From Kribbella pratensis (GTDB lineage Bacteria; Actinomycetota; Actinomycetes; Propionibacteriales; Kribbellaceae), in assembly GCF_004365355.1 (NCBI RefSeq), contig NZ_SODP01000001.1, positions 310,001-374,000 on the forward strand: DNA of 64,000 nucleotides. Direction: 5' to 3'. Shown here piece by piece: positions 1-64,000 of this stretch. Numbering within the stretch: the first letter of the stretch is position 1; each line of letters begins with the position of its first letter. The notes below the pieces were generated by a model. It was not told the DNA's origin and did no database searches. It saw only the letters and a list, made by a program, of their open reading frames with translations. Both the position numbers and the translations under genes were made by a program.

Positions 1-38
1 ACGCCATCCAGCAGGAACTGACGCCGAGGGCCGCGCAG

Positions 39-2075
39 CTACGAGAACTTCAGCCGCACGATCACGTTGTCGATCGTGCTCGGTGTCCCGCCGTTCTTGT
101 CGTCGTTGGTCGAGGTCAGCCACAGCCCGCCGTCCGGCGTACGCGTGACACTGCGCAGCCGTCCCCACCGACCGGAGAACACGGCCTGCGGTGTCCCGAC
201 ACCGTTGCCTGCGGCATTGATCTTCGTGACCCACAGCTGCTCGCCGGTGACGCCGGCGATGTAGATCCAGTCGTTGACGATCTCGATGCCGCTCGGCCCG
301 GCCTGCGACGTCGACCAGGTCCGCTTCGGCGCGATGTATCCGGAGCAGTCGCCGATCGTGCCCTCGCACGACGGCCACCCGTAGTTCCCGCCCTTCTGGA
401 TCAGGTTGAGCTCGTCCTGGCTGTTCTCGCCGAACTCGGCGGCCCACAGTTGGCCGTGCGAGTCCCACGCCAGGCCTTGCGGGTTGCGGTGACCCCAGCT
501 CCAGACGTATCGGGCGTTGCCGCCGCTGCTGTAGAACGGGTTGTCGCTGGGCGGCGTACCGTCCGGGTTCATCCGCAGGATCTTGCCGTTGAGTGAGTTC
601 TTGTTCTGCGCGTTGCCGGAGTTCTTGGCGTCGCCGACGGTCGCGTACAGCTTCCCGTCCGGACCGAACGCGATCCGTCCGCCGTTGTGATACCGGTTCT
701 TCGCCAGACCCGTGAGCACCGGCGACGACGTCGTGGCGAGCTTGCCGTCCTCGTACTTCATCCGCACGATCCGGTTGTCGCCGGACGCCGTGTGGTAGAA
801 GTACACCCAGTGGTCGGTCGCGAAGTTCGGCGACAGCGCGACGCCGAGCAGGCCGCCTTCACCGCTGGTCGTCACCACTCCCGGCACCTTCCCGAGCGTC
901 GTCTTCTGGCCGGACGCCGTCACCCGCAGTACTTCGAACCGGTCCCGCTCCGTCACAAGCGCCGACCCGTCCGGCAGGAACGCCGCACTCCAGCCGAGAT
1001 CCACCTTCGCGATGTCCTTGTCGTACGCCGGAATCCCGCCGGTGCCACCGGTCGACGTACGAACCGTGACAGCGTTGCTCACCGCGGAAGCGTTGCCGTC
1101 AGGGTCGCGCGCCTTGACGGTGAACGTGTACTCCGTGTTGGCGGTCAAGCCAGTCACCGTCGTAGTCAGCGATCCAGTCGTCGCGACTTTCGTCGAGCCT
1201 TGGTACACGTCGTACCCGGCGATGCTGCCGCTGTTGTCGGTCGATGCGTTCCAGGCGAGCGAGACGCTGTTCGCGCTCGTGCCGGTCGAGTGCAGGTTCC
1301 CAGGCACCGACGGTGGTTGCGTGTCGCCGCTGCCGGGCGTGGTGAACGTGACCACGTTGCTCTGCTGCGAAGCGTTGCCTGCGGCATCGAACGCGCCGAC
1401 CGAGATGTCGTACGACGTGTTCGCGGTCAACGTGTCGACGGTCGCGGAGAGAGTGTTGCCGTCGACAACTTTCAGGACGTTGCCGCCGCGGTTGATCTCG
1501 TACCGGACGACGCCGACGTTGTCGGTCGCGGCAGTCCAATGGAAGGTCGCGGCGTTCGACTTGAGGTCGCTGACGGTCAGGTTGCCGGGCGCCGACGGTG
1601 GTGTGGTGTCGTCGGTGGTCGGGGTGACGGTCAGCTTGTCGGCGTTGGGTCCGCCGTCGGCGCTGGTCGCGCGGGCGCGGATCTTGTTCGTGCCGGCAAC
1701 AAGCTGCAGACGAACGGTCTTGGTCTTCCACGTCGTCCACGCACCCGTGCCAGGGAACGTGATGCCGACCGCGCCCGGCTGTCCGTTGACGGTGATGTCC
1801 ATCGGCCGGGTGGCCGCCGTACCGTTCGCGTACCGCAGAGTGACGTCGGCCGGGCCGGCCGGAGCAGTCACCTCGACATAACTGCCAGCGAGATTGTCGT
1901 AATTGACGAAGCCGCTGCCGGTGTAGCCGGCATGGTTGGACTCGACCACACCTTGCGAGATGGCCGCATCCTCGGCCTGGTAGTCGGTGGACGCCGCGGT
2001 GGCGGAGGGTGGTGCGCTGAGCCCGAGCGTGGCGACGGCCAGCGCGGTGACAGTCCAGATCAAGCGGGGTCTCAT
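39..2075 (-). CDS. Secreted PQQ-type sugar dehydrogenase with carbohydrate-binding and two FN3 domains
   Basis: The 678-residue product is predicted to be secreted: residues 1-28 form a Sec signal peptide (MRPR, a hydrophobic core, then SATAA). A CBM6/35-like module follows from about residue 31 (DYQAEDAAISQG). Two fibronectin type III domains sit at about 160-247 and 254-342 (each starts PPS.PGNL), then a glucose/sorbosone dehydrogenase beta-propeller fills about 355-678 (GGLLGVALSPNF, RYHNGGRIAFGPDGKLY, WSWGHRNPQGLAWD, AAEFGENSQDELN). Enzymes of this family oxidise aldoses with pyrroloquinoline quinone outside the cell; the actual substrate is not readable. It stands alone behind a palindromic operator (2123-2139). 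The next gene upstream on this strand ends about 130 bp away after a terminator. Confidence 0.88.
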   Translation of the reverse strand: MRPRLIWTVTALAVATLGLSAPPSATAASTDYQAEDAAISQGVVESNHAGYTGSGFVNYDNLAGSYVEVTAPAGPADVTLRYANGTAATRPMDITVNGQPGAVGITFPGTGAWTTWKTKTVRLQLVAGTNKIRARATSADGGPNADKLTVTPTTDDTTPPSAPGNLTVSDLKSNAATFHWTAATDNVGVVRYEINRGGNVLKVVDGNTLSATVDTLTANTSYDISVGAFDAAGNASQQSNVVTFTTPGSGDTQPPSVPGNLHSTGTSANSVSLAWNASTDNSGSIAGYDVYQGSTKVATTGSLTTTVTGLTANTEYTFTVKARDPDGNASAVSNAVTVRTSTGGTGGIPAYDKDIAKVDLGWSAAFLPDGSALVTERDRFEVLRVTASGQKTTLGKVPGVVTTSGEGGLLGVALSPNFATDHWVYFYHTASGDNRIVRMKYEDGKLATTSSPVLTGLAKNRYHNGGRIAFGPDGKLYATVGDAKNSGNAQNKNSLNGKILRMNPDGTPPSDNPFYSSGGNARYVWSWGHRNPQGLAWDSHGQLWAAEFGENSQDELNLIQKGGNYGWPSCEGTIGDCSGYIAPKRTWSTSQAGPSGIEIVNDWIYIAGVTGEQLWVTKINAAGNGVGTPQAVFSGRWGRLRSVTRTPDGGLWLTSTNDDKNGGTPSTIDNVIVRLKFS

Positions 2076-2122
2076 GAGGTCTCCTGGATTTCCGGGGCGG
2101 AGGAGTTGCAGGGGACTAACTA

Positions 2123-2139
2123 TTAGGAAAGCTTCCTAA
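2123..2139. promoter_or_regulatory. Palindromic operator TTAGGAA-AGC-TTCCTAA
   Basis: Two perfect 7-bp arms with a 3-nt spacer lie about 48 bp upstream of the sugar dehydrogenase start, in an AT-rich patch of otherwise G+C-rich DNA. Similar TTAGGAAA-type palindromes occur upstream of secreted carbohydrate-active genes in Streptomyces-like bacteria (recalled, not searched). The cognate regulator is not encoded nearby. Confidence 0.6.
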
Positions 2140-2163
2140 CAGTAATGAGATCTGTCAACAGCA

Positions 2164-2198
2164 CGACGCCCCCGCGAATCTGGTCCGCGGGGGCGTCG
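2164..2198 (-). terminator. Hairpin terminator after the MauE-like gene
   Basis: A perfect 13-bp stem (CGACGCCCCCGCG at 2164-2176 and its complement at 2186-2198) closes a 9-nt loop just beyond the stop of the MauE-like gene. No U-tract follows on the minus strand, as is usual in actinobacteria. Confidence 0.75.
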
Positions 2199-2208
2199 CT
2201 GGGGTGGG

Positions 2209-3030
2209 TTAGGCGGTGGCAAGCACCGTCGGGCGGTAGAGGGTCAGCCCGGACGTCTCGTCGACGACGGCGACCCGGACGGACTCCGGCGTGGAGTCTT
2301 GGTGCGGTACGGCGAAGACGGCGGTCGCGCGGCGGCCGTCGTACCTGGCGATGTAGCTCAGGTAGCGCCAGTCCTCGTCGTCCCAGTAGTCGTGGATGTC
2401 GGACCGCAGCATCCCGTCGACCGCGCGGTACGCCGGGCTGAGCAGAACGCGCCGCTGGGTTGCGGCGAGTGGTGGGGTGCTGGACGCGGTACCGGCGTAC
2501 GGATGACTGAGCCTGGTCCGGAATCGGCGGATCGGGAGCAGCCAGTAGCGGTCGAGTTCGGCGGACAACATCACGAATACCGCTGCCTCGGCCACGAGCA
2601 CGACCAACGCCAGACCTGCCGACCACCAGCCGCCCGTGGCCGTCGTCGCCAGAACTGCAGTTGCCAACAGCAACAAGGCGCGTGCGATCGCCCGGTAACC
2701 AACAGGTTTGGCCGACTTCCCCGCACATCCACACGATGCTTCTGGTACGACGATCTTCGAGTAGATGAGGAATCCGGTGAAGCCGAGGCCCAGTGCAGCA
2801 GCGGCAACTGCCTCGATCGCCGTAAAAGGCGGTGCAAGTAAGCCGAGGGCGATCAGCGCCTCGAGCGCGGCGACCGCTAGATAGGCGGATTTTGCGCGTG
2901 AATCGCCTACCAGGCGGGGGAGTGCCGTGCGGTCCGCCTGCTGGGGATTCTTGAACTTGCCGTAGGACGACCAGAGCAGGAGTACGCCGATCAGGAGCGG
3001 CTGGGCGGCCGCTACTTGTTCGGTACCCAT
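2209..3030 (-). CDS. MauE/DoxX-like redox-associated membrane protein
   Basis: The 273-residue protein has about four membrane segments in its first 175 residues (PLLIGVLLLWSSYGKF, AYLAVAALEALIALGLL, AVAAAALGLGFTGFLIY, AGLALVVLVAEAAVFVM). A cysteine motif, SCGCAGK, follows the third segment. This is the MauE pattern; MauE helps a Cys-rich secreted subunit reach its disulphide-bonded form in methylamine utilisation. The C-terminal 100 residues are soluble and of unknown function. The start lies 1 nt from the stop of the Tat-signal gene upstream, which itself follows a 14-Cys protein gene. I infer that the three form one operon and that this protein handles thiol redox for the Cys-rich partner. 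Confidence 0.7.
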   Translation of the reverse strand: MGTEQVAAAQPLLIGVLLLWSSYGKFKNPQQADRTALPRLVGDSRAKSAYLAVAALEALIALGLLAPPFTAIEAVAAAALGLGFTGFLIYSKIVVPEASCGCAGKSAKPVGYRAIARALLLLATAVLATTATGGWWSAGLALVVLVAEAAVFVMLSAELDRYWLLPIRRFRTRLSHPYAGTASSTPPLAATQRRVLLSPAYRAVDGMLRSDIHDYWDDEDWRYLSYIARYDGRRATAVFAVPHQDSTPESVRVAVVDETSGLTLYRPTVLATA

Positions 3031-3031
3031 G

Positions 3032-3634
3032 TCAGTTCGACGTGTAGATCGTCGCGATGTCGATCTCGTTGGTGCCCGGTCGCCAGGCGCCGATCACCTG
3101 GGCGTGCCGGCCGACCTTGAGCATCGACAGGTCCGAGACGGCCGGCGTGCCGTTGTACACGGCTGCCGTCGTACCGGCCTGGACGTGGCCGACGACCTTC
3201 TGCCCGTGGTGGTCGAACTGCACGCCTGAGCGGGCGATCGACGTGATGGCGACGGTCAGGTTGACGATGTTGACCCAAACCGCCTCGGCGGCCAGTACTC
3301 CGTCCGGGAGCAGCACGCCACGCGCGTACAGGCCGTCGCCGATCTTGGCCTGGTCGATCGTGGTCGGGCGCAGCTTCCAGACACTCGTCACACCGGTCAA
3401 CTGGATCCGGTGCAGGCGGCCGTCGGATCCCTGCACCTGCAGGAGATCCTGGTTCCGGCCGGTGATCAGGCCTTCGGCGAAGTTCGGGTCCGGCTGGCCG
3501 GCATCCGCGAACTGTGCGCCGGCGGCGAACGCGGTCTCCGGGGCTAGCGACCCCAGGGCGCTGGCGGCGACCAGGCCGGTCGCGCCGAGGGCCGCGCGGG
3601 AGAGCAGGGAACGACGGTCCATCGTGGTAGTCAT
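3032..3634 (-). CDS. Tat-exported protein of unknown function in the MauE / Cys-rich operon
   Basis: The 200-residue product starts with a Tat signal: twin arginine in MDRRSLLSRAALGATG, a hydrophobic stretch, and AFA before the mature part. The mature protein (about residues 38-200) is beta-rich with regular hydrophobic alternation (DGRLHRIQLTGVTSVWK, DGLYARGVLLPDGVLAAEAV, VGRHAQVIGAWRPGTNEID) and has no cysteine. It resembles small OB-fold or DUF5666-like secreted proteins, but I cannot name a family. It lies 13 nt after the Cys-rich gene and 1 nt before the MauE-like gene, so the three are probably co-transcribed. As the only member with an export signal it could carry the Cys-rich protein out through Tat; that is inference. 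Confidence 0.6.
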   Translation of the reverse strand: MTTTMDRRSLLSRAALGATGLVAASALGSLAPETAFAAGAQFADAGQPDPNFAEGLITGRNQDLLQVQGSDGRLHRIQLTGVTSVWKLRPTTIDQAKIGDGLYARGVLLPDGVLAAEAVWVNIVNLTVAITSIARSGVQFDHHGQKVVGHVQAGTTAAVYNGTPAVSDLSMLKVGRHAQVIGAWRPGTNEIDIATIYTSN

Positions 3635-3647
3635 CTCGGCTCTCCTC

Positions 3648-4064
3648 TCACGCCACGTCGATCGATACGGGGGACAGGCCGCTGTTCAGGCTGAGGCCGA
3701 GCGCGCTGAACGCGGCCGGCGTGAAGTCGATGACCCGGTTCGAGGCGCAGTTCCCGCCGCAGCAGGTCCGTTCGCCGCAGAACAGGTCGGTCTGCGGACC
3801 GCAGTCCGCGATCGACGTGACCACCCGCTTGCCGGTGCACAGGCTGGTGGTGGCGTGCCTGAAACCGCAGGTACGCCGGGACATCGCGGTGATCCCGCAG
3901 GTGTCCGGATGGGTGATGGCGTAGCACGAGTCCGAGGTGTTCGGCCAAGCGTGCTGCATGTTTCCCGAATTGCATGTCCCGCATGCGCCGTGTCCGGCGC
4001 TTCCACAGGGACCCCATGCGTTCCCACAACAGAACCATGAGGCTTCGGCAGTGATTCCGGCCAT
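3648..4064 (-). CDS. 14-cysteine RlpA-like double-psi beta-barrel protein
   Basis: The 138-residue protein has 14 cysteines. Its C-terminal half reads like an RlpA/expansin double-psi beta-barrel: GKRVVTSIADCGP, then NRVIDFTPAAFSALG and LSPVSIDVA at the end. In that family the DxGP and R.iDLs..AF elements frame the substrate groove, usually of a peptidoglycan or wall-binding protein. The N-terminus (MAGITAEASWFCCG) shows no signal peptide. The start is well supported by AGGAGG 8 nt upstream; that Shine-Dalgarno overlaps the palindrome CCTAGGCCTAGG at 4076-4087. It is the first gene of a set with a Tat-exported protein and a MauE-like protein, which fits a disulphide-rich exported product. No enzymatic residue can be assigned. 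Confidence 0.6.
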   Translation of the reverse strand: MAGITAEASWFCCGNAWGPCGSAGHGACGTCNSGNMQHAWPNTSDSCYAITHPDTCGITAMSRRTCGFRHATTSLCTGKRVVTSIADCGPQTDLFCGERTCCGGNCASNRVIDFTPAAFSALGLSLNSGLSPVSIDVA

Positions 4065-4169
4065 GACAGATTCCTCCTAGGCCTAGGGGCGGTAAGACCT
4101 ACAAGGACTGTTTGTACTCCGTTCCGGCGGAATGTCCCAGAGCTCAGCGCGGAAATGGAAACTTTTTGC

Positions 4170-5669
4170 CTACTGTTCGTGCGTGCTCAGCGTTTGACCG
4201 CGCAGCAGGAACCACACGGCGACCGCCGTCGCCAGCAGAACCGCGGCGCCCACACCCGCCGCCGTCGCGACACCGCTAGCGAAGGATTGGCGGGCCGCGT
4301 CCAGCAGTGCGGCTGCGGCTTCGGGTGGCAGATGCGCCGCGGCCTCGACGGCGCCGCCGAGTGACTCGTGCGCCGCGGCCGGCGTACCGACCGGGCCCGG
4401 GAAGCCTCGGTAGATGCCTGCGACGATCGAGCCGAGCAGCGCGATACCGAGCGCCGCACCGAGCTCGTACGCCGTCTCGGACACCGCACTCGCCGCGCCG
4501 GCCTGCTCTTTCGGGACTGCGGTCAGGATCACGTCAGCCGTCACGGTGAACGCGAAGCCAGCTCCTGCCCCGACCACGAGGAGCGCCGCACCGAGCAACG
4601 GATACCCGGTCGTGTGGCTGATCGTCGTGAGCGCAGCCAGCGCCAGGCCGATCGCAGCCAGACCACCGGCGACGACCGCGCGCACCGAGAAGCGTCGTGC
4701 GACGCGACCCGCCAGCAAACCGGCGACAACCGACCCGATCGCGGCGGGAAGCTCCGCGAGTCCGGCCTCGAACGGCCCCCTGCCCTGCACCAGTTGGAGG
4801 TACTGTGAGAGGAAGAAGATCAAGCCGGACAGTCCGAGGATCGTGAGCAGATCCGCCAGGACCGCGCTGCTGAAACCGCGGTGGCGGAACAAGCGCAGAT
4901 CCAGCAACGGGATCGGCAGCCGCCGCTGACGCCGTACGAATCCATAGAGCGCGGCCACGCCGACGACCAACGCCGCAACGGCAATCCAGCCGAAGCCGTG
5001 TGCCGCGAACTCCTTGATCGCGTAGACCACACCGATCATGCCGACCATCGACAGGACGACACTGGGCAGATCCCAGGGACCCGGCCGAGGGTTGCGCGAC
5101 TCGGGCAGCAGCTTCGCACCGACGACCACCAGCACCGCCATGACCGGCAGGTTGATCAGGAAGACCGAACCCCACCAGAAGTTCTCCAGCAGTACGCCGC
5201 CGACGATCGGTCCGACCGCCATACCGGCAGATGCGGACGCACCCCAGATGCCGATGGCGAGACTGCGTTCGCGCGGGTCGTGGAACAGGTTGCGGATCAA
5301 CGCGAGCGTGGCCGGCATCAGCGTCGCGCCGGCGACACCGAGCAGCGCTCGGGCGACGATCATCAGCTCGGCCGAGTTCGCGTACGCGTTGAGGATGGAG
5401 ATCGCGCCGAACGCCGTCGCGCCGATGAGCAGGATCCGCTTGCGGCCGATCCGGTCCCCGAGACTGCCCATCGAGACGAGCAGCCCGGCGAGGACGAACG
5501 AATAGGCGTCGCCGATCCACAGCAGCTGGGTGCCCGACGGCTTCAGATCCTCGGTGAGGAACGGAGTTGCCAGGCCGAGGACCGTCGCGTCGACCGCGAC
5601 GAGCAGCACGGCAAGCACGAGTACGCCGAGCGCCAGCCAGCGCCCGGGCCGGATGACCTGCTGCTTCAT
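4170..5669 (-). CDS. MFS drug efflux transporter, DHA2-type (14 TM)
   Basis: The 499-residue membrane protein has the family-defining motif A (GSLGDRIGRKRILL) and the early motif D1 of DHA2 pumps (LVAVDATVLGLATPFL). There are about 14 hydrophobic segments. The family exports drugs and antiseptics by proton antiport. I chose the ATG at 5667-5669 (MKQQVIRPGRW) because it overlaps the stop of the TetR gene by 4 nt (ATGA), the expected coupling. The reading frame stays open far upstream, but that part is antisense shadow over the TetR gene. Control is most likely by that TetR protein at the palindrome 6235-6250. Confidence 0.88.
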   Translation of the reverse strand: MKQQVIRPGRWLALGVLVLAVLLVAVDATVLGLATPFLTEDLKPSGTQLLWIGDAYSFVLAGLLVSMGSLGDRIGRKRILLIGATAFGAISILNAYANSAELMIVARALLGVAGATLMPATLALIRNLFHDPRERSLAIGIWGASASAGMAVGPIVGGVLLENFWWGSVFLINLPVMAVLVVVGAKLLPESRNPRPGPWDLPSVVLSMVGMIGVVYAIKEFAAHGFGWIAVAALVVGVAALYGFVRRQRRLPIPLLDLRLFRHRGFSSAVLADLLTILGLSGLIFFLSQYLQLVQGRGPFEAGLAELPAAIGSVVAGLLAGRVARRFSVRAVVAGGLAAIGLALAALTTISHTTGYPLLGAALLVVGAGAGFAFTVTADVILTAVPKEQAGAASAVSETAYELGAALGIALLGSIVAGIYRGFPGPVGTPAAAHESLGGAVEAAAHLPPEAAAALLDAARQSFASGVATAAGVGAAVLLATAVAVWFLLRGQTLSTHEQ

Positions 5670-6214
5670 TCCGTTCTCCGTACTGCGCCGCCGAGCAGCA
5701 ACTCGGTGATGTTCGAGGTGAAATCCCGGGAGGCGACGCGGCCCTCGTAGATCGTCCAGGCCGCGGAGACCAGCAAGCCGTAGAGCGCCTCGCTCAACCA
5801 GACCGGGCTGAGGTCGATCCGGAACTCGCCGGCCTCCTGACCGCGCCGGAACAGCGCGACCATGCGGGCATCCAGGCGGGCCCAGCCCTCGTTCTGCCCG
5901 TCGCCTTCGAAGAGCTGGTTCTCCGAGTACAGGAACGCGAGCAGGCCCGCGGCCGGCTCCAGCTCTCGCACCAGCCGTCGCACCGCGTCTGCGGCCCGAC
6001 CGTCGTCGATGTCTGCCTTCTCCACTGCGCTCTCGCACTCGGTGAGTCCGAGCTCCTCGAGCGCCCGGACGAGTGCGTCGCGTCCGGCGAACTGCCGGTT
6101 CAGCGTCGCGCGACTGATCCCGGCCGCCCGCGCGACCTCGTCCATCGTCGCCCCGGACTTCCGCATCAGCAGTCCGGCGGCATCCCGCAGTACTCGCTCC
6201 CGATCTACAGCCAT
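5666..6214 (-). CDS. TetR-family repressor of the adjacent efflux pump
   Basis: The 182-residue protein has an N-terminal TetR helix-turn-helix at about residues 8-50 (LRDAAGLLMRKSGATMDEVARAAG then ISRATLNRQFAGRDALVRAL) and a helical ligand domain with a TetR_C-type end (YGLLVSAAWTIYEGRV). It is the promoter-proximal gene of a two-gene operon with the MFS pump. A 16-bp perfect palindrome lies 20 bp upstream of its start, so autorepression together with the pump is the simplest reading. The inducer is unknown. Confidence 0.88.
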   Translation of the reverse strand: MAVDRERVLRDAAGLLMRKSGATMDEVARAAGISRATLNRQFAGRDALVRALEELGLTECESAVEKADIDDGRAADAVRRLVRELEPAAGLLAFLYSENQLFEGDGQNEGWARLDARMVALFRRGQEAGEFRIDLSPVWLSEALYGLLVSAAWTIYEGRVASRDFTSNITELLLGGAVRRTE

Positions 6215-6234
6215 GAGACAAGCCTAACCCATTT

Positions 6235-6250
6235 GAGACACTCGTGTCTC
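6235..6250. promoter_or_regulatory. TetR operator GAGACAC-TC-GTGTCTC
   Basis: Perfect 7-bp arms are separated by 2 bp, centred about 28 bp upstream of the tetR start. A further half-site-like GAGACA lies at 6215-6220. The position between the repressor gene and its likely promoter, and the class of DNA-binding protein encoded, support an operator. Confidence 0.75.
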
Positions 6251-6330
6251 TCCTCTAGCATTGGAGTCAGTATGCGGTATACGATCCGGGTGAACGGGAC
6301 GGGTGTGACCGGGAATGAATCAGGCCCGGA

Positions 6331-6336
6331 TATACT
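6331..6336 (+). promoter_or_regulatory. -10 box (TATACT) of the TerC-family transcript
   Basis: TATACT stands out in G+C-rich DNA. It would start transcription near 6343, a few bases before the aptamer at 6347, which is the right distance. No convincing -35 hexamer is at 17 bp; GTGACC at 6305-6310 is 20 bp away. Confidence 0.55.
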
Positions 6337-6346
6337 TGTTGCGTTT

Positions 6347-6497
6347 GTGGAGGGGAGTATTCCGCCACGGCAGTGTCGTCATCACGGGAGGCCTGGGCGG
6401 CCGAACCGGTGCTGCCGGCCCGAGCTGGTCGAGTTCGAGGACCGCTCGGGTGGAAGAGACCTCCGGACCAAGCTTGCTGTTCGCCGACGTCCGGAGG
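6347..6497 (+). ncRNA. yybP-ykoY (manganese) riboswitch with translational expression platform
   Basis: The conserved signature parts of this class are present in order: GGAGGGGAGTA (6349-6359), GTCGTCATCAC in the second loop region (6375-6385), and GAGACCTCC (6456-6464). P1 can form between GGAGG (6349-6353) and CCTCC (6460-6464). The P1 3' strand extended to CCTCCGGA (6460-6467) is the exact reverse complement of TCCGGAGG (6490-6497), which is the Shine-Dalgarno of the downstream gene (ATG at 6504). So with P1 formed the ribosome site is free, and without ligand it is masked. The class senses Mn2+ and often controls TerC/Alx and MntP-type genes, as here. Confidence 0.87.
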
Positions 6498-6503
6498 TTC
6501 GTT

Positions 6504-7502
6504 ATGGTCTCTGTCATGCCACCCGTTGTCTGGGTGCTCACGATCATCGGGTTGCTCGCGATCGTCGCGTTCGACCTGGTCGTGATCGCGCGCCGCAACC
6601 ACACCGTGACGATCAAGGACGCGACCCGGTGGGTGCTGTTTTATGTCGGCCTCGCGGGACTCTTCGCGCTCGGCCTGTTCCTGTTCAGCCCGGGCCAGAG
6701 CGGCAGCGAGTTCGTCGCCGGGTACATCACGGAGTACAGCCTCAGCGTCGACAACCTGTTCGTGTTCGTGATCATCATGGCGCGCTTCGCCGTACCGAGC
6801 CTGGCGCAGGACAAGGTGCTGTACATCGGCATCGTCGTGTCGATGCTGCTGCGGGCGATCTTCATCCTGGCCGGCGCGGCGGCGATCTCGGCGGCGAGCT
6901 GGGTGTTCTACATCTTCGGCGCCTTCCTGGTCTATACCGCCGTCCGGCTGGCGCTCGAGGGTGAGAACGACGAGAGCGACTTCCAGGAGAACGCCGTACT
7001 GCGGGGGATGCGCCGGATTCTCCCGATCTCGCACAACTACGACGGCGACAAGCTGACCACCCGTCTGGACGGTCGCCGGCTGATGACGCCGCTGGTGATC
7101 GTGATCGCCGCGATCGGGATGGCGAACGTGATCTTCGCGCTCGACTCGATCCCGGCGATCTTCGGCCTCACCCAGGACGCGTACATCGTGCTGACCGCCA
7201 ACGCGTTCGCGCTGATGGGCCTGCGCCAGCTGTACTTCCTGATCGGCGGCCTGCTCGAGCGGATCATCTACCTGAACGTCGGCCTGTCGGTGATCCTCGC
7301 CTTCATCGGCGTCAAGCTGATCATCGAGGCGCTGCACGGCTCGCACATCGACGACATCGGCGCGATCCACCTACCGCATATCGGCATCCTGACGTCGCTC
7401 GGCTTCATCGTCGGCACGCTGTTCGTCACCACGGTCGCCAGCTTGATCAAGTCCTCATACGACAACCGCCGGGAAGAGGTCCGCGTCAAGATCGAGGACT
7501 GA
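6504..7502 (+). CDS. TerC/Alx-family integral membrane protein
   Basis: The 332-residue protein has about nine membrane segments and the TerC acidic motifs inside them (EYSLSVDNLFVFVIIMARF; FALDSIPAIFGLTQDAYIV; FALMGLRQLYFLIGGLLER). Members such as Alx export manganese and help load secreted metalloproteins. The start is the ATG at 6504, 6 nt after CCGGAGG; this Shine-Dalgarno is the target of the upstream riboswitch. An open frame continues upstream to 6315 but runs through the aptamer and is not used. Gene, riboswitch and position together argue for manganese homeostasis. It ends 20 bp from a convergent MFS gene. Confidence 0.92.
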   Translation: MVSVMPPVVWVLTIIGLLAIVAFDLVVIARRNHTVTIKDATRWVLFYVGLAGLFALGLFLFSPGQSGSEFVAGYITEYSLSVDNLFVFVIIMARFAVPSLAQDKVLYIGIVVSMLLRAIFILAGAAAISAASWVFYIFGAFLVYTAVRLALEGENDESDFQENAVLRGMRRILPISHNYDGDKLTTRLDGRRLMTPLVIVIAAIGMANVIFALDSIPAIFGLTQDAYIVLTANAFALMGLRQLYFLIGGLLERIIYLNVGLSVILAFIGVKLIIEALHGSHIDDIGAIHLPHIGILTSLGFIVGTLFVTTVASLIKSSYDNRREEVRVKIED

Positions 7503-7522
7503 GCGCGGACCGCCCGCACTGA

Positions 7523-8836
7523 TCAATCGCGCTCGGGCGCCGCTTCGCCAGTACTGATGAGCGGCGAGCCGTCCGCTGGTGCCGGGTTGGTCAGTGCCGG
7601 CGGGCCGCCTCGCCGGGCGTTGGTGGCGCGGAGCTTGAGATAGAGCGCCGGGATCGGTAGCCAGATCAGACCGGATGCCAGCAATGCAGCGCGCAGCGAG
7701 GCACGGCCGAGGGCGCCCAGCGGCGGGCCGCCGACGACCTGACCGATCGCGTTCGCCTGCGAGACCATCGAGATCACCGTCGCGCGTGACTTCGAGTCGA
7801 CGTGGCGGTTCAGCCAGGCGGACTCGATCGGGTAGGCGAGGGTGCCTGCGACGGTGTTCAGCCACATCGCGGCGAGCGCGAGCCAGAGGTTCCCGAGCAG
7901 CGCGAAGGAGCAGATGCCGACCACCTGCAGCATTGCCAGCGTCGCGAGGATGCCGGTCGGATGTGTTGCGGACAGGCGGTCGGGGGAGAGCCGGTTCAGC
8001 ACGAGGGACGTAAACAGCGACAGCAGGGTCCCGACGAGTGCGAGGACCGTGAACCAGAACGCGGGGTCCGACGTACCGAACACGGTCGGGAAGCTGAAGT
8101 TCAGGATCTTGACCGACCACAGCCGGTCGAAGGCCTCGCTGGCCAGGCCCGAGATCAGGCTGATGATCACCAGCGTGCGTACGACGGGACGCCGCCGGGC
8201 CGCGTCGAGGCCGCTCTTGAACGTCTCGGCCATCTGCCGGAACGTCTCGCGCTCGTGCTTCGGGGTCCGGTGGAAGTTCTGCTCACGCATGAAGACCGCG
8301 AGCATCAGGGCCAGCAGGATCATCCCGGCGCCGGAGATCGCCATCGGCAGCGGCAGGCTGATCAGACCGAGTGCGCCGGCGCTGACGATCCCGACGATCC
8401 TGCCGCCCAGTTCGAACTGCTGGGCGCGGACGAAGACCGGAGCGGCGCGCTCGGTGCCGATCTCGTCGGTGATCCAGGCCTGGTCGGCGCCCGAGGTGAA
8501 CGTGAAGCCGACGCCCCACAGCACCTGCGCGGCGAGGATCGCGAGGAACGCGGGCACCAGGCCCTGGAGCAGGAAGCCGGCGCCGATCAGGGCGAAGCCG
8601 ATGATGATCGAGAGCCGGCGGCTGTAGAGGTCGGCGACGATGCCGGTGGGGATCTCGAAGAGGAAGCAGGCGAGCTCGAGCGTGGTCCCGACCAGGACCA
8701 TCTGCAGCGGGTTCAGGCCGGCGTCGCGGACGTAATAGACCGCGCTGAGGGTGAAGGACAGTGCGGCGAGGAACGACCAGGCGGCGTTGTAGACGTAGTA
8801 CGTCCGAACAGCGTCCGCGGACCGGTAGACAGACAT
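7523..8836 (-). CDS. MFS transporter (12 TM), unknown substrate
   Basis: The 437-residue protein has about 12 membrane segments. Motif A appears in the form GIVADLYSRRLSIIIG, and FEIPTG in the second helix is typical of the MFS branch related to enterobactin and macrolide exporters. The start ATG at 8834-8836 follows a GGGAG at suitable spacing. It is a single gene convergent with the TerC gene and divergent, 313 bp away, from an ArsR gene. The C-terminal tail is hydrophilic (residues 410-437). Nothing nearby indicates the substrate. Confidence 0.85.
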   Translation of the reverse strand: MSVYRSADAVRTYYVYNAAWSFLAALSFTLSAVYYVRDAGLNPLQMVLVGTTLELACFLFEIPTGIVADLYSRRLSIIIGFALIGAGFLLQGLVPAFLAILAAQVLWGVGFTFTSGADQAWITDEIGTERAAPVFVRAQQFELGGRIVGIVSAGALGLISLPLPMAISGAGMILLALMLAVFMREQNFHRTPKHERETFRQMAETFKSGLDAARRRPVVRTLVIISLISGLASEAFDRLWSVKILNFSFPTVFGTSDPAFWFTVLALVGTLLSLFTSLVLNRLSPDRLSATHPTGILATLAMLQVVGICSFALLGNLWLALAAMWLNTVAGTLAYPIESAWLNRHVDSKSRATVISMVSQANAIGQVVGGPPLGALGRASLRAALLASGLIWLPIPALYLKLRATNARRGGPPALTNPAPADGSPLISTGEAAPERD

Positions 8837-9096
8837 GTCGAAGTGCTCCCGAAAGCGTGTGCGGGCATGACGAAGCGCGACCGGCGGTCCAGCGCTTGGC
8901 GTGACGCACGACGGCGGCCCGTGTCAGGCCCGCGGAGGTGCGCTTTCAGGAGCGGGTTTGCATGTCGCTCAGGGTAGACGAGACCCGGCGCGTCCGCCTC
9001 CGGATTTGCCGACCACAGGCGGTGATCCGGGGTACTATCGTTACTGCCTGGCCCGGCCGTTCCCCCGTGATGGTCGGGTCAGGTTTTCGCCGCATT

Positions 9097-9134
9097 GCGT
9101 AAGTAGATCCTTACGCGTAAGGTCCGGCTTACGC
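9097..9134. promoter_or_regulatory. Tandem overlapping operators for the ArsR-family regulator
   Basis: Two identical palindromes GCGTAAG-N6-CTTACGC lie at 9097-9116 and 9115-9134, sharing GC and repeating with an 18-bp period. They end 15 bp before the GTG start of the ArsR gene. The rest of the 313-bp gap to the divergent MFS gene (8837-9096) shows no gene and no feature I can support. Confidence 0.72.
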
Positions 9135-9149
9135 GATGGGAGGAGCGCT

Positions 9150-9443
9150 GTGGCGATCGAGATCGGCGCCGTCCTGACCGCGCTGGCCGACGCGTCCCGC
9201 CGCCGAATCGTGACCCGCCTGGCCCAGGGCCCTGCCACCACCGGCCAACTGGCCGAACTCCTCCCCATCAGCCGGCCCGCGGTGTCCCAACACCTCAAGA
9301 TCCTCCAGACAGCCGAGGTAGTCCGAACCACCCTCACCGGCCGCCACCGCTGGCACGAACTAAACCCCGAACCCCTCCAATCCCTCGCCGCCTGGTCCCT
9401 CGACGTGGTCGAGGCAACGAACAGGATCCCGAGCGACGTCTGA
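9150..9443 (+). CDS. ArsR-family winged-helix repressor
   Basis: The 97-residue protein is nearly all winged helix: GAVLTALADASRRRIVTRLA, then TTGQLAELLPISRPAVSQHL as the recognition helix and a wing with TLTGRHRWHELNPEPL. There is no cysteine metal site, so this looks like the non-metal branch often paired with SRPBCC or kinase genes. I chose the GTG at 9150, preceded by GGGAGG 6 nt away; the frame is open upstream but runs through the operators. The stop overlaps the next start (TGATG), coupling it to the kinase gene. Two tandem palindromes just upstream suggest autoregulation. Confidence 0.87.
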   Translation: MAIEIGAVLTALADASRRRIVTRLAQGPATTGQLAELLPISRPAVSQHLKILQTAEVVRTTLTGRHRWHELNPEPLQSLAAWSLDVVEATNRIPSDV

Positions 9444-10252
9444 TGCCTCTTTCGTTGGACGCGATCGTGGCCGCACTCGGTCTCGACGCGGAGCGCATCG
9501 AACCGACCCGACCAGGTGATGACGACTCTGCAGGCAACGGCAACTGGCATCTGTGGACGCGGGACGGTGAGCACCACGTCCTCCGTCGCTATCACGTGCT
9601 GCGGAGCGAGTTGGACCTCGCGTACGAGACCAAGGTTCTCGACCACCTCACGGGACGCGGATGGTGCGTACCCGCGAAGATTGCCGGCCCGATCCGGTAC
9701 GACGACCGCCTGTGGGCCGTCACGCAGTTCGTGCCGGGGCAGCCGCACAAGGAAGAGACTGCGGCACAGCAAGCCGAGCGGGGCGAGTTGCTGGCCCGCC
9801 TCCACGCTGACTTGCGCGACCTCGAACTCGGGTCGCGGCCTGGGTTCTTTCAGGCGGCTGACCTCGACGTGATGGGGGAGTTCCAGAGCTGGGAGCGCGG
9901 AGTCGACCTGCTGCGACTGCCGCAGACGATCGTCCACGGCGACTTCGCCAGCTGGAACGTGCATTTCGACGACGACGGCAGGCTCGCCGGCGTGATCGAC
10001 TTCGACCTCGCTCACCCCGACAGCCCCGCCTGGGAGTTCGTGATCGCGCGGCTGGATCTGGCGCCTGGATTGCTGACCGGATACCAACGGGCAACTACGC
10101 ATCCACTCAACGAATCCGAGCTTGCCGCGATCGAGCCGTTACAAGCTGTGTTGCAGGTGTTGATGGTGATGGCGGGGCTGTGGAACGGGCAGCACGGCGG
10201 GCGGTTCGACGAGGCGATGATCACCCGGCATCTGGACAAGTTCGGGTCTTGA
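9443..10252 (+). CDS. Aminoglycoside phosphotransferase-fold small-molecule kinase
   Basis: The 269-residue protein carries the APH/choline-kinase catalytic loop IVHGDFASWNVHFDDDG and the metal-binding IDFDLAH, with a weakly defined ATP lobe in front (HHVLRRYHVLRSELDLAYE). Family members phosphorylate aminoglycosides, choline, homoserine or other alcohols; the substrate cannot be read. The start overlaps the stop of the ArsR gene by one base, so the kinase is under that regulator. The sequence lacks features that would make it a proven resistance enzyme. Confidence 0.8.
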   Translation: MPLSLDAIVAALGLDAERIEPTRPGDDDSAGNGNWHLWTRDGEHHVLRRYHVLRSELDLAYETKVLDHLTGRGWCVPAKIAGPIRYDDRLWAVTQFVPGQPHKEETAAQQAERGELLARLHADLRDLELGSRPGFFQAADLDVMGEFQSWERGVDLLRLPQTIVHGDFASWNVHFDDDGRLAGVIDFDLAHPDSPAWEFVIARLDLAPGLLTGYQRATTHPLNESELAAIEPLQAVLQVLMVMAGLWNGQHGGRFDEAMITRHLDKFGS

Positions 10253-10272
10253 CATGAGGACCGGCGGGCGGG

Positions 10273-10306
10273 TTGACTGCTATATAGTTAACGGAAGAAA
10301 TAAATT
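10273..10306 (+). promoter_or_regulatory. AT-rich promoter/operator patch upstream of the sugar ABC operon
   Basis: Within the 346-bp gap before the permease genes, TTGACT (10273-10278) is followed by CTATATAG, GTTAAC and AAATAAATT, a marked AT island. It probably holds the operon promoter, with CTATATAG as a possible operator core, but I cannot fix the -10 box. The transcript would have a 5' UTR of about 290 nt. In the rest of the gap I see only a GTTGC-N5-GCAAC palindrome at 10412-10426. Confidence 0.45.
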
Positions 10307-10598
10307 GTGGATCGGTCCGGTGTCGGTGGCTCAGAGCGACTCCGGGCTTGATCGGTGTGTGCCCGGATCCGGTGGCTGGCCATCGGATCATTCGGCGTTT
10401 GCCGCCCGGTAGTTGCTGCAGGCAACACCGGATTCTCCTTGTGTGCAAGGGAATCGGGCGTATCGGTCACCGTCCGGTATCGACCGGGCCGGGAAGTCTT
10501 CCGCTCCGGAGGGGTTGTGTGTCATCCTCCGGGATAGCGAAACCCGAGATCCTATCGGATATCGGTTCCACTCCAGCGCGTGAGGGAAAGGATGCGGA

Positions 10599-11600
10599 GT
10601 GAGCGCAACCTTCGAGGTGAAACCGGCGCCGGCGCCAGCGGCGCCGCGGGCGGGTGAGACGGCTGCCCGGAAGCCACCGCGAACGTCCCGGCGGACCCAG
10701 GCCCGGCGGAGCCTGCGGCGGCATTGGCAGCTGTACCTGCTGGTCGTCGTACCGCTCGCGTACTTCGTCATCTTCAAGTACATCCCGATCGCCAACGCGG
10801 TGATCGCTTTCAAGGACTACAGCCCGGTCAAGGGCCCGTGGGGCAGCGACTGGGTCGGCTTCAAGAACTTCGAGCTGTTTTTCCAGAATCCGGTGTTCTG
10901 GACCCTGGTGAAGAACACCTTCCTGCTGTCGGTCTACACGGTGCTCGCCAGCTTCCCGATCCCGATCATCCTGGCGATCGCGCTGAACGAGATCCGTAAC
11001 GGCCGGTTCAAGAAGACCGTCCAACTGGTCACGTACGCGCCGTACTTCATCTCCACCGTCGTGGTGGTCTCGATGACGATCCTGGTGCTGTCGCCACGGC
11101 TCGGTTTCGTGAACGACGCGATCGGGCTGTTCGGCGTACCGTCGATCGACTTCCTCGGGAACCCGAACTACTTCCGTCACATCTACGTCTGGTCCGACGT
11201 CTGGCAGACCACCGGGTACTCCGCGGTGATTTACCTGGCCGCACTGTCCGGCATCGACCCCGCGCTGCACGAGTCGGCGCGGATCGACGGCGCCAGCCGG
11301 TTGCAGCGGATCCGGCACGTCGACCTGCCGGGGATCATGCCGACCGCGGTGATCATCCTGGTGCTCGGCGTCGGCAACATCATGTCGATCGGGTTCGAGA
11401 AGGCGTTCCTGCTGCAGAACCCGCTGAACACCGCGCAGTCCGAGATCATCGCCACCTACGTCTACAAGACCGGTCTGCTGAACGCGGACTTCAGCATGGC
11501 GACCGCGATCGGGCTCTTCAACTCGGTGATCAACCTCTTCCTCCTGCTCGGCGTGAACTTCGTCGCCAAGCGCATCACCGGAAACGGACTCTGGTCATGA
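10599..11600 (+). CDS. Sugar ABC transporter permease (LplB/YteP type)
   Basis: The 333-residue protein has six membrane segments after a basic cytoplasmic start (residues 1-40, rich in Arg). The EAA loop that docks the ATPase reads ESARIDGASRLQRIRHVDLP near residue 225. The family (CUT1, LplB/YteP) imports oligosaccharides such as rhamnogalacturonan or alginate pieces. The GTG start at 10599 follows GAAAGGA. Its end overlaps the second permease gene by 4 nt. No ATPase gene is in the operon, as is usual where a shared MsmK-type ATPase serves several importers. Confidence 0.9.
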   Translation: MSATFEVKPAPAPAAPRAGETAARKPPRTSRRTQARRSLRRHWQLYLLVVVPLAYFVIFKYIPIANAVIAFKDYSPVKGPWGSDWVGFKNFELFFQNPVFWTLVKNTFLLSVYTVLASFPIPIILAIALNEIRNGRFKKTVQLVTYAPYFISTVVVVSMTILVLSPRLGFVNDAIGLFGVPSIDFLGNPNYFRHIYVWSDVWQTTGYSAVIYLAALSGIDPALHESARIDGASRLQRIRHVDLPGIMPTAVIILVLGVGNIMSIGFEKAFLLQNPLNTAQSEIIATYVYKTGLLNADFSMATAIGLFNSVINLFLLLGVNFVAKRITGNGLWS

Positions 11601-12547
11601 GCGTCACACTGCAAGGCTTCCGGCGTACGGCGCAGCGTCCGGACAGCTCGAAGCGCACCGCGATCGAGGAGACGCGGACCGACAAGATCTTCCTGGCCGG
11701 CGTGAAGATCATGCTCTGGCTGGCATTGATCATCGTCGCGGTCCCGCTGATCTACATCGTCGCGAACTCGTTCAGCAGCCCGTCGGCGGTGAGTGCGGGG
11801 CGGGTGCTGTTCTGGCCGATCGAGCCGAGTATCCGTGCCTACAAAGAAGCCTTCAGCGATCCGCTGATCATGAAGGGCTACCTGAACTCGTTCATCTACG
11901 CGATCGGCGGGACACTGATCAGTGTCACGCTGACGATCGCGATCGCGTACCCGCTGTCCCGCCGGACGTTCTTCGGCCGGAACGTGATCATGAGCGTGCT
12001 GATCTTCACGATGCTGTTCTCCGGCGGCCTGATCCCGACGTACCTGGTGGTCCAGGACCTCGGGATGCTGAACACCCGCTGGGCGATGGTGATCCCGAGC
12101 GCGATCGGGGTCTGGCAGGTGATCATCGCCCGCACGTTCTTCCGCTCGACGATCCCGGACGAGCTGTACGAGGCGGCCACCATCGACGGGGCCAGTGACC
12201 TGCGCTTCCTGTGGTCGATCGTGCTGCCGCTGTCGAAGCCGGTGATCGCGGTGATCGCGCTGATGTACGCGATCTTCCAGTGGAACAGCTACTTCGACGC
12301 CCTGATCTATCTCAAGGATCCCGGTCTGTACCCGCTGCAGATCGTGCTCCGCAACGTGCTGATCCTGAACACCCTCACCGGATCCACCACCACGACGAAC
12401 CTGGCCCAGCAGCTCGAACAGCAGCAGCTGGCCAACGTCCTCAAGTACGCGCTGATCGTCATCTCGAGTCTGCCCGTACTGATCATCTACCCGTTCGTCG
12501 CCCGCCACTTCACCAAGGGCGTAATGGTCGGCGCGGTCAAGGGCTGA
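11597..12547 (+). CDS. Sugar ABC transporter permease (YtcP type)
   Basis: The 316-residue protein is the partner permease: six membrane segments, an N-terminal cytoplasmic tail of about 35 residues, and an EAA loop (YEAATIDGASDLRFLWSIVL). The ATGA overlap with the first permease gives equal synthesis of the heterodimer. The C-terminal ARHFTKGVMVGAVKG ending is characteristic of YtcP-like permeases. It is followed after 30 bp by the binding-protein gene. Confidence 0.9.
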   Translation: MSVTLQGFRRTAQRPDSSKRTAIEETRTDKIFLAGVKIMLWLALIIVAVPLIYIVANSFSSPSAVSAGRVLFWPIEPSIRAYKEAFSDPLIMKGYLNSFIYAIGGTLISVTLTIAIAYPLSRRTFFGRNVIMSVLIFTMLFSGGLIPTYLVVQDLGMLNTRWAMVIPSAIGVWQVIIARTFFRSTIPDELYEAATIDGASDLRFLWSIVLPLSKPVIAVIALMYAIFQWNSYFDALIYLKDPGLYPLQIVLRNVLILNTLTGSTTTTNLAQQLEQQQLANVLKYALIVISSLPVLIIYPFVARHFTKGVMVGAVKG

Positions 12548-12577
12548 ACCCGGCCCACTTCAGAGAGGAACACAGCA

Positions 12578-14239
12578 ATGCGCTCATCCGTGAGCAAGGT
12601 CGTCGCGCTGGCGGCCGCCGGTGCGCTCGCCCTGGCGGCGTGCAGCTCGGACAAATCGTCCAAGGGAGCGGCGAACGAGACCTCGGCCGACGGCAAGGTC
12701 GTCATCGACACGTTCACGCCGTCGGACTCCAGCACCAACCTGACCACCAACGCGGTCACCAAGATCGTCAGCGACAAGTTCAAGATCCAGTTCCGCTGGC
12801 AGACCACGACGTACGACGCCGGGCCGGCCAAGGAGAAGCGGCAGATCGCGCTGGCCAGCGGCGACTACCCGGACCTGTTCTTCCTGATCCCGTGGGTCGA
12901 CGCGTTCACCCAGGCCGAGGTGCTCAAGCTCGGCCAGCAGGGCGTCGCGGTGCCGCTCGAGGGCCTGATCAAGGACAACGCGCCGAACATCCAGAAGGTG
13001 CTCGACAGCAACAAGGAATACAAGGAGATGGCGACCGCGCCCGACGGTCACATCTACGCGCTGCCGCAGTGGGCCGACTGCTTCCACTGCACCTACCCGG
13101 ACAAGCTGTGGATCAACAGCACCTGGCTGAAGAAGCTCGGCCTGCAGGTGCCCAAGACCACCGATGACCTGCGTAAGGTGCTCGAGGCGTTCAAGACCAA
13201 GGACCCGAACGGCAACGGCAAGGCCGACGAGATCCCGATGACCACCGACGTCCAGGACAGCAGCCTGATCGCGTACCTGATGAACGCGTTCGCCTATGAC
13301 CCGGTCGGCGCGAACAACGGCGTACGGTCGCTGCTCACCCTGAACGGCGACAAGGTCGTCACGCCGGTGACCTCGGACCAGTGGAAGGAAGGCCTGAAGT
13401 ACATCCACGGCCTCTACAAGGACGGCCTGATCGACCAGGCGGCGTTCACCCAGAACGCGCAGGCGCTGCAGGCGCAGGGCAACGACCCGAAGGCGGTCAA
13501 GCTCGGATCGGTGCCGGTCCTGTGGCCGGGCATCTTCGTCCAGCTCGACTCCAAGGACGGCCGCGACAAGCAGTACGACGCCGTTCCGCCGCTGACCGGT
13601 CCGGAGGGCAAGAGCTACACCGGGTACAACCACCCGACCTCGACCGGCTACACGTTCATGCTGACCAACAAGGCCAGTAAGGAGGCCCAGGTCGCGGCGA
13701 TCAAGATGCTCGACTGGATCTACAGCGACGAGGGTCAGATGATCACCAACATGGGCCCGGAGGGTGTCGGCTGGACCAAGCCCGCTGCCGGTGACATCGC
13801 GCTCGACGCCAGCACCAAGCCGCTGTACAAGCCGGCGCAGAACGCCCCGAAGAACATCAGCTGGGGCGCGCTCGGTCAGTACAACAACACGTTGGCCTTC
13901 CGGAACGCGCAGGTCGTGCCGAAGGACATCTACTCGGGCGCCGGTCTGGAGCGGCGGCTGTGGGAGGCGACCAAGCAGTACGAGGGACATGTCGACAAGT
14001 CGCAGTGGTTCCCCCAGTCGTTCATGTGGCCGGACCCGAGCCTGAGCGGTGAGATCGCCACGCTGCAGACGAACCTGAACAACTACGTGAACCAGAACCA
14101 GTTGGCGTTCATCACCGGTTCGAAGAACATCGACACCGACTGGGACGCGTACGTGAAGGGTCTGGAGAGCACCGGCATGCCGCGGTACCTGCAGATCAAC
14201 CAGCAGGCCTACGACAAGTACAAGTCCGGGAGCAAGTAA
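12578..14239 (+). CDS. Extracellular solute-binding lipoprotein of the sugar importer
   Basis: The 553-residue protein has a lipoprotein signal ending in the lipobox LAAC (Cys near residue 22) and a Ser/Lys-rich tether. The rest is a large cluster-type binding protein of the LplA/YtcQ kind. It includes KEKRQIALASGDYPDLFFLI and a Ca-binding-like loop with KDPNGNGKADEIP. It should be anchored outside the membrane and deliver an oligosaccharide to the two permeases encoded just before. A GAGAGG Shine-Dalgarno precedes the ATG. The downstream GH95 gene points to fucosylated glycans, but the ligand is inferred only from that neighbour. Confidence 0.9.
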   Translation: MRSSVSKVVALAAAGALALAACSSDKSSKGAANETSADGKVVIDTFTPSDSSTNLTTNAVTKIVSDKFKIQFRWQTTTYDAGPAKEKRQIALASGDYPDLFFLIPWVDAFTQAEVLKLGQQGVAVPLEGLIKDNAPNIQKVLDSNKEYKEMATAPDGHIYALPQWADCFHCTYPDKLWINSTWLKKLGLQVPKTTDDLRKVLEAFKTKDPNGNGKADEIPMTTDVQDSSLIAYLMNAFAYDPVGANNGVRSLLTLNGDKVVTPVTSDQWKEGLKYIHGLYKDGLIDQAAFTQNAQALQAQGNDPKAVKLGSVPVLWPGIFVQLDSKDGRDKQYDAVPPLTGPEGKSYTGYNHPTSTGYTFMLTNKASKEAQVAAIKMLDWIYSDEGQMITNMGPEGVGWTKPAAGDIALDASTKPLYKPAQNAPKNISWGALGQYNNTLAFRNAQVVPKDIYSGAGLERRLWEATKQYEGHVDKSQWFPQSFMWPDPSLSGEIATLQTNLNNYVNQNQLAFITGSKNIDTDWDAYVKGLESTGMPRYLQINQQAYDKYKSGSK

Positions 14240-14279
14240 CTCCTCATGTCTGTACCGATGCCACGCCTCCGGCGCGGCG

Positions 14280-14370
14280 GGTCATGGGGCTGTAACTCCC
14301 GTCCTTCCCTCGTCGCTCCGGTCGCTTCGCTCCCTCCGCTCCTCAGTCCAGGCCGGGAGGCCCCATGACC
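14280..14370 (+). promoter_or_regulatory. Long-range inverted repeat masking the GH95 start codon
   Basis: GGTCATGGGGC (14280-14290) is the exact complement of GCCCCATGACC (14360-14370), which contains the ATG of the GH95 gene; 69 nt lie between. Pairing in the mRNA would bury the start codon next to its GGGAGG Shine-Dalgarno. It could lower enzyme synthesis relative to the importer or act as a processing site. No function is proven. Confidence 0.45.
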
Positions 14371-16647
14371 GGCGAACTGTGGTTCCGCACCCCTGCACCT
14401 GATTGGTTCGAGGCTTTGCCGGTGGGCAACGGGCATCTCGGCGGGAAGGTGTTCGGCCGGGTCGGTGAGGAGCGGATCGCGCTCAACCTCGACGACGTCT
14501 GGTCGGGTGACGGTCCGCGCACCTTGACGGTGCCGGACGGGCCGGCGGTGCTGGCCGACGTACGGCGGTTGTTGCTGGAGGAAGGTGATCGGCTGGCGGC
14601 CACCGAGCGGACCCGCGCGTTACAGGGTCCGTTGGTGGAGTCGTACCAGCCGCTCGCCGACCTGGTGATCCGGTCGGCCGGCGTGGGTGCGGACTACAGG
14701 CGGAGTTTGGACCTGCGCACCGGGATCGTCGGTGTGGACTACACAGTGGACGGCACCCGGTTCCGGCGTGAGACCTTCGTGTCCACCCCGGACCAGGTGA
14801 TGGTGTGGACGATCACGGCCGGCCGGCCGGGTGCTGTCGATCTCGAACTGTCGTTGGAGAGTCAGCATCCGGTCCGGCCGGAAGTTGCCGATGGCACCTA
14901 TGGCGTCGTCGGGCATGCGCCGTCGGATCTGACGATCGAGTACCGGGATCGGCCGGATCCAATCCGGTACGAGGAAGGGCGCGGGATCGGGTTCGGTGTC
15001 GCGCTCCGGGCGCTGGTCGATGGTGGGACGTCGGTGGCTTCGGACGCGGGCGTTGTGGTCCGTGGTGCGGACAGCGTGACAGTCGTGTTGTCGGCGGCAA
15101 GTACGTTCGCCGGCTGGTCAGTGCCGCCGGGGCGGGATCCGTTGGTTGCTTTGGCTGCTGCGGTGGAGGTCCTCGATTCGGTTGCTGTGGACAAGCTTCG
15201 TGCGCGTCATGTCGAGGATCATGCGACGCTGTACGACCGTTCGTCGCTTTCGTTGGGTGCGCCCAGTGAATTGCCGACCGACGAGCGGATCAAGGCGGCA
15301 GCTGCCGGGGGCAACGATCCGGACCTGGTCGCGCTGACCTTCAACTTCGGGCGGTACCTCTTGATGGCGTCCTCCCGCCCCGGGACGCAGGCGGCCAACC
15401 TGCAAGGCATCTGGAACCAGGACCGCCGGCCGATGTGGGCCAGCGACTGGACCAACAACATCAACACCCAGATGAACTACTGGCCGGCTGACCTGACCGG
15501 CCTTCACGAGTGCTTCGACCCTCTGGTCGACTTGATCGAGGGCCTGGCGTCGTCCGGCGCCGAGACCGCGCGGATCCTGTACGACGCGCCGGGGTGGGTC
15601 TCGCATCACAACGCGGACCTGTGGCGCGCGACCTGGCCGGTCGGCGCGGGTGGTGACGATCCCGTCTGGGCGATGTGCGCGACCTGCGGGGTCTGGCTGA
15701 CGGCGCATCTGATGGAGCACTACCGGTTCACGCTGGACGTGGATTTCCTCCGCGACCGGGCGTACCCGTTGATCGCAGGCGCGGCGGAGTTCGTGCTCTC
15801 GATGCTCGTCGAGGATGGCGATGGAGTGCTGCAGTTCATCCCGTCGACGGCGCCGGAGCATCATTTCATCTTGCCGTCGGGCTCGAAGGCTTCCGTCGAC
15901 CTGACCTCGACGTACGACATCTGGCTGATCCGCGAACTGTTCGCGAACCTGGCTGAAGCCGCTGAGGCCCTGGGGCTCGACTCGTCGTTGACTTCGCGTG
16001 CTGCGGCGGCTCGTGATCGCCTGCCTTCGGTGCGGGTGACGCCGGACGGCCGGTTGTACGAGTGGCCGACGGACTGGCAGCCGTCCGAGCCGCAGCATCG
16101 GCATCAGTCGCATCTTTACGGGTTGTATCCGGGCGCCGAGATCGACCCGACGCGTACGCCGGAGTGGGCTGCGGCCGCGCGTGCTTCCTTGGACCTGCGG
16201 ACCGATGACGCTGTGAACGGTGGCTGGACCGCGGCCTGGTTGGTGGCGCTGTGGGCGCGATTGTTCGAGCCTTCGAAGGCAGTTGCAGTGATTCAGGACT
16301 ATCTGGGTCGACTCGTGTCGGACAACCTTCTGCACCGCGACGGCGACATCTTCCAGATCGACGCGAACTTCGGGATGACCGGCTGCATCCCGGAGCTATT
16401 GCTGCAGAGTCACACCGACGTGATCCGCGTTCTGCCGGCACTGCCGTCCGAGTGGCCCGACGGCTCGTTCCGCGGGCTGCTTGCGCGGGGCGGTCTGTCG
16501 TTCGACGTGGCGTGGCGGGACGGCGTACTGACGGAGGCCGTCGTACGGGCGTCGCATGCGGGCACGCACCGCATCGTGTTGCCGGACGGGGAGCGGACTG
16601 TGGAGCTCGCGGCCGGCCAACAAGTGGACCTGGTTAGGTCTGCCTAA
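14365..16647 (+). CDS. GH95 alpha-L-fucosidase (or alpha-L-galactosidase)
   Basis: The 760-residue protein matches GH95 throughout: the N-terminal beta-domain (GNGHLGGKVFGRVGEERIALNLDD), then an (alpha/alpha)6 barrel. Likely catalytic positions are the Asn pair in NNINTQMNYWPAD (N365 and N367), the acid in STAPEHHF (E498) and the aspartate in QIDANFGMTG (D666); these fit the residues known in Bifidobacterium AfcA. There is no signal peptide, so it works in the cytoplasm on imported oligosaccharide. It follows the binding-protein gene by 125 bp and is probably in the same operon. The stop codon lies inside the iron box of the next gene. Confidence 0.88.
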   Translation: MTGELWFRTPAPDWFEALPVGNGHLGGKVFGRVGEERIALNLDDVWSGDGPRTLTVPDGPAVLADVRRLLLEEGDRLAATERTRALQGPLVESYQPLADLVIRSAGVGADYRRSLDLRTGIVGVDYTVDGTRFRRETFVSTPDQVMVWTITAGRPGAVDLELSLESQHPVRPEVADGTYGVVGHAPSDLTIEYRDRPDPIRYEEGRGIGFGVALRALVDGGTSVASDAGVVVRGADSVTVVLSAASTFAGWSVPPGRDPLVALAAAVEVLDSVAVDKLRARHVEDHATLYDRSSLSLGAPSELPTDERIKAAAAGGNDPDLVALTFNFGRYLLMASSRPGTQAANLQGIWNQDRRPMWASDWTNNINTQMNYWPADLTGLHECFDPLVDLIEGLASSGAETARILYDAPGWVSHHNADLWRATWPVGAGGDDPVWAMCATCGVWLTAHLMEHYRFTLDVDFLRDRAYPLIAGAAEFVLSMLVEDGDGVLQFIPSTAPEHHFILPSGSKASVDLTSTYDIWLIRELFANLAEAAEALGLDSSLTSRAAAARDRLPSVRVTPDGRLYEWPTDWQPSEPQHRHQSHLYGLYPGAEIDPTRTPEWAAAARASLDLRTDDAVNGGWTAAWLVALWARLFEPSKAVAVIQDYLGRLVSDNLLHRDGDIFQIDANFGMTGCIPELLLQSHTDVIRVLPALPSEWPDGSFRGLLARGGLSFDVAWRDGVLTEAVVRASHAGTHRIVLPDGERTVELAAGQQVDLVRSA

Positions 16648-16652
16648 CCTTG
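16634..16652. promoter_or_regulatory. Iron box (IdeR/DmdR type)
   Basis: The 19-bp site TTAGGTCTGCCTAACCTTG matches the actinobacterial iron-box consensus (TTAGGTTAGSCTAACCTAA) at 15 of 19 positions by eye. It lies 22 bp before the GTG of the siderophore-binding lipoprotein and overlaps the end of the GH95 gene. Repression under iron sufficiency is expected. Confidence 0.78.
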
Positions 16653-16673
16653 GTTGTTGTAGGCTCAACGTTC

Positions 16674-17687
16674 GTGAAGAAGCTGATGGGAATCGTCGTG
16701 TCGGCCGCCGTCCTGCTCGTGGCGGGCTGCGGTGGTGGTGACACCAAGAGCGCGGACACCGGCGTCGGGGACAAGGACGTGGCGACCGGCGGGCGGCTGT
16801 TCAGCACCGCTGACGCCGAGACCGCGAAACTCGGCTCGGACGCCGCGCCCGGAGTGTTCCCGCGGACTGTGAAGGGCGCGCTCGGCGAGACCAAGATCCC
16901 GGCGAAGCCGTCGCGCGTAGTCGTGCTCGACAGCGGCGAGCTGGACGACGTACTGGCCCTGGGCATCACGCCCGTCGGCATGGCGACGACCGCGGGGCAG
17001 AACGGCGTACCGTCGTACCTCGCCGATAAGGCGCAGGGCATCAAGACGGTCGGCGGCATCAGCGAACTCAACCTCGAGGCGATCGCGGCGCTCAAGCCGG
17101 ACCTCATCCTCGGCAGCAAACTGCGCGCGAACGACCTATACGACAAGCTCAGCGCGATCGCGCCGACCGTCTTCAGCATCCGCCCCGGCTTCCCGTGGAA
17201 GGAGAACTTCCTGCTGGTCGCGGACGCGGTCGGCGAGGAGGACAAGGCCACCGCAATCCTGAACGACTACCAGAAGCGCGCCAACGAGGTGAAGTCCAAG
17301 GTCCAGGGCTCGCCGACGATCTCGCTCGTCCGCTTCCGGCCGGGGGAGATCCGGCTGTACGGCAACCTGTCGTTCATCGGCGTCATCCTGAAGGACATCG
17401 GCCTGCCGCGGCCCAAGATCCAGGACGTGCAGGATCTCGCGGTCGAGGTGTCGCAGGAAAACATCGGCAAGGCTGCCGGCGACTGGATCTTCTACTCCAG
17501 CTACGGCAAGCCGGACACGACCGACGAGAACAAGGTTGTCAACGGCAACCTGTGGAAGTCGCTGGCCGCGGTGAAGGCGGGTAAGTCGGCACGCGTCGAC
17601 GACGAGGTCTGGTTCCTGGGCCTCGGCCCGCTGGGCGCCATGGACGTCCTCTCCGACCTCGAGAAACTCCTCGGCCCGAACGGCTAG
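16674..17687 (+). CDS. Iron-siderophore ABC transporter substrate-binding lipoprotein (FecB/FhuD type)
   Basis: The 337-residue protein starts with a lipoprotein signal (VKKLMGIVVSAAVLLVAGC; Cys 19). The class III binding-protein fold follows: PSRVVVLDSGELDDVLALGI, then LNLEAIAALKPDLILGSK and IAPTVFSIRPGFPWKENF. Such proteins bind ferric siderophores at the cell surface. The GTG at 16674 is preferred over a TTG at 16650, which would lie inside the iron box. No permease or ATPase gene is adjacent, so the protein must serve a transporter encoded elsewhere. Confidence 0.87.
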   Translation: MKKLMGIVVSAAVLLVAGCGGGDTKSADTGVGDKDVATGGRLFSTADAETAKLGSDAAPGVFPRTVKGALGETKIPAKPSRVVVLDSGELDDVLALGITPVGMATTAGQNGVPSYLADKAQGIKTVGGISELNLEAIAALKPDLILGSKLRANDLYDKLSAIAPTVFSIRPGFPWKENFLLVADAVGEEDKATAILNDYQKRANEVKSKVQGSPTISLVRFRPGEIRLYGNLSFIGVILKDIGLPRPKIQDVQDLAVEVSQENIGKAAGDWIFYSSYGKPDTTDENKVVNGNLWKSLAAVKAGKSARVDDEVWFLGLGPLGAMDVLSDLEKLLGPNG

Positions 17688-17733
17688 CTAGTAAGCCCCC
17701 GCGTGCTACGCGGCCGCTTCCTTCGTCGCTGCG

Positions 17734-18285
17734 CTAGGGCCGGACGGTGTAGTGGAGGTGGACGACGCCGCTGGGGAAGGGGTGTTCGTTGAGGAGGGTC
17801 AGGTTTGCTCGGAGGTTGTTGGGTAGGGCGGGTTTGCCGCCGCCGACTATGACCGGGTTGAGGAGGAGGTGGATCTCGTCGACGAGGCCTGCTTGGAGGG
17901 CCTGGCCGCCTAGTTCTGCGCCGCCGATGCTGAGGTCGGTGGTGGACGAGTCCTTCAGTTGTTGCACCGACTCGGCGGTGAAGTCGCGTTCGAGGCGTGT
18001 GCGGGTGGTGGTAACTGCGTCCAGTGACCGCGAGTAGACGACCTTGTCAGCCGCTTTCCAGATGTTCGCGTACTCCTGACTGACGGGCGACGGGTCCGCG
18101 GCGGTCTCCCAGTAGGCCATCGTCTCGTACATCCGGCGCCCGTACAGGTACGTGCCGATCGGGCGTTCCAGTTCGTTGACGAACGCGTGGACCTCCGCGT
18201 CCGGTGCGGCCCAGTCGAAGCTGCCCTCGGCGTCCTCGACGTACCCGTCGAGTGAGGCGATCGCGGAGTAGACCAGCTTGGCCAT
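17734..18285 (-). CDS. Dihydrofolate reductase-like (RibD C-terminal) family protein
   Basis: The 183-residue protein is a short-form RibD-C/DHFR-like domain: MAKLVYSAIASLDGYVED, TYLYGRRMYETMAYWE, VVYSRSLDAVTTTRT and the NADPH-site GGAELGGQALQAGLVDEIHL. In this family, riboflavin-pathway reductases and uncharacterised oxidoreductases share the fold; without the deaminase half this is unlikely to be RibD itself. The start overlaps the stop of the upstream carboxymuconolactone-decarboxylase-like gene by one base, so they are co-translated. The reaction is unknown. Confidence 0.82.
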   Translation of the reverse strand: MAKLVYSAIASLDGYVEDAEGSFDWAAPDAEVHAFVNELERPIGTYLYGRRMYETMAYWETAADPSPVSQEYANIWKAADKVVYSRSLDAVTTTRTRLERDFTAESVQQLKDSSTTDLSIGGAELGGQALQAGLVDEIHLLLNPVIVGGGKPALPNNLRANLTLLNEHPFPSGVVHLHYTVRP

Positions 18286-18707
18286 CAGTTCTCCTTGACG
18301 GGCAGTAGATCGCGCTCGGCGAAGACGCGCTTGGCCACGCCGATCGCGTTGAGCGCGCGGGGGAATCCGGCGTACCCGGCTGCGTGGGTGAAGGTTTCGA
18401 CGATTTCGGTCGGGGTCAGGCCGACGTTGAGCGACGTGCGGATGTGGACCTCGAGCTGAGGTTCGCAGCCGCCCAGCGCCGTGAGGATGCCCAGTGTGAC
18501 GAGTTGGCGCTGCTTGGGGTCCAGGCCAGGGCGCGAATAGATGTCGCCGAAGCCGAACGCGACGATGTGGTGAGCCATGGCCGGTGCGATGTCGGCGAGG
18601 TTCTCCATCACGGCGGGCGCGGAGCCGCCGTCGACCGCGTTCAGCACCTCCAGCCCTCGCTGGTAGCGGACCTGCTCTTCAGGACTGTTGATGTCAGGAG
18701 CCGTCAT
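18285..18707 (-). CDS. Carboxymuconolactone decarboxylase (CMD) family protein
   Basis: The 140-residue protein is a single CMD domain: DIYSRPGLDPKQRQLVTLGI, EPQLEVHIRTSLNVGLTPTE and EIVETFTHAAGYAGFPRALN. The AhpD-like CxxC is absent, so a peroxidase role is unlikely and a 4-carboxymuconolactone decarboxylase-type or unknown role is left. It is the first gene of a pair with the RibD-like reductase. The 43-bp gap to the upstream toroid gene shows no clear promoter, so it may also be part of that operon. Confidence 0.85.
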   Translation of the reverse strand: MTAPDINSPEEQVRYQRGLEVLNAVDGGSAPAVMENLADIAPAMAHHIVAFGFGDIYSRPGLDPKQRQLVTLGILTALGGCEPQLEVHIRTSLNVGLTPTEIVETFTHAAGYAGFPRALNAIGVAKRVFAERDLLPVKEN

Positions 18708-18750
18708 ACTCCGACGCTAACCCGCGACCGGGCTACCCCCGCGCGATGCG

Positions 18751-19728
18751 TCAGTAGCGGTGTGGTCCGCGCTGGTACGGCGTGAAGCCGGCGGGCTCCT
18801 CGTTGCCGATCCAGTCGCCGTCGTCGAGGCGGCGCAGGCTGGTCTCCAGATCGAGGGTCAGCCAACCGGCGAGCTGTGGATGGACGGCGTGTTGCCACAG
18901 CCCGTAAGGCCCGCGGAGGCTCTCCAAGTAGTCGACCAGGTCGTGAATCCGGCGGTCCTGTGGGGAGACGCCGCATCGTGAGGCGAGGTCGAGCAGGAAG
19001 GCGAGGTCGAAGGTGGCGTAGAACGTGATCTGGCCCATCGCCCGTTCGAGCCCGGCGAGCCGGGACACCTCCCAACCGATCGTCGACGCGTCTCGGGTCT
19101 CGCGGGCGAGCAGGTGGTCGACGCCGATCCGTGCGGCGTCGGATCGCCGTCGCTCGGGATGCATCGCCAAGCAGGCGACCGCGCCGGTCGTCGCCGATCG
19201 GCACCCTAGCCCGCGAGTCAACCGGCGGTACTCCTTTTCCGGCGGGGCCGGGCGGCCCGCCTGTCCGAGATCGGCTTTCGGGCCCGCGGGCCACGACCCA
19301 TCGGAGAGGCGGACGCCGAGCAGCCACTCGTAGGCACGCTCGGCCCGGGGATCGGTCGCGAAGCCCGCGGCGGCGATGCCACGCAGCGGTACGACGGTGT
19401 GCATCGTGATGAAGCGAGGACCCTCGACCGGGCCAGGAACCGACCACGAGCCATCCGGTTGCTGTACGGCGAAGAGCTTCTCGGCCGCGGCCGCCATCGC
19501 CGGTCCGCGATAGCCGAGGTAGGCGAGTTGGCAGAGCAGATGCCCCGCGTCATAGGGCCCGGCCGCTACCAGCCGCGAGACGAGTGCCTCGATCTCCGGG
19601 CTCCCATCAATCTCGGCACGCCACGCGGCTACCTCGGCGTCCTCGTCCTTCGCGCCCTCCAGTTCGCGGGCGGCTCGCCACCGCAACGAAGGGGACGGAT
19701 CTCCGAGCAACAGGGTTCCGACGTTCAT
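18751..19728 (-). CDS. Alpha/alpha-toroid protein (prenyltransferase/squalene-cyclase-like repeats)
   Basis: The 325-residue protein shows repeated QxxDGSW-type motifs of terpenoid-cyclase and prenyltransferase toroids: FAVQQPDGSWSVPG near residue 90, LGVRLSDGSWPAGP near 140 and LESLRGPYGLW near 275. It lacks the DxDD motif of squalene-hopene cyclases, so cyclase activity is doubtful. The N-terminus (LLLGDPSPSLRWRAARELEG) looks like the start of other actinobacterial toroid proteins of unknown role. Its start overlaps the stop of the tandem UvrA-like gene by 4 nt (ATGA), so the two are coupled, which is an unusual partnership. Confidence 0.65.
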   Translation of the reverse strand: MNVGTLLLGDPSPSLRWRAARELEGAKDEDAEVAAWRAEIDGSPEIEALVSRLVAAGPYDAGHLLCQLAYLGYRGPAMAAAAEKLFAVQQPDGSWSVPGPVEGPRFITMHTVVPLRGIAAAGFATDPRAERAYEWLLGVRLSDGSWPAGPKADLGQAGRPAPPEKEYRRLTRGLGCRSATTGAVACLAMHPERRRSDAARIGVDHLLARETRDASTIGWEVSRLAGLERAMGQITFYATFDLAFLLDLASRCGVSPQDRRIHDLVDYLESLRGPYGLWQHAVHPQLAGWLTLDLETSLRRLDDGDWIGNEEPAGFTPYQRGPHRY

Positions 19729-22700
19729 CGCAGCACCTCGAGCAGATGCGGCGCGGTCGGCGTGTCAACCATCGCCTCGGGCGGCCCCTCGAAGACGATC
19801 CGGCCGCCGTCCGGGCCCGCACCCGGTCCGAGCTCGATGAGCCAGTCGCAGGCGGCGAGGAAGGCCGGATCGTGTTCGACCACGAGCACGCTGTTGCCAG
19901 CGGCAACGAGGGTGTCGAGCGTGCGGACGAGTACCGCGACATCCGTGGCGTGTAGGCCGACGGTCGGTTCGTCCAGCACGTACAGAGCGGTTGCCTTCGT
20001 CGTCCGGGCGAACTCCTTGGCAAGCTTCAGCCGCTGCGCTTCGCCGCCCGAGAGGCTCCAGCCCGGCTGTCGCAGTACCAGGTAGCCGAGTCCGAGTTCG
20101 ACGGCGGCGCCGCCCACCCGTCGTACGGCGTCGAGGTCGCCCCACTCGTCGACCAGCTCGGCGATCGTGAGCGCTTCGATATCGGCCAGACTCCGGCCCC
20201 GATCGAGCAGAGCGGCGGCCTCGCGGCGATAGCCGGTTCCGCCACAGGCGTCGCAGGTCTGGCGAACCGACGGCAGGAACGACATGTCCTGCTGCCACGT
20301 GCCTTTGCCCTTGCAAGCGTCGCAGCCGTAGCTCAGGTCCTTAATCGTGATGCCCTGCTCGATCGCGGCCTCGCTCGCGGCGAACTCCTTCCGGACGGCG
20401 CCGCTGAGCCCGAGGAACATTCCGGGTGACGTGATCTCCGCGCGGGACTGGTCGGCCACCACCGTTCGGGTCGGCGCACCGGAGATGGTGTCGTGGTCGC
20501 CGGGCCGGACGCGGATCGCACCGCGGCCGGGAATGTTGGTCTTCGGTCGGACGAGACCCAGCGCGACGGTGTCGACGACGAGCGACGACTTTCCCGACCC
20601 GGACACCCCGCAGACCCCGACCAGCACGCCGAGGGGTACGTCGGCGTCGAGGCCGTCGAGGTTGTTCTCGCGCGCTCCGGTCACCTTCATCCAACCGGCC
20701 GGCTCCCGACGGCGGTCGCGGCGTACCGCCGGAACCCGTCCGTCGAGGATCGCTCGCGTCACCGACTGCGCGCTGTCCAGACCGACCAGGCGACCGCCGG
20801 ACGGCCCGGCACCGGGGCCGATCTCGATCACGTCGTCGGCCGCGCGGATGATGATCGGGTCGTGCTCGACGGCGATGACCGTGTTGCCGGCGGCCCGCAA
20901 CTCGGTCAGCGTCCCGGCCAGTGCGGTGACTTCAGCGGGATGCAGACCCCTCGACGGTTCGTCCAGCAGCACCGTCATGCCGACCAGTCCGTCGCCGAGC
21001 ACCGACGCCAACTTGATCCGTTGTGCCTCGCCGGCCGAGAGCGTCCAGGTCGCCCGATTCAGGTGAAGATAGCCCAGCCCGACGGAACGCAGGAAGCCGA
21101 GCCGACGCAGCGCGACGGTCCGGGCCTCCGCAGCCTGTGGATCGTTGGGTACCTCCATCGAGGTCAGCACGACCTCCAGATCCGCGAGCGAGGCTGCAAA
21201 GAACTCGTCCCGCGCGAGTCCCTGCAGTCGGATCGTCAGGTACGGCGCGCGCAGCCGCCGGCCGGCGCACTCCCGACATGGGGACGCGGTCGAGACCGTG
21301 CCGCCGACGTCGTTCGCGGCCCACGCGTTCAACCCGCGCCAGAACGCGTCACCATACAGAACGGCGTGCTGGGCCTCGTCACTCAACGCCTTCCAAGGGG
21401 TGCGGTCGAAGTCGAACCCGTAGCGCTCGGCCAGCGAGCGGATCGGCGGCTCCTCCCCACTGGTTGTGCCGAACCACGCCAGCATGCCGCCGAACACGCC
21501 GCCGTAGACAGGCGCGTCCGGGTTCACGATCAGCTTGTCGAATTCGAACTCTCGCTCGACTCCGAGACCCAGGCATTGCGGACAGATCGACACGGGTGAC
21601 CCGACCAGATGACGCGGCTCGATCGGCACCGCGCTGGTCCCGCAGTCGCTGCAGCTCCACGGCGACTCCGGCTTCGGGGACGTCCGGCGTACGGTCTCGC
21701 CTCCGCAGGAAAGGCAGGTACGGACGCCGGCCTTCGCGATGACCACGGCGAGCAGGCGGTCGAGGTCGGTGGACCGGCCGACGGTGACCCGGTCGGCGTC
21801 CCAGACGTAGAAGCCCGGCCCGCGCCCGTCGAAGCTCAGGCCGGACGGGTCGATGCTCATCGTCGTACCCAGGCCGGTCAGGGAATCGACCGGAGCCTCC
21901 GGTCCCTCTCGGACCGACTGCCGCTCGTAGACCGACAAGCATTCGAGCAGTCGCCTGGTCGCCTCCGACTCGAGGACGTCGTGGACCAACGACGACTTGC
22001 CCGAACCCGATACGCCGGTGACGACGGTGAACCTGTCCTTGGCGAAGTCAACGTCGACTCCGTGCAGGTTGTGGGCGCGGGCGCCTCGGACCTGGATGGT
22101 GTCGCTGGACCGGCGGCTGGTGCGCGGCTTGGCGCGAGGCCGCACCGGCGGCTGCTCGTCGGCAACGGGAGGCCCGCAGTGCTGCAGCCGTCCGCCGTCG
22201 GGACCCCCGCCCGGGCCCAGATCGATGCGCCAGTCGGCTGCGGCGATCACGTCGGGCTGATGTTCGACGACGACTACCGTGCAACCGCTGTCCGTCAGCC
22301 GGTCGAGCACCGCCAGGAGCCGATCGAGGTCGCCGGGATGCAGACCTGTCGTGGGTTCGTCGAGCAGCACGAGGTCGCCGGACCGCGCCTTGGCCACCTC
22401 GCGGGCGAGCCGGACGCGTTGGGCTTCGCCACCGGAAAGACTCGGAGACGGCTGCCCGAGCGTCAGATAGCCGAGCCCGACCTCCTGTAGTGGTTGCAGG
22501 ATGCGGCTCACCGAAGGGTGCTCAGCGAACACCGCAGTGGCCTCGTCGACACTTAGAGCTAACACGTCGGCGATCGACCGACCCGCCCAGGTCGCCTCGA
22601 GGACCTCAGGACGGTAGCGCCGGCCGTCGCAGGTCTCGCACGGAACCCAGATCGGCGCGAGCGAGCTCATGCCGATCGCCACTGACCCCATGCCCTCGCA

Positions 22701-24446
22701 GTCCGGGCACGCACCCTCCGCCCGGTTGAAGGTGAACTCCGATGGCGATCGTCCGGTCTCGTCCGCGAAGACGTCGCGGATCCGGTCGAGCACCTTGGTG
22801 TACGTCGCCGGATTCGACCGCGGGTTGTTGCCCAGCGGAGCCTGATCCACCGCACGAGCGCGGGTCGCCGGCGCGTCGAACGCCGTACATCCGACCGGGG
22901 CACGCTCGCGCAGGGATGCCAGCAGCACCTCCTGGGTGAGGGTGGTTTTGCCTGCTCCCGACGGCCCGGTGATCACGGTCAGCGATCCGAGCGAGATCTC
23001 GCAGTCGACAGCGCTGAGGTTGCGCAGGTTCGCGCCCGTCATGCGGATCCGGTCGCCGGATATCGGGCGTTGCGCTCGCTGTCGGCGTGCGCCGGCGGAG
23101 AAGCCGAGGCCCGAGGCTGTTCCGGCTCGCCACAGCTCCGCGGGCGGACCCTGGAAGACCAACCGCCCTCCGCCGTCGCCGCCGCCAGGCCCGATCTCCA
23201 CGACATCGTCGGCCATGGCAACGGCCAACGGGTCGTGTTCGACCATCAGCACCGGTCCCGGAAGCGCAGCGATGGCGTCGAGCAGTCGGCTGAGATCGTT
23301 GTGATGCAACCCGATCGTCGGCTCGTCGAGGACATGCAGCAGGTCTTCGAGGCGCCCCGACAGTACGACGGCGAGCCGCGTTCGTTGCGCCTCGCCGCGC
23401 GACAGCGTCGGCATCGACCGGTCGAGGGCGAGGTACCCAAGGCCGAGCTCTTGCAGCGGACGCAGCCGTCTCAGCAACTCGTCCTGGATGCGCTGAGCGC
23501 GCGACCCGAGCGGGAGCTCCTGCACGAAGTCAAGGACCTCGGTCACGGATCGAGCTGTCAGCTCCTGAAGCGTGACGCCGGCGATGCGATGCGACGAGGT
23601 GTCGTTGTCACCCCGGAACGCCGACGGTGCGAGCGGCCGGACCCAGGCGCCACATTGCGGACAGATCGGCGCCCGCAGTACCGGCGTACCACCGAGCAGC
23701 ACCTCGGGCCGGCCCAACCCGTCAGCTTGCTCCAGCGTCGCCCGGACCTCGGCTGCCGACATGCCGGGGTGAAGGGTGGCCACTCGTACGACGATGTCGT
23801 GGGGGAGCGCCGGGTCGAGGCGGCTCTTGGAGGTCGTCGACCGCGGGCGTCCGTCGACCGTGACCTGGGCGAACTGTCCTCGGATACCGGCGAGCAGTCG
23901 TGTGTGACTCCCAACCAGCCCGCGAACGATCGCGACTTCGACGTCGAGGCCGTCGTTGCGGGCGAGCAGGTCCAGAGCGGTCGTCAGGCGCTCCTCGGCC
24001 GAGATCGCCCGGACCGGTAGGTGGCAGTGCGGGCATTCGACCTCGGCAAAGCGTGAGTACAAGATTCGCAAGAACGGGTGCAGGCCGACGGACGTCGCCA
24101 CCGTCGAGGCCGGGTTCCGGTTGAGCACGTTCTGAGCCACCGCCACCGCCGGGCCCAGGCCCTCGATCCGCCGAACCCTCGCGGCAGGAACGCGCGCGTT
24201 GTTCCCTCCGAGGGCCAACGACTCGACGAACCGCCGCCGCGCCTCGGCGTACACCACGTCGAACGCCAACGACGACTTCCCCGACCCCGACACCCCGACA
24301 ACAGCCGTCAGCCCCGGCCCGAAGGACACGTCGACAGCGCGCAGATTGTGTTCAGCAGCGCCCTGTACGTCGAGAATCCGCCCGCCCCGACGCGTCGGGC
24401 CGCGAGCACGCCCGACCACACCGTCTCCCGCACTTCGGCGCTCCAC
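19725..24446 (-). CDS. Tandem UvrA-like protein with four ABC ATPase modules
   Basis: The 1573-residue protein is two UvrA-like proteins in one chain. Walker A motifs lie at 51-59, 494-502, 811-819 and 1280-1288; signature motifs at 348 (LSRGEAQ), 670 (LSGGEAQ), 1136 (LSAGEAQ) and 1465 (LSGGEAQ); LDEP boxes at 373, 695, 1161 and 1491. Zinc-type cysteine pairs occur in each unit (CPHC, CPDC with CETC, CPQC with CREC, CDAC twice). A linker rich in Pro and Arg joins the halves near 760-785. Each half is about 785 residues, the size of DrrC-like drug-resistance UvrA proteins that lack the UvrB-binding domain. Chlamydial UvrA is also a four-module tandem but larger. The start is GTG at 24446; no better ATG is in frame. 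Repair or drug-tolerance functions are both possible. Confidence 0.85.
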   Translation of the reverse strand: MERRSAGDGVVGRARGPTRRGGRILDVQGAAEHNLRAVDVSFGPGLTAVVGVSGSGKSSLAFDVVYAEARRRFVESLALGGNNARVPAARVRRIEGLGPAVAVAQNVLNRNPASTVATSVGLHPFLRILYSRFAEVECPHCHLPVRAISAEERLTTALDLLARNDGLDVEVAIVRGLVGSHTRLLAGIRGQFAQVTVDGRPRSTTSKSRLDPALPHDIVVRVATLHPGMSAAEVRATLEQADGLGRPEVLLGGTPVLRAPICPQCGAWVRPLAPSAFRGDNDTSSHRIAGVTLQELTARSVTEVLDFVQELPLGSRAQRIQDELLRRLRPLQELGLGYLALDRSMPTLSRGEAQRTRLAVVLSGRLEDLLHVLDEPTIGLHHNDLSRLLDAIAALPGPVLMVEHDPLAVAMADDVVEIGPGGGDGGGRLVFQGPPAELWRAGTASGLGFSAGARRQRAQRPISGDRIRMTGANLRNLSAVDCEISLGSLTVITGPSGAGKTTLTQEVLLASLRERAPVGCTAFDAPATRARAVDQAPLGNNPRSNPATYTKVLDRIRDVFADETGRSPSEFTFNRAEGACPDCEGMGSVAIGMSSLAPIWVPCETCDGRRYRPEVLEATWAGRSIADVLALSVDEATAVFAEHPSVSRILQPLQEVGLGYLTLGQPSPSLSGGEAQRVRLAREVAKARSGDLVLLDEPTTGLHPGDLDRLLAVLDRLTDSGCTVVVVEHQPDVIAAADWRIDLGPGGGPDGGRLQHCGPPVADEQPPVRPRAKPRTSRRSSDTIQVRGARAHNLHGVDVDFAKDRFTVVTGVSGSGKSSLVHDVLESEATRRLLECLSVYERQSVREGPEAPVDSLTGLGTTMSIDPSGLSFDGRGPGFYVWDADRVTVGRSTDLDRLLAVVIAKAGVRTCLSCGGETVRRTSPKPESPWSCSDCGTSAVPIEPRHLVGSPVSICPQCLGLGVEREFEFDKLIVNPDAPVYGGVFGGMLAWFGTTSGEEPPIRSLAERYGFDFDRTPWKALSDEAQHAVLYGDAFWRGLNAWAANDVGGTVSTASPCRECAGRRLRAPYLTIRLQGLARDEFFAASLADLEVVLTSMEVPNDPQAAEARTVALRRLGFLRSVGLGYLHLNRATWTLSAGEAQRIKLASVLGDGLVGMTVLLDEPSRGLHPAEVTALAGTLTELRAAGNTVIAVEHDPIIIRAADDVIEIGPGAGPSGGRLVGLDSAQSVTRAILDGRVPAVRRDRRREPAGWMKVTGARENNLDGLDADVPLGVLVGVCGVSGSGKSSLVVDTVALGLVRPKTNIPGRGAIRVRPGDHDTISGAPTRTVVADQSRAEITSPGMFLGLSGAVRKEFAASEAAIEQGITIKDLSYGCDACKGKGTWQQDMSFLPSVRQTCDACGGTGYRREAAALLDRGRSLADIEALTIAELVDEWGDLDAVRRVGGAAVELGLGYLVLRQPGWSLSGGEAQRLKLAKEFARTTKATALYVLDEPTVGLHATDVAVLVRTLDTLVAAGNSVLVVEHDPAFLAACDWLIELGPGAGPDGGRIVFEGPPEAMVDTPTAPHLLEVLR

Positions 24447-24507
24447 CCCGCCATCCTCGCAGCTACGAGGCGCACGAACGAGCCTGAGCCGCTGGATCAG
24501 CCCTCAC

Positions 24508-24526
24508 CCGTTGCTCCAGGCAACGG
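24508..24526 (-). terminator. Small hairpin after the PH-like membrane protein gene
   Basis: CCGTTGC-TCCAG-GCAACGG is a perfect 7-bp stem placed 12 bp after the stop of the minus-strand gene at 24538. No U-tract follows. It may end transcription there, but the core is also one of five GTTGC-N5-GCAAC palindromes in the window. Confidence 0.4.
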
Positions 24527-24537
24527 ATCTGGGGCGG

Positions 24538-25155
24538 TCAGTCGGCGACTCTGCCTCGATTGGTGACCTGGATGTGTGGCGCGCGTTGGGCGACGGCGGT
24601 GACAAGTTCGTCGTACAGGAGGGGTCTGCCGAGAATCTCGTGGCTGCCGGGCCACGGGCACGACGGTCCCCACGCCTTCGTGCTGCGGGGCAGCATCCCC
24701 TCGTCCAGCAACATCACGACCAGCCGAGGCTCCCAGATCTCGTCGCCCTCGTCGTTGACCTCGTGTCGCTCGAGCCGGCACACCCCGCGGATCTGCCCCC
24801 AGGGAATCGCCCGAGGCTGCTCCCCGCCCAGATAGATGCCCGAGTCGTCAACAGTCAGCAGTACGTCGTCCTCGTCGGATTCACGCCGCTCCTCCAGCGC
24901 CGTGATCGCCCCCGCCAGCAACAAGATCGGCAGCCCGACCGCGAAAATCAGCGGCGTACCGCCCCAGGCCAGCCACACGGCCTCGAGCGGCTCCCGGATC
25001 GATTCCCCACGGATCGCCTGCACCACGACGATCACCAGAGTCAGCGCCACCATCAGCCCGAACACGACGGTCCCCACCGCAAGCGCGGTCGTCGTGGTGC
25101 CGATCCCGCGGCGTTTGACGACGAACGGCTGACTGAGTTGATGCGCTGACGGCAT
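24538..25155 (-). CDS. Two-TM membrane protein with PH-like cytoplasmic domain
   Basis: The 205-residue protein has two membrane segments (TTTALAVGTVVFGLMVALTL and TPLIFAVGLPILLLAGAITA) and then a soluble domain. That domain begins DVLLTVDDSGIYLGGEQPRA and continues IPWGQIRGVCRLERHEVNDE, the pattern of bacterial PH-like proteins. Function is unknown. I chose the ATG at 25153-25155 (MPSAHQLSQPF) because the longer frame runs antisense to the start of the divergent VanJ-like gene. The 151-bp divergent region 25156-25306 must hold both promoters; I could not fix either. Confidence 0.6.
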   Translation of the reverse strand: MPSAHQLSQPFVVKRRGIGTTTTALAVGTVVFGLMVALTLVIVVVQAIRGESIREPLEAVWLAWGGTPLIFAVGLPILLLAGAITALEERRESDEDDVLLTVDDSGIYLGGEQPRAIPWGQIRGVCRLERHEVNDEGDEIWEPRLVVMLLDEGMLPRSTKAWGPSCPWPGSHEILGRPLLYDELVTAVAQRAPHIQVTNRGRVAD

Positions 25156-25306
25156 ACGGGCATTGTCGGGCCTGTCACTCCGAGGCACCAGAGTTCTCGC
25201 GGATTCCTCATCAGAACGGCCGGAACGGTCGTCCGGACGGATGAAATCGCCGAACTCGACCGCCCACCGACTTTGGTCCGGCCCCGGTGTCCGCAACAAT
25301 CGCTGC

Positions 25307-26305
25307 ATGCCGGACCGCCAAACCGCAGTCGCCACCCGCCAACCGCCGTCGCGCAGCAACGCGAGCCGACGCAAGAAGGGCGGTCGATGGCGTCGCGGCT
25401 GGTTCATCGCGGCGCTGGCGATCCTGTCCGCGCTGACACTGATCTTCCATCGTTACGTTCCGAACTCGATCGGCAACCTCGGCAGCCTGCTCGACACGTT
25501 CCTGCCGTGGGTCGGCCTGGCCGTGCCGATCCTCGCCGTCGCGGCTCTGGTTCGGCGTTCCGCGACCGCAGGCGTCGCCCTGCTCGTCCCCGCGCTCGTC
25601 TGGGGCGTGATGTTCGGTGACCTGCTGCTCCCGGGCAAGGGCTCGGGCGGCGCGTACGACCTGCGCGTGCTCACGCACAACGTCGACGCCGCCAACCCGG
25701 ACCCGAAGGCGACCGCGAACGACCTGCTCGGCGCCGGCGCGGACGTGATGGCGCTGGAGGAGATCACCCCGTCCGACCTCAAGGTCTACAAGGCCGCGTT
25801 CGCCGCGAAGTACCCGTACCAGGTGTCCCGCGACACCGTCGCCCTCTGGTCGAAGTACCCGCTGGTGGAGACCAAGTCGGTCGACGTCGGGTTCGCGTGG
25901 ACCCGCGCCTTCCGCGCCGAGGTCAGCACGCCGGAGGGCAAGGTCGCAGTGTACGTCGCTCATCTCGCCTCCGTGCGCGTCGGCACCAGCGGCTTCACGT
26001 CGGATCAGCGCAACGACACGATCAAGGCGCTCGGCCGGCAGATCGCCGACGAGAAACTGGCCGGCGTGATCGTGATGGGCGACTTCAACGGCACGGCGAA
26101 CGACCGCAGCCTCGCCCCGCTGACCTCCGGACTGCGCTCGGCGCAGGGAGCGGCCGGCACCGGGTTCGGCTTCACCTGGCCGTCGAAGTTCCCGATGGCG
26201 CGGATCGACCACATCCTCGTGCGCGGCGTCACACCCACCAAAGCCTGGGTGATGAAGCCCACAGGCAGCGACCACCGCCCAGTCGTCGCCGAGCTACGAA
26301 TCTGA
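25307..26305 (+). CDS. VanJ-like membrane-anchored endonuclease/exonuclease/phosphatase-fold protein
   Basis: The 332-residue protein has an Arg/Lys-rich start, three membrane segments (about residues 35-110) and an extracytoplasmic EEP domain. The EEP motifs are THNVDAANPD, MALEEITPSD, VIVMGDFNGTAND, RIDHILV and GSDHRPVVAEL, so the metal and catalytic residues (N, E, D, N, D, H) are in place. This layout is that of Streptomyces VanJ, which acts on undecaprenyl pyrophosphate and lowers teicoplanin sensitivity. The ATG at 25307 is chosen over a TTG far upstream. It is convergent with the response-regulator gene and overlaps it by 12 nt. Confidence 0.8.
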   Translation: MPDRQTAVATRQPPSRSNASRRKKGGRWRRGWFIAALAILSALTLIFHRYVPNSIGNLGSLLDTFLPWVGLAVPILAVAALVRRSATAGVALLVPALVWGVMFGDLLLPGKGSGGAYDLRVLTHNVDAANPDPKATANDLLGAGADVMALEEITPSDLKVYKAAFAAKYPYQVSRDTVALWSKYPLVETKSVDVGFAWTRAFRAEVSTPEGKVAVYVAHLASVRVGTSGFTSDQRNDTIKALGRQIADEKLAGVIVMGDFNGTANDRSLAPLTSGLRSAQGAAGTGFGFTWPSKFPMARIDHILVRGVTPTKAWVMKPTGSDHRPVVAELRI

Positions 26306-26935
26306 CGCGATTCCTTTCCGGTAGGCATACCGGACCGCCTCCGCGCGGTGCCGGGCGCCGATCTTCGCGAACGTGTTGTTGATGTGCGTCTTCACGGTCG
26401 CCTCGCTGATGAACAGCTTCCCGGCGATCTCCGGGTTGCTCAGTCCGCGCGCGATCAACCGCAATACTTCGGTCTCGCGCGCGGTCAGCCCGTCGCTGCC
26501 GGACGACTCGGGTGCGAGCCCGGCGATCAAACGCTTGGACACCTCGGGATCGAACGTGGACTGCCCGGCCGCGGTCGACCGCAGCGCGGCGCCGATCTCG
26601 GCACGGCCCGCGTCCTTCGTCAGGTAGCCGCGCGCTCCGGCACGCAGGGCGTTCGCGATCGACGCATCATCGGCGTACGTCGTCAGCACCAGGACGGCGA
26701 CGTCCGGGAAGTCGGCCGTGATCCGCGCCGTCGCCTGCGTGCCGTCGAGGACCGGCATCCGCAGATCCATCAGCACCACGTCAACGTTGCCTCCAGCAAC
26801 CAGCTCGACGGCTTCGGCACCGTTCGCGGCAGCGCCGACGACGTCGACACCGTCAATCAGCCCGAGCAGCGCCACCAGACCTTCACGCACGACCTGCTGG
26901 TCGTCGGCCACCACCACGCGGATCGCATCACTCAT
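26294..26935 (-). CDS. NarL/FixJ-type response regulator
   Basis: The 213-residue protein has a receiver domain with acidic pocket D11-D12, phospho-acceptor D57 (VVLMDLRMPVLDG), T/S near 85 and K107 (YLTKDAG). A LuxR-type HTH follows at about 148-205 (LTARETEVLRLIARGLSN, SEATVKTHINNTFAKIG). It is encoded downstream of its histidine kinase with an 8-nt overlap. The 3' end overlaps the convergent VanJ-like gene, so antisense transcription is likely. Target genes are not evident. Confidence 0.93.
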   Translation of the reverse strand: MSDAIRVVVADDQQVVREGLVALLGLIDGVDVVGAAANGAEAVELVAGGNVDVVLMDLRMPVLDGTQATARITADFPDVAVLVLTTYADDASIANALRAGARGYLTKDAGRAEIGAALRSTAAGQSTFDPEVSKRLIAGLAPESSGSDGLTARETEVLRLIARGLSNPEIAGKLFISEATVKTHINNTFAKIGARHRAEAVRYAYRKGIASDS

Positions 26936-28055
26936 TCGGCACCTCCGCGACCACCAGCCAGTCGTCCCCGTCCGGACCCGCCGTCAGCGTCCCACCGACC
27001 AGGGCCAGCCGCTCGCGCATCCCGGCGAGCCCGAACCCCTCGCCGGTTGTCGCTCCCTTGTTCCGCACGGACAGGCGCACACCCTCGGAGTAAGCCAGCT
27101 GCAGCTCGATCGGCTGACCGGGCGCGTGCCGAGCCGCATTCGTCAGCGCCTCCCGAGCAGCGCCGAGCAAGGCAACAGTCACCCCGGAATCGGCCCGCAC
27201 GACCGTCCCGGTCACGCTCAGCCGCACCGCCGTACCGTGGTCGTTCTCATGCTGTTCGGCCAGCGCCGCGACTGCTTCCGCCAGGTCCGGCACCGAATCG
27301 GCCCGCAGCGCAGCTACCGCGTTGCGAGCCTCCGTCAGCCCTTGTACGGCGAGCCGCCGCGACCGGCGTACCCGCTCCAACGCGCCCTCGGTATCATCGC
27401 GCTCGTCGAGCAGCGCCTCGGCCACCTCGAGCTGAACGCTCAACGCACCCAACGAGTGCGCGAGTACGTCGTGCAGCTCACGCGCGATCCGCCCGCGTTC
27501 CTCGAGCGCGGCAGCCCGGGCGTGCTCGCTCTGCGCCAGTCGGGTCTGCTCCAGCAACTGCTCGGTCTGCCGGGCCTGCACCTCGTACTGCCGCCGATTC
27601 AACCCGAACGCGACGAGTACGGCGGTCCACAGCAACTGGGTGAAATACCAAGTGTCCGGCTGGCCGAACCACCACGCCGATCCGGCGTACGCCGCCGCGA
27701 CACCGATGCCCGCAGCAACGATCGGCCGATTGCCGTGCCGTTCGAAGTCGATGACGGCAATATCCGTGATCGCGACCAGCACCAGGGCCAGCGAGTTCGA
27801 CTGCGGGTAGCCGGCGATCAGGGCGTTGGTGACTGCGACCGCGGACAGCAGCACGAGGGCGGCGTACGGACGGGACGCCATCAGCACGGAGCCGATGACG
27901 AAGACGACGAAGCTCACGGTGAGCACGACCCAGACCCACCCGTCGGCAGGGCGCGCGGTCGCCAGTACGGCGACCACGACGCCGGCGGTGAGGATCCGGC
28001 CGACCCAGCCGCTCTCGCCGTGCGGCCGGGTCGGCAGCAGCGCCTTCAGATTCAC
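26928..28055 (-). CDS. Sensor histidine kinase (NarX/DesK subfamily)
   Basis: The 375-residue protein has about five membrane segments (residues 20-150) with almost no extracellular domain, then a coiled-coil and the HisKA_3 site ARELHDVLAHSLGAL with phospho-acceptor H195. The ATPase parts are EALTNAARHAP (N box) and GFGLAGMRERLALVGG (G box). It should phosphorylate the regulator encoded next. Its start overlaps the stop of a small membrane-protein gene by 4 nt, so that protein may belong to the sensing unit. Confidence 0.92.
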   Translation of the reverse strand: MNLKALLPTRPHGESGWVGRILTAGVVVAVLATARPADGWVWVVLTVSFVVFVIGSVLMASRPYAALVLLSAVAVTNALIAGYPQSNSLALVLVAITDIAVIDFERHGNRPIVAAGIGVAAAYAGSAWWFGQPDTWYFTQLLWTAVLVAFGLNRRQYEVQARQTEQLLEQTRLAQSEHARAAALEERGRIARELHDVLAHSLGALSVQLEVAEALLDERDDTEGALERVRRSRRLAVQGLTEARNAVAALRADSVPDLAEAVAALAEQHENDHGTAVRLSVTGTVVRADSGVTVALLGAAREALTNAARHAPGQPIELQLAYSEGVRLSVRNKGATTGEGFGLAGMRERLALVGGTLTAGPDGDDWLVVAEVPNE

Positions 28056-28537
28056 CGGGTGCTGTACTCCTCTGCCTCGCGACGGGCCTTGTTCTGGATG
28101 ACCACAGACTGAGTCAACAGGTTCGCACCCATCGAGACCATCAGCGCGGGGCCACCGGACATCGAGGCGCCGAGCAGGTGCCCGACTCCTGCCAGCCCGA
28201 GCCGGACGACCAGATAGGCCACCATGATGGCGAGCCCGGGCGTCCCGAGCCGGAAGAACACCTTCCCGGCCCGCCGCTCGACCTGAGCGACCCGGCCGGA
28301 GGCAGTGCCCGCGATCAGGGCGACCGCGGCGCCGATGACCAGCAGGACGACGTCGAGGAAGCCGAGGCCGGTGTGCCGGTCGTACAACTGGTAGACCCCG
28401 GCCGCCATCAGGATCAGCGGCCCGCGCCAGACGTCGGTGTCGGAATTCTCCAGCTCGGACCAGGACATCCGCCGGGCGAGGACCAGGACGACCACGGCGA
28501 CGACGACGAGTGCGTTGGGTAACGTTCCGAAGCTCAT
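28052..28537 (-). CDS. Small polytopic membrane protein in the two-component operon (CcdC/DUF1453-like)
   Basis: The 161-residue protein has four to five membrane segments (ALVVVAVVVLVLARR, GPLILMAAGVYQLYDR, FLDVVLLVIGAAVALIAG, TPGLAIMVAYLVVRLG, GGPALMVSMGANLLTQSVV). The layout resembles CcdC/DUF1453 proteins, with low certainty. I chose the ATG at 28535-28537 (MSFGTLPN); the longer frame reaches into the divergent promoter region. It is the first gene of a three-gene operon with a kinase and a response regulator, all joined by short overlaps, and may be a sensing accessory. Confidence 0.7.
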   Translation of the reverse strand: MSFGTLPNALVVVAVVVLVLARRMSWSELENSDTDVWRGPLILMAAGVYQLYDRHTGLGFLDVVLLVIGAAVALIAGTASGRVAQVERRAGKVFFRLGTPGLAIMVAYLVVRLGLAGVGHLLGASMSGGPALMVSMGANLLTQSVVIQNKARREAEEYSTR

Positions 28538-28703
28538 GTCACGGACGGTAGGGCTGTCCGGTCTCTCCAGAGGACCGACCAAGGGTGGAGATCCGGGTGG
28601 AGAACCATCGGGCGCGGTGTCGCCGCCCGGATGATTGAAAGTAGGAGTAACCTTCCTCACCGGTAACACCACGATGCGTCACACGCGACGACACGGAGGG
28701 GCG

Positions 28704-30383
28704 ATGCTTCCGCAACAATCCATCCTGAGACTGGATGCCACGGCGATCGACTACATCATCATCGCCTTGTACTTCGTCTTCGTGCTCGGCATCGGGTACC
28801 TGGCCAGACGCGCGGTCTCGAGCAGCCTGGACTTCTTCCTGTCCGGCCGTTCGCTGCCGGCCTGGGTCACGGGCCTGGCCTTCATCTCGGCCAACCTGGG
28901 CGCGATCGAGATCATGGGCATGTCGGCGAACGGTGCGCAGTACGGCATCCCGACCGTGCACTACTTCTGGATCGGCGCGGTCCCGGCGATGCTCTTCCTC
29001 GGCGTCGTAATGATGCCGTTCTACTACGGCTCGAAGGTCCGCAGCGTCCCCGAGTTCATGCTGCGCCGGTTCGGCAAACCCGCGCACCTGGTGAACGCGA
29101 TCAGCTTCGCCCTGGCGCAGGTGCTGATCGCGGGCGTGAACCTGTTCCTGCTGGCCACCATCGTGAATGTGCTGCTCGGCTGGCCGATCTGGGTGTCGGT
29201 GATCGTTGCCGCGGCCATCGTTCTGAGCTACATCACCCTCGGTGGCCTGTCCGCCGCGATCTACAACGAGGTGCTGCAGTTCTTCGTGATCGTCGCCGCG
29301 CTGCTGCCGTTGACGCTGGTCGGCCTGCACAAGGTCGGCGGCTGGCAGGGCCTGGTCGACAAGGTGAGCGCGTCGCCGGGTGGTTCGGAGCAGATGTCCG
29401 CGTGGCCGGGCAATGCGCTGAGCGGCTTCCACAACAGCTTCCTGTCCGTGATCGGCATTGTCTTCGGCCTCGGTTTCGTGCTCTCGTTCGGCTACTGGAC
29501 GACGAACTTCACCGAGGTCCAGCGCGCGCTGGCCTCGAAGAACATGTCGGCGGCCCGGCGTACTCCGATCATCGGCTCGTTCCCGAAGATGTTCATCCCG
29601 TTCATCGTGATCATCCCCGGCATCATCGCCGCGGTGGTCGTGCCCGAGCTGGCCCAGTTCAAGGCGAACGGCAGCGGCCAGGTCGACTACAACGACGCGT
29701 TGCTGCTGCTGATGCGCGACCTGCTGCCGAACGGCATGCTCGGCCTGGCGATCACCGGTCTGCTGGCCTCGTTCATGGCCGGTATGGCGGCCAACCTGAG
29801 CTCGTTCAACACGGTCATGTCGTACGACATCATCGAGCGCTACCTGATCAAGGACCGGCCGGACGAGTTCTACTTGCAGACCGGCCGGATCGTGACGGTG
29901 GCCGGCACACTGGTCGCGATCGGAACGGCCGCGATCGCGTCCGGCTACAGCAACCTGATGGACTATCTGCAGCAGCTGTTCTCGTTCTTCAACGCGCCGC
30001 TGTTCGCCACGTTCATCCTCGGTATGTTCTGGAAGCGGATGACCGCGACGGCCGGCTGGATCGGCCTGGTCAGCGGCACGGCGACGGCGATCCTGGTCTT
30101 CGTACTGTCCGAGAACGGCGTGATCAACCTGCCGGGTCAGGGCGCCAGCTTCGTCGGCGCGGGTGCGGCCTTCGTGGTCGACATCGTGATCAGTGTGGTG
30201 GTCAGCCTGGTGACGACACCGAAGCGCGACACCGAGCTGGTCGGCCTCGTGTACTCGCTGACACCGAAACAACAGCGCACCGAGGTGGCGGTCGCGGGCG
30301 ACGGCGGCTGGTACCGCAGGCCGGTCCTGCTGGCCGGGATCTCACTCACGCTGACCATCATTCTCAACATCATCTTCGCCTGA
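28704..30383 (+). CDS. Sodium:solute symporter family transporter (SGLT-like)
   Basis: The 559-residue protein has about 14 membrane segments. SSS signatures include DFFLSGRSLPAWVTGLAFIS and GMSANGAQYGIPTVHYFW, then YNEVLQFFVIVAALLPLTLV and FMAGMAANLSSFNTVMSYDI, the Na2-site region. The substrate may be a sugar or a related polyol. The ATG at 28704 is preceded by GGAGGGG. A small membrane-protein gene follows after 13 bp, an arrangement seen with other SSS transporters. It is divergent from the two-component operon with a 166-bp shared region. Confidence 0.9.
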   Translation: MLPQQSILRLDATAIDYIIIALYFVFVLGIGYLARRAVSSSLDFFLSGRSLPAWVTGLAFISANLGAIEIMGMSANGAQYGIPTVHYFWIGAVPAMLFLGVVMMPFYYGSKVRSVPEFMLRRFGKPAHLVNAISFALAQVLIAGVNLFLLATIVNVLLGWPIWVSVIVAAAIVLSYITLGGLSAAIYNEVLQFFVIVAALLPLTLVGLHKVGGWQGLVDKVSASPGGSEQMSAWPGNALSGFHNSFLSVIGIVFGLGFVLSFGYWTTNFTEVQRALASKNMSAARRTPIIGSFPKMFIPFIVIIPGIIAAVVVPELAQFKANGSGQVDYNDALLLLMRDLLPNGMLGLAITGLLASFMAGMAANLSSFNTVMSYDIIERYLIKDRPDEFYLQTGRIVTVAGTLVAIGTAAIASGYSNLMDYLQQLFSFFNAPLFATFILGMFWKRMTATAGWIGLVSGTATAILVFVLSENGVINLPGQGASFVGAGAAFVVDIVISVVVSLVTTPKRDTELVGLVYSLTPKQQRTEVAVAGDGGWYRRPVLLAGISLTLTIILNIIFA

Positions 30384-30396
30384 GGGAGGGCTCGAG

Positions 30397-30645
30397 ATGG
30401 CAGACAAGAAGAAGGCCGGTGCCTTCGACATCCGGATCGTGATCGCGGCCCTGATCGGCATCTACGGAGTGGTGCTGACGATCCTCGGCATCGTCGAGAA
30501 GCAGCAGGAGATCGACAAGGCTGCCGGCATCAACATCAACCTCTGGGGCGGCATCGCGATGCTCGTGTTCACCGCCCTGTTCGTCCTCTGGGCCCGGCTG
30601 CGGCCGATTGCCGTACCGGTCGAGGAAGACGGGACCGGGGAGTAG
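30397..30645 (+). CDS. Small two-TM membrane protein paired with the SSS transporter
   Basis: The 82-residue protein has a Lys-rich start and two membrane segments (IVIAALIGIYGVVLTILGIV and LWGGIAMLVFTALFVLWARL), with an acidic C-terminus. It starts 13 bp after the symporter gene and ends in front of a strong hairpin. Its size and place suggest an accessory subunit of the symporter. No conserved family can be named. Confidence 0.75.
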   Translation: MADKKKAGAFDIRIVIAALIGIYGVVLTILGIVEKQQEIDKAAGININLWGGIAMLVFTALFVLWARLRPIAVPVEEDGTGE

Positions 30646-30670
30646 CCGGCCGGGGCTGCATGTCCGTTTG

Positions 30671-30720
30671 ACGAACATCGGCGTCCGGGCGGGTCCTCCC
30701 GTCCGGACGCCGCCGTTCGT
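30671..30720 (+). terminator. Long hairpin between the symporter pair and the dioxygenase gene
   Basis: A 14-bp stem (30680-30693 with 30698-30711, one G.U) closes a TCCT loop. After a 3-by-3 internal loop it continues as ACGAAC (30671-30676) with GTTCGT (30715-30720). It starts 25 bp after the small membrane-protein stop and ends 34 bp before the next start. It is probably a terminator, although a hairpin this close to the next promoter could also regulate it. Confidence 0.65.
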
Positions 30721-30754
30721 AGGCTCGAAGTACCCGATCAGGAGGAACTTCGAG

Positions 30755-31522
30755 ATGACGATCACTTCTGACAGGCCCGACCTGTCGACCGCGGCACAGC
30801 AGTACGCCGAGCAAGGCTTCGTACTGGTGAAAGGTCTGCTCAGCAAGGAAGAAGCGGCGTACTACCGGCAGCGCAGCCATGACCTGCTGGCGCAGCTGAA
30901 CCGGTCCGACGACCCCACCTGGGGAGCCGCCCGGGGAATGACCGAGGCGCCGACGAAGCTGCAGCACCTGCACGACGCGCAGTTCTACGACGCGGCGTTC
31001 TCGAAGCTGCTGGTGGACCCGCGGTTCACCGACGTGGCCGCTGCGGTGATGGGTGTGGACAACGTGCAGCTGCACCACACCAAGCTGTTCGTGAAGCCGC
31101 CGGAGAACGGTTCGCCGTTCCCGCTGCACCAGGACCACCCGTTCTTCCCGCACACGCACCACCGGGTCGGGGCGGCGATCTTCCACTTCGACGACGCACC
31201 GGTCGAGAAGGGCTGCGTGCGGGTCATTCCCGGCAGCCACAAGTCCGGTCCGCGGGAGCATGAGGCAGAAGGGTCGTACCACCTTCTCGAGCCTGCCTTC
31301 GAGGAGGCGACGCCGCAGCCGGCCGAGGCGGGCGACGTACTGTTCTTCACCTATCTGACCGTGCACGGGTCCGGGGTGAACGTGAGCGGCGAGGCGCGGA
31401 CCACCTGGTTGATCCAGTACCGCGACCCGGCGGACCCGCCGATGGTCAAGACCCACGACTGGTCGCTCGGTCAGGGCATGATGCTGCGAGGAGTCGACCC
31501 CACCGGCAGGAGCGCTGTTTGA
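30755..31522 (+). CDS. Phytanoyl-CoA dioxygenase (PhyH) family oxygenase
   Basis: The 255-residue protein is a cupin-type Fe(II)/2-oxoglutarate oxygenase. Fe ligands are H125 and D127 (LHQDHPFFPH) and distal H204 (LTVHGSG); an Arg for oxoglutarate follows in TTWLIQYRDP. The N-terminal part reads QGFVLVKGLLSKEEAAYYRQ. Family substrates are diverse and this one is not readable. The ATG at 30755 follows AGGAGG 9 nt upstream. The stop overlaps the TTG of an AraC regulator by 4 nt, so the two are coupled. Confidence 0.87.
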   Translation: MTITSDRPDLSTAAQQYAEQGFVLVKGLLSKEEAAYYRQRSHDLLAQLNRSDDPTWGAARGMTEAPTKLQHLHDAQFYDAAFSKLLVDPRFTDVAAAVMGVDNVQLHHTKLFVKPPENGSPFPLHQDHPFFPHTHHRVGAAIFHFDDAPVEKGCVRVIPGSHKSGPREHEAEGSYHLLEPAFEEATPQPAEAGDVLFFTYLTVHGSGVNVSGEARTTWLIQYRDPADPPMVKTHDWSLGQGMMLRGVDPTGRSAV

Positions 31523-32409
31523 GTCTTGCGTCCGTCGCAGCGGCGGATCGGTTCGTCGACCTCGCGGGACTACTGGAGTCCTGCGAGGTCGACGGCTTCC
31601 ACGCGGACTTCCTCAGCTGGGGTCACTACCGGCCGGAGTACTGGCGCAACTACTGGCACACCCACTCCTTCCACGAGGTCTGCCTCGCGTACTCCGGCGA
31701 GGGTCGCTTCAACTCCGGCTCTGCCTTGTACGACGTCACGCCGGGCTCGGTGTTCCTGGCCCGCCCCGGCGACGTACACGAGATCGAGTCGTCGCACTCG
31801 TCCCCGCTGGGCATCGCCTTCTGGGGCTTCACCTTCCGCCCGGGATCGTTGGAGCCTGGCTGGTGGTCAGGTCTGACGCGCGCGGACGGTCCAGTGATGT
31901 CGGACCGCGTTGGCTCGCTGCCGGAACTCATCAGTGCACTGTCCGCCGAGGCTGCTGCACCAGTCTCCGGCTACAGCACCGTCCTGGCGTCTCTGGGAGC
32001 CGCTTTGGTGATGGAGACCGCGAGAGCGTTCGCGCTGGACGACGACCTAGCTGTGGAACCGGTCCGCCGCGACCGTGGCCCCATGGTGGTGGAGGCGATG
32101 CAGCGTCACCTGCGCGACAACCTGTCCCGGCCTATTACCGTCAGGGACGTCGCCGCGGCCGCACATCTCTCCGAGCGCCACGCGGAGCGCCTCTTCCAGC
32201 AACAGACCGGCGCCTCGATCATGTCCACTCTGCGCCGCCTGCGCCTGGAACTGGCCGCCCAGCTCTTGCTCGACCCCGCGGTCACCGTGACCGAAGTAGC
32301 ACGTGCCTGCGGCTACTCCGACGTACGTCCGTTCTCCACCGCGTTCCGCCGCCACTACGGCCGCACTCCAGGCGACCATCGCCGTACCGGCGGCACCGAA
32401 TTCATCTGA
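31519..32409 (+). CDS. AraC-family transcriptional regulator with cupin sensor domain
   Basis: The 296-residue protein has an N-terminal cupin (HTHSFHEVCLAYSGEGRF, TPGSVFLARPGDVHEIES) and a C-terminal pair of helix-turn-helix motifs (ITVRDVAAAAHLSERHAERL; VTEVARACGYSDVRPFSTAF). The start is probably the TTG at 31519 (codons for MSLASVAAADRF), with AGGAG at 31508-31512 and a TTGA overlap with the dioxygenase stop. It most likely controls the dioxygenase and perhaps the symporter upstream in response to a small molecule. Confidence 0.85.
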   Translation: MSLASVAAADRFVDLAGLLESCEVDGFHADFLSWGHYRPEYWRNYWHTHSFHEVCLAYSGEGRFNSGSALYDVTPGSVFLARPGDVHEIESSHSSPLGIAFWGFTFRPGSLEPGWWSGLTRADGPVMSDRVGSLPELISALSAEAAAPVSGYSTVLASLGAALVMETARAFALDDDLAVEPVRRDRGPMVVEAMQRHLRDNLSRPITVRDVAAAAHLSERHAERLFQQQTGASIMSTLRRLRLELAAQLLLDPAVTVTEVARACGYSDVRPFSTAFRRHYGRTPGDHRRTGGTEFI

Positions 32410-32420
32410 TGCGGCAGTGC

Positions 32421-32426
32421 TATCCT
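32421..32426 (+). promoter_or_regulatory. -10 box (TATCCT) of the leuS leader transcript
   Basis: TATCCT lies 6 nt before the ATG of a Leu-rich leader peptide. The distance suggests that transcription starts at or next to the ATG, giving a leaderless leader peptide, a common actinobacterial form. No clear -35 box is seen. Confidence 0.6.
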
Positions 32427-32432
32427 GGCACC

Positions 32433-32459
32433 ATGCGAGTGAGCCTGCTCCTTAGTTAG
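32433..32459 (+). CDS. Leucine-rich leader peptide (MRVSLLLS) of the leuS attenuator
   Basis: An ATG begins an eight-codon reading frame with three consecutive leucine codons (CTG CTC CTT, 32445-32453), then AGT and TAG. It directly precedes a hairpin and an intrinsic terminator in front of leuS. By analogy with ribosome-mediated attenuation, stalling at the Leu codons when charged tRNA-Leu is scarce would allow read-through into leuS. Confidence 0.78.
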   Translation: MRVSLLLS

Positions 32460-32510
32460 CCGTACTGGCGCGGTCAGTACGGCATCCCCTCCTGCGTGAG
32501 GGGCTTTTTT
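32459..32510 (+). terminator. leuS attenuator: pause hairpin and intrinsic terminator
   Basis: A perfect 9-bp hairpin (GCCGTACTG 32459-32467 with CAGTACGGC 32475-32483) starts at the last base of the leader stop codon. A terminator follows: CCCCTC (32486-32491), GAGGGG (32498-32503) and T6 (32505-32510). A stalled ribosome on the Leu codons would cover the left arm of the first hairpin. I found no strong antiterminator pairing by eye (best: CGCGG 32469-32473 with CCTGCG, one bulge). Confidence 0.78.
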
Positions 32511-32573
32511 ATGTCTCGGGTGCCGTCTGGCACATTAAGGCTCAACAAAACACACGAAGTATGGAGTAGGACC

Positions 32574-35054
32574 GTGAGCGAGCAGGTGGAGGACACTCCG
32601 ATCGACCGGGGTGGCTACGACTTCAACGCCATGCAGGCCAAGTGGCGTCCGGTGTGGGAGAAGCTGGACCCGTTCAAGGCGAAGGACGACGGCTCGGCCG
32701 AGCGGCGCTACGCCCTCACGATGTTCTCCTACCCGTCCGGCGACCTGCACATGGGCCACGCCGAGGTGTTCGCGCTGCACGACGTGCTGGCCCGCTACTG
32801 GTTCCAGCAGGGGTACGACGTGCTGAACCCGATCGGGTGGGACTCCTTCGGCCTGCCCGCGGAGAATGCCGCGATCAAGCGCAACGAGCACCCGGCGACG
32901 TTCACCTACGCCAACATCGAGACGCAGGCCGAGTCGATCCGGCGGTACGCGATCAGCTTCGACTGGTCCCGCCGGCTGCACACCTCGGACCCGGAGTACT
33001 ACCGCTGGACCCAGTGGCTGTTCCTGCGGCTGTACGAGCGTGGTCTGGCCTACCGCAAGGCGTCGTACGTCAACTGGTGCCCGCACGACCAGACCGTGCT
33101 GGCGAACGAGCAGGTCATCCAGGGACGTTGTGAGCGTTGCGGTCACGAGGTGACCAAGCGCGAGCTGACCCAGTGGTACTTCAAGACCACGGAGTACGCC
33201 CAGCGGCTGCTGGACGACATGGAGCTGCTGCAGTGGCCGGAAGAGATCCTGCTGATGCAGCGCAACTGGATCGGCCGGTCCGAGGGTGCTTTCGCGAACT
33301 TCGAGGTCGAGGGCCGCGACGAGCCGATCAAGGTCTTCACCACCCGTCCGGACACGCTGTTCGGCGCCACGTTCATGGTGGTCGCGCCGGACGCGAAGCT
33401 GGCCGCCGAGCTGGTCACGCCGGAGCAGCAGGCTGCCTTCGACGAGTACCTGACCAAGGTGAAGGCGACCACCGAGATCGAGCGGCAGAGCACCGAGCGC
33501 GAGAAGACCGGTGTGTTCCTGGGCTCTTACGCGATCAACCCGGTGACCGGGCAGCGGATCCCGATCTGGGCCGCCGACTACGTGCTGGCCGACTACGGCA
33601 CCGGCGCGATCATGGCCGTGCCCGGCCAGGACACCCGCGACTGGGAGTTCGCGGAGAAGTTCGGCCTGCCGATCGTCCGCACCGTGCAGCCGCCCGCCGA
33701 TTTCGACGGCAAGGCGTACACCGGTGAGGGCGCCGCGATCAACAGCGCGAACGACGAGATCAGCCTGGACGGGCTGGACATCGCCGACGCGAAGTCCCGC
33801 ATCATCGACTGGCTGGAAAGCAAGGCCCTGGGCGAGCGGACGATCAACTACCGCCTGCGCGACTGGCTGCTGAGCCGCCAGCGGTACTGGGGCTGCCCGA
33901 TCCCGATCATCCACTGCCCGTCCTGCGGCGAGGTGCCGGTCCCGGACGACCAGCTGCCGATGGAGCTGCCCGACCTGCGCGGCGCGGACCTGCAGCCGAA
34001 GGGTGTCTCGCCGCTGGCCGCGGACCGCGAGTGGGTCGAAGTCGAGTGCCCGAAGTGCGGCGGCAAGGCCGAGCGGGACACGGACACGATGGACACGTTC
34101 GTCGACTCGTCCTGGTACTTCCTGCGCTACCTGTCCCCGCAGTACACCGACGGCGCCTTCGACCAGGAGGCGGCGGACCGCTGGATGTCGGTCTACCAGT
34201 ATGTCGGCGGCAAGGAGCACGCGGTACTGCATCTCCTGTACGCGCGCTTCTTCGTCAAGGCGCTGTACGACATGGGTCTGCTGAGCGTCGTCGAGCCCTT
34301 CACCCGGCTGCTGAACCAGGGCCAGGTGATCAACAAGGGCAAGGCGATGAGCAAGTCGCTGGGCAACGGCGTGAACCTGGGCGACATGATCGACGAGTAC
34401 GGCGTCGACGCGGTCCGGCTGACCATGGTCTTCGCCGGTCCGCCGTCGGACGACATCGACTGGGCGGACATGTCCCCGGGCGGCTCGCTGAAGTTCCTGC
34501 AACGGGCCTGGCGGCTGGCCGCCGCGGTCGAGGCGCCGGTGGGTTCGGACCCCTCGACCGGCGACGTCGAGCTGCGCAAGCTGACCCACCGCACGGTGGC
34601 CGACGCGAGCGAGCTGATCGACTCCCACCGGTTCAACGTGATGGTGGCCCGGATCATGGAGTTGGTGAACGCCACCCGGAAGGCGATCGACTCCGGTCCT
34701 GGTGCGGCCGACCCCGCGGTCCGCGAAGCGGTCGAGACGGTGTCGATCCTGCTGAGCCTGGTCGCGCCGTACACGGCCGAGGACATGTGGGCCGAGCTGG
34801 GCCACGAGCCGACCGTCGCCAAGGCCGGCTGGCCGAAGGTCGACCCGGCGCTGCTGGTCCAGGACACCGTCACGTGCGTGGTCCAGGTCGCGGGCAAGGT
34901 GAAGGACCGGCTGGAGGTCGCGCCGGACATCTCCGAGGCCGACCTGGAGAAGCTGGCGCTGGACTCCGACGCCGTGCAGAAGGCGCTGGACGGTCGCGGT
35001 ACCCGCAAGGTGATCGTGCGGGCGCCGAAGCTGGTCAACATCGTCCCGGCCTGA
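32574..35054 (+). CDS. leuS: Leucyl-tRNA synthetase
   Basis: The 826-residue class I enzyme charges tRNA-Leu. The HIGH motif is HMGH at residues 59-62 ([12 protein letters not shown]) and the KMSKS motif is KAMSKS at 590-595. Between them are the zinc-type cysteines ([20 protein letters not shown]), the CP1 editing domain ([32 protein letters not shown]) and CPSCGEVP. The C-terminal domain is complete ([16 protein letters not shown] ... VNIVPA). I chose the GTG at 32574 behind GGAGTAGG; the frame reaches back into the terminator, which cannot be coding. Expression is probably controlled by the Leu leader and terminator upstream. Confidence 0.97.
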
Positions 35055-35064
35055 TGGACGCTTG

Positions 35065-35469
35065 ATGGATTCCGTCCTACTGGATGTTCACACCGGTGCT
35101 CGTGAGGTCGTCATGGACCTCACGAGCCGGTGTGAACAGTTCGTGTCGGGGCGCGGCGACGGACTGCTGCACGTCTTCGTCCCGCACGCGACCGCCGGCG
35201 TCGCGATCCTGGAGACCGGCGCGGGCAGCGACAGCGACCTGCTGGCCGTGCTCGAGGACCTGCTGCCGCGAGACTTCGGCTGGCGGCACCGGCATGGCTC
35301 ACCCGGACACGGCCGCGATCACGTGCTGCCCGCGTTGATCCCGCCGTACGCGACCGTTCCGGTGCTCGCCGGCCGGCTGACGCTCGGGACGTGGCAATCG
35401 ATCTGCCTCGTCGACACCAATCGCGACAATCCCGACCGGCATGTTCGGCTGTCGTTCCTGGCCGGTTAG
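35065..35469 (+). CDS. YjbQ/UPF0047 family protein
   Basis: The 134-residue protein is a complete YjbQ domain: DGLLHVFVPHATAGVAILET, the DLLPRDFGWRHRHGSPGHGR loop with its histidines, and APLI-like ALIPPYATVPVLAGRLTLGT followed by WQSICLVDTNRDNP. Members have weak thiamine-phosphate-synthase activity in vitro and no settled role. The ATG at 35065 lies 10 nt after the leuS stop. Codons 8-25 contain a large inverted repeat (35086-35137), which is odd for a coding region. Confidence 0.9.
   Translation: MDSVLLDVHTGAREVVMDLTSRCEQFVSGRGDGLLHVFVPHATAGVAILETGAGSDSDLLAVLEDLLPRDFGWRHRHGSPGHGRDHVLPALIPPYATVPVLAGRLTLGTWQSICLVDTNRDNPDRHVRLSFLAG
35086..35137 (+). repeat. 52-nt inverted repeat inside the yjbQ coding region
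   Basis: GTTCACACCGG (35086-35096) pairs with 35127-35137 and CTCGTGAGGTC (35099-35109) with 35116-35126: 22 bp in total, broken only by a TG bulge, with a 6-nt loop. It starts 32 nt after the leuS stop. It could be a terminator or processing site for leuS mRNA, or a translational brake on yjbQ. Confidence 0.75.
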
Positions 35470-35476
35470 TGGACTA

Positions 35477-35491
35477 CCCGGTAACTCCCGG
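35477..35491. repeat. CCCGGTAACTCCCGG, first copy of a 15-bp site flanking the large regulator gene
   Basis: This site and CCGGGTAACTGCCGG (38581-38595) agree at 13 of 15 positions; they lie on the two sides of the XRE/NB-ARC/TPR gene. They may be binding sites for that regulator. No other copy of the full word was noticed in the window. Confidence 0.4.
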
Positions 35492-35569
35492 CGGGCGTAT
35501 TTTCGTGACTTATCGTGATGTTGCGGATCGCGTTACGTTTGCGAAACACGACTCCGCTTGAATTGCCAC

Positions 35570-35764
35570 ATGGCAGCCCTGGACACCCTGCGCGACGTCA
35601 CCATTGACCTGCTGGCCCGCGCGACCCGAGGGGTTTGTGACGGCAGCTTGCTGAATGCCGATGCCGGTCGCGCCGACACCAGCGCGCGCATCGACGACTG
35701 GTCCGGCATTCTTTCTCTGTACGCCGCCGACAATGAATCCCACCCGGTTCGCGCAACTGCTTGA
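35570..35764 (+). CDS. Possible small protein of 64 residues, unknown
   Basis: An ATG-started frame (MAALDTLRDVTIDLLARATR...) lies in the 465-bp gap between yjbQ and the large regulator. About three quarters of its third codon positions are G or C, lower than in neighbouring genes. No Shine-Dalgarno precedes it and no motif is recognisable. It may be real or a chance frame; I keep it as doubtful. Apart from it the gap holds only the 15-bp site at 35477 and the palindrome at 35807. Confidence 0.25.
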   Translation: MAALDTLRDVTIDLLARATRGVCDGSLLNADAGRADTSARIDDWSGILSLYAADNESHPVRATA

Positions 35765-35806
35765 AACACGCATTTCTGACCCCGCAGCTATTCTTTTCAG
35801 GCGCAG

Positions 35807-35829
35807 ACTTGTTGCCTCGGCCAACAAGT
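35807..35829. promoter_or_regulatory. Palindrome ACTTGTTG-N7-CAACAAGT upstream of the large regulator
   Basis: Perfect 8-bp arms with a 7-nt spacer lie about 105 bp upstream of the GTG of the XRE/NB-ARC/TPR gene and 43 bp after the doubtful small ORF. A -10-like TATGTT sits at 35891-35896. It could be an operator or a weak terminator. Confidence 0.4.
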
Positions 35830-35934
35830 TCTGTGACCCAGGCCGCATCCCGCACGCCGGTCAACCCCGCCACACAAGCCCCGGTCACGCTATGTTGTGA
35901 CAGGAACGTGGGGCCTCCAGAGGGGTGACATGCT

Positions 35935-38505
35935 GTGTCGGACACGGATGGCCGGGCTGGCGGTCGGCGGGGTTTCGCCGATCTGTTGCTCGACCTCAGG
36001 GTCCAGGCCGGACTGTCCCAGGAAGAGCTGGCCGACCGCGCCGGGCTGAGTGTGCGCTCGATCCGCGAGATCGAGGCCGGCCGGGTCGCGCGGCCGCGCA
36101 AGGATTCGGTCCGGCTGCTGGCGTCCGCGCTGGGTCTGCAGGACACCTCGCAGTTCCTCGCCGCGGCCGGTCACGGTACTGCCCGGCGCGTCGTACAGCC
36201 GCCTGTCGTCTCGGTTGCCGATGCCGCCCCGACCGGGCTGCGCTGGCGTGGCACGCGGCCGATCCCCGACGGACTCGTCGGCCGCGAGCAGGAGCTGTTG
36301 GAGCTGGAGTCGCTGCTGCGGCAGAACCGGCTCGTCACGCTCGTCGGCCCCGGCGGGGTCGGCAAGACCGAGCTCGCCTTGGCCGCGGCCGACCGCTTCT
36401 CCGGCGCGGACACGACCGTGGTGGTCGTCGACCTCACCACGGTCCAGCGCGATGCCGCCGTACCCTCGGCCATCCTCGACGCCTTCGGCACCGCCCCGGG
36501 TACGTCGGACCTGGACGACGTGCTGTCCGGTCGCCAGCCGGGTGATCTGGTGATTGTCGAGGACAACGCCGAGCATGTGCTCGACGGCGTCGCGACGGTC
36601 GCCAACCGGATGGTCCGCAGCTTCCCAGGCGTCGGCGTGCTGGTGACGTCGCGGATCCCGCTGGGCCTGCCGGATGAAGTCGTACGACGGGTGCAGGTGC
36701 TCGGCGTACCGGCGAACGACGAGAACTTCGAGGAGATCGCGGCCTCACCGGCCGTCGAGATGTTCTGCCGCCGGGTGGCGCGGGTACGGCCGGACTTCGT
36801 CCTGACGCCTGCCAACGCTCCGACCGTGGCGCGGCTGTGCCGGCGGTTGGACGGTCTGCCGTTGGCGCTGGAACTGGCGGCGGCGCGGGCGGGGTCGTTG
36901 TCGGTGGAGACGATTCTGGCGGCCTTGGACGACCGGTTCCGGTTGCTGTCGGGGCCGCGGCGGTTCGGTGCACCCCATCAGCGGACGCTGGCCGACACGA
37001 TCGCGTGGAGCGTCGACGCGCTGTCCGACGCGGCGCGGCAGCTGCTCTACCGGTGCTCGGTGCTCGGCTCGCCGTTCACGCTCGAGGCGGTTGCTGGGGT
37101 ATGCACGGGCGATCCGATCGACGGTCTCGACGTACCGATGCTGCTGGCCGAGCTGGTGGAGAAGTCGCTGCTGCAGCCGGTGCTCGAGTTCGAGCAGTTG
37201 TACGGCTCGCGGTACAAGCTGCTCGAGACGATCCGGGAGCACGCGTACGCCGGTCTGTCGTCGCAGGGCGATGATCTGGTCGAGTTCCGGGACCGGGCGG
37301 TCGCGTGGTGTTCGACGTACGTCGCGGGGCTGGAGGGCGCGTGGTCGTCGCCGGACCGGGACCGGCAGTACCGGGCGGCGCATGCGAACTCTGCGCTTTT
37401 CGAGGTGGCCTTGGAGCGGGCGGGCGAGCTGGGGGAGTGGGACGCGGCTGCGCGGATCGTGCTCGGCTTCCGGATCGCATGGCAGTACCAGGCGAGTGTG
37501 GCCGAGAGCGGGATCCGGTGGGCGACGCTGTGCGCTTCTCAGGTGTCCGACAAAGAGGTCAGCGGCCGCCTGCTGGCTATCGCGGGCCGGTTGTCGAGTC
37601 TGACCGGTGACATCCGTGGAGCGCGCCGGCACTACGAGGAAGCCCGCACTTTGATCCCGGGCGAGACCGAAATGGGGCTGGTCGCTCGTGGCGGCTGGGT
37701 GTCATCCGGTTCGCACCTGCTCGATACACAGAGCCTGGCCGAGATCCCGGCCCTGGTCGATGACGCTCGGAAGCATGGCGACGTACAGCGGTCCGCGACC
37801 GTGCAGGCGACCTGTGGGCTGGCGTTGTTGCGGTGGGGTCGGCTGGAAGAGGCCAAGGAGCTCCTGCTGGCGTGGGAGGCCGCACTGGTCAATCCGGGTG
37901 TCTACCCGGACGAGATCGCGTACATGGCGCTCAGCCGGGTCGACCTCGAGCTGGGGAACCTGGCCGAAGCACGTCACTGGGCAGAGCTCGCCCGCGACAG
38001 CCAGGCGTCGGACGATCCCGAGCGGACCAAGGTCGCCGGCTGTCTGGCGATGGTCGAGTTCCACGACGGCCGGTACGACGAGGCGCGGGCGCTCCTTGAT
38101 CAGGCGGACGCCGACATCCGCGGACACCGCGGGTACTTCGACTATCTGGTGATGCTGTATCGGTCCCGGCTGGCGCGTGCCGCCGGAGAGGTCGAACAGG
38201 CCCGGGTGTCGATCCGCGACGCCCTGAACCGGCTGTTGCTCGAGGGGCGGGTCGTGTACCTGCTCGAAGTACTGCCGGAGGCTGTGGCGGTGCTGCACGC
38301 GCTGGGTCGCTCGGAGGCGGGAGACGCGTTGTGCGGGCAGCTGCTGGCGTGGCAGCGGTCGATGGACCCGCCGATGCTGCCGACCGCGTGGGCAGTGCTG
38401 CAGGAGTCGTGTGAGAGCGCTTCGGTCGCGGACGGATGGCCCGAGCCGGATCCGGCGGCCGCGGTGCAGCGGCTGGCCAACGACGTACTCGCTGCGCTTT
38501 CCTGA
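35935..38505 (+). CDS. Large XRE-HTH / NB-ARC-like ATPase / TPR regulator
   Basis: The 856-residue protein has an XRE helix-turn-helix at about 14-70 (RVQAGLSQEELADRAGLSVR, SIREIEAGRVARPRKDS). Next is an AfsR/NB-ARC-like ATPase with a P-loop at about 138 (VGPGGVGKTELALAA), a Walker B-like LVIVEDNAEHVLDG, VLVTSRIPLG and DGLPLALELAAARAG. From about residue 430 to the end there are helical TPR-like repeats. Such proteins are signalling ATPases that often act as pathway-type activators; their inducers are rarely known. The GTG start at 35935 is out of frame with an ATG at 35929. It stands alone, bordered by large non-coding stretches and a repeated 15-bp site. Confidence 0.85.
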   Translation: MSDTDGRAGGRRGFADLLLDLRVQAGLSQEELADRAGLSVRSIREIEAGRVARPRKDSVRLLASALGLQDTSQFLAAAGHGTARRVVQPPVVSVADAAPTGLRWRGTRPIPDGLVGREQELLELESLLRQNRLVTLVGPGGVGKTELALAAADRFSGADTTVVVVDLTTVQRDAAVPSAILDAFGTAPGTSDLDDVLSGRQPGDLVIVEDNAEHVLDGVATVANRMVRSFPGVGVLVTSRIPLGLPDEVVRRVQVLGVPANDENFEEIAASPAVEMFCRRVARVRPDFVLTPANAPTVARLCRRLDGLPLALELAAARAGSLSVETILAALDDRFRLLSGPRRFGAPHQRTLADTIAWSVDALSDAARQLLYRCSVLGSPFTLEAVAGVCTGDPIDGLDVPMLLAELVEKSLLQPVLEFEQLYGSRYKLLETIREHAYAGLSSQGDDLVEFRDRAVAWCSTYVAGLEGAWSSPDRDRQYRAAHANSALFEVALERAGELGEWDAAARIVLGFRIAWQYQASVAESGIRWATLCASQVSDKEVSGRLLAIAGRLSSLTGDIRGARRHYEEARTLIPGETEMGLVARGGWVSSGSHLLDTQSLAEIPALVDDARKHGDVQRSATVQATCGLALLRWGRLEEAKELLLAWEAALVNPGVYPDEIAYMALSRVDLELGNLAEARHWAELARDSQASDDPERTKVAGCLAMVEFHDGRYDEARALLDQADADIRGHRGYFDYLVMLYRSRLARAAGEVEQARVSIRDALNRLLLEGRVVYLLEVLPEAVAVLHALGRSEAGDALCGQLLAWQRSMDPPMLPTAWAVLQESCESASVADGWPEPDPAAAVQRLANDVLAALS

Positions 38506-38512
38506 GCGCCGG

Positions 38513-38552
38513 CCCCTCCCTCCCCTCCCTCCCTCTTTCCTTCCTTCCTTTC
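38513..38552 (-). repeat. 40-nt polypyrimidine tract; G-quadruplex motif on the minus strand
   Basis: The plus strand has no purine from 38513 to 38552. On the minus strand five runs of three or four G separated by single A residues (38513-38533) form a textbook G-quadruplex motif with 1-nt loops. It lies 7 bp after the stop of the large regulator. It could pause transcription or replication. Confidence 0.7.
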
Positions 38553-38580
38553 GTCTTATGACGCGGATCCGCGGAAGCTG

Positions 38581-38595
38581 CCGGGTAACTGCCGG
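38581..38595. repeat. CCGGGTAACTGCCGG, second copy of the 15-bp site
   Basis: This copy is 76 bp after the stop of the large regulator and 110 bp before the doubtful ORF at 38706; it matches 35477-35491 at 13 of 15 positions. A 12-bp palindrome CGCGGATCCGCG sits just before it (38562-38573). Confidence 0.4.
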
Positions 38596-38705
38596 TTGAT
38601 CTGCCTCGTCCTGACATGGCTGCCGGACCAAGAATTACAGCCGTAGGGCAGGTTCCACGAAGCAGAGTCCGACACCGGGCGGCGGCAGCGAAGGAGCGGT
38701 GAACC

Positions 38706-39089
38706 ATGAAGAGGCCATGGGGCATCGCCGGACTGCCGAGGAGCGCGGCGAAGGCGACGCGGAGGGCATCCGGCGGCTGGTTGGTGGGGGCGCCGAGCGG
38801 CTGCCGAGAGCTCCGGGGTGCTGTCGAGTGTGGATCTGTCCTGCCTGTACCGGACGCAGTGCACCGTCAGGGCACCGCTTTCGGGGCGGGGTCCCAGCAG
38901 CGGGTCAGGCACACGACACAGGGGACGAGTGTCACGACCCGGTTGGCACGGGCAACCGACGGGTTTGGTCACCCGTCGTCCGGCCGGCCGCTGGGGCCTC
39001 CCGGAACCTCGACGAGCTCGCGGTCAGGCCGGACCCGTGTGGTCCGGATACGGGGAGTAGCTCGTCGAGGCTCCATCAACTTCAGCTGA
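38706..39089 (+). CDS. Possible protein of 127 residues, unknown
   Basis: An ATG at 38706 follows AGGAG (38692-38696) at good spacing and opens a frame of 127 codons (MKRPWGIAGLPRSAAKATRR...). The product is basic, rich in Gly, Ser and Arg, without a recognisable domain, membrane segment or signal peptide. Two other frames are open in parallel, so coding capacity is uncertain. It lies in the 724-bp gap between the large regulator and the flavin-binding gene and is closed by a strong hairpin (39166-39203). It may be a target of the upstream regulator or not a gene. Confidence 0.3.
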   Translation: MKRPWGIAGLPRSAAKATRRASGGWLVGAPSGCRELRGAVECGSVLPVPDAVHRQGTAFGAGSQQRVRHTTQGTSVTTRLARATDGFGHPSSGRPLGPPGTSTSSRSGRTRVVRIRGVARRGSINFS

Positions 39090-39165
39090 CAACCAGGGGG
39101 AGTCAGCAGGACAAGCCGGGCTGATGGCGCACGTGGGGACGCCACCAGCCCGGCGTAAGTCCCAA

Positions 39166-39203
39166 GCGAGGTGAAGGCTTCGGAGGGGTGGCCTTCACCT
39201 CGC
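39166..39203. terminator. Bidirectional hairpin terminator
   Basis: GCGAGGTGAAGGC (39166-39178) and its exact complement (39191-39203) form a 13-bp stem with a 12-nt loop. It lies between the plus-strand ORF ending at 39089 and the minus-strand gene ending at 39230, so it can stop both transcripts. Confidence 0.75.
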
Positions 39204-39229
39204 TGCCGTTCGGTTCCCGCGGCGGGGTT

Positions 39230-39772
39230 TCAGTTGTCTTTCAGGACCGATTCTTTGTCGAAGGCGTAGCCGACCATCCAGTGCGGTTGGAGGCGGCAGT
39301 ACACGATGTCGTCACCCCAGCTCGACGGTGAGCTGCCGTAGTGGTTGGTGAGGTGCTCCTCGATCTCGGCGAAGTCCGGGTGCTCCGGCGTCAGGAACTC
39401 GACGTTCCCGTGGCTGAACACCCCGATCCGCTCGCCATCGACGTACGAGATGCTCGCCGCCGGCCGCTTCCGCAACTGTCGCGCCTTCGCCGCGGACCCC
39501 GAGGTGGTGAACACCCACCGCGCGTGCAGGAAGTGCCCGTCCACCGCACTGATCCGCGGCTCACCCCGCGCCGTCACGGTGGCGAGGTTCAGCGTGCACA
39601 TCCCGGTCAGAACCCGCACCAGCTCATCGGCATCCAGCCGGCGCTGATCCTTGATGATGTTCCGCAGATGCTGGGTCGACCGCGCGTACGCCGCGTCCAG
39701 CAACCCCTGCATCTCGGTGACCTCCGCCACTGTCTCCTTCATGTTGTGGAGTCTGGCACTGCGCTCGGACAT
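39230..39772 (-). CDS. Pyridoxamine 5'-phosphate oxidase-like (FMN split-barrel) protein
   Basis: The protein of up to 180 residues has the flavin split-barrel pattern: TLNLATVTARGEPRISAVDG, RWVFTTSGSAAKARQLRKRP, AASISYVDGERIGVFSHGNV and a C-terminal VYCRLQPHWMVGYA. Such proteins bind FMN, F420 or haem and are mostly reductases of unknown substrate in actinobacteria. The start is uncertain: ATG at 39772 or at 39742, neither with a Shine-Dalgarno. It is divergent from degV with 23 bp between them, so both transcripts are probably leaderless. Confidence 0.82.
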   Translation of the reverse strand: MSERSARLHNMKETVAEVTEMQGLLDAAYARSTQHLRNIIKDQRRLDADELVRVLTGMCTLNLATVTARGEPRISAVDGHFLHARWVFTTSGSAAKARQLRKRPAASISYVDGERIGVFSHGNVEFLTPEHPDFAEIEEHLTNHYGSSPSSWGDDIVYCRLQPHWMVGYAFDKESVLKDN

Positions 39773-39795
39773 TAACTGTCCGGTAACCTCGCTGC

Positions 39796-40638
39796 ATGTC
39801 AGCCCGCGTGCAGGTCGTCACCGACTCCACGGCCGGCCTGTCCACGCACGAGGTGCTCCGCCACCCGCTGACCGTCGTACCGCTCCAGGTCGTGATCGGC
39901 GGCACGTCGTACGACGACGGCGCGACGTCGGCCGACGCGGTCGCGGAAGCGCTCAAGACCTTCATGCCCGTCTCGACCAGCCGGCCCGCGCCGCAGACGT
40001 TCGCCGACACGTACGCCGCCTGCGCTGCCGACGGCGCCGAGGCGGTGGTGTCGATCCACCTGTCCGGCGACATGTCCGGCACTTTCGAGGCCGCGATGAT
40101 CGGGGCCAAGGAGTCGCCGATCCCGGTCAGGGTGGTCGACTCCCGCTCGCTCGGCATGGGCCTCGGCTTCCCCGTCCTCGCGGCGGCGGCCGCAGCCTCC
40201 GCCGGGCAGGACGCCGCCGCGGTCGAGGCAGCGGCACGCGCGACGATGAAGTTCACCTCGGCGTACTTCTACGTCGACACCCTCGAGTACCTCCGCCGCG
40301 GCGGCCGCATCGGCGCCGCCCAAGCCCTCTTCGGTACGGCGCTCGCCGTCAAACCACTGCTGACGATCAGCGGCGGCCGCATCGTCCCCCTGGAAAAGGT
40401 CCGAACCTCCAGCCGAGCCATCGCCCGCCTGGCCGACATCGCCGTCCAACGCGCCGGCGACACCCCCGTCCAACTCGCAGTCCACCACCTGTCAAGCCTG
40501 GAAAAGGCTCAATCCCTGGCCGACGACCTGGCCAACCGCCTCCCCAAAGCCGAAGAAATAGTCCTCCGCGAAGTAGGCGCCGTCATAGGCGCCCACGTAG
40601 GCCCCGGCCTCCTCGCAGTAGTAGTCAGCCCCCGCTAA
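39796..40638 (+). CDS. DegV-family fatty-acid-binding protein
   Basis: The 280-residue protein has DegV features: VQVVTDSTAGLSTHEVLRHP, IHLSGDMSGTFEAAMIGA and VVDSRSLGMGLGFPVLAAAA, then FYVDTLEYLRRGGRIGAAQA and a GPGLLAVV end. Family members bind fatty acids and, as FakB, hand them to the kinase FakA. A -10-like TAACCT at 39784-39789 ends 6 nt before the ATG, which points to a leaderless message. In related genomes this gene sits just ahead of comEA; here five genes lie between. Confidence 0.9.
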   Translation: MSARVQVVTDSTAGLSTHEVLRHPLTVVPLQVVIGGTSYDDGATSADAVAEALKTFMPVSTSRPAPQTFADTYAACAADGAEAVVSIHLSGDMSGTFEAAMIGAKESPIPVRVVDSRSLGMGLGFPVLAAAAAASAGQDAAAVEAAARATMKFTSAYFYVDTLEYLRRGGRIGAAQALFGTALAVKPLLTISGGRIVPLEKVRTSSRAIARLADIAVQRAGDTPVQLAVHHLSSLEKAQSLADDLANRLPKAEEIVLREVGAVIGAHVGPGLLAVVVSPR

Positions 40639-40687
40639 CCCACATCGCACGGCAGGGCAGCTGCCGCAGGTTGTGGATCGGCGGCCG

Positions 40688-41320
40688 TCAGGGGCGCTGG
40701 TCGGAGTGGTCTGTTCGGCGGCTGGTGCGACGACGGCGGAGCCGCCAGACGACAACCCCGGCGATGGCGACTGCCAGGACAATCAGCGCGGTCGCGCGAC
40801 CGAAGGTCTTCTCGATGGTGGCGTAGGAGTTGCCGGCGAGATAGCCAAGCAGCACAACCGCGCTGCCCCAGACCAGTCCGCCGGCAGCATTGAAGGCGAG
40901 GAACTTCGGGTAGCGCATGCCGGCGGTTCCGGCGAGGGCGGGCATGATCGCGCGGAAGAACGCGACGAACCGGCCCAGGAACACCGCGACGCCGACTCGG
41001 CGTGCGAGTAGATCGCGCGCCGAGTCGATGCGATCGCCGCGCTTCTCCAGAGCCTTGGTGCGCAGGATCCGCGGACCCAGCAGTCGCCCGACCTCGTAGC
41101 CGACCGTGTCACCCACGATCGCGGCACCGACCACGACGACCAGCATCACCGCCAGCGATGCGTGACCGCGGCTGGCGGCGACACCACCGAGTACGGCGGC
41201 GGTCTCGCCGGGCAGCACGAAACCGACGAACAGCGCATCCTCGGCGAACACGAGCAACCCGACCAGCCCGTACACAGGCAAGCCATGCAGGCCAAGGAGC
41301 CAATCGGTCAGCCGGGTCAT
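40688..41320 (-). CDS. DedA-family membrane protein
   Basis: The 210-residue protein shows DedA motifs: LVFAEDALFVGFVLPGETAA, GDTVGYEVGRLLGPRIL and GRFVAFFRAIMPALAGTAGM, followed by FLAFNAAGGLVWGSAVVLLG. There are about five membrane segments and an Arg-rich tail. Members include UndP/PopT-type undecaprenyl-phosphate and phospholipid translocases. The ATG at 41318-41320 overlaps the stop of a short upstream frame (ATGA). That frame resembles a shortened PAP2 phosphatase, and PAP2 and DedA are often neighbours. Confidence 0.9.
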   Translation of the reverse strand: MTRLTDWLLGLHGLPVYGLVGLLVFAEDALFVGFVLPGETAAVLGGVAASRGHASLAVMLVVVVGAAIVGDTVGYEVGRLLGPRILRTKALEKRGDRIDSARDLLARRVGVAVFLGRFVAFFRAIMPALAGTAGMRYPKFLAFNAAGGLVWGSAVVLLGYLAGNSYATIEKTFGRATALIVLAVAIAGVVVWRLRRRRTSRRTDHSDQRP

Positions 41321-41562
41321 GACAGTCGCAGCTGACCCGCGGTCACGAGGACAGGCCGCAACCGGGCACCAGCCACGGCGCCGACCAGGTCTGTCAGCGG
41401 TCGGCGTTCTGCTCCGAGCTGGCGCACTCCTCCGTCCAGTGAGCCTGGAAGCAGCCTGGTAAGCAGTGCGGCATGCACGATCGCCTGGTTGACGGCCAAC
41501 GCGAGCAGCGTGGCACCACCTGCGGTGATGGCATTGATCCGCTCGAACAACCACTGGTTCAT
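41317..41562 (-). pseudogene. Short PAP2-like remnant coupled to the DedA gene
   Basis: The 81-codon frame opens MNQWLFERINAITAGG, like the start of PAP2-type undecaprenyl-diphosphatases, and continues ATLLALAVNQAIVHA, like the A.NQLI.H segment that in full proteins precedes the catalytic RPRP motif. The linking residues and all catalytic motifs are missing. The remaining 45 codons match nothing. The stop overlaps the dedA start by 4 nt. It may be a deletion remnant kept for coupling, or an unrelated small membrane protein. Confidence 0.4.
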
Positions 41563-41668
41563 TCCGACGTCCTGTCTACCACGGTGAACGCAATACCTGG
41601 CGACGACGGAGCAGGGCCTTGCCCGGTCGTCCGTTCCGGGCTGGAGGCCCACGCCTGGCGGCGGTCCC

Positions 41669-41697
41669 TTGACACAGGACCTGGGCGCGCTTTAACT
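41669..41697 (+). promoter_or_regulatory. Canonical sigma-70 promoter before the methyltransferase gene
   Basis: TTGACA (41669-41674), a 17-bp spacer and TTAACT (41692-41697) form a near-consensus promoter, rare in this window. The GTG of the methyltransferase is at 41760, giving a leader of about 55 nt that contains the AT-rich TCTTAGTACTTTG. Confidence 0.75.
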
Positions 41698-41759
41698 ACT
41701 ATCCGTCTTAGTACTTTGTGGGCGGCCACTGACGCCCAGAGCGCGAGCCGGGGGGCCTT

Positions 41760-42644
41760 GTGCACAATCCACAACCTTCGAGCGCCGTCGACACGGCGAC
41801 CCTAGGGCTGCGTCGGCGCCAGCTTCGCCGCCAGCTGAGAGACAGAGCGACCCACGCGCAGTACCACACAGCAGCGTCCGCCTCGGGGTATGCGGATGCG
41901 TACGAGGGTTGGGGATCGGTTGCTCGGTTCAACCGATCTCGACGGCACGCTGTCGACGAAGCCATCCGCCGGTCCCAGGGCGACCTGGTGGACATCGGCT
42001 CCGGCCCAGGGATGTTCGTGAGACACCTCCTCGACACTCGGCCGAGCGACTTCCGCATCACCGCCTGCGACCGGTCGCCTGCCATGATCGATGCGGCGGC
42101 CGGCCGGCTGACAGCGTCGGACCCGGAGGTGTGCCTCTCGGTGAGCCGGATCGAAGACCTGCCGTTTGACGACTGCAGCTTCGACGTCGCTCTCGCGCTC
42201 GGCGTACTCGAGTACGTCGACATTGCCCAGGCATTGCCGGAGGTGTCGCGGATAGTCCGTCCCGGTGGCCTGGTCATAGCGACCATGCTCAACCCAGCAA
42301 GCCCCTACCGTCTGTTCGAGTGGTGCATCTACTGGCCGGCTCGACGTCTTGCTGGTCGCATCGAAGGCCTACTCGGCATACAGCCCAGTCGGCCCCACGG
42401 CGCCCGCCGCTCGGGCATCCGCGCCGTACGCCGCGGCCGTCTCGCCCGGCTCATGCGAGGCGCGGGTCTCACGCCGTACGACGTTGTCGCATTCGACATC
42501 ACGTCGACCGTCCCGCCGTTCGACAAGCTCGTACGCCGCCACCACCGACGCTGGCGTGACCACCCTGAGCGCACCGTCAGCCGAGGCCTGCGCGGACGCA
42601 TGGGGACCGGCTACCTGATCGCCGCTCGCAAAGCGCCTGTCTGA
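41760..42644 (+). CDS. Class I SAM-dependent methyltransferase
   Basis: The 294-residue protein has a Rossmann methyltransferase core: LVDIGSGPGMFVRHLLD (motif I, about residues 75-90), ITACDRSPAMIDAAAGR, FDVALALGVLEYVDIAQALP and IVRPGGLVIATMLNP. The N-terminal 60 residues are Arg-rich. The substrate is unknown; the C-terminal half has a basic, Arg-rich segment. The GTG start follows a run of G six nt upstream and a strong promoter. The BlaI/M56 genes start 80 bp downstream and may be separate. Confidence 0.85.
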   Translation: MHNPQPSSAVDTATLGLRRRQLRRQLRDRATHAQYHTAASASGYADAYEGWGSVARFNRSRRHAVDEAIRRSQGDLVDIGSGPGMFVRHLLDTRPSDFRITACDRSPAMIDAAAGRLTASDPEVCLSVSRIEDLPFDDCSFDVALALGVLEYVDIAQALPEVSRIVRPGGLVIATMLNPASPYRLFEWCIYWPARRLAGRIEGLLGIQPSRPHGARRSGIRAVRRGRLARLMRGAGLTPYDVVAFDITSTVPPFDKLVRRHHRRWRDHPERTVSRGLRGRMGTGYLIAARKAPV

Positions 42645-42688
42645 CCGCCGTCCTTGAAGAGAACCCTGACCAGGTCGGCGAGGTGGAC

Positions 42689-42702
42689 TACCGTGTTCGG
42701 TA
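42689..42702. promoter_or_regulatory. Possible BlaI operator TACCG-TGTT-CGGTA
   Basis: Perfect 5-bp arms around a 4-bp centre lie 22 bp before the chosen GTG of the BlaI-family gene. The site is short, and the only support is its position upstream of a self-regulating repressor class. Confidence 0.4.
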
Positions 42703-42723
42703 CGGAGAGTGGGGGGCGCCACG

Positions 42724-43086
42724 GTGCGTGGGTTCGGCGAGCTTGAGGCAGCGGTGATGGACCGGCTGTGGTCCTGGGGTCGCCCCGCGATCGTGCGCGA
42801 CGTGCTCGACGACCTCAACAAGGAGCGCGACCTCGCCTACACCACGGTGATGACCGTGATGGACAACCTGCACCGCAAAGGCTGGCTGACCCGGGAACGC
42901 GACGGACGCGCCTACCGGTACGCACCGGTCGCCACCCGGCAGCAGTACAACGCCGAACTGATGCGCGAGATTCTCGCCGATAGCGGCGACCAGGCGGGCA
43001 CGCTGCTGCGGTTCGTGGAGACCGTCACTCCCGAGGAGGCCGACGCCATTCGCCGGGCTCTGCGGTCGCGAGGACCTGGCCGATGA
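42724..43086 (+). CDS. BlaI/MecI/CopY-family repressor
   Basis: The 120-residue protein is a winged-helix repressor of the BlaI type: LEAAVMDRLWSWGRPAIVRD, DLAYTTVMTVMDNLHRKGWL and TRERDGRAYRYAPVATRQQY, then a helical dimerisation end. These repressors are cleaved by their partner M56 protease on a signal such as a beta-lactam. The GTG at 42724 follows six G at 42711-42716; a GTG at 42709 would add five residues. The stop overlaps the protease gene by 4 nt, the standard pairing. Confidence 0.9.
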   Translation: MRGFGELEAAVMDRLWSWGRPAIVRDVLDDLNKERDLAYTTVMTVMDNLHRKGWLTRERDGRAYRYAPVATRQQYNAELMREILADSGDQAGTLLRFVETVTPEEADAIRRALRSRGPGR

Positions 43087-43997
43087 CGACGATCGCGACC
43101 GTCCTGTTCGGGTACGCCGCTGTGCTCGCGGCTGCCTCACCGCGATTCCTGAGCAGCCAATGGCTCGCTCGGTCGCCCCGGCTGGCGTTGGCTCTCTGGC
43201 ACTCATGCGCCGTGTCGGTCCTGCTGGCTTCCATCCTGGCAACCGTCGCTTGTTACGCCGACGACGGACTGCTGCGTGGCTGGCTGACTGCCATCGACGG
43301 AAGCAGCGGCGTACCAGGAATTGTCGCCGCAGCTGTCGCCGTCCTGGTTCCCACTGTGCTGATCGGCCGTGTCACGCTGACCGTGTGGCAGGTACTGGCA
43401 CGCCATCGGGTTGAACGCGATCGCCATCTGAAACTGGTGTGCCTGCTCGGCCGACACGACCATAGGCTCGGGGTGGACGTCATCCCGGCCGATGTGCCTG
43501 CGGCGTACTGCGTTCCGGGGTCAAAGCAGATCGTTCTGACCAAGGGAGCGATCGCGATCCTCAGCGACAACGAGCTCCGCGCCGTCCTCGCACACGAGCG
43601 CGCCCACCTCGCGGGCCGTCATCATCTCCTGGTTGCCTGGGCCGACGCTTTGCAGAAGGCCTTCCCCCGGGTTCGGCTCTTCAACGCGATGCAGCAGTCC
43701 ACCGCCCACCTCGTCGAGCTCCTCGCCGACGACCAAACTCTCCGGCGCGCGTCCGCGGAGAGTCTCGCCTCCGCAATCGCCGCAATGGGATGCGCCCGCA
43801 CGCCGACGATCGCCCTCGCAGCAACCGGCGGGTCAGTGCTCACCCGCGTCGAACGCCTACTGGCGCCCCCTGCACCCCTACCGGTGGCGACCCGTCTCGG
43901 AGCCGCCGGCGCAGCAATATCCCTCGTAGCGCTCCCAATCCTCCCAATCCTCATCCTCACCGCCGGCCACATCCCCTGCCCACACTTCTTCAGCTAA
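43083..43997 (+). CDS. M56-family membrane metalloprotease (BlaR1-like, no sensor domain)
   Basis: The 304-residue protein has four to five membrane segments and the zinc motif LAHERAHLAGRHHLL (HExxH) in the cytoplasmic loop, with a likely third ligand in VELLADDQTL. After the last segment it ends without the extracellular penicillin-binding domain of BlaR1, so the signal must be sensed differently. It should cleave or otherwise inactivate the BlaI-type repressor encoded just before. No resistance or target gene is next to it in the same direction. Confidence 0.88.
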   Translation: MTTIATVLFGYAAVLAAASPRFLSSQWLARSPRLALALWHSCAVSVLLASILATVACYADDGLLRGWLTAIDGSSGVPGIVAAAVAVLVPTVLIGRVTLTVWQVLARHRVERDRHLKLVCLLGRHDHRLGVDVIPADVPAAYCVPGSKQIVLTKGAIAILSDNELRAVLAHERAHLAGRHHLLVAWADALQKAFPRVRLFNAMQQSTAHLVELLADDQTLRRASAESLASAIAAMGCARTPTIALAATGGSVLTRVERLLAPPAPLPVATRLGAAGAAISLVALPILPILILTAGHIPCPHFFS

Positions 43998-44059
43998 CCA
44001 ACTCCGAAGCCGCATAGTAGCTACGGGGATATCGCTCGTTCTCCACAGATTCGAAGTCG

Positions 44060-44090
44060 CGAGTTCAGGACAGGCACGAACTCGTACCTT
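44060..44090 (+). promoter_or_regulatory. comEA promoter with inverted repeat CGAGTTC-N11-GAACTCG
   Basis: Perfect 7-bp arms (44060-44066 and 44078-44084) lie directly in front of a -10-like TACCTT (44085-44090). The -10 ends 8 nt before the comEA GTG, so the message is probably leaderless and the repeat would block or recruit RNA polymerase. Confidence 0.6.
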
Positions 44091-44098
44091 CTCTGGGC

Positions 44099-45415
44099 GT
44101 GAAGGTCTTCCGCCGTACCCCGATCCCCGAACCGGGCGCCCGAGAGCGAGCCCTGGCCCGCCTCGCCGCCCGCCCGCCGACCCACGCCCGACCGGCACCC
44201 CCAGACCTCCCGCCCAACCAACCCGCGGACGCCGTTCACCGCGACACCGACGAGCCTGCGTACGTCGCCGGGCGGGGTGCCGACCAGCCTGCGCACGCCG
44301 TCGTCCGCGACGCCGACCAGCGGGCGTACGTCACTGGGCCGGGCAGTGGCCAGCCTGCCTCCAGCGCTGGACCGGTAGCCGATCAGCCTGCACCAGTCGC
44401 CGGGCCGGGGGCCGACCAGCCTGCGAACGTTGCCGGACCGGGTGCCGACCAACCCGAGTACGGCGCTGGGCCGGTCGCCGGCCGACCCACCTGGGCCGTC
44501 AGGTCCGGTGGCGGCGAGCCCCTTCACGACCTGACCAACCCACGCCGCGATCACCCCGGCGACGACTACCTAGAGGAGCGTGATGATGAGGTGCGCGGTG
44601 GATGGATACCCGAACAGATCCGGCCCGAACGACTCCGAGACGCCCGCTGGACCCTCACCCCACGCCACGTCCTGGTCCTACTCGCCGTACTTGCCATCGG
44701 CCTGTCCTGGGCCGCCTGGACCTTCCTCCGAGCCCGCCCAGAAACTCTCCCGACCATCCAACCCACCATCGCCACCCCCGGCTCACCCGTCGCCCAACCA
44801 AGCCCCGGCCAGTCCCAGCCCGGCACCGGCCAGACCCAGCCCGGGGCCAATCAATCACCAGGAGCCAACCCGTCACCCGACCCCAACCAACTGTCAGCCA
44901 CCAGCCAGCCCCCGGGCACCAACCAGCCCCCGGGCACCAACCAGTCACCAGGTGCCGCGGGCTCACCCGGCCAACCGCTTCTCGTCGTGTACGTCGCCGG
45001 CAAAGTCCGTCGCCCCGGCCTCGTCCGAGCACCCACCGGCTCCCGGGTGGCCGACGTACTCGCCCTAGCCGGCGGCCCACTCCCCGGCGTAGACCTCACC
45101 ACCCTCAACCTCGCCCGCCAAATCACCGACGGCGAACAGATCAACGTGGGCCTGCCAACCCAACCACCACCCGCCAACCCGCCAGGCACAACCACCTCAT
45201 CCACCCCGAGCGCAGCCTCCACCGACCCCGTCAACCTCAACACCGCCACCCTCGCCCAACTGGACGCCCTCCCCGGCGTCGGCCCCGTCCTGGCCCAACG
45301 CATCCTCGACTACCGCACCCAGAACGGCCCCTTCACCACCATCGACCAACTCCAAGAGGTCCCCGGCGTAGGCCCCAAAAAGTTCGACTCCCTAAAACCC
45401 CATGTCCGCCTCTAA
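44099..45415 (+). CDS. comEA: ComEA, DNA-binding protein of the DNA-uptake apparatus
   Basis: The 438-residue protein has three parts. Residues 1-187 are an unusual cytoplasmic region with repeats of the type GADQPANVAGPGADQPEYG. Then comes one membrane segment (about 189-207, VLVLLAVLAIGLSWAAWTFL) and a Pro/Gly/Gln/Ser linker (208-295). Last are an SLBB domain (VVYVAGKVRRPGLVRAPTGS) and a helix-hairpin-helix pair at 378-438 (VNLNTATLAQLDALPGVGP, IDQLQEVPGVGPKKFDSL) that binds double-stranded DNA outside the membrane. The comEC start overlaps its end by 14 nt. The cytoplasmic repeat region is much longer than in typical ComEA. Confidence 0.93.
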   Translation: MKVFRRTPIPEPGARERALARLAARPPTHARPAPPDLPPNQPADAVHRDTDEPAYVAGRGADQPAHAVVRDADQRAYVTGPGSGQPASSAGPVADQPAPVAGPGADQPANVAGPGADQPEYGAGPVAGRPTWAVRSGGGEPLHDLTNPRRDHPGDDYLEERDDEVRGGWIPEQIRPERLRDARWTLTPRHVLVLLAVLAIGLSWAAWTFLRARPETLPTIQPTIATPGSPVAQPSPGQSQPGTGQTQPGANQSPGANPSPDPNQLSATSQPPGTNQPPGTNQSPGAAGSPGQPLLVVYVAGKVRRPGLVRAPTGSRVADVLALAGGPLPGVDLTTLNLARQITDGEQINVGLPTQPPPANPPGTTTSSTPSAASTDPVNLNTATLAQLDALPGVGPVLAQRILDYRTQNGPFTTIDQLQEVPGVGPKKFDSLKPHVRL

Positions 45416-47900
45416 CCCCACCCCCCAACCCACCACCGACCCATCCACCACCGACCCATCCACCACCGACCCATCCACCACCGACCCACTACCCGCTGAA
45501 CTCCACGACGCACCGGCCGCTGGTGAACCGCTCGATGTGCGGCTGTTGGTCCCGGCTGCAGTCGGTTGGCTGACGGCGGTCGTGCTGGTCGGGCAACGCC
45601 CACTTACCGCCGTGCTCGTCTCCGCCGTCGCGCTCGCCGTTGCGGTCACATTCGGGCTCGTCCTGCGCAACAACCCTACCCATCCGCGACGAACGATCGG
45701 ATGGACAGCAGCCGGCTGCCTCGTCGCGATCGCCGGACTCGGTGTCGCAGCCGCCCTCCAATCCGCCACGCTCCGCAGCGGCCCGATCCGCGACCTGGCG
45801 GCCGCCTCCGCGACCGTCAACGTCCGCCTCAAGATCGAAGGAGACCCATCACTTCGTCAAAGCACCACCAGCCGCCGCCCGCCGTACGTAGTCGTTAAAG
45901 CAACCATCGAGGAGGTACGCACCCACTCACGCCCAGCAGGCACAACCACAACCCGCATCCGTACGCCGGTGTTCGTCATCGGCACCGCCAAGTGGCAGAC
46001 GGTCAGATACGGCCAGCACGTCGATGCCACCGGGAGGTTAGGAGCTGTCGAAGACGGCTCGGACGTAGCCGCGATGCTCTCGACCCGCTCGCCACCGCGA
46101 ATCGTCGACCAACCACCCTGGTGGTTGCGCGCCGCCGAGCAGGTCCGTGCCGGTCTCCGCAAAGCCGTAGCCGACGGGCCTGACGACGTCCGCGGCCTGG
46201 TGCCAGCACTTGTGATGGGCGATGTGTCCGGGGTCTCCGCCGAGCTGAACGCTGACTTCCAGACCACCGGCCTAACTCACCTTTCGGCCGTCTCCGGAAC
46301 GAACCTCACGTTGTTGCTCGCGTTCGTACTCCCGTTGGCGCGGCTGGCCGGGTTGCGCGCCCGCGGTCTGACCGTGGTCGGCGTGCTGATGGTCGTGGTC
46401 TTCGTCATCCTCGCCAGACCACAGCCGAGCGTTCTGCGAGCGGCCGCGATGGGCCTGATCGCGCTGGCCGCGATGACAAGCGGGGGAGCCGGGCGTCGCG
46501 CCGTACGCAGTCTGTCGGTTGCGGTGATTGTGTTGCTGCTGCTCGATACGTCGTTGGCGCGTTCCGCGGGGTTCGCGTTGTCGGTGCTCGCGACCGCAGG
46601 CATTGTCCTGCTCGGACCCGGTTGGCGTGATGCGTTGGCGAGGTGGTTGCCGGGGTGGCTGGCCGATGCGATCTCGTGCCCGCTTGCTGCGCAACTCGCG
46701 TGTACGCCGGTCGTCGCGTGGCTCTCAGGACAGGTGTCGCTGGTCGCAGTCGCCGCCAACCTGCTGGCCGGACCGGCCGTCGGTCCGGCAACGATCCTCG
46801 GCTTCATCGCGGCCGGAGCCGCCTTGCTGAGCACCGAACTGGCTCAACTCGTCGGCTGGGTTGCGGGCTGGCCCGCCCGTTGGATCATCCTGGTCGCCCG
46901 CGAAGGCGCCGACCTGCCGGATGCCGCCAACGCCTGGCCTGCAACCGCAGTCGGGATTGTCGTCCTGACCCTGCTCTGCCTGGCACTCGTGCTCGGCCTG
47001 CACCGCATCCTGGCCCGCCCGATCGCGATGATCCTCGCGGTCGTCGTTCTGACCGTCGTCGTACTGCGTCCCGTCGGCTCGCTCGGTTGGCCGCCCGACG
47101 ACTGGCTCTTCGTGGTCTGCGATGTTGGGCAGGGAGACGGCCTTGTGCTCAGGGCAGGCGAAGGTACGGCGGTTGTCGTCGACACCGGGCCAGATCCGGC
47201 CGCGATGGATCGATGCCTGCGGGACCTGGGGATCAAGCACATCCCCGTGCTCGTACTCAGTCATTTCCATGCCGATCACGTCGGCGGGCTGGCTGGCGTA
47301 CTGAACGGACGGAAGGTCGACGAGATCGAGGTGACGCCGTACTTCTCGCCACGGGCGGAGTACAGCCGGGTGGTCGATCTCGCGGCGCACTATGGGATCG
47401 GCATGCGGACGGTCACGTTCCACGAGCAGCGGACAGTAGGTCAGCTGAGCTGGACGACGCTCTGGCCTGCACGGGTGCCGGTGCTGCCGCCGCCCGGTAC
47501 GTCGTCGGCGACCTCGTCGGACGAAGGTTCGCCGGAGAACAACGCCAGCATCGCGATGATGGTCGAGGTCGCTGGTCTCCGCATCTTGCTCACCGGCGAC
47601 CTCGAACCCGAGTCCCAGCGAGCCGTCCTGGCATCAGGCGTGGATCTGCGGGCCGACGTCCTGAAGGTGCCGCACCACGGTTCAGCCCAGCAGGAGCCCG
47701 AGTTCATCGCGGCCACCCACGCCCGCCTGGCCCTCATATCCGCCGGTCGAGACAACGACTACGGCCACCCGGCCCCCAGAACCCTGGACCTCCTGTCCCA
47801 CGACGCCATCCGCACCGCCACCACCAACGTCAACGGCCCCCTCACCGTCACCAACAACGACAACCACCTAGCTCTCACCACAACACATCCAGCACCATGA
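45402..47900 (+). CDS. comEC: ComEC/Rec2 DNA-transport channel with metallo-hydrolase domain
   Basis: The 832-residue protein starts with TTDPS repeats (about residues 11-29), followed by N-terminal membrane segments and an OB-like soluble domain. The competence core follows (LVPALVMGDVSGVSAELNAD, GLTHLSAVSGTNLTLLLAFV) with many membrane segments. The C-terminal metallo-beta-lactamase-like domain has LVLSHFHADHVGGLAGVL (H621 region), LLTGDLEPESQ and LKVPHHGS, so its metal site is intact. In competent bacteria ComEC passes single strands across the membrane. Translation is coupled to comEA. Confidence 0.95.
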   Translation: MSASNPTPQPTTDPSTTDPSTTDPSTTDPLPAELHDAPAAGEPLDVRLLVPAAVGWLTAVVLVGQRPLTAVLVSAVALAVAVTFGLVLRNNPTHPRRTIGWTAAGCLVAIAGLGVAAALQSATLRSGPIRDLAAASATVNVRLKIEGDPSLRQSTTSRRPPYVVVKATIEEVRTHSRPAGTTTTRIRTPVFVIGTAKWQTVRYGQHVDATGRLGAVEDGSDVAAMLSTRSPPRIVDQPPWWLRAAEQVRAGLRKAVADGPDDVRGLVPALVMGDVSGVSAELNADFQTTGLTHLSAVSGTNLTLLLAFVLPLARLAGLRARGLTVVGVLMVVVFVILARPQPSVLRAAAMGLIALAAMTSGGAGRRAVRSLSVAVIVLLLLDTSLARSAGFALSVLATAGIVLLGPGWRDALARWLPGWLADAISCPLAAQLACTPVVAWLSGQVSLVAVAANLLAGPAVGPATILGFIAAGAALLSTELAQLVGWVAGWPARWIILVAREGADLPDAANAWPATAVGIVVLTLLCLALVLGLHRILARPIAMILAVVVLTVVVLRPVGSLGWPPDDWLFVVCDVGQGDGLVLRAGEGTAVVVDTGPDPAAMDRCLRDLGIKHIPVLVLSHFHADHVGGLAGVLNGRKVDEIEVTPYFSPRAEYSRVVDLAAHYGIGMRTVTFHEQRTVGQLSWTTLWPARVPVLPPPGTSSATSSDEGSPENNASIAMMVEVAGLRILLTGDLEPESQRAVLASGVDLRADVLKVPHHGSAQQEPEFIAATHARLALISAGRDNDYGHPAPRTLDLLSHDAIRTATTNVNGPLTVTNNDNHLALTTTHPAP
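45432..45488 (+). repeat. 15-bp tandem repeat at the start of comEC
   Basis: The unit ACCACCGACCCATCC occurs three times exactly (45432-45476) followed by a 12-bp partial copy. It encodes TTDPS repeats. The unit is a multiple of three, so slippage would keep the frame and vary only the tail length. Confidence 0.85.
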
Positions 47901-48145
47901 CCACACCGCACGGCAGGCGGCACGCGCGGCGAGCAACCGGCAGTGCGAGCAACCGGGAGTGCGAGGAAGGTAGCCCGGAGGCGGTGGTGCGGGCACGCCG
48001 GGAGGCGCTCTTGCCTGTAAGCGGGCGGTGGTGCGGGGAGGCGGTGTATGAGGAACCGGGGGTGGCGCTCGTGGACGCAGCCGGGGGCGGGGAGGCCGTG
48101 GTGCGAGCAGCCAGGCGTGGGGAAGTGGCGGTTACGCGAACGTGA
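47897..48145 (+). CDS. Possible 82-residue protein coupled to comEC, unknown
   Basis: An ATG overlaps the comEC stop by 4 nt (ATGA) and opens 82 codons (MTTPHGRRHARRATGSAS...). The product is Arg/Ala/Gly-rich with no known motif and its 3' end runs antisense into the isochorismatase-like gene by 14 nt. The ATGA context is typical of real coupled genes, but composition alone could give an open frame here. If it is not a gene, 47901-48131 is an empty gap without visible signals. Confidence 0.3.
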   Translation: MTTPHGRRHARRATGSASNRECEEGSPEAVVRARREALLPVSGRWCGEAVYEEPGVALVDAAGGGEAVVRAARRGEVAVTRT

Positions 48146-48686
48146 TGGCTTTGGTGGGGAGTGTGGTTTTGGCTTGGTTGCCGAGGGACCAGGCGGCGAC
48201 GCGGGAGGCGAGGTGGGCGGGGATCTCCTCGGAGACTCCTGGGACTGCGGGGATGTTGTAGGTGGCGTGGGCGTCGTGGGGGAGGACTACGTGGTAGCCG
48301 CGTGCCAGTGCTGTCTTGGCGGTTGCGGCTACGCACATTTCGGACATGACGCCGCAGATGGCCGGCGAGCGTACGCCGGCCGAGACCAGGATCTGCCCGA
48401 GTGCAGTCCCATCGAAGCCGTCGTCCCGCGGCTTCCGGACCACGTGCTCGCGTGCGCCGAGCTTCACCGGCAGGTACAGCTCCCAGCCCGGCGTCTCCGG
48501 CTCGTCATCGGCACCGGGAGGACCGTCGTTCTGTAGATGTACGACGACCGCGCCCGCCTGACGCGCCCGCTCCAACAGCTCACCGACCCGTTCTAGCAGG
48601 CGATCCGCATCAGGCACGGCATCCGGGCCGGAGACGAACGCGATCTGCATGTCCACGACGATCAAGGCGTCGGCAGGTTGGGTCAT
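48132..48686 (-). CDS. Isochorismatase-family cysteine hydrolase
   Basis: The 184-residue protein has the isochorismatase fold: ALIVVDMQIAFVSGPDAVPD (catalytic Asp), VVRKPRDDGFDGTALGQILV (Lys) and ICGVMSEMCVAATAKTALA with the nucleophilic Cys in SEMCV. It has all three catalytic residues, so it is probably an active amidase such as a nicotinamidase-like or unknown hydrolase. The ATG at 48684-48686 is chosen because the frame upstream is antisense to holA. It is a single gene divergent from holA with 69 bp between. Confidence 0.87.
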   Translation of the reverse strand: MTQPADALIVVDMQIAFVSGPDAVPDADRLLERVGELLERARQAGAVVVHLQNDGPPGADDEPETPGWELYLPVKLGAREHVVRKPRDDGFDGTALGQILVSAGVRSPAICGVMSEMCVAATAKTALARGYHVVLPHDAHATYNIPAVPGVSEEIPAHLASRVAAWSLGNQAKTTLPTKAITFA

Positions 48687-48755
48687 GGGGTCATCCTGGT
48701 TGGTTTGCCGAGGGTATGCACTCGGATTGTCGGCGCGGCGTGGGATGCTGGCTCG

Positions 48756-49739
48756 GTGGCTGCTCGTAGGGGTTCTGCGCCGAAGCTCGGTGATGTGTTG
48801 CTGGTGACCGGGAGTGAGTCGTTCCTCGCGGATCGGGCGGTGCGGTCGGCGATCGCGGCGGTGTCGAAGGACGCTTCCGAGGTCGAGGCGACCGACGTCG
48901 ACGCGGCCACGCTGGATGTCGGAATCTTCGCCGAGCTCACCGGGCCGTCGTTGTTCGCGAGCGAGCGGGTGCTGGTGCTCCGATCGCTGGAGAACCTGCC
49001 GAGCGAGATGGTGCCGCACCTGATCGAGTACGCCGGGTCGCCGTCGGACGACGTACTCGCGGTGCTGGTGCACTCGGGCGGTCAGAAGGGCAAGGGCGTT
49101 CTCGACAAGTTGCGGAAGGCATCGGTCAACGAGGTCGTCGCGACGGCGCCGAAGGCCTGGGAGTTGCCGCAGTTCGTGGCGGGAGAGATCCGGCTGCACG
49201 GCGGGACTGTCGATGAGGGCGCGGCGTCGGCGCTGGTGGACGCGGTCGGGCATGACCTGCGGGCGCTGGCCGGGGCATGTTCGCAGCTGGTGTCGGACTC
49301 GGGCGGTCAGGCGGTGACGGCCGAGCTGATCGGGCAGTACTTCGGTGGGCGCGCGGAGGTCACGAGCTTTGCGGTCGCGGATGCGGCGATCGCCGGGCGG
49401 ACGGAGCCGGCGCTGGAGCAGCTGCGGTGGGCGCTGGACTGCGGGGTTGCGCCGGTGCTCGTCACGAGCGCGATGGCGGGCGGCTTGCGGGGGCTGGCGA
49501 AGTACTCGAGTGCGCCCAGCGGGATGCGCGAGGCGGATCTGGCGCGCGAGGTCGGCGTACCGCCGTGGAAGCTCAAGCAGCTCAAGCAGCAGGCCCGTGG
49601 CTGGACTCCCGGCGGACTCGCGACCGCGATCAAGGCCGTCGCTCAGGCCGACGCCGACGTCAAAGGCGCCTCCGGCGACGCCGGCTACGCCCTCGAGCGC
49701 ATGGTCCTAGCCATCACCCGCTCCCACGGCCGGCGCTGA
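48756..49739 (+). CDS. holA: DNA polymerase III delta subunit
   Basis: The 327-residue protein loads the sliding clamp as part of the clamp-loader. It shows the family features LGDVLLVTGSESFLADRAVR at the N-terminus, FASERVLVLRSLENLP and VLVHSGGQKGKGVLDKLRK, and the C-terminal collar (VPPWKLKQLKQQARGWTPGG). As in other delta subunits there is no working P-loop. The GTG at 48756 (VAARRGSAPKLG) is the best start; longer frames overlap the divergent isochorismatase-like gene. The place after comEC and before rpsT is the conserved actinobacterial order. Confidence 0.93.
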   Translation: MAARRGSAPKLGDVLLVTGSESFLADRAVRSAIAAVSKDASEVEATDVDAATLDVGIFAELTGPSLFASERVLVLRSLENLPSEMVPHLIEYAGSPSDDVLAVLVHSGGQKGKGVLDKLRKASVNEVVATAPKAWELPQFVAGEIRLHGGTVDEGAASALVDAVGHDLRALAGACSQLVSDSGGQAVTAELIGQYFGGRAEVTSFAVADAAIAGRTEPALEQLRWALDCGVAPVLVTSAMAGGLRGLAKYSSAPSGMREADLAREVGVPPWKLKQLKQQARGWTPGGLATAIKAVAQADADVKGASGDAGYALERMVLAITRSHGRR

Positions 49740-49824
49740 CGACGCAACCCCACCATCCCCGCGCCTCCGCTCACGCGCCTGGGCGCCGGCGGGATCTCGC
49801 CGTCGATCCTGATCTGGGTCGCTT

Positions 49825-49884
49825 ACACAACATCTGGTGGGCTTGAACAGGTAATAACCTGTGCGAGGCCACCAGATGGTGTGT
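49825..49884. repeat. Composite inverted repeat between holA and rpsT
   Basis: ACACAACATCTGGTGG (49825-49840) pairs with 49869-49884 with a single mismatch over 16 bp. Inside it, ACAGGT-AATA-ACCTGT (49847-49862) forms a second hairpin. It lies 85 bp after holA on the convergent side. It may be the holA terminator, a small structured RNA or a short repeat element. Confidence 0.65.
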
Positions 49885-49900
49885 CCGGCCCCGGGCACGC

Positions 49901-49940
49901 AAAAACGATCGGCCGGTCGTTGGGGACGGGCCGATCGTTT
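49901..49940 (-). terminator. Intrinsic terminator of rpsT
   Basis: On the minus strand a 12-bp perfect stem (49929-49940 with 49903-49914) is followed by five U (49901-49905). It begins 33 bp after the rpsT stop. A further 8-bp hairpin (49944-49951 with 49959-49966) lies between the stop and the terminator. Confidence 0.85.
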
Positions 49941-49972
49941 GGGGGCCGCGCGTCAGGGGCGCGGCCGGGGCC

Positions 49973-50233
49973 TCAGAGGGAGGCGGCCTTCTTGAAGAGG
50001 GCCGACTTGCGGTTGGCGGCCTGGTTGGCGTGGATGACGCCCTTGCTGACGGCCTTGTCGAGCAGGCGGCCGGCCTTGCGGGCGGTCTCCTGGGCCTTGT
50101 CGGCCTCGCCGGCCTCGACGGCCTCGTGGAAGCGGCGCACAGCCGTCTTGAGGGTCGACTTCACCGACTTGTTGCGAAGTCGCGCAGCCTCGTTCTGGCG
50201 GTTGCGCTTGATCTGGGACTTGATGTTCGCCAC
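49973..50233 (-). CDS. rpsT: 30S ribosomal protein S20
   Basis: The 86-residue basic protein matches S20 from end to end: [39 protein letters not shown] and [19 protein letters not shown]. It binds 16S rRNA early in assembly of the small subunit. It is a single gene with its own terminator, convergent with holA. The 120-bp gap upstream (50234-50353) probably holds its promoter; GTATTGACC on the minus strand near 50255 is a candidate -35 region. Confidence 0.97.
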
Positions 50234-50353
50234 GAAGAAGAGCCTCGATCAGGTGTGTGCGGTCAATACGGAAGGTGTCGCGGCGCACGGCTATACACCG
50301 CCCGTGGGCGCGCGAAGAGCCAGATTACCAACAAGCCGACCCCAGCTCCAAAC

Positions 50354-50830
50354 TCACTCCGGCGTGAGCGCCGACTCGGCGGCAGATTTCAGCCGCACCA
50401 GAGTGGTGTGGATCCCGTTCGCGTTGCGCGGAGTGCGGTTGCCGAAGACGGGACGGAAGACCGCTCGCAGGACCCTGGGGCGGCGGTCGGTCCAGGACTC
50501 GGTGACCTCGCAGCCGCTCGCGGTCGGGGTGAACGAGTAGTTCCAGAGCGAGATCGGGATCGGGCCGAAGTGGATGGAGAAGGTGAACCGGCGGCCCGGC
50601 TCGGCGGCCTCCACGCGCCCGAAGGTGAACCAGCGCACCACGCCGGCCCGGTTGTGGCCGATGAACCGCCGGCCGGCGACCGAACCAGACGAAGCCGATC
50701 GCGACGACGTTGTCCAGGTGACCCGGGTGCATTCGGGGCTCCACTCGCGCATCCGCGGTAGATCGCTCACCAATGAATACAGCGTCGCGGGCGAGGCAGC
50801 CACCGAGATCGACTCGGTCAGATCGGGCAT
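50354..50830 (-). CDS. SRPBCC/START-like (polyketide cyclase-type) protein
   Basis: The 158-residue protein is one START-like domain: ESISVAASPATLYSLVSDLP, RMREWSPECTRVTW, RFIGHNRAGVVRWFTFGRVE and a C-terminal helix (LVRLKSAAESALTPE). Such proteins bind hydrophobic ligands; the ligand is unknown. The ATG at 50828-50830 (MPDLTES) is chosen as the domain begins there; the frame further upstream crosses the divergent subtilase promoter. It is a single gene. Confidence 0.82.
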   Translation of the reverse strand: MPDLTESISVAASPATLYSLVSDLPRMREWSPECTRVTWTTSSRSASSGSVAGRRFIGHNRAGVVRWFTFGRVEAAEPGRRFTFSIHFGPIPISLWNYSFTPTASGCEVTESWTDRRPRVLRAVFRPVFGNRTPRNANGIHTTLVRLKSAAESALTPE

Positions 50831-50957
50831 CGGGTTTTCCCTTGCTGTTGGCATCGGCCTGCTGAAGCGAGGGTGACACTGTCGGCGGCTGACGGCATAC
50901 TCAGGGCCCCGCGAGCCAACGCTCCGCCATCGCGCCGTCCAGCCCTGGAGGATCTCC

Positions 50958-53954
50958 GTGACCCGCAAACGCCAGGCGATCATCGTCGCCTCAGCGCTGA
51001 TCGCCGCAACCGCCGGCGTACCGCTGCTGGTGAACGCGGCCAACGCCAGCCAACCGGCGACCCGAACCGCTGACCCGGACGTCAAGCGCTCCGAGACCGG
51101 TTCGTACATCGTCCAGCTCGACGACTCGCCAGTCGCCGAGTACGACGGCGGCATCGCCGGCCTCGCCGCCACCAAGGTCGCGCCCGGCGGCAAGCTGCTG
51201 AAGACCGCCGCTCCGGTGATCGACTACGTCAAGCACCTGGCCGGTGAGCGCGACCAGCTCCTGAAGACGACCAACGTCAAGAAGCTCTACGACTACAACT
51301 ACACGTACGCCGGTTTCTCCGCCGAGATGTCGTACGACGACGCGGTCAAGCTGGCGAAGTCGTCCGGGGTGAAGAGCGTCGAGCCGAGCGAGCTCGAGCA
51401 CGTCGACACCGTCGACACCCCGCGCTTCCTCGGCCTGTCCGGCAAGGGCGGCGCGTGGCAGCAGGCCGGCGGCGTCGACAAGGCGGGCGACGGCGTGATC
51501 ATCGGCATGATCGACTCCGGGTACACCCCGGAACGCCCGAGCTTCGCGCCGATGAAGACCACCAAGCAGTCCGACGCGATCATCGCGAAGAAGTGGAAGG
51601 GCACCTGCCAGGCCGGCGAGGAAGCGCCCGTCACGTGCAACAACAAGGTGATCGGCGCCCGGTACTTCGACAAGGGCATCGGCACCCGCCCGATCCCGGA
51701 GGAGTACAAGTCGCCACGTGACTACGGCGGCCACGGCACGCACACCGCGAGCACTGCAGCCGGCAACTACGGCGTCGAGATGAGCGTCATGGGCCGCGAC
51801 TACGGCAAGGGCTCCGGCATGGCGCCGCACGCTCGCCTCGCGATCTACAAGGCTCTGTGGGCGGTCGACGCGACCGGCGGCGGCAGCGGTACGGACGCCG
51901 ACATCGTGGCCGCGATCGATGCCGCGGTCGCGGACGGCGTGGATGTCATCAACTACTCCATCTCGGGCAGCGGATCGTCATACGTGAACGCCACCGGGCT
52001 CGCCTTCCTCAGGGCGGCCAAGGCAGGCGTGTTCGTCGCGACGAGCGCCGGCAACACCGGCCCGGGCGAGGCGACGGTCGGCAAGACGTATCCGTGGGTG
52101 ACATCGGTTGCCAACGGCACCCATGACCGCGACATCCAGACCACGGTCACGCTCGGGAACGGGAAGTCGTACACGGGTGCGGGCATCGGCGCCGGCGTGC
52201 CACAAACGTCGGTGATCCTGGCCAAGGATGCAGGCCTCGCAGGCGCCGACCCGGCCAACCTCACGCTCTGCCAGGCCGGCACGCTCGACCCGGCGAAGGT
52301 CAAGGGCAAAATCGTGGTGTGTGACCGCGGCGTGAACGCCCGCGTCGACAAGAGCCTGCAGGTGAAGAACGCCGGCGGCGTCGGCATGATCCTGCTCAAC
52401 CTCACCCCGAGCACGCTCGACTCCGATCTCCATTCGGTCCCGACCGTCCACCTCGACGACAAGGCCGCCCCGGAGGTCAAGGCGTACGTCGGTGGCACGA
52501 CCGACCCGACCGCGACGATCAGCGCGGGTACGCCGGTCCGCGTGACCGCGCCGATGGTGGCCGCCTCCTCCAGCCGCGGCCCGTCCCCGGCCGGCAATGG
52601 CGACCTGCTCAAGCCGGACGTCATGGCGCCGGGCACGAACGTCCTCGCCGCGACGACCGCGTTCAGCGCCGCCGGCGGCGAGTACGCGTTCATGAGCGGT
52701 ACGTCGATGTCGACGCCGCACGTCGCGGGCATTGCCGCCATACTGAAGGCCAAGCACCCGACCTGGTCCCCGATGGCGATCAAGTCCGCGATGATGACGA
52801 CCGCGACCGACAAGGACACCGCAGGCAATCCGATCAAGAACGACTCCGGCTCGCAGGCCAACCCGTTCGGGTACGGCGCCGGCCTCGTGCAGCCGAAGCT
52901 GGGCATGGACCCCGGCCTGGTCTACGACTCGACGTACACCGACTGGACGAAGTTCGTCTGCGGATCCGGTCAGGTCCCGGCCACGCACGAGCTGTGCGCG
53001 AACGGCAAGATCGACCTGAGCGACCTCAACTACCCGACGGTCGCGATCGGCGACCTGGCCGGTAGGCAGACCGTCACCCGGACCGTGACGAATGTCGGCA
53101 AGCTGCCCGAGATCTACTTCCCGAAGGTCGAGGGCGTGACGGGTCTCAAGGTGACCGTGTCGCCGCGGATCCTGGTCACGCTGCCCGGCCGCAGTACGAC
53201 GTACAAGGTGACGTTCGAGAACAGCGGGGCCCCGCTCGAGCAGTACTCGTTCGGCCGCCTGGTCTGGAAGTCGACGAAGCACTCCGTGGCCAGCACGCTC
53301 GCGATCAAGCCGCTCACGGTGAAGGCGCCGACCCAGGTCAACGGCACCGGGACGAGTGGCTCCGTGCAGGTCCCGGTCACGGCCGGGTACGCCGGGACGC
53401 TCAACACGACGGCCGTCGGTCTGGACGCGGCCGCGGTCGGCGAGGCAGCACTGAAGAGCCCGGGCGGCGTGGCGTTCCCGACGACCGCCCCGAAGGCCAA
53501 CGATCACGTCGCGAAGTTCACGGTCAACGTCCCGGCCGGTACGACGCACGCCAGGTTCTCCACGTTCGACGCGGACTACCCGGCGGGCACCGACCTGGAT
53601 GTGTTCGTCTACCGAGCCGGGACGACCACTCTGCTCGGTAGCAGCACAGGTGGTTCGGCCGAGGAGGAGATCAACCTCCTACGGCCGGCAGGCGGTCAGG
53701 TGGACGTGTACGTCGACTTGTACGCCGGAGCGAACGAGCAGACCGTCAAGCTCAACCACTGGGAGCTGCAGAAAGCTGCGGGCAACCTGACAGCCACACC
53801 GGCCAGCCAAAGCGTCCAAGTAGCCGGCCAAGCTGAAGTGACGGCCAGCTGGACCGGCCTGACCGCCGGCACCCGGTACCTGGGCCAGTTCCGCTTCTCC
53901 GACGGCGCAGACGGCTCCGGCTCCGGCTCCACCATCGTCCGAGTCGACGGCTGA
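50958..53954 (+). CDS. Secreted subtilisin-like serine protease (S8) with PA insert
   Basis: The 998-residue precursor has a signal peptide (VTRKRQAIIVASALIAATAG...ANAS) and an I9 propeptide (SYIVQLDDSPVAEYDGG, about 45-150). The S8 catalytic domain has D186 (IGMIDSGYTPERPSF), H259 (GGHGTHTASTAAGN), oxyanion N366 (TSAGNTGPG) and S583 (SGTSMSTPHVAG). A PA domain is inserted between N and S (KIVVCDRGVNARVDKS). A subtilase-type Fn3 domain (SPRILVTLPGRSTTYKVTF) and a C-terminal beta-domain follow. It degrades proteins outside the cell. The GTG start follows GGAGGA. A 16-bp terminator hairpin ends the transcript. Confidence 0.95.
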   Translation: MTRKRQAIIVASALIAATAGVPLLVNAANASQPATRTADPDVKRSETGSYIVQLDDSPVAEYDGGIAGLAATKVAPGGKLLKTAAPVIDYVKHLAGERDQLLKTTNVKKLYDYNYTYAGFSAEMSYDDAVKLAKSSGVKSVEPSELEHVDTVDTPRFLGLSGKGGAWQQAGGVDKAGDGVIIGMIDSGYTPERPSFAPMKTTKQSDAIIAKKWKGTCQAGEEAPVTCNNKVIGARYFDKGIGTRPIPEEYKSPRDYGGHGTHTASTAAGNYGVEMSVMGRDYGKGSGMAPHARLAIYKALWAVDATGGGSGTDADIVAAIDAAVADGVDVINYSISGSGSSYVNATGLAFLRAAKAGVFVATSAGNTGPGEATVGKTYPWVTSVANGTHDRDIQTTVTLGNGKSYTGAGIGAGVPQTSVILAKDAGLAGADPANLTLCQAGTLDPAKVKGKIVVCDRGVNARVDKSLQVKNAGGVGMILLNLTPSTLDSDLHSVPTVHLDDKAAPEVKAYVGGTTDPTATISAGTPVRVTAPMVAASSSRGPSPAGNGDLLKPDVMAPGTNVLAATTAFSAAGGEYAFMSGTSMSTPHVAGIAAILKAKHPTWSPMAIKSAMMTTATDKDTAGNPIKNDSGSQANPFGYGAGLVQPKLGMDPGLVYDSTYTDWTKFVCGSGQVPATHELCANGKIDLSDLNYPTVAIGDLAGRQTVTRTVTNVGKLPEIYFPKVEGVTGLKVTVSPRILVTLPGRSTTYKVTFENSGAPLEQYSFGRLVWKSTKHSVASTLAIKPLTVKAPTQVNGTGTSGSVQVPVTAGYAGTLNTTAVGLDAAAVGEAALKSPGGVAFPTTAPKANDHVAKFTVNVPAGTTHARFSTFDADYPAGTDLDVFVYRAGTTTLLGSSTGGSAEEEINLLRPAGGQVDVYVDLYAGANEQTVKLNHWELQKAAGNLTATPASQSVQVAGQAEVTASWTGLTAGTRYLGQFRFSDGADGSGSGSTIVRVDG

Positions 53955-53962
53955 ACACAGAA

Positions 53963-53999
53963 CATCGGCTCAGCACGCAATGAGCGTGCTGAGCCGATG
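53963..53999. terminator. Bidirectional hairpin terminator after the subtilase gene
   Basis: A perfect 16-bp stem (CATCGGCTCAGCACGC at 53963-53978 and its complement at 53984-53999) with a 5-nt loop fills the gap between two convergent genes. It is the strongest simple hairpin in the window. Confidence 0.9.
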
Positions 54000-54007
54000 G
54001 GCGTGGA

Positions 54008-55183
54008 TCAGGGCTGTACCTGCTGGATGATCTCGTCGGGCTTGGCGACCGCGACCTGCTTGCATTCGCCGGTCGCGACGGCGCACCGGAACAGCTTCTG
54101 CGCGGGACCGGATTCGTCGACCACGATGATGTTGTCCGGGTCCTCGAAGATCGCGTCCTCGAACCACTTCGCCGTGGCCGGAAGCTTCATCTTCGTGACC
54201 TTCCCCGTCGCGATGTCGACGGCGACCCCGATGTTGCTGATGGTCATCGTCGCCCCGTCCGGTGACACCGACACGTACGCCGCGGCCACTGGGGCCTTGA
54301 AGCAGTATTCACGCTTCGCCTCGAGCCCCTGGGCTCCCAGCGTGGCAGCTGTGACGCAGGACCGGTCGCCCTTGAAGGTGATGTGCGTGACGGTGTTGTT
54401 ACTGCGCGTCACGTGAAGGGTGCCGGCACTGAACGTCCCGACCGTCCGGACGTCCTTCGATCCGGGCTGCCAGAGCTTCACGGCCACCGGGTCCGGAGAG
54501 TGCTCGTCCAGCCAGATGCCGTCCTTGTTCCAGCCGAGGAGTTCGAGGTTCGGGGTCTTGACGGTGAGGCTCGACACCTCCTTACCGGTCCTGATGTCGA
54601 CGACGACCACTCGATTCTCGGCCCGGCCGAACTTCGAGAGCGCGACGGCGAACTGTTGCCCGTCGGGTGAGACCCTCGGGCCGAAGGCTCCGAGCGGCCC
54701 GATCGGCCGGACCTTGCCGCTCGTCGAGACGACGGCGACCTGTGCCTTGTCCGGATCGGGGTAGCCGGTGTTGACGAGCCAGCCGCCCTCGGTCCGCGCG
54801 ACGACATTGCCCTTCACGCCCGGGTTCTTGACGGACTTTCCGCCGTCGTGGACTGCCGCCCACCAGGTGTCGAGCGGGTTGTCCGGGTTGTTCTGGACGA
54901 GAGTCGTGTACGGGATCTTGGGTGCTCCGGCCGAAACCGGTCCCCTGGCCGGCAGGCCGCTCACGGACGGCTGCTCGTCGTGCTTGACCAAGCCGTGCAG
55001 GAAGGGCACGGCCAGGGTCAGCACCGCCGCGATACCGGCAGCGGCGATCGCCATCGGCACCCATCGGCGGCGGGTGGACGTGCCGGTGCTATCCAGTTCC
55101 AGGCCGGGGCCGTGGGCGGAGTCAGGCACGGTGTCTGCCTTGGCGTGTAGGTAGTCGCGGAGGCGGGTCTCGGTGTCGTTCAT
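54008..55183 (-). CDS. Single-pass membrane protein with extracytoplasmic propeller, partner of the SigE-type sigma factor
   Basis: The 391-residue protein has a cytoplasmic N-terminus (MNDTETRLRDYLHAKADTVP), one membrane segment at about 41-63 (MAIAAAGIAAVLTLAVPFLH) and an outer part with TolB/WD-like repeats (RVSPDGQQFAVALSKFG, DIRTGKEVSSL, YVSVSPDGATMTISN). The ATGA overlap with the sigma gene and the N-terminal segment suggest an anti-sigma-like or signal-sensing partner. The classical zinc anti-sigma motif is absent. The ATG at 55181-55183 is set by the overlap. Confidence 0.75.
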   Translation of the reverse strand: MNDTETRLRDYLHAKADTVPDSAHGPGLELDSTGTSTRRRWVPMAIAAAGIAAVLTLAVPFLHGLVKHDEQPSVSGLPARGPVSAGAPKIPYTTLVQNNPDNPLDTWWAAVHDGGKSVKNPGVKGNVVARTEGGWLVNTGYPDPDKAQVAVVSTSGKVRPIGPLGAFGPRVSPDGQQFAVALSKFGRAENRVVVVDIRTGKEVSSLTVKTPNLELLGWNKDGIWLDEHSPDPVAVKLWQPGSKDVRTVGTFSAGTLHVTRSNNTVTHITFKGDRSCVTAATLGAQGLEAKREYCFKAPVAAAYVSVSPDGATMTISNIGVAVDIATGKVTKMKLPATAKWFEDAIFEDPDNIIVVDESGPAQKLFRCAVATGECKQVAVAKPDEIIQQVQP

Positions 55184-55758
55184 CGGAGTTCCTCGAGTTT
55201 CCTGGTGAGAGCCGTCAGGCCGCGCGACGCGGTCGCCCTGGCGGTGGATGCGCTGATGCCGAGGATCTCGGCGATCTCGTCGAAGGGCAGGTCCAGGTAG
55301 TAGCGCAGGACGAGCACCTCGCGGGACCGGGTGGCCAGCGACTGGAGCGCCTGCCGTACCTGGAGCCGCTCCTCCCCGAGCACGGCGGTGCTCTCCGCGG
55401 AGTCCTGTGGCGCCTGGTGCGGTGGGGTGTAGAGGCGGGCCACCCTGCGGCGCCGCAGCGCGGACCGGCCCGCGTTGAGCACGGTCGAACGCAGGTATTC
55501 GAGCGCCTTGTCGGAGTCCTTCAGCGGCCATCGCCGATAGAGCTGGGCGAACGCCTCCTGGACTATGTCTTCGGCTGTCTGTCGGTCATCGATCACCAGG
55601 ACGGCCAGGCGCACGAGACCGCGCCACTCCCGGCCGTAGAGCGCTGTCACGGCGTCACGTGCCTCGTCGCCGGCCGCCACCTGGTGAGGATGCTGCTCGA
55701 TACTCACCACTAGATTCGTCACACCCTGAGAGACGTCCGGCCGCCGGGAACGCTGCAT
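55180..55758 (-). CDS. SigE-family ECF sigma factor
   Basis: The 192-residue protein has sigma region 2 (ALYGREWRGLVRLAVLVIDD, DIVQEAFAQLYRRW) and region 4 (LQSLATRSREVLVLRYYLDL, FDEIAEILGISASTARATAS) of the short SigE group of ECF factors. I chose the ATG at 55756-55758, which shares one base with the stop of the upstream kinase-fold gene (TGATG). A GTG at 55863 is in frame but lies deep inside that gene. It is coupled downstream to the membrane propeller protein. Its own promoter would lie before the kinase-fold gene. Confidence 0.87.
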   Translation of the reverse strand: MQRSRRPDVSQGVTNLVVSIEQHPHQVAAGDEARDAVTALYGREWRGLVRLAVLVIDDRQTAEDIVQEAFAQLYRRWPLKDSDKALEYLRSTVLNAGRSALRRRRVARLYTPPHQAPQDSAESTAVLGEERLQVRQALQSLATRSREVLVLRYYLDLPFDEIAEILGISASTARATASRGLTALTRKLEELR

Positions 55759-56654
55759 CAGAGCCGATGGCGTACCCAGTCGAGGTGGACGATGGCGCTC
55801 TCCCGCTGCCATGTCCTCATAGTGGGGATCCCAGGGGGCGCCGGCTGCGCCGAACCCCACCACAGCCCGCCTCCGACGGCCGCGATGAACCCTGTGATCG
55901 CCTCGTCGTCAGGCAGATCCGGCAGTACGACGGACCCTCGCATCTCGGCGTGCAGGATGACTGTGTCGGTCCAGCGGGGAGCCAGCCCCGGATGCGCCCA
56001 GTCGATGAACACCACCCGGTCGTCGGTCAGGATGATGTTGTCCGCCCGCAGGTCGTAATGCGCCAGGGCCTTACCCTCGGCCAGCGCGCGGAGCCCTTTC
56101 CGGGCCAGCTCCGCGAACTCCTCGACCCGGTCTTCCATCCAGGACGGTACGGCGAGACCGTCCTCCAGCACGTTGTCCCACCGGCTCAGGAAGTCGCGGC
56201 TCCGGACAGCGACCACAGGCGCGTCCGGCCACGGCGACGGGTCCAGTACGTCGGTCAGCTCCGCCAGCGCGTCCAGGACCCGGTCCGCGTCAGCCTGCTC
56301 CCACGGGTGCGCGGGCAGTCGCCCGGAGATGTCCTCGAAGAGCATGCCGACCCAGTCGCCGTCGTCGTACACGTCGTACAGCCGCGGAGCCATCGGGAGC
56401 GGGCCGATGGCCTGCATGGCGGTGATCTCCTGGCGGAACAGCTGCGGCGTCTTCGGGTTCAGCGACGTACCGACGGCCTTGACGAAGGCCCGGCGGCCGG
56501 ATGCGGTCACCAGGCGGGCGGCGACGCCGGGAGAGAAGCCGCCCTGCTGGGTGGCGGCCGACACCACCGCCGAACCGAGCGCGCGCTCGACCCAGTCCCG
56601 GACCGGTACGGGCATCTTCTCGTAGGGCAGCCTGACCCCAGCAGCGTGCGCCAT
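55758..56654 (-). CDS. Aminoglycoside phosphotransferase-fold kinase upstream of sigE-like gene
   Basis: The 298-residue protein has the APH/choline kinase catalytic loop LAHYDLRADNIILTDDRVVF and the metal site FIDWAHPG, with Lys in RRAFVKAVG and Glu in FRQEITAMQ for ATP. The substrate is unknown. It is the first of three overlapping genes with a sigma factor and a membrane propeller protein, and is divergent from lepA with 105 bp between. The HYD variant of the usual HGD motif is odd but occurs in this family. Confidence 0.8.
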   Translation of the reverse strand: MAHAAGVRLPYEKMPVPVRDWVERALGSAVVSAATQQGGFSPGVAARLVTASGRRAFVKAVGTSLNPKTPQLFRQEITAMQAIGPLPMAPRLYDVYDDGDWVGMLFEDISGRLPAHPWEQADADRVLDALAELTDVLDPSPWPDAPVVAVRSRDFLSRWDNVLEDGLAVPSWMEDRVEEFAELARKGLRALAEGKALAHYDLRADNIILTDDRVVFIDWAHPGLAPRWTDTVILHAEMRGSVVLPDLPDDEAITGFIAAVGGGLWWGSAQPAPPGIPTMRTWQRESAIVHLDWVRHRL

Positions 56655-56759
56655 ACCTCACCACGCTATCGGGCCCTTGCTAGTGATTTTCGAATCTGCT
56701 GGACCCGCATGGGATGATTGACCGGATATCACCCTAGAGACCAGAACTGGATCCCCTCC

Positions 56760-58649
<1,890 letters not shown>

Positions 58650-59552
58650 GTGCCGGTCGACATCCCGGCTGGCCTGCTTGCAGTTGCTTCGCGGGGGCAG
58701 GAGTGGGCGGATTGGCTGGATCGGCTTCCGCGGCTGCTGCGCGATCTGCTCGGCGAGTGGTCGTTGCAGGTCGACGGTACGGCGGCCTACGGGAACTGCG
58801 CGATCGTCGTACCGGTGCTTGCCGGCGGGCAGCGCGCCGTACTCAAGGTGCAGTTCCCGCACTGGGAGGCCGAGACCGAGCACCTCGCGCTGCGGACCTG
58901 GGCCGGCAACGGCGCCGTACAGCTGCTGCGCGCCGACCCGCGGCGGTTCGCCTTGCTGCTGGAGCGGTTGGAGTCGCGCGACCTGACCACGATCGACGCG
59001 CTGGACGCCTGCGAGATCGTTGGCCAGACCTACAAGCGGCTGCACGTCGCCGCCGGCCCGCAGTACCGGCCGTTGTCGGGGGAGCTGAAGCGCTGGGTGG
59101 AGGGCTTCCGCAGGCTGCCCGCGTCGGCGCCGGTGCCGCATCGGTACGTCGAGCAGGCGATCTCGTTGTCGGAGGACTTCATCGCCGACCCGGCCACCGA
59201 CGGCAGGCTGATCCACACCGACCTGCACTACGAGAACATGCTGGCCGCGGACCGTGAGCCCTGGCTGGTGATCGACCCGAAGCCGCTGTCCGGTGACCCG
59301 CACTTCGAGGTCGCACCGCTGATCTGGAACCGCTGGGACGAAGTAGTTGCCGCCGGCGACCTTCGGTTCGCGGTCCGGCAACGGTTCTACACAGCGATCG
59401 ACGCCGCCGGCCTGGACGAGGATCGCGCCCGCGACTGGGTGATCGTCCGCCAGATGCTCAACGTGCTGGGAACACTCGAGAACACCGACGGCACGCTGCC
59501 CCAGGACTGGCTGACCCGCAACATCGCGATCGTGAAGGCCATACAGAATTAG
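58650..59552 (+). CDS. APH(6)/hydroxyurea-type phosphotransferase
   Basis: The 300-residue protein resembles streptomycin 6-kinases and the hydroxyurea-resistance kinases: AVLKVQFPHWEAETEHLALR, FALLLERLESRDLTTIDALD, LIHTDLHYENMLAADREPWL and VIDPKPLSGDPHFEVAPLIW. These inactivate aminoglycosides by phosphorylation, though many homologues have other roles. The GTG starts directly at the base after the lepA stop, so expression depends on lepA. It might be a self-protection or salvage enzyme. Confidence 0.87.
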   Translation: MPVDIPAGLLAVASRGQEWADWLDRLPRLLRDLLGEWSLQVDGTAAYGNCAIVVPVLAGGQRAVLKVQFPHWEAETEHLALRTWAGNGAVQLLRADPRRFALLLERLESRDLTTIDALDACEIVGQTYKRLHVAAGPQYRPLSGELKRWVEGFRRLPASAPVPHRYVEQAISLSEDFIADPATDGRLIHTDLHYENMLAADREPWLVIDPKPLSGDPHFEVAPLIWNRWDEVVAAGDLRFAVRQRFYTAIDAAGLDEDRARDWVIVRQMLNVLGTLENTDGTLPQDWLTRNIAIVKAIQN

Positions 59553-59572
59553 CCACAGCCAGGACTACGGCA

Positions 59573-62110
59573 CTACCACCCCTGCCGTCCTGCTGCCCGC
59601 CGCCGGAGCACGAGCAACGCGGCGGCCACCAGCATCAACCCGAGCAACGCGATCGCGCCGACGGCCAGCCCCATTCGTGCCCCGACAGGCCGATACGCGC
59701 ACGAGACGTCCGACGCACCTGCCGGTACCGCGACCGCGAGCAGACCGCCGCGGGCGCTGGGGTTGCGGCTCGCCTTGCCGTCCACCGAGCAGCGCCAGCC
59801 GTCGATCCGGACCACCGCGATCACGACCGCCGCGGCCTCGCCCGGCTGCAGCCGGACATGGATGCTGTGACCGCCGACGGTCACCGCGGACACCTTGCTC
59901 GCGCCGAGCTGGGTCGCGGCGGCCTCGAGCCGGTCCCGGTGCAGGCAGCCGATCGGCGACGAGGGCAGCTTGGTGCGCGCCGAGAGCCGCAGCTGCACCT
60001 CGACTTTGCCGTCCGCCCCGGCGGTCCCCACCCGGAGCATCGGCGCGCCGGAGTAGATGCCCGGGCTCTTTGCCTTCGGGTCCAGGTTCGTCACCCAGTG
60101 GTGGCCGTCGACGAGTACGTCGCCGACATAGATCGGTGCGGCGAACCAGACCTCGGAACCTGGCGCACAGGTCGCGTGCAACCGCGTCTCGAGCGGCAAC
60201 ACAGCGCCGGCAGTCGGCGCGATCGTCAGCCCACCCCGCCGATCGGACACGCTGACCTCCGGGTCCTTCTCGCCCAGCACCTTCGGGATCGTGTAGACGT
60301 CAGCGCCCAACGCCGTCTCCTGGACCCCGAACGGCCCCGGATCGCGGGAAAGGAAGGGTTTCGCCGGCCGCACGGTGACCAACGGCGCAGAGTCGTACCG
60401 TTCGAGCTTCGGCACCTCGTCGTCGCCGACGACCACCCGGTGGCGGATCGCGAACGCGACGTCGATCACCGGGTTCTGCGGGTCGATCGTCGCCCGCCCG
60501 TACGAGCTGTACCCGAATCCCAGGTCCAGCAGTTGTTGCGAAACCCGGTCCGGAATGGTGCTCGAGTAGTACTGCGGGCCTTCGCCACCGATCAGCATCG
60601 GATCGTTGACGGTCTGGTCCGCGCCCGGGGCCGCGCGATGCATCGGCCAGTCCGAGGCCGACTCGACCAGGCCCCGGATCGCCGTATGCTGCTCGCCCCA
60701 CGGCGCCTTCGCGCTGAGGATCTTGCTCCGCTGCGCGTCGATCGCCGCCGACGAGACCGAGACCTCGGCGATGACCGCGCCGACCAGGATCGCCACCGCG
60801 AGGCCTCTGAACCGGTCCGGCCGACGGCTCGCCAGCCACGCGGCGACGCTGATCACGATCAGCAGCGGTACGACGACTCGTGTGGTCGTCGTGGTGGTCC
60901 GGACGTTCCACGTCACCACGTACAGAACGAGTACGACGCCGACCGGCGCCGCGACGGCCAGCGCCGTACGGAGCCCGGACGCCGCGGACATCCAGCCGAC
61001 GATCACCAGCAGACCGGCGACGACGAACGCCTGCCGGTACTGGCTGCCGTTCGGGGTGTCGAACCCGTGCCACACATCGTGGGTGAAGTCCACCTGCATG
61101 CTCAGCATCGTCAGAGCGACCGTCACCGTCCAAACGATTCGCTCCCGCCCCGGAACCGCTCGGTTGAAGGGGAAGCTGACCACAAGCAGCAACAGCACTG
61201 TGCCGACCGCGAGCCCCGGTGTGGCCCCGACACCCTCGCTGCCGGGCAGCAACCTGGCCAGGAAGTCGATCGCGCCGATCGGCCTGAACGCGACATCCGG
61301 ACTCGGCCGCGCCGCCTGCACGATCCGGAACGTCGGCAGCAGCAGCGGCGCCGCCAACCCGATGCCGAGTCCGACGGCAATGATGCAGCGGACCGCGCCG
61401 GTCAGTCGATGCCGCCACGACACGCTTGCGTCGTACGCCAGGATCCGCGCCGCTACGACGATCGCGGCGCCGATCGTTGCCATGTAGACCGTGTAGAAAT
61501 GCGACGTCCACAGCAACGCAATCACGAGCGGTGAGACGAGGAGCGAGACTGCCGACCGCCGGCTGAGGATCCATTCGCAGAGCAGGCAGATGATCGGGAA
61601 CGCGATCAGGCCGTTCAGCCAGACGCTCATGTACGCCGCGTCGTCGATCGCCCAGCCGCACGCGCCGTACGAGATACCCGCGACGGCCGCGATCCATGCC
61701 GGACCCGGACGCAGCCGGCGCAGGTACGCCGTCATCGCACCGGCCGCGATCCCGATCGCGAAGACGTCGACCAGGAACAGTGCGAGGTCGATGTGGTCGC
61801 GGGGAAACAGCAGCACGATCCAGGACAGCGTCGAGCCGACGTACGCCATGAAATCGCCCAGGAACGGTACGCCGAAACCGCTCGACCAGTTGAAGAACAG
61901 GTCCCCGACGCCCTGGCCGGTGAGCATGTCGCGGTAGTGCGCGTACATCGGGACGAACTGCTGCCCGAGGTCGTTCGTGCTCCGCGGGCCGTCCCCGAAC
62001 GGATAGGTGCCGCGGATGACGCCGCTGATCACGAACGTCAGCCCGGCTGCGACCGCGGCGGCGAGCACCGGCCACTGTCGCCGGATCCGGGCCCCGGGAC
62101 CTCGCCTCAT
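59573..62110 (-). CDS. YfhO-family multi-pass membrane protein (predicted glycosyltransferase)
   Basis: The 845-residue protein has about 13 membrane segments. The first loop holds DLGQQFVPMYAHYRDMLTGQ and WSSGFGVPFLGDFMAYVG, the YfhO signature that includes the acidic catalytic-like residue of GT-C enzymes. A soluble extracytoplasmic part follows (about 515-800), and there is a last segment near the C-terminus. YfhO glycosylates lipoteichoic acid in Bacillus. The ATG at 62108-62110 overlaps the stop of the GT2 gene by 4 nt. The two are likely to make and use a lipid-linked sugar. Confidence 0.88.
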   Translation of the reverse strand: MRRGPGARIRRQWPVLAAAVAAGLTFVISGVIRGTYPFGDGPRSTNDLGQQFVPMYAHYRDMLTGQGVGDLFFNWSSGFGVPFLGDFMAYVGSTLSWIVLLFPRDHIDLALFLVDVFAIGIAAGAMTAYLRRLRPGPAWIAAVAGISYGACGWAIDDAAYMSVWLNGLIAFPIICLLCEWILSRRSAVSLLVSPLVIALLWTSHFYTVYMATIGAAIVVAARILAYDASVSWRHRLTGAVRCIIAVGLGIGLAAPLLLPTFRIVQAARPSPDVAFRPIGAIDFLARLLPGSEGVGATPGLAVGTVLLLLVVSFPFNRAVPGRERIVWTVTVALTMLSMQVDFTHDVWHGFDTPNGSQYRQAFVVAGLLVIVGWMSAASGLRTALAVAAPVGVVLVLYVVTWNVRTTTTTTRVVVPLLIVISVAAWLASRRPDRFRGLAVAILVGAVIAEVSVSSAAIDAQRSKILSAKAPWGEQHTAIRGLVESASDWPMHRAAPGADQTVNDPMLIGGEGPQYYSSTIPDRVSQQLLDLGFGYSSYGRATIDPQNPVIDVAFAIRHRVVVGDDEVPKLERYDSAPLVTVRPAKPFLSRDPGPFGVQETALGADVYTIPKVLGEKDPEVSVSDRRGGLTIAPTAGAVLPLETRLHATCAPGSEVWFAAPIYVGDVLVDGHHWVTNLDPKAKSPGIYSGAPMLRVGTAGADGKVEVQLRLSARTKLPSSPIGCLHRDRLEAAATQLGASKVSAVTVGGHSIHVRLQPGEAAAVVIAVVRIDGWRCSVDGKASRNPSARGGLLAVAVPAGASDVSCAYRPVGARMGLAVGAIALLGLMLVAAALLVLRRRAAGRQGW

Positions 62111-63099
62111 CCCACCGTCCGGCGTGCGTCGACACCGGCCTCTGCAGACTCGAGGAACTGCGTCGGCGCGGGGTGCCGGAGGTAGCTCAGCCGCGCCGCC
62201 TCCTGCCGGTTCCGGCCGACTGCGTCGAGCAGATAGCCGAGCACCGCCAGCAGAATCGCGACCAGTCCGATCGACGACGCCAGGATCGCTGTCGGGAAGC
62301 GTGGGACCAACCCGGTGTCGAGGTACTCGAGGACGACAGGCAGGCCGAGCACCAGAGCCAGCAGACCGAACGCCGCCGCAAGAGCGCCATGGAACAAGGT
62401 CGGTCGCTCGAGCCGCGCCAGGTGCAGGATCCACCCCAGGATCCGCACACCGTCGCGATACGTCCGGAGCTTGCTCTCGCCGCCCTCCGGCCGCTCCTTG
62501 TACCCGACCTCGACCTCGGCCACCGGGACCCGCAGGTGCAGCGAGTGGATCGTCAGCTCGGTCTCGATCTCGAACTCCTGGGACAACGCGGGGAACGACT
62601 TGACGTAGCGCCGGGAGAAGGCGCGGTACCCGCTCAGCATGTCGGTGATTTCGCGGCCGAACAGCGTGCCGACGGCACCGGTCAGCATCCGGTTCCCGAG
62701 CGTGTGCCCCGGGCGGTACGCCGCCACGGTCGAGTGGCGTCGTACGCCGACGACGTGGTCGTACGGCCCGGTCAGGAGGACCTCGACCAGGTCGGCCGCG
62801 CGGGCGGCGTCGTAGGTGTCGTCACCGTCGATCAGCAGGTACACGTCGGCCTCCACGTCGGCGAACGCGCGCCGGATCACGTTGCCCTTGCCCTTGCGCG
62901 TGACCAGTCGAACGATCGCGCCGGCGTCCGCGGCGATCGCCGCGGTGCCGTCGGTCGAGTTGTTGTCGTACACGTAGATCCGCGCCGTCGGCAACGAGTC
63001 GCGCAGCTCGGTGACCACCTTCCGCACCGCCGCCGCCTCGTTGTAACACGGCACGATCACGGCGATCTCGGCTTCCCCCGTGGTGTGCACCTGTCTCAT
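62107..63099 (-). CDS. GT2-family polyprenyl-phosphate glycosyltransferase
   Basis: The 330-residue protein has an N-terminal GT-A domain: IAVIVPCYNEAAAVRKVVTE, YVYDNNSTDGTAAIAADAG, RKGKGNVIRRAFADVEADVY, LLIDGDDTYDA (metal site) and SGYRAFSRRYVKSFPALSQE. Two membrane segments follow (about 245-305). The layout is that of GtrB-like enzymes that load sugar on undecaprenyl phosphate. The ATG at 63097-63099 has GGAGGGG upstream. It is first in the operon with the YfhO gene, and a DasR-like site lies upstream. Confidence 0.9.
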   Translation of the reverse strand: MRQVHTTGEAEIAVIVPCYNEAAAVRKVVTELRDSLPTARIYVYDNNSTDGTAAIAADAGAIVRLVTRKGKGNVIRRAFADVEADVYLLIDGDDTYDAARAADLVEVLLTGPYDHVVGVRRHSTVAAYRPGHTLGNRMLTGAVGTLFGREITDMLSGYRAFSRRYVKSFPALSQEFEIETELTIHSLHLRVPVAEVEVGYKERPEGGESKLRTYRDGVRILGWILHLARLERPTLFHGALAAAFGLLALVLGLPVVLEYLDTGLVPRFPTAILASSIGLVAILLAVLGYLLDAVGRNRQEAARLSYLRHPAPTQFLESAEAGVDARRTVG

Positions 63100-63177
63100 G
63101 TCCCCTCCGTCACCTCCCCCGAGGTACACACGACAGATGCTCCGGGCCGGCTTTTCGGTTGCATGAATCGCAGAAAT

Positions 63178-63193
63178 AGTTATCTAGACCAGA
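63178..63193. promoter_or_regulatory. DasR/HutC-like operator (AGTTATCTAGACCAGA)
   Basis: Read on the minus strand it is TCTGGTCTAGATAACT, which by eye agrees with the dre consensus (ACTGGTCTAGACCAGT) at 13 of 16 positions if the C/G choice is allowed. It lies about 80 bp upstream of the GT2 gene. DasR senses glucosamine phosphates. The site is imperfect and may be chance. Confidence 0.35.
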
Positions 63194-63255
63194 AATCTTT
63201 ACATTCGGTGAGCTGTCTGCGACGTGACGCTCACCACGGGTCAGGGAACGGAGTT

Positions 63256-63284
63256 GAAGTTAGTAGTTACTACCTACTAACTTC
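63256..63284. promoter_or_regulatory. TetR operator GAAGTTAGTAG-N7-CTACTAACTTC
   Basis: Perfect 11-bp arms with a 7-bp spacer end 6 bp before the ATG of the TetR gene. Length, symmetry and location make an autoregulatory operator very likely; bound repressor would block transcription start directly. Confidence 0.85.
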
Positions 63285-63290
63285 GTTGGT

Positions 63291-63863
63291 ATGCGGATGA
63301 CTGGGCGGGAGCGGCGTGAGCAGATTCTCGGGATTGCCGAGGAGGAGTTTGCGACCGCCGGGTTGTACGGCGCGTCGACCGAGACGATCGCGCGGCGGGC
63401 GGGGATCACGCAGGCGTACGTGTTCCGGCTGTTCGGGACGAAGAAGCAACTGTTCCTGGCGTGTGTGGATGCCGCGTTCGGGCGGATGGCACTGGCGATG
63501 CTGGCGGCCGCGGGCGGGTCGTCCGGGATCGAGGCGCTGACGGCGATGGGGCAGGAGTACAACGACATGCTCGCCGATCGGACGACGCTGCTGCTCCAGC
63601 TCCAGGGCACCGCAGCCGCCGCAGCCGGTGACGGCGAGGTGCGCGACGCCGTCCGGGCAAGCTTCGCCCGGTTGTGGCAGGCCGTCGCCGACACCGCGCA
63701 ACTGGATCCGGTCACGATCAAGTCGTTCCTTGCCTTCGGCATGCTTCTCAACACCAACGCCGCCCTCGACCTGTCACAGGTCGACGAATCGTGGTCCCAA
63801 CAGGCCAGAACCCGAATAAAACCAGGCCTTTTCAACCACATCACCACCGAGACGAACCGATGA
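63291..63863 (+). CDS. TetR-family repressor of the following MFS gene
   Basis: The 190-residue protein has a TetR HTH at about 8-52 (RREQILGIAEEEFATAGLYG, TETIARRAGITQAYVFRLFG, TKKQLFLACVDAAF) and a helical ligand domain. The ATG at 63291 is close behind the operator and has no Shine-Dalgarno, so the message may have a very short leader. Its stop overlaps the next gene by 4 nt (ATGA). It most likely represses itself and the transporter until a drug-like ligand binds. Confidence 0.9.
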   Translation: MRMTGRERREQILGIAEEEFATAGLYGASTETIARRAGITQAYVFRLFGTKKQLFLACVDAAFGRMALAMLAAAGGSSGIEALTAMGQEYNDMLADRTTLLLQLQGTAAAAAGDGEVRDAVRASFARLWQAVADTAQLDPVTIKSFLAFGMLLNTNAALDLSQVDESWSQQARTRIKPGLFNHITTETNR

Positions 63864-64000
63864 ACACCGCCACCAGGCACGCCCCGGCGCCGGGACTGCT
63901 GGCCGGGTTCCTGGTGTCCGTCGGCCTGGCCGGCGCGGTGATCGGCAGCCTCGGTGCACCCCTGATCACGGCGGTCTCCGAGGAGTACGACGTTTCGCTC
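63860..64000 (+). CDS. MFS transporter, N-terminal part (cut by the window end)
   Basis: Only the first 47 codons are in the window: MNTATRHAPAPGLLAGFLVS, VGLAGAVIGSLGAPLITAVS and EEYDVSL. The first membrane helix and the loop with the Pro-Leu-Ile turn are typical for drug-type MFS proteins. The ATGA overlap with tetR supports the start and joint control. The family call rests on little sequence. Confidence 0.65.
   Translation, partial: MNTATRHAPAPGLLAGFLVSVGLAGAVIGSLGAPLITAVSEEYDVSL

Follow-up and report, generated by a model that had tools for sequence, protein, structure and literature searches.

A window of 64,000 nucleotides was analysed from an actinobacterial genome of 8.37 Mb belonging to the genus Kribbella. 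Between a TetR-family gene (5666-6214, minus strand, read divergently) and a gene for a TerC-family membrane protein it holds a leader, which raises the question of whether terC is controlled by a riboswitch and, if so, by which ligand and in which direction. Positions 6346-6500 very probably form a yybP-ykoY (Mn2+) riboswitch, with an L3 of the alx / L. lactis type, that acts as a translational ON switch for terC.

The terC leader and its gene setting

The aptamer lies within 6346-6471 and comprises L1 (GGAGUA/GAGA), P1.1, P1.2, P3 with a 7-nt L3, and P4, the coordinates of which were checked base by base (Table 1). The L1 sequence of the yybP-ykoY class, GGGGAGUA (6352-6359), is present in the window leader together with the opposing GAGA (6456-6459). 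P2 and a four-way junction, both seen in the crystallised members of the class, are absent from it. GCCA alone lies between P1.2 and P3.1, and the junction is therefore three-way.

Table 1. Features of the terC leader and gene, in window coordinates
Feature	Position	Strand	Basis or remark
-10-like hexamer TATACT	6331-6336	+	TAnnnT conservation; putative promoter element
P1.1 5' strand GGAGG	6349-6353	+	pairs with 6460-6464; covariation
L1 5' side, conserved GGAGUA	6354-6359	+	row conservation
P1.2 5' strand UUCC	6360-6363	+	pairs with GGAA 6452-6455; covariation
P3.1 5' strand	6368-6378	+	11 pairs with 6407-6417
L3 UCAUCAC, 7 nt, enclosed by P3.1	6379-6385	+	A6381 aligned with the Mn2+-binding adenosine
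P3.1 3' strand	6407-6417	+	covariation, base-by-base check
P4 hairpin	6418-6451	+	folding prediction and covariation
P1.2 3' strand GGAA (6452-6455) and L1 3' side GAGA (6456-6459)	6452-6459	+	row conservation
P1.1 3' strand CCUCC (6460-6464) plus extension CCUCCGGAC, anti-Shine-Dalgarno	6460-6468	+	9-bp duplex with 6489-6497
Shine-Dalgarno arm GUCCGGAGG, with Shine-Dalgarno GGAGG at 6493-6497	6489-6497	+	6 nt spacing to the start codon
terC start codon ATG	6504-6506	+	6 nt after the Shine-Dalgarno arm
TerC-family membrane protein gene, 332 aa	6504-7502	+	PF03741, E 3e-45

The TerC target named in an earlier note on this DNA was borne out by the Pfam match, and the leader thus stands in a gene context of Mn2+ homeostasis. 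Upstream, 24 of 29 orthologous Kribbella leaders have a TAnnnT motif at the identical distance from the aptamer, and two more have it shifted by 1 nt; the other 21 Kribbella leaders inspected lack it at the -10 offset. Given the TATACT hexamer, the RNA is expected to begin just 5' of P1.1. The predicted start, at about 6342-6345, would place P1.1 near the 5' end of the mRNA. The TerC frame stays open through the entire leader, back to an ATG at 6315 (6315-7502, 395 aa), and gene callers may therefore annotate the riboswitch as coding sequence. We also noted perfect complementarity between GGUCUC at the start codon (6506-6511) and GAGACC (6456-6461), which comprises the L1 3' side and the first bases of the P1.1 3' strand.

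Related leaders were collected with a sequence pattern. From the 129 matches of this pattern set we kept 74 leaders of the B type, with an L3 of UCAnnnn (nearly all UCAnnnC), and 38 of the A type, with ACAURCU or close variants; the rows dropped had no recognisable P1 3' end or another L3. To the set were added 15 paralogue leaders with AUCG. The site of P2 varies among the 74 B-type members: the stretch preceding the last nine bases of P3.1 measures 6-8 nt in 64 and 31-37 nt in the other 10. Within a single genus (L010, L013-L016, L018, L019, L021, L024, L028) this site holds either a linker of 6-8 nt or an insertion of 31-37 nt, and by sequence reading the insertions are mostly hairpin-like. 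P2 appears to be gained or lost freely within one genus.

The genome carries a second B-type leader before a TerC paralogue whose protein is 55% identical (G000:C1:1274118-1274237; locus L052:1338-1457). For a third TerC paralogue (L053) no GGGGAGTA was found in the stretch inspected. Many Kribbella orthologues share the coding stretch ATGGTCTC, which is absent from the second TerC paralogue.

Conservation, covariation and homology

Model R1 was built from 42 of the 74 B-type leaders and five of the 15 paralogue leaders, and model R2 from 27 of the 38 A-type leaders. Counting its own, 30 of 38 same-genus genomes contain a strong DNA match to the window leader (E 3e-19 or better), and all 38 encode a leader of its type, with 73 matches to R1. 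Across the phylum, R1 gave at least 78 matches in at least 60 of 296 genomes, 12 candidates per genome being scored. The phylum alignment holds 76 of these 78 matches with no sequence pattern imposed; it leaves out L145 and L150, both A-type and already in the set. The actinobacterial-type B leader is also present in Kushneria (L282), Larsenimonas (L286) and a Thermomicrobiales bin (L316), which we take to be Halomonadaceae, for the first two, and Chloroflexota, all outside the Actinomycetota.

Judged alone, the sequence does not fold unusually well (z -0.66, with 48 of 200 shuffles folding as well). Compared across 47 leaders, the proposed helices are paired in 93.2% of 1309 cells versus 83.2% for shuffled rows, 17 of 28 pairs are changed on both sides, and none of 500 shuffles scored as high on any of five measures. 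Every slid register of the helices pairs far less than the proposed one. P1.1 and P1.2 are paired in 99.1% and 99.5% of cells, with compensatory changes in two of five and two of four pairs. The figures are 91.9% for P3.1, with seven of 11 pairs changed on both sides, and 86.2% for P4, with five of its six modelled pairs so changed. We take the cross-genome comparison as decisive for the element being more than chance.

In most members P1.1 is GGAGG/CCUCC, GAAGG/CCUUC or CAAGG/CCUUG, and P1.2 is UUCC/GGAA, UCCC/GGGA, CUCC/GGAG or CCCC/GGGG, A-type leaders having mostly GCCC/GGGC. GGAGUA stands in L1 of all 74 B-type and all 38 A-type rows, but there the search pattern imposed it; free of the pattern it is found in 72 of 76 rows, the remainder being GCAGTA (three) and GAAGTA (one). 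GAGA on the 3' side of L1 is present in 73 of the 74 B-type and all 38 A-type rows.

The earlier note had proposed a covariance search with the Rfam model RF00080 as a check, taking the lack of a significant hit as a refutation, and this outcome did occur. RF00080 found no match in the window at its gathering score, none in 6215-6620 up to E 10, and none genome-wide. In a search of 197 actinomycete genomes no match passed the cut-off; at E up to 1, matches appeared in 19 of them, the best at 4.3e-7. We dropped this failure as evidence against the aptamer once the E. coli positive controls failed too: mntP scores 41.6 bits, under the model's own 45-bit cut-off, and for alx no match was listed up to E 10. 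The negative is uninformative because both of these Mn2+-responsive leaders fail the cut-off, which is a database threshold and not a biological definition. The RF00080 consensus carries the L3 ACAUACU, different from the UCAU[UC]AC of alx and the window, and this is the likely reason for the miss. As far as tested, RF00080 sees mainly one of the two L3 subtypes.

Model R2 contains only mntP-like actinobacterial leaders, none of the window's type and none before TerC. It nevertheless scores the window leader at 44.2 bits (E 5e-10), with 35.6 bits for E. coli alx and 28.2 bits for mntP. A match of 27 bits, presumed to be a false positive, lay in GC-rich coding DNA inside a 451-aa ORF read as a glutamine synthetase, and scores in the high twenties are weak in this GC-rich genome for that reason. 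The window and alx are clear of this level, and mntP is backed by its RF00080 score. We therefore regard the homology of the window leader to the verified yybP-ykoY members alx and mntP as statistically significant. With the core parts in place, the R2 score and the covariation, the observation of the earlier note is confirmed and the aptamer class that it named is supported. A second R2 match in the window (53029-53128, minus strand, 25.6 bits) runs antisense inside a 998-aa ORF read as a secreted protease and was set aside as chance, as was a P4 sRNA match (11.7 bits against a cut-off of 37).

The Shine-Dalgarno competition and the manganese site

Exact complementarity between 6460-6467 (CCTCCGGA) and the Shine-Dalgarno region at 6490-6497 (TCCGGAGG), as the earlier note had it, is found; the perfect duplex in fact has 9 bp (6460-6468 with 6489-6497) and grows to 11 when the adjoining A-U and G-U pairs are counted. 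Since 6460-6464 belong to both P1.1 and the Shine-Dalgarno hairpin, the two pairings are mutually exclusive. Perfect 8-bp inverted repeats with a gap of 4-36 nt start at 157 of the 64,000 window positions; this one coincides exactly with the P1 strand and the Shine-Dalgarno. The unconstrained minimum-energy fold is the OFF form with the Shine-Dalgarno hairpin (-76.6 kcal/mol); a fold made to contain P1.1 and P1.2 lies at -69.8 kcal/mol. Fixing P1.2 and P3.1 in both forms puts OFF at -68.9 and ON at -67.5, a gap of 1.4 kcal/mol. The forced ON fold keeps some pairing within 6465-6511. The folding would fit a default-OFF switch turned ON by metal, with a gap whose size varies with the helices that are fixed.

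To see how common the competition is, we turned to a species-genome collection scanned with a pattern covering L1-L3 only, which gave at least 118 loci. Among the 118 listed, the gene after the leader is TerC in at least 109, is cut off by a contig end in four, and is other or unidentified in five. A stem of at least 6 bp between the P1 3' strand and a Shine-Dalgarno 2-17 nt before an in-frame start is present in 85 of the 95 scored TerC leaders among the matches listed; 14 more TerC loci among them went unscored, the anchor not being found. An earlier scoring covered 80 of the at least 118 loci (72 TerC; stem in 54 of 61 scored), the later one using a stricter anchor. In the pattern set, a stem of at least 7 bp from the P1 3' strand is found in 35 of 35 B-type Kribbella leaders and 27 of 39 from other genera, and the stems of many non-Kribbella B-type leaders are, one by one, not significant against shuffles. 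Among the matches listed, own stems average 7.75 bp versus 6.30 bp after exchange of strands among loci, a comparison of 70 of the 80. A leader's own stem is above the swapped median in 54 of 70, and beats all 20 swapped partners in only 10 of 70 because much of the complementarity is the Shine-Dalgarno consensus itself. Three B-type leaders (L081, L082, L104) are without a clear stem of this kind.

The role of the P1 3' strand as anti-Shine-Dalgarno is thus supported, and the ON switch follows from it by inference. A further claim, that the design is unusually short and its compactness special to this lineage, was not supported, given the breadth of the competition among the scored TerC leaders. 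In the model alignment, E. coli alx likewise leaves no space for P2, and with so short a linker there we did not treat P2 as defining.

As to ligand, switching direction and physiology, we infer the following. At low Mn2+ the strand 6460-6468 would pair with the Shine-Dalgarno arm 6489-6497, leaving terC untranslated. Mn2+, with Mg2+, would dock L1 on L3 through A6381 and so stabilise P1.1 (6349-6353/6460-6464). Formation of P1.1 would remove the anti-Shine-Dalgarno strand and let the ribosome bind, and TerC would then deal with excess Mn2+ by export, by loading of secreted enzymes, or both. These two roles have been proposed for TerC proteins elsewhere (PMC13274385, PMC10550928).

Crystal structures are reported to have the N7 of an invariant adenosine, plus phosphates, as Mn2+ ligands, the adenosine being A41 in L. 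lactis (L3 UCA41AUUC) and A48 in X. oryzae (ACA48UACU) (PMC6754395, PMC9190785). In the window L3, UCA*UCAC, A6381 aligns with both, and binding of Mn2+ is probably there. The loop shares the form U-C-A-N-N-N-C with L. lactis, with U at the first position in both. We considered UCAUCAC as a natural A41U loss of the Mn2+-binding adenosine and rejected this, since A41/A48 is the third L3 position and is conserved. The second and third positions are C-A in 75 of 75 rows with letters, out of 76 aligned, and the fourth is U in 35, G in 22, A in 10 and C in eight. Model R1 both found the loci and guided their alignment, and the leaders that it was trained on carry this A; the invariance is still informative because most matches exceed 50 bits and one substitution would not cost significance.

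Could the same fold answer mainly another signal, such as alkaline pH or another soft divalent ion, when it carries the TerC-type L3? The window L3 differs from the mntP-like ACAURCU, the two types segregate by gene, and alx, with the L3 UCAUUAC, is reported to be induced by alkaline pH as well (PMC9603457). However, mntP is pH-responsive too in the same account, the N7-donating adenosine is invariant, and the L. lactis L3 UCAAUUC, of the same form as the window's, binds Mn2+ in crystals (PMC6754395). We consider this explanation unlikely.

The OFF hairpin may be read in two further ways. It is GC-rich, and either the hairpin (6460-6497) or Rho might stop transcription in the leader unless metal binding prevents it, mntP being described as controlled by Rho as well as by its riboswitch (PMC11647493). 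The hairpin is not followed by a U-run, though, and its downstream arm is, across genera, a Shine-Dalgarno with fitting spacing to a start codon, so that transcriptional control seems to us improbable, to about the same degree as a different signal. A constitutive hairpin (or a thermosensor) hiding the Shine-Dalgarno, with a fortuitous structure upstream and no ligand, would by itself explain low expression and would agree with the negative RF00080 result. It leaves aside the conservation of L1 and L3, the covariation of P1.1, P1.2, P3 and P4, and the homology to E. coli alx and mntP, and we give it hardly any weight. A metal-responsive translational ON switch remains our reading of the leader.

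L3 subtypes, target genes and known systems

We also examined which genes follow the two L3 subtypes. Of the 89 B-type leaders in the pattern set, 84 have TerC downstream (48 of the 50 from Kribbella, 36 of the 39 from elsewhere), as does none of the 38 A-type leaders. The A-type targets are GDT1 in 28, MntP in three and Na_Ca_ex in three, with four unassigned by phmmer; one of these four, L079, was judged a chance match. In the phylum search, GDT1 follows all 11 A-type rows and TerC, by phmmer, 42 of 62 B-type rows; three more rows had another or no readable L3. By reading, the 20 non-TerC B-type rows precede a P-type ATPase (12, three of them Pfam-checked), a Na/Ca exchanger (two, one checked), an M50 peptidase (two, one checked), a PGPGW protein (one, checked) and an unknown gene (one), or reach a contig end (two). 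A strict tie of the B-type L3 to TerC was therefore rejected. Most genes downstream of the leaders belong to cation-transport families (TerC, GDT1, MntP, Na_Ca_ex, P-type ATPase).

Some targets fall outside these families. A B-type leader stands before an M50 peptidase in L204 (by Pfam) and L208 (by reading) and before a PGPGW membrane protein in L234 (by Pfam); both would be unexpected targets of a manganese switch. The leaders of L081, L082 and L104 precede a conserved protein (DWGGILRGAV in L082, DWGGVLRGAV in L104) that in L082 has no Pfam match. Another Kribbella B-type leader, seen in L055 and L059, is followed by a short ORF starting MGLVSNF, a reading based on about 330-350 nt downstream; the L055 copy has no Pfam match.

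A- and B-type leaders are co-resident in several genomes, for example G086, G220, G225 and G311. Actinobacterial A-type leaders share with the window the helices, L1 and GAGA, and differ in their L3, ACAURCU, and in their non-TerC targets. E. coli repeats the split: alx, of the TerC family, has UCAUUAC and mntP has ACAUACU. It is possible, though we hold it only tentatively, that these are two long-separated subtypes, one mostly with TerC and P-type ATPases and the other with exporters of the GDT1/MntP type, in which L3 tunes different Mn2+ (or pH) set-points within one cell.

Among known systems, alx resembles the window leader in L3 (UCAUUAC against UCAUCAC), in the GAGACC 3' boundary and in its TerC-family target. 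It differs in the sequences of P1.2, P3 and P4; co-regulation by pH is known for alx. The mntP leader shares the L1 GGGGAGUA and the GAGACC boundary, but its L3 is ACAUACU, the model alignment shows about 14 nt inserted between P1.2 and P3, and the target belongs to another family. Reporters of both E. coli leaders are described as responding to Mn2+ and alkaline pH, and that of mntP as turning on translation initiation (PMC9603457), the mode proposed for the window leader. Like the window leader, the L. lactis yoaB riboswitch has an L3 of U-C-A41-N-N-N-C, in which the N7 of A41 binds Mn2+ (PMC6754395, PMC9190785); unlike it, yoaB is reported to act by transcriptional antitermination and to have four helices, P1-P4 (PMC9190785). 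In Vibrio parahaemolyticus, yybP-ykoY elements are predicted before mneA and terC, both Mn-induced (PMC13274385).

The link of the class to TerC and the compact, explicit design are not new. A 2017 study of 224 RNA motifs reportedly includes a terC motif. In the Actinobacteria, the cg2157 (terC) leader of C. glutamicum scored 49 bits with the RF00080 of 2013, and its 5'-UTR was observed by RNA-seq (PMC3890552). That was the one account to the point found in an incomplete literature search. A survey of yybP-ykoY covers groups including the Corynebacteriaceae and Mycobacteriaceae, and the part of its text available does not state occurrence there (PMC3766115). We found no prior description of the actinobacterial breadth, the invisibility to the current RF00080 or the segregation of L3 subtypes by gene in a search that key papers lay outside, and these three may be new.

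With these leaders, a metal riboswitch that is already well studied gains a branch that is widespread in actinobacteria. That annotation pipelines miss this branch is, we suggest, caused by the Rfam model, which is also blind to E. coli alx. With L3 split by target gene, one can test directly whether slight differences near the manganese site give one cell different response thresholds. If L3 does tune the set-points, a cell with both types would sense manganese at two thresholds, each through its own version of the aptamer.
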